The position numbers and the translations under genes were made by a program. From Candidatus Brocadiaceae bacterium (GTDB lineage Bacteria; Planctomycetota; Brocadiia; SM23-32), in the NCBI GenBank assembly GCA_003551785.1, contig PUNP01000680.1, positions 1-6,140 of the forward strand: DNA of 6,140 nt. Direction: 5' to 3'. Positions 1 to 6,140 of this stretch are shown piece by piece (the stretch's first letter is position 1; each line of letters opens with the position of its first letter). The notes below the pieces were generated by a model. The model saw only the letters and a program-made list of their open reading frames with translations. It was not told where the DNA came from and did not search any database.

Positions 1-84
1 CATTTGCCGCAGATGCACCACTGAAAACGCGTGAAATATGCAGGTTAATGGATGATTTATGCTATGATAGCCGAATTTGATCAT
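1..84 (-). CDS. Possible start of a further gene running off the left edge (weak)
   Basis: From the ATG at 84-82 a frame stays open for all 28 codons to the edge, reading MIKFGYHSINHPL and onwards; the other two minus-strand frames close earlier. The frame is also open upstream back into the heparinase-family gene without another ATG. No Shine-Dalgarno sequence precedes the ATG and the peptide resembles no family I can name. It may be the next gene of the operon, or chance. A second start-like ATG lies at 134-132, in another frame. Confidence 0.25.
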   Translation of the reverse strand, partial: MIKFGYHSINHPLTCIFHAFSVVHLRQM

Positions 85-89
85 CCATT
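47..89. repeat. 10-bp inverted repeat (possible hairpin)
   Basis: AATGGATGAT (47-56) and ATCATCCATT (80-89) are perfect reverse complements around a 23-base loop. No T-run follows on either strand, so it is not a standard intrinsic terminator for the heparinase-family gene. It overlaps the start of the weak left-edge frame and could be a start-site hairpin or chance. Confidence 0.3.
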
Positions 90-134
90 CAAGTGAATAT
101 TTTAAAAAAAATAACCGACTTTGATGATCACCAT
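67..134 (-). repeat. Imperfect direct repeat of a start-like segment around a T8 tract
   Basis: On the minus strand, 134-111 (ATGGTGATCATCAAAGTCGG, then TTAT) and 88-67 (ATGGATGATCAAATTCGGC, then TAT) are near-copies differing by small indels and two substitutions at their CG-rich ends. In the appropriate frames they read MVIIKVGYFF followed by a stop, and MIKFGYHS continuing to the window edge. A T8 run (110-103) separates them; one extra T there would join the first frame to the second. Confidence 0.4.
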
Positions 135-163
135 AAGTTCTATAAGGACTGAGAGCTATTTTC

Positions 164-2056
164 CTATCCGGCCTTTATCGCAATTGTATAGGCCCCCTCG
201 GAATCAGGGGAGAGAACGTGCATAACTATACGTGTGAGTTTTGTCCCCCAAACGCTGCACAGCCGCTTGTCCTTCAAGCAGATATCCTCCAGGTTAATGT
301 CAAACAGACCGGGCGAAAAGTGGACTGAGCCGCACGCAGTGGAACGGCATTCCGGGAGGTCACGCTTCAAAAGTACGAGTCCCCGTCCCGGTTCTTCCTC
401 AACACCGCAAGGGGTAAGAAGCGTCAAAAACAAACTGCCGGGTTTTGAGTATAATTTCCACTCATCGGTCAGTTCAATGCCCTGGGTTCTATCAAACATA
501 ACCGTGCGCCGCAGGCATTGAATTCCGGCCTTTTCAGGATAGGCTCCGGCTATATCAAGCGAAAACCGCACGCCGCTGTCATTGATGTCACACGAAATAT
601 CGCGTGCCTTGAACTCCAATCCCGGTGCTTGAGTGAAACCGTTGACAGTCGGAAGGTTGTGATAGCATGACTGCATCGTCCAGATGTCATATCGGTTTTC
701 ACTAAATGTTTTACGCGTGTATGTCTCCACCCCTGCATCCACCAGAAGCGGGCGCCCTTCGGAGAATACCACGAACTGGCCGATATCGTTGTGGTTGTGG
801 CTTTCACCGTTATGTCCCCCTTTCGCTGCATAAAAAACACCTTTTGTAACGCCCTTAGCACTCCTGGAAGCGACAACCTGGGTCTGCGGAAGCCAGGTAT
901 CTCGCGGAAGTGGCTGGAGCGATTCGGCCCGCAGCAAATTCCCAACCGAGCAAAGGGAACGAAGCCGGCGCATGAGAGAACCTTGTGGGCTTTTTTTGCC
1001 GATCATGGATACACGTGCAAGATATGCCCCGAAGGCACACATATCAGGATCGCCAATGCGACGGCCGTACTCATAAACAAGCGCAGGATCGGGACGACAG
1101 AGCGCCGAGGCATCGGCAAAGTTCACAACCCAGCTTTTGCCTACATGCATTCGGTATATATAACGCCCCATCTCGCCGACAAGCGGTTCATCAAAAGCGT
1201 CAAGCCCGCCCCCCGAGGCCGAATGAAGCAGTTCAAGACAATCGAACAGTGAACCGGCGGCTCTTCCCCAATAATTCGGTCCCTCGTCGCACCCGCCGTC
1301 CTCGGAATATCCCTTGATAAAATTATCCATGCTTTGGATAATTTTACCCACATGTGCGGCCCTGATTGCCGGTTCTTTTTCCACGAGCAGCGCACAAGTC
1401 AGCCAGTTGGAATTGATCCAGGGATTCCAGTTATTGACACCTTTTTTCCCCTTCCGCGAGCGGAAACCCATCCACCAGAAATCGTCTCGTTCAAGACACG
1501 GGAAGAGAATGCGGTTCCTGATCTCGCTACATATACGTGGATAAACGAGGGGCGATACCCGGTCAAGCACCGGCCCAACCAGATACAGGCACCAGGCAAG
1601 TTGAGCACCGGTCTCGGCGGCAAAGAGATCAACGACAGGCTCGGATATGTCGGGAAGTCCCGAACCGGACTTCTGTACACCCAGGTGGGCCGGGTAACAC
1701 CACGAGGATTCCTCACAGATGCTCCATATAGCATTGACTATAGGGTCGAGATAAGCATCATCGCTTTTTGCACAGTAACCCAGTATGAGGTCCGAAAGTA
1801 TGTTCCGTCTCAGGTTATACGGTCTTTGGAAGTTCGAGCGATTGCCTGTCCGTGAGTAATCAAGATAAAGATTGGCGGGAAGTGCCGGCCATTGCTCGGA
1901 TATAGCCTGGTCGCCCGCGCGTATAAGCGCCATGCGGGTTGGTTCATGGAGTTCATCCCAGAAAGAACGATCTCCGGCCACGGGATAGGGCCGCCACTGG
2001 GAGTAAGGAAGCAGTATGTTCGCCAGGGGATAATCTGAAAAAATGTGTTTCAGCAT
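164..2056 (-). CDS. Heparinase II/III-family polysaccharide lyase
   Basis: A 630-residue protein with the two-part layout of the family. An N-terminal alpha/alpha toroid (about 30-380) includes NNWNPWINSNW (208-218) and EDGGCDEGPNYW (Tyr262, the probable catalytic Tyr). A C-terminal beta-sandwich heparinase II/III-like domain (about 390-625) opens with GGHNGESHNHNDIGQF (His420/His422, one being the probable catalytic His) and continues with PLLVDAGVETYT and CYHNLPTVNG (464-473). Relatives cleave uronic-acid-containing polysaccharides by beta-elimination at a glycosidic bond next to the uronate. The N-terminus (ILLPYSQWRPYPV) shows no signal peptide, so a cytoplasmic role on imported or precursor oligosaccharides is likely. 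The start ATG overlaps the stop of the beta-propeller gene as ATGCTGA and has no strong ribosome binding site of its own, which suggests translational coupling. The polymer cannot be named: family members act on heparan, alginate, hyaluronan and others. Confidence 0.92.
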   Translation of the reverse strand: MLKHIFSDYPLANILLPYSQWRPYPVAGDRSFWDELHEPTRMALIRAGDQAISEQWPALPANLYLDYSRTGNRSNFQRPYNLRRNILSDLILGYCAKSDDAYLDPIVNAIWSICEESSWCYPAHLGVQKSGSGLPDISEPVVDLFAAETGAQLAWCLYLVGPVLDRVSPLVYPRICSEIRNRILFPCLERDDFWWMGFRSRKGKKGVNNWNPWINSNWLTCALLVEKEPAIRAAHVGKIIQSMDNFIKGYSEDGGCDEGPNYWGRAAGSLFDCLELLHSASGGGLDAFDEPLVGEMGRYIYRMHVGKSWVVNFADASALCRPDPALVYEYGRRIGDPDMCAFGAYLARVSMIGKKSPQGSLMRRLRSLCSVGNLLRAESLQPLPRDTWLPQTQVVASRSAKGVTKGVFYAAKGGHNGESHNHNDIGQFVVFSEGRPLLVDAGVETYTRKTFSENRYDIWTMQSCYHNLPTVNGFTQAPGLEFKARDISCDINDSGVRFSLDIAGAYPEKAGIQCLRRTVMFDRTQGIELTDEWKLYSKPGSLFLTLLTPCGVEEEPGRGLVLLKRDLPECRSTACGSVHFSPGLFDINLEDICLKDKRLCSVWGTKLTRIVMHVLSPDSEGAYTIAIKAG

Positions 2057-3222
2057 GTTTTTTTATGATATTTTTGGTGAAGGGATTCAAGAAATCCGTC
2101 CGGAATCCGTGCCTTATAAACATGGCTGAGCCCGAAAGGATCAGCGTTGTATATGACATGGCTGTTGTCGGCGGTGAAATAGGCATGAACATGTCCACAG
2201 GCGGGCCCGCCGCCACCGCTGCCGCAGTCCCGAACAAGAGTGGCACACCGCCCGCTCTCAAAGGCTCCCACCACAATTGCAGTAGGACCTGATGAGCCTT
2301 CGGGAGGCGATTCTGCAACAAAATAACGCCCGCACCGGGACGTGGAAGCGTGGTTGAAAAAATGTTCCGGAGCGGGAAAAACCTTAAACTCCTCACCGGG
2401 AGCTGCGTAAATCATATTGCCCTCCCTGTGACGCTGATCATGAACCGGCGTCGTATCAGCGGGGGAAATGTTACCGGACCGGGGCGGTCTGTGGACGGGG
2501 GTGGCAACCCATCCGGTTGTTCCGACCCAGGTGGCATGCCCCGTACTGGGGGCAGTGTAAGGCTCGCCGAGCTCCAGTGAACGTTCATTGCCGCCATCCA
2601 GGTCGATCAGGAAGTGAGTGGCGCCGGAACGCTTACCCGATGTCGGATTGCGCTGTACCAACACTTCGTTCTCGCGGGCGTGATGAATCTGTACATGGCT
2701 GAGCCTGTCAGCCGTGCAGTAGATAACATCACAGGCACCGGAATGCATATCGACCCTGACGAGTTCGTTCTCCGAATCCCTGTTCCTGCGCACGACAGCG
2801 AGATAACGGGAATTCGGGCAGGCCGACCAGAGGTGGACTGCAGGCCCCAGGGGCCAATGTGTTATCATAATTTCCTTTTCAAGAGTGGCTAAATCCACGC
2901 GAATAAGCTCACCATTTCTGCGCAGGTAATACAGTTGACCGCTCCAGGAGCTGGTAGCTATCCAACTGTTGGCTATATCGGAATCGATGGAGGCGATGCG
3001 CAGCCTGTCGATATCCGCCACACACAGTTCGGTCGGGGGATGCCGCGGGTCGGCGTGATGAGCACGAAGATAAGCGATCCTCCGGCCATCCGGCGTTGTA
3101 TAAGGCTGTTCGAAATAAATGTTGATATTATGCATGGCACTGGCGGTGAGGCGGCAGATCGGCGCACCGCTGTGGGGGTCGGGCGGCAGGTCACATGCTT
3201 CAGCTTTCCATTGTATGGCCAT
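2050..3222 (-). CDS. Oligogalacturonate-lyase-like beta-propeller protein (PL22-type fold)
   Basis: A 390-residue soluble protein without signal peptide or membrane segment. It opens with WKAEACDLPPDPHSGAPICR and then HNINIYFEQPYTTPDGRRIAYL (His31 onwards), the opening I associate with oligogalacturonate lyases and related TolB-like propellers, followed by repeated blades (for example QLYYLRRNGELIRVDL and SRYLAVVRR). The C-terminal half has HFFNHASTSRCGRYFV (His291) and GHVHAYFTADNSHVIYNAD (His344 and His346), placed like the metal-binding histidines of PL22 lyases, which cleave unsaturated digalacturonate-type oligosaccharides in the cytoplasm. The Gln I recall three residues before the HxH pair is Ala here. 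The frame extends to an ATG at 3261; the start at 3222 is preferred because family similarity begins there and it has a GGGAG upstream. Its stop lies inside the heparinase-family gene start (7-base overlap), so both are probably co-translated. Whether it acts on polygalacturonate, another uronan, or is non-catalytic is open. Confidence 0.75.
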   Translation of the reverse strand: MAIQWKAEACDLPPDPHSGAPICRLTASAMHNINIYFEQPYTTPDGRRIAYLRAHHADPRHPPTELCVADIDRLRIASIDSDIANSWIATSSWSGQLYYLRRNGELIRVDLATLEKEIMITHWPLGPAVHLWSACPNSRYLAVVRRNRDSENELVRVDMHSGACDVIYCTADRLSHVQIHHARENEVLVQRNPTSGKRSGATHFLIDLDGGNERSLELGEPYTAPSTGHATWVGTTGWVATPVHRPPRSGNISPADTTPVHDQRHREGNMIYAAPGEEFKVFPAPEHFFNHASTSRCGRYFVAESPPEGSSGPTAIVVGAFESGRCATLVRDCGSGGGGPACGHVHAYFTADNSHVIYNADPFGLSHVYKARIPDGFLESLHQKYHKKTC

Positions 3223-3233
3223 AATTGAACGAA

Positions 3234-3238
3234 CTCCC
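3234..3238 (-). promoter_or_regulatory. Probable ribosome binding site of the beta-propeller gene
   Basis: GGGAG on the minus strand, 11 bases before the ATG at 3222-3220, slightly long spacing. The alternative in-frame ATG at 3261 has AAGGG directly abutting it, which is too close to serve. This supports the start at 3222. Confidence 0.45.
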
Positions 3239-3292
3239 ATAGAATAGACGTTAATATTCATCCCTTACGTTACTCATATGCAACACACGTCG

Positions 3293-3309
3293 TACAATTC
3301 TACATTGTA
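3293..3309. promoter_or_regulatory. Operator-like dyad upstream of the beta-propeller gene
   Basis: TACAAT-TCTAC-ATTGTA: perfect six-base arms around a five-base spacer, 17 bases overall. It lies about 70 bases upstream of the preferred start of the oligogalacturonate-lyase-like gene and touches the end of the long inverted repeat. The size and position suit a dimeric regulator site, but no convincing -35/-10 pair was found beside it, so this is tentative. Confidence 0.3.
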
Positions 3310-3457
3310 AGCCTCAGTGAACCAGGTCTTTTTTTTATGTATGAACGCTGAAACCGCCGTTTGCCGTTGTCGGCAACGCTGGCGTCCCCGCTCGCATGCT
3401 ATCAGTACGGACGAGACGTCTGGTTCCAAGGTGAGACATGGTTCACTGAGAACTTAC
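3307..3457. repeat. 151-bp imperfect inverted-repeat element with inner hairpin
   Basis: The outer arms are 3313-3329 (CTCAGTGAACCAGGTCT) and 3434-3450, complementary at 16 of 17 positions. After a one- or two-base bulge the pairing continues with GTAAG (3307-3311) and CTTAC (3453-3457). Inside, TTGCCG/CGGCAA (3361-3366 and 3371-3376) form a hairpin that can be extended by CGCC/GGCG (3355-3358 and 3381-3384), and AGACGTCT is an eight-base palindrome near 3414-3421. The centre is GC-richer than the AT-rich flanks. No clear target-site duplication is visible and no transposase is encoded. It sits between two operon blocks. It could be a MITE-like or REP-like dispersed element, or a structured untranslated RNA; the sequence alone does not decide. 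Confidence 0.6.
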
Positions 3458-3523
3458 TCAAATTTACCAGTTTACCTCCCAAAATACAAACGAATAGGGC
3501 AAAAACATTACAGCGCAAATACC

Positions 3524-4711
3524 TCAACCACAATTGAAGTATTTATCGTACGCTATCTTAGGGACCAGATGCATCCTCGAAAATAACCAGATGGGATATT
3601 TGAGCACACGCATAAAGTCGTAGCTTGTCGGGTAGTCCCTGAATGTTTTGGGCGGCAGTTTCATTATCTGCTTGAATTCATCGTGGGTCATACCCAGCCT
3701 TTTTATGCAAAGATCGATGATCCGGGGGTCCTCGATATGATATGTTGAGTGGGCCCTCTTCAACCCCTCTTTCCTACTCATCTGGCCCGAACGGACAAGG
3801 GCTGAATCGCTGTTCATATTTAAATCGATATTGAATTTCAGCCGGTGAACATACTTTATCAGACTGTGATAGAGATCATCGAAATAATGTGCGCCGGGAT
3901 AGACCCACCCCAGTTCATCGCGAATAACCTGCTCAGCATCTTCCCGGACATAATCGGTGTAGTACAGAGGGGTAATTGTTCGTATACCCTGACAAATTGT
4001 ATAATACGCCAGTTCTCTCATTCCGAGATTGAATCCCGGATCACAGGGACGCCAGGGCCGCAGAGATACCTTCCCGAGCGATCTCTGCACATTTCTGAGA
4101 TAATCACCGTCGAAAAAGGACCACGACAGAGGCTTTATGCCCTCGGTTCGAAACGATTGGCCTATTATTATATACTTTACTCCCTCCTGGAGAGCCATCT
4201 GGTAAAGTGACGACGCTATCCCGATATCGGTTCCGAGGTTGAGGTCGGGAACAGACGCCTTAAGAAAAGTGATTTTAAGGTCTTTGGCCTCCCTCCAATC
4301 GGAAGTGACGGTCCGAAGATCGACCCCGAGCTCATCGACCGCTCTGACCATATTTTCCCCCGCAACGGGATTGTCAAAGCCATCGTTGAAATGCACAGCC
4401 AGCGGACGCAGCCCCCATTCTTTAACGCATTTCCACAAGAGATGGGTGCTGTCTCTACCTCCGCTGATCCCGACAACGCAGTCGTAACGCCGTTTTTCTG
4501 AAGACTTTCTGATACGGCTGAATTTTTTTTTCAGTATTCTGCGTCCCTTTTCACCTGACGGAAACATTTTAAGCAGTTTATCGTGCAGGCGGCAGAAATT
4601 ACACACCCCTTTATCATCGAAAGATATGCCGGGAACGGTGGAGTCCTGCACGCATCGGCAGCAGACACGATACTCGATATCAAGGGTACGGCCATTAACA
4701 ACGACACTCAT
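3524..4711 (-). CDS. N-acetyl sugar amidotransferase (WbpG/PseA type, PP-loop ATPase)
   Basis: A 395-residue protein of about the family's usual length. In order: a Cys knuckle with C17xxC20 and C37xxC40 (VCCRC ... GVCNFC), probably metal-binding; the ATP pyrophosphatase PP-loop SGGRDS at residues 83-88 with a following LAVHFNDGFDN strand; GVKYIIIGQSFRTEG near 177-191; and the C-terminal family signature SGQMSRKEGLKRA near 308-320 and IMKLPPKTFRDYP near 349-361. Characterised relatives (Pseudomonas WbpG, Campylobacter PseA) use ATP to activate an N-acetyl or carboxyl group on a nucleotide sugar and add ammonia, giving an acetamidino sugar or amide; WbpG gets ammonia from HisH/HisF-type partners. 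None is visible here, and the gene instead overlaps an amidohydrolase gene (ATGA). The segment after WVYPGAHYFDDL (about 269-280) lacks the KHxES-like motif I recall from relatives, so the exact substrate may differ. Cytoplasmic; the role in surface glycan biosynthesis is inferred. Confidence 0.9.
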   Translation of the reverse strand: MSVVVNGRTLDIEYRVCCRCVQDSTVPGISFDDKGVCNFCRLHDKLLKMFPSGEKGRRILKKKFSRIRKSSEKRRYDCVVGISGGRDSTHLLWKCVKEWGLRPLAVHFNDGFDNPVAGENMVRAVDELGVDLRTVTSDWREAKDLKITFLKASVPDLNLGTDIGIASSLYQMALQEGVKYIIIGQSFRTEGIKPLSWSFFDGDYLRNVQRSLGKVSLRPWRPCDPGFNLGMRELAYYTICQGIRTITPLYYTDYVREDAEQVIRDELGWVYPGAHYFDDLYHSLIKYVHRLKFNIDLNMNSDSALVRSGQMSRKEGLKRAHSTYHIEDPRIIDLCIKRLGMTHDEFKQIMKLPPKTFRDYPTSYDFMRVLKYPIWLFSRMHLVPKIAYDKYFNCG

Positions 4712-5562
4712 AACGTGCTCCTCTCAAAATCATAACCTTTTCGACGCACCATATCACCGATCTGTGTCCCCCTGGCGGTTTTTTCAGGTATGTCCAGCTC
4801 ACAGGAGATCAATTCACCGGCAAACTCATTGAATCGCCCCTTTGCTATAATCCCTCCCGGACCGACTGCCAAAGAACAACCAACCATTTTCCTCCCCTCA
4901 TACGGCCCACCGACGATATACCCTACGCTTGTAGTGCTAACAATAATAACATCATAATAATATGCAATATGACGTAACGGTCTGGTCCATTTATCACCAT
5001 AGGGATTGCAGGACTCATCAATATTGTAATCAACCGTCCAGCTCGAGGGAGAAAGTATCAGTTGAGCACCCATACAGGCCAGGGTTTGGCCGATATGAAG
5101 GGATTCAATGTAGTTGTCAGCACAGATATTTAGTCCAATTCGGCCCAGCCCGGTGTCAACGACGCCGAGGGATGATCCTACTTCATAATAAGGGAACTCC
5201 ACTTCAAGCAAGTTGATCTTACTGTATTTCAACACGATTTCTCCGCCCGGATCGATAAGTATAGCCGTATTGAAATGGCGCTGATCGCGTTTCTCCGAGA
5301 GACCCGCACCTATAAACAGTCCGTATTGACGTGCAAGGTCGCACAGCAGATCGCTGTAAACACCCGGTATTTCCCGGGCTTTGCTAAGAGAAGAAGGGTG
5401 GGTCCAGGCGAAATCGATAGTCTCCGGAAGCAAAACCAGATCACACCCATCTTCATACGCCTCCTGAATCAACTGTCCCGCCCTTTCCAGGTTTCTGTCG
5501 GGTTCTCCACCTTCTACCAGCAGTTGCCCCATGCCGAGCTTCATTGTCGATTTAGAACTCAT
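4708..5562 (-). CDS. Nitrilase-superfamily carbon-nitrogen hydrolase (amidase)
   Basis: This is a 284-residue, single-domain cytoplasmic carbon-nitrogen hydrolase, a usual length for the family. The Glu-Lys-Cys triad is visible: Glu47 in LVLLPET, Lys115 in KYSKINL and the nucleophile Cys147 in IGLNICADNY; Glu127 in YYEVGSS fits the second conserved Glu. Enzymes of this fold hydrolyse amides or nitriles through a Cys thioester, releasing ammonia from amides. The frame extends to an ATG at 5589, but that start has no ribosome binding site and overlaps the previous gene. The ATG at 5562 has GGAG five bases upstream and is preferred. Its stop overlaps the start of the sugar amidotransferase gene as ATGA, so the two are probably translationally coupled. 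Inference: it may supply ammonia, or trim an amide, for the amidotransferase reaction. It could also be an unrelated omega-amidase-like or N-carbamoyl amidase; the substrate is not readable from the motifs. Confidence 0.92.
   Translation of the reverse strand: MSSKSTMKLGMGQLLVEGGEPDRNLERAGQLIQEAYEDGCDLVLLPETIDFAWTHPSSLSKAREIPGVYSDLLCDLARQYGLFIGAGLSEKRDQRHFNTAILIDPGGEIVLKYSKINLLEVEFPYYEVGSSLGVVDTGLGRIGLNICADNYIESLHIGQTLACMGAQLILSPSSWTVDYNIDESCNPYGDKWTRPLRHIAYYYDVIIVSTTSVGYIVGGPYEGRKMVGCSLAVGPGGIIAKGRFNEFAGELISCELDIPEKTARGTQIGDMVRRKGYDFERSTL
4718..4722 (-). promoter_or_regulatory. Ribosome binding site of the sugar amidotransferase, inside the amidohydrolase gene
   Basis: AGGAG on the minus strand, six bases before the ATG at 4711-4709. 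It lies in the last codons of the amidohydrolase frame (GAG AGG AGC), so start, stop and ribosome binding site of the two genes are interleaved. This supports coupled translation. Confidence 0.75.
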
Positions 5563-5567
5563 TACCG

Positions 5568-5571
5568 CTCC
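5568..5571 (-). promoter_or_regulatory. Ribosome binding site deciding the amidohydrolase start
   Basis: GGAG on the minus strand, five bases before the ATG at 5562-5560. The upstream in-frame ATG at 5589-5587 is preceded by an A-rich stretch without a Shine-Dalgarno match, so this site argues for the shorter protein. Confidence 0.7.
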
Positions 5572-5579
5572 AAAAGAGA

Positions 5580-6140
5580 TTAGAAACATTTTTTACAGAT
5601 ATCTTCTGCCGCCCGTCCCTTGCGAAGAGCTTTTCTCGTGGACTCAAACCGTTTGCTTTTCCATATATCCATCAGTTTATCATCCCGTATGTTTCCGAAG
5701 GTATAATCGGAAAAAAAATCGTCGAAACATAAAATAACATTACCTTCTGAATCAATAGTAAGCTGAACAGAAGGTAAGATACAGCTTGTTTTCACTTCCT
5801 TCTTTCTCACGGGCACAGCGCCGCCGCGGGTTGAAAGTATGAATCTTTCCATATTTTTTTTTATAATGACGTTATTTCCGCCGGTTATTTCCATTATACG
5901 CCGGTAGTTTTTCCCGTCCGCATCGTTATGGAGGGATACGATAAGCAGCACGGAGTATTTTTGGAGTGTCTGAAACGTCAGTTCATCGAGCAGGTCTCCG
6001 TTTGTATAAACTATGATCTTTGCTTTTTTGAGTTTGCTGCGGGCATATCGCACATGCTCGAGAAAATCATCGTGCATCAGGGGTTCATAATAACCGGTAA
6101 AACAGACCTTACCCGAATAATCAAGCTCCTGCAACTGGTC
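5580..6140 (-). CDS. Radical SAM/SPASM-type protein, C-terminal part (5' end outside window)
   Basis: The reading frame is open to the right edge, so only the last 186 residues are visible; a TTG at 6134-6132 reads as an internal Leu and is not a credible start. The visible part begins in the middle of a radical SAM barrel: VCFTGYYEPLMHDDF matches the strand carrying the family's GEPLL-type motif (here YEPL), followed by IIVYTNGDLL and LLIVSLHNDA strands. The CxxxCxxC cluster that binds the catalytic 4Fe-4S should lie upstream of the window. The C-terminal third looks like a SPASM-type auxiliary cluster domain: Cys120 (SCILPSVQLTIDSEGNV), Cys138 (ILCFDD), then TFGNIRDDKLMDIW, and a terminal CKKC at Cys182/Cys185 of the visible fragment. 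Such enzymes perform radical chemistry on peptides, sugars or other small molecules; the substrate cannot be read here. It is followed after 17 bases by the amidohydrolase gene, suggesting one operon. Confidence 0.85.
   Translation of the reverse strand, partial: DQLQELDYSGKVCFTGYYEPLMHDDFLEHVRYARSKLKKAKIIVYTNGDLLDELTFQTLQKYSVLLIVSLHNDADGKNYRRIMEITGGNNVIIKKNMERFILSTRGGAVPVRKKEVKTSCILPSVQLTIDSEGNVILCFDDFFSDYTFGNIRDDKLMDIWKSKRFESTRKALRKGRAAEDICKKCF

Follow-up and report, generated by a model that had tools for sequence, protein, structure and literature searches.

A nitrilase-fold hydrolase as the probable ammonia donor of a WbuX-type sugar amidotransferase, in place of HisH/HisF

Introduction

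Which enzyme supplies the ammonia for an N-acetyl sugar amidotransferase (NASAT) whose gene lies directly behind that of a nitrilase-superfamily hydrolase? In the known system, represented by P. aeruginosa WbpG and E. coli WbuX, the amidotransferase is accompanied by HisH and AglZ/HisF2 (WbuZ). An excerpt of a Sphingomonas study reports a transposon screen for colony morphology in which the HisH, HisF2 and WbuX genes were all hit (PMC11340318), an outcome that supports a common system of HisH, HisF2 and WbuX. The NASAT described here is like that of the known system in its TIGR03573 match, PP-loop and tetracysteine motif, but the related loci differ in carrying a nitrilase-fold enzyme, HisH and HisF being found at none of the 80 searched. 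Here we report on this gene pair, starting from one window, the whole 6,140-nucleotide stretch of DNA that was analysed, and conclude that the two genes probably encode two halves of one amidotransferase, with the nitrilase acting as ammonia donor in the place of HisH/HisF.

Results

The nitrilase and NASAT genes overlap in the window

The five genes of the window are all on the minus strand, in the order radical SAM/SPASM protein, carbon-nitrogen (CN) hydrolase, NASAT, oligogalacturonate-lyase-like protein and heparinase II/III-like protein (Table 1). As the first-pass annotation had it, the nitrilase gene overlaps the NASAT gene by an ATGA; in the window, GAGAGGAG is found shortly 5´ of the NASAT ATG. 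The mechanically called ORF of the CN hydrolase spans 4708-5589, and 5562 is an internal ATG, chosen as the start both in the first-pass annotation and in the protein database entry (284 aa). The ATGA overlap was considered as a conserved coupling signal and ruled out as such, given that it is found in frame in only 6 of 70 nitrilase-NASAT pairs; adjacency is thus conserved, while this form of coupling is not general. When the ORFs of 181 loci were compared with the radical SAM/SPASM protein, a single homolog emerged, in L015, where it lies near the pair.

Table 1. Features of the window (positions count from its first nucleotide)
Feature	Position	Strand	Remarks
Radical SAM/SPASM protein, truncated at its 5´ end by the window edge	5580..6140	-	PF13186, 57.8 bits; upstream neighbour, outside the conserved pair
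CN hydrolase of the nitrilase superfamily (284 aa); proposed subunit for ammonia release	4708..5562	-	PF00795, 107.7 bits (cut-off 23.2)
Catalytic Glu47 codon	5422..5424	-	kept in 91/91 sequences
Catalytic Lys115 codon	5218..5220	-	kept in 91/91 sequences
Second glutamate, Glu122 codon	5197..5199	-	kept in 88/91 sequences
Nucleophile Cys147 codon	5122..5124	-	kept in 91/91 sequences
ATGA overlap, nitrilase stop/NASAT start	4708..4711	-	minus-strand sequence ATGA
N-acetyl sugar amidotransferase (NASAT/WbuX), 395 aa	3524..4711	-	NCBIfam TIGR03573 (WbuX), 216.8 bits (curated cut-off 203.2)
Tetracysteine motif C17, C20, C37, C40	4592..4663	-	Zn site in L. pneumophila NASAT
PP-loop SGGRDS, residues 83-88	4448..4465	-	kept in 124/124 clade NASAT ORFs
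Oligogalacturonate-lyase-like protein, neighbour only	2050..3261	-	Pectate_lyase22, 26.8 bits, below cut-off 30
Heparinase II/III-like protein, neighbour only	164..2056	-	PF07940, 35.8 bits

Catalytic motifs are intact in both proteins

Conservation of the nitrilase was assessed in 90 distinct subfamily sequences plus that of the window, and conservation of the PP-loop in the NASAT ORFs of the nitrilase-linked clade, with duplicated loci from a single genome also counted. The Glu-Lys-Cys triad and the SGGRDS motif, both described as intact at first pass, are invariant in these sets and the second glutamate is nearly so (Table 1), agreement that goes beyond chance. Family-specific motifs outside the triad (W53 T54 H55, S174 W175 T176, Y188, K191 W192 and Y221 E222) were each found in 91/91 sequences, and the window CN hydrolase is 58-72% identical to 118 other aligned subfamily members. 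The AF2 model of the nitrilase (pLDDT 92.7) has a nitrilase fold; in a structure search with this model, amidases ranked first, with carbamoylases close behind and NadE domains following, all of one fold. By the title of its structure entry, the closest relative of known structure had glutaramide in the crystal, and it is likewise by entry titles that P. horikoshii PH0642 (6ypa, 1j31, 3ivz) is set apart as a stand-alone amidase/nitrilase.

Resemblance to the glutaminase domain of NAD synthetase is distant. The fold alignment with NadE gave 14% identity, and NCBIfam scores did not indicate close homology with that domain, the NadE family NF010588 matching residues 5-174 at 42 bits, behind the archaeal nitrilase (79.6) and AguB (50.9) families. 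In an alignment with seven NadE sequences from genomes (five retain the CED motif), the nitrilase has Ala148 in the place of the Glu that follows the nucleophile, and is without the YRE-loop insertion. This Glu gates glutamine entry in NadE (Glu176 in human, Glu177 in M. tuberculosis), according to an excerpt of PMC6946656. Judged from alignment and model, Ala148, the absent YRE-loop insertion and the amidases as best folds all speak against a close NadE analogy; as for the substrate, glutamine is our simplest guess.

The best fold match of the NASAT was the L. pneumophila NASAT 8wex, an enzyme whose Zn site is described in PMC10607449 (excerpt). The four cysteines C17/C20/C37/C40 are invariant in 28 aligned sequences and at least 90% kept in 120. 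Most members of the sister clade described below have the PP-loop SGG(V/L/I/T)DS and most remote relatives SGGKDS, with SGGRDS in the nitrilase-linked clade; R at the X position also occurs in L112, where HisF is 2.2 kb away, and in proteins fused to a GlmS-like domain.

The nitrilase adjoins NASAT genes in several phyla

The survey suggested at first pass, comparing adjacent CN hydrolase genes with HisH/HisF genes, was carried out with an alignment of 28 close NASATs as query against GTDB species genomes. A NASAT relative was encoded in 135 stretches, the best 80 of which were kept as loci, and a nitrilase profile was built from 23 sequences. A nitrilase lay within 300 nt of the NASAT at 73/80 loci (70 in the order nitrilase-NASAT, 3 in the order NASAT-nitrilase), so that the pairing, rather than being limited to one genome, extends over several phyla: the 80 loci comprise 70 from Bacteroidota, 5 from Omnitrophota, 2 from Verrucomicrobiota, 1 from Elusimicrobiota and 2 without a phylum, many of them in metagenome bins. 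The set is uneven because 41/80 loci are from Hymenobacter; outside this genus, the nitrilase is adjacent in 35/39. Among 87 distinct pairs whose two genes share a locus, 74 had the nitrilase first and 11 the NASAT first, all 85 being adjacent, and 2 were further apart.

Exceptions fell into few kinds. At L016 the nitrilase is ~3.3 kb from the NASAT on the opposite strand, and the fetched stretch holds no nitrilase at 6/80 loci (L026, L032, L048, L049, L053 and L061). The stretch of L061 is truncated at a contig end, and the genome it belongs to carries the nitrilase in two pieces; for L032, L049 and L053 a nitrilase is present elsewhere in the same assembly (L049 and L053 were assigned by record title to the assemblies of L031 and L029), the NASATs at L049 and L053 being second copies without an adjoining nitrilase and that at L032 likewise lacking one. 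Of the six, only the genomes G002 (L026) and G004 (L048) encode a clade NASAT with the usual PP-loop and no subfamily nitrilase, the best match being 57-58 bits. Three of the 73 adjacent nitrilases are partial, those of L003 and L012 at contig ends and that of L063 broken. The C-terminus of the L063 nitrilase runs in frame into the NASAT, but this was counted as adjacency rather than as fusion because a frame change interrupts the nitrilase. A joined nitrilase and NASAT query returned only single NASATs among the best 120 of 1744 matches (7997 candidates scored), and thus no natural fusion. Spread by viruses was also considered and set aside, a scan of viral contigs having matched 33 stretches, none of them a relative.

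The nitrilase subfamily was not found without a clade NASAT

We also searched with the nitrilase profile, in genomes that overlap in part with the 80 loci, so that the two sets are not independent. The subfamily was detected in 2/247 Bacteroidota, 31/198 Chitinophagales, 8/237 Omnitrophota and 1/194 Verrucomicrobiota genomes, 42 in all; left out as another subfamily were the matches in G170 (Chitinophagales, 167 bits) and in G700 and G866 (Verrucomicrobiota, 245 bits), three genomes in which no NASAT match was found. A clade NASAT was present in 42/42 of the subfamily genomes and adjacent to the nitrilase in 39, a count that takes in G357, where the nitrilase is a fragment, and G550, where it is broken. 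The two genes are on the same strand in G003, 3.2 kb apart with three genes between, and on different contigs in G310 and G422. Among the 198 Chitinophagales genomes searched with both profiles, 31 had both genes, 3 only the NASAT (G002, G004 and G419, the last with its NASAT cut at the contig start), 0 only the nitrilase and 164 neither. Distances between nitrilases correlated with those between NASATs (r 0.75 for 54 pairs, the best of 1000 shuffles giving 0.10). In 24 loci the nitrilase-NASAT correlation was 0.70, against 0.53-0.61 with the neighbouring carbamoyltransferase; since a mere neighbour also correlates, these values lend the pairing weak support.

Given this near-obligate company, we consider it highly improbable that the nitrilase works for some other enzyme, for example NAD synthetase, and adjoins the NASAT by coincidence. 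In an excerpt of PMC3376133, nitrilase-type glutaminases are described as the class belonging to NAD synthetase, one of a few unrelated glutaminase classes, which is what such a role would call for; yet none of the 42 subfamily genomes was without a clade NASAT, and other NAD synthetase matches were found in 9/9 genomes examined, which also disfavours the nitrilase as a missing NadE glutaminase. Six of these nine matches were above the cut-off, that of G310 consisted of two genes, and those of G178 and G008 were below the cut-off, the latter in pieces.

The NAD synthetases of G002 and G004 lack the catalytic CED cysteine motif. This motif was present in 63 of 68 NadE loci, a set taken, not at random, from the nine genomes of interest and from the top- and low-scoring extremes of the Chitinophagales list; besides G002 and G004, it was absent from L260 (G345), L265 (G395) and L201, which is the synthetase half only of a split NadE gene. 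Loss of the cysteine in G002 and G004 would suit genomes that depend on free ammonia; as G345 and G395 share the loss without any NASAT match, however, it proves nothing, and we dropped it as support.

One partner exchange accounts for the NASAT tree

Profile searches for HisF and HisH, each started from one sequence and covering ORFs of at least 100 aa, found neither at any of the 80 nitrilase-clade loci, several of which are short; the window itself is cut off on its upstream side. In the other 101 loci the same kind of search gave HisF in 27 and HisH in 25. The 247 Bacteroidota genomes contain 51 NASATs above the curated cut-off, with HisF/WbuZ within 3 kb of at least 43 and within 10 kb of at least 45; excluding two that are nitrilase-linked, HisF is within 3 kb of at least 43/49. 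These two, in G008 and G178, are 280 and 308 kb from the nearest HisF among the matches listed, a HisF that adjoins a weaker match taken for HisA, that is, for part of a histidine operon. For the remaining four, again among the matches listed, HisF is 14-23 kb away in three and there is none near in G045 (L174). G265 and G310 each carry both systems: their clade NASAT comes with a nitrilase, which adjoins it in G265 and is distant in G310, and HisF and HisH adjoin a second NASAT. The second NASAT of G323 has neither partner within the stretch read; together with L174, it counts against our reading of the nitrilase as the replacement of HisH/HisF.

A tree was built from 78 NASAT sequences selected from the available loci, its root not being established. 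All 30 nitrilase-linked rows, including the window and two in which the nitrilase is near rather than adjacent, formed one clade with 5 partnerless rows (support 100/100). The sister of this clade (97/85) consists of 17 HisF-linked rows and one partnerless row, a further 17 HisF-linked rows fall outside both clades, and five GlmS-fused rows form a clade of their own; in the 34 HisF-linked rows, HisF is beyond 10 kb in three and at 5.3 kb in one, and the placement of three very long branches (L179-L181) is unsure. Two close relatives found later, L274 and L275 (355 and 352 bits), are also HisF-linked. With HisF-linked rows on both sides of the nitrilase-linked clade, one exchange of HisH/HisF for the nitrilase explains the tree. 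The first-pass view of the nitrilase as a substitute for HisH/HisF is thus partly supported: the loci and the tree speak for its main point, the predicted glutaminase chemistry goes beyond them, and Ala148 and the absent YRE-loop insertion speak against a close analogy to NadE.

The nitrilase could instead serve the glycan pathway of the NASAT as a tailoring hydrolase, which cuts a sugar amide or carbamoyl group or removes a by-product while the NASAT uses free ammonia. Its closest folds among stand-alone amidases and, next to them, carbamoylases, an O-carbamoyltransferase gene cluster in 28/80 loci (one member scanned) and the clade NASATs that do without a nitrilase in G002 and G004 agree with this role, which we nevertheless regard as unlikely: such an enzyme need not replace HisH/HisF, the nitrilase sits on a NASAT clade with no HisH/HisF found at its loci, and in Hymenobacter the pair persists without the carbamoyltransferase cluster in the stretches shown, where most neighbours are unnamed.

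GlmS-like fusions represent a third kind of donor

Five proteins of 604-678 aa (L168, L169, L171, L172 and L032) have a NASAT-like domain toward the C-terminus. An N-terminal class II glutaminase domain was detected in the three scanned with Pfam (L168, L172 and L032); in the two scanned with NCBIfam (L168 and L032) it is GlmS-like, and the NASAT part matched WbuX at 134-135 bits, below the cut-off. These proteins also couple a non-HisH glutaminase to a NASAT-like PP-loop domain, but unlike the pair described here they do so with a class II (Ntn) glutaminase and in one chain. NASAT-like domains therefore have partners of class I, of class II and of the nitrilase type, and the GlmS-like fusions indicate that the donor module is exchangeable.

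Discussion

The near-constant company that the nitrilase keeps with one NASAT branch, in the seat of the usual helper genes, makes it most likely that it produces the ammonia used by the NASAT. Our best reading is that it would be a dedicated ammonia-releasing subunit, probably a glutaminase, that replaced HisH/HisF. The nitrilase-fold enzyme, with its Cys-Glu-Lys triad and second Glu, would free ammonia by hydrolysing a small amide, for which the glutamine side chain is the most likely candidate. The PP-loop NASAT would use ATP to activate a sugar's N-acetyl group, likely forming AMP, a chemistry taken from the L. pneumophila enzyme study (PMC10607449, excerpt), and would add the nitrilase-derived ammonia to the activated sugar to give an acetamidino group. 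The nitrilase of this clade would thereby do the job that HisH and the HisF-like AglZ/HisF2 do in the sister clade. Physical contact of the two proteins and an ammonia channel between them are further predictions of this model, as is the sugar acceptor.

A looser arrangement, in which the nitrilase is a local source that releases ammonia from a non-glutamine amide, or forms no stable complex or tunnel and so is no true subunit, appears quite improbable to us. It would accommodate the missing NadE-type Glu beside the Cys, the location of the G310 genes on different contigs and the rarity of the ATGA overlap. Adjacency that survives changes of gene order in several phyla is, however, usual for interacting subunits, and the family-specific motifs, without exception in the sequences compared, hint at a specific substrate or surface. 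For the preferred two-subunit reading in its fullest form, we hold the balance to be even: an ammonia-channelling sugar amidotransferase, whose nitrilase-fold glutaminase was recruited apart from that of NAD synthetase, replaced HisH/HisF once in an ancestor of the clade and then, as one unit with its partner, spread across Bacteroidota, Omnitrophota, Verrucomicrobiota and Elusimicrobiota.

NAD synthetases are among the closest parallels. The T. thermophilus enzyme TTC1538/TTC1539 consists of nitrilase-fold and PP-loop subunits that co-purify and use glutamine, as reported in an excerpt of PMC3376133; it likewise has a separate nitrilase-fold subunit and a PP-loop synthetase, encoded in one operon. 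The acceptor enzyme here is a sugar amidotransferase instead, and the nitrilase lacks the Cys-adjacent Glu and YRE insertion of the seven aligned NadE sequences, among which the Thermus subunit was not included. The fused glutamine-dependent NAD synthetase (type F) is one chain, whereas the pair here is unfused, with no fusion among the matches listed. A limited search of open-licence papers found no report of a two-subunit nitrilase/PP-loop sugar amidotransferase, which may be in print elsewhere; within that search, the new element is that a familiar family of sugar amidotransferases has a probable donor whose fold was so far described for NAD synthetase.

If our reading is true, this would be a second, independent use of the nitrilase fold, which could then be recruited repeatedly as an ammonia source, and a subfamily now named only 'carbon-nitrogen hydrolase' would gain a function. 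The pair is also a caution against taking nitrilases in glycan operons for degradative enzymes. The NASAT superfamily, with its GlmS-like fusions, would present one acceptor enzyme served by three unrelated glutaminase classes, a natural experiment in donor change in which HisF-linked, GlmS-fused and nitrilase-linked relatives could be compared directly.

Possible ammonia-supply domains in NASAT-like and other large proteins

Domains resembling N-acetyl sugar amidotransferase (NASAT) also were found in proteins of 604-678 aa encoded at five loci. All three that were scanned (L168, L172 and L032) carry a class II glutaminase domain at the N-terminus, apparently a further route of ammonia supply.

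Positions of proteins with NASAT-like domains
Locus	Coordinates
L168	8108-10138
L169	8910-10928
L171	8112-10148
L172	8365-10179
L032	6674-8692

Five Chitinophagales NASATs lie inside ~1183-aa proteins (L266, L267, L269, L270 and L272), with glycosyltransferase domains C-terminal to NASAT in L266, the one of the five scanned. Genes for HisF and HisH, the usual partners in related branches of NASATs, adjoin four of the five (L266, L269, L270 and L272), and neither was found near the L267 protein. A NASAT/QueC-like PP-loop domain also is present within a 1339-aa NRPS-like protein with Condensation, AMP-binding and PCP domains (L173:8521-12540). The catalytic Cys motif has been lost from the NAD synthetase glutaminase domains of L199, L200, L260 and L265, two of these four loci being from G002 and G004, genomes with a clade NASAT and no subfamily nitrilase.

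Gene neighborhoods of NASAT

In most Hymenobacter loci (e.g. L020, L030 and L044), the nitrilase-NASAT pair occupies a single conserved site, adjoined by a ~900-aa gene (cluster 1) that looks valyl-tRNA-synthetase-like on visual inspection alone. A gene for a LuxC-like acyl-CoA reductase (cluster 3, identified from one scanned member) is close by. An Omnitrophota nitrilase is interrupted by a change of frame in L063 and L160/L161, which may reflect assembly error or a pseudogene, and its C-terminus runs open into NASAT.

Among the ORFs of 181 loci, the only match to the window radical SAM/SPASM protein (5580-6140) was L015:11634-12473 (48% identity), encoded ~0.5 kb from NASAT. A NodU-type O-carbamoyltransferase gene (cluster 9, identified by domain scan of one member), absent from the window, is downstream of or near NASAT in 28 of the best 80 of 135 stretches encoding relatives (e.g. 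L001:6979-8607), which suggests that the sugar at these loci is both amidinated and carbamoylated.
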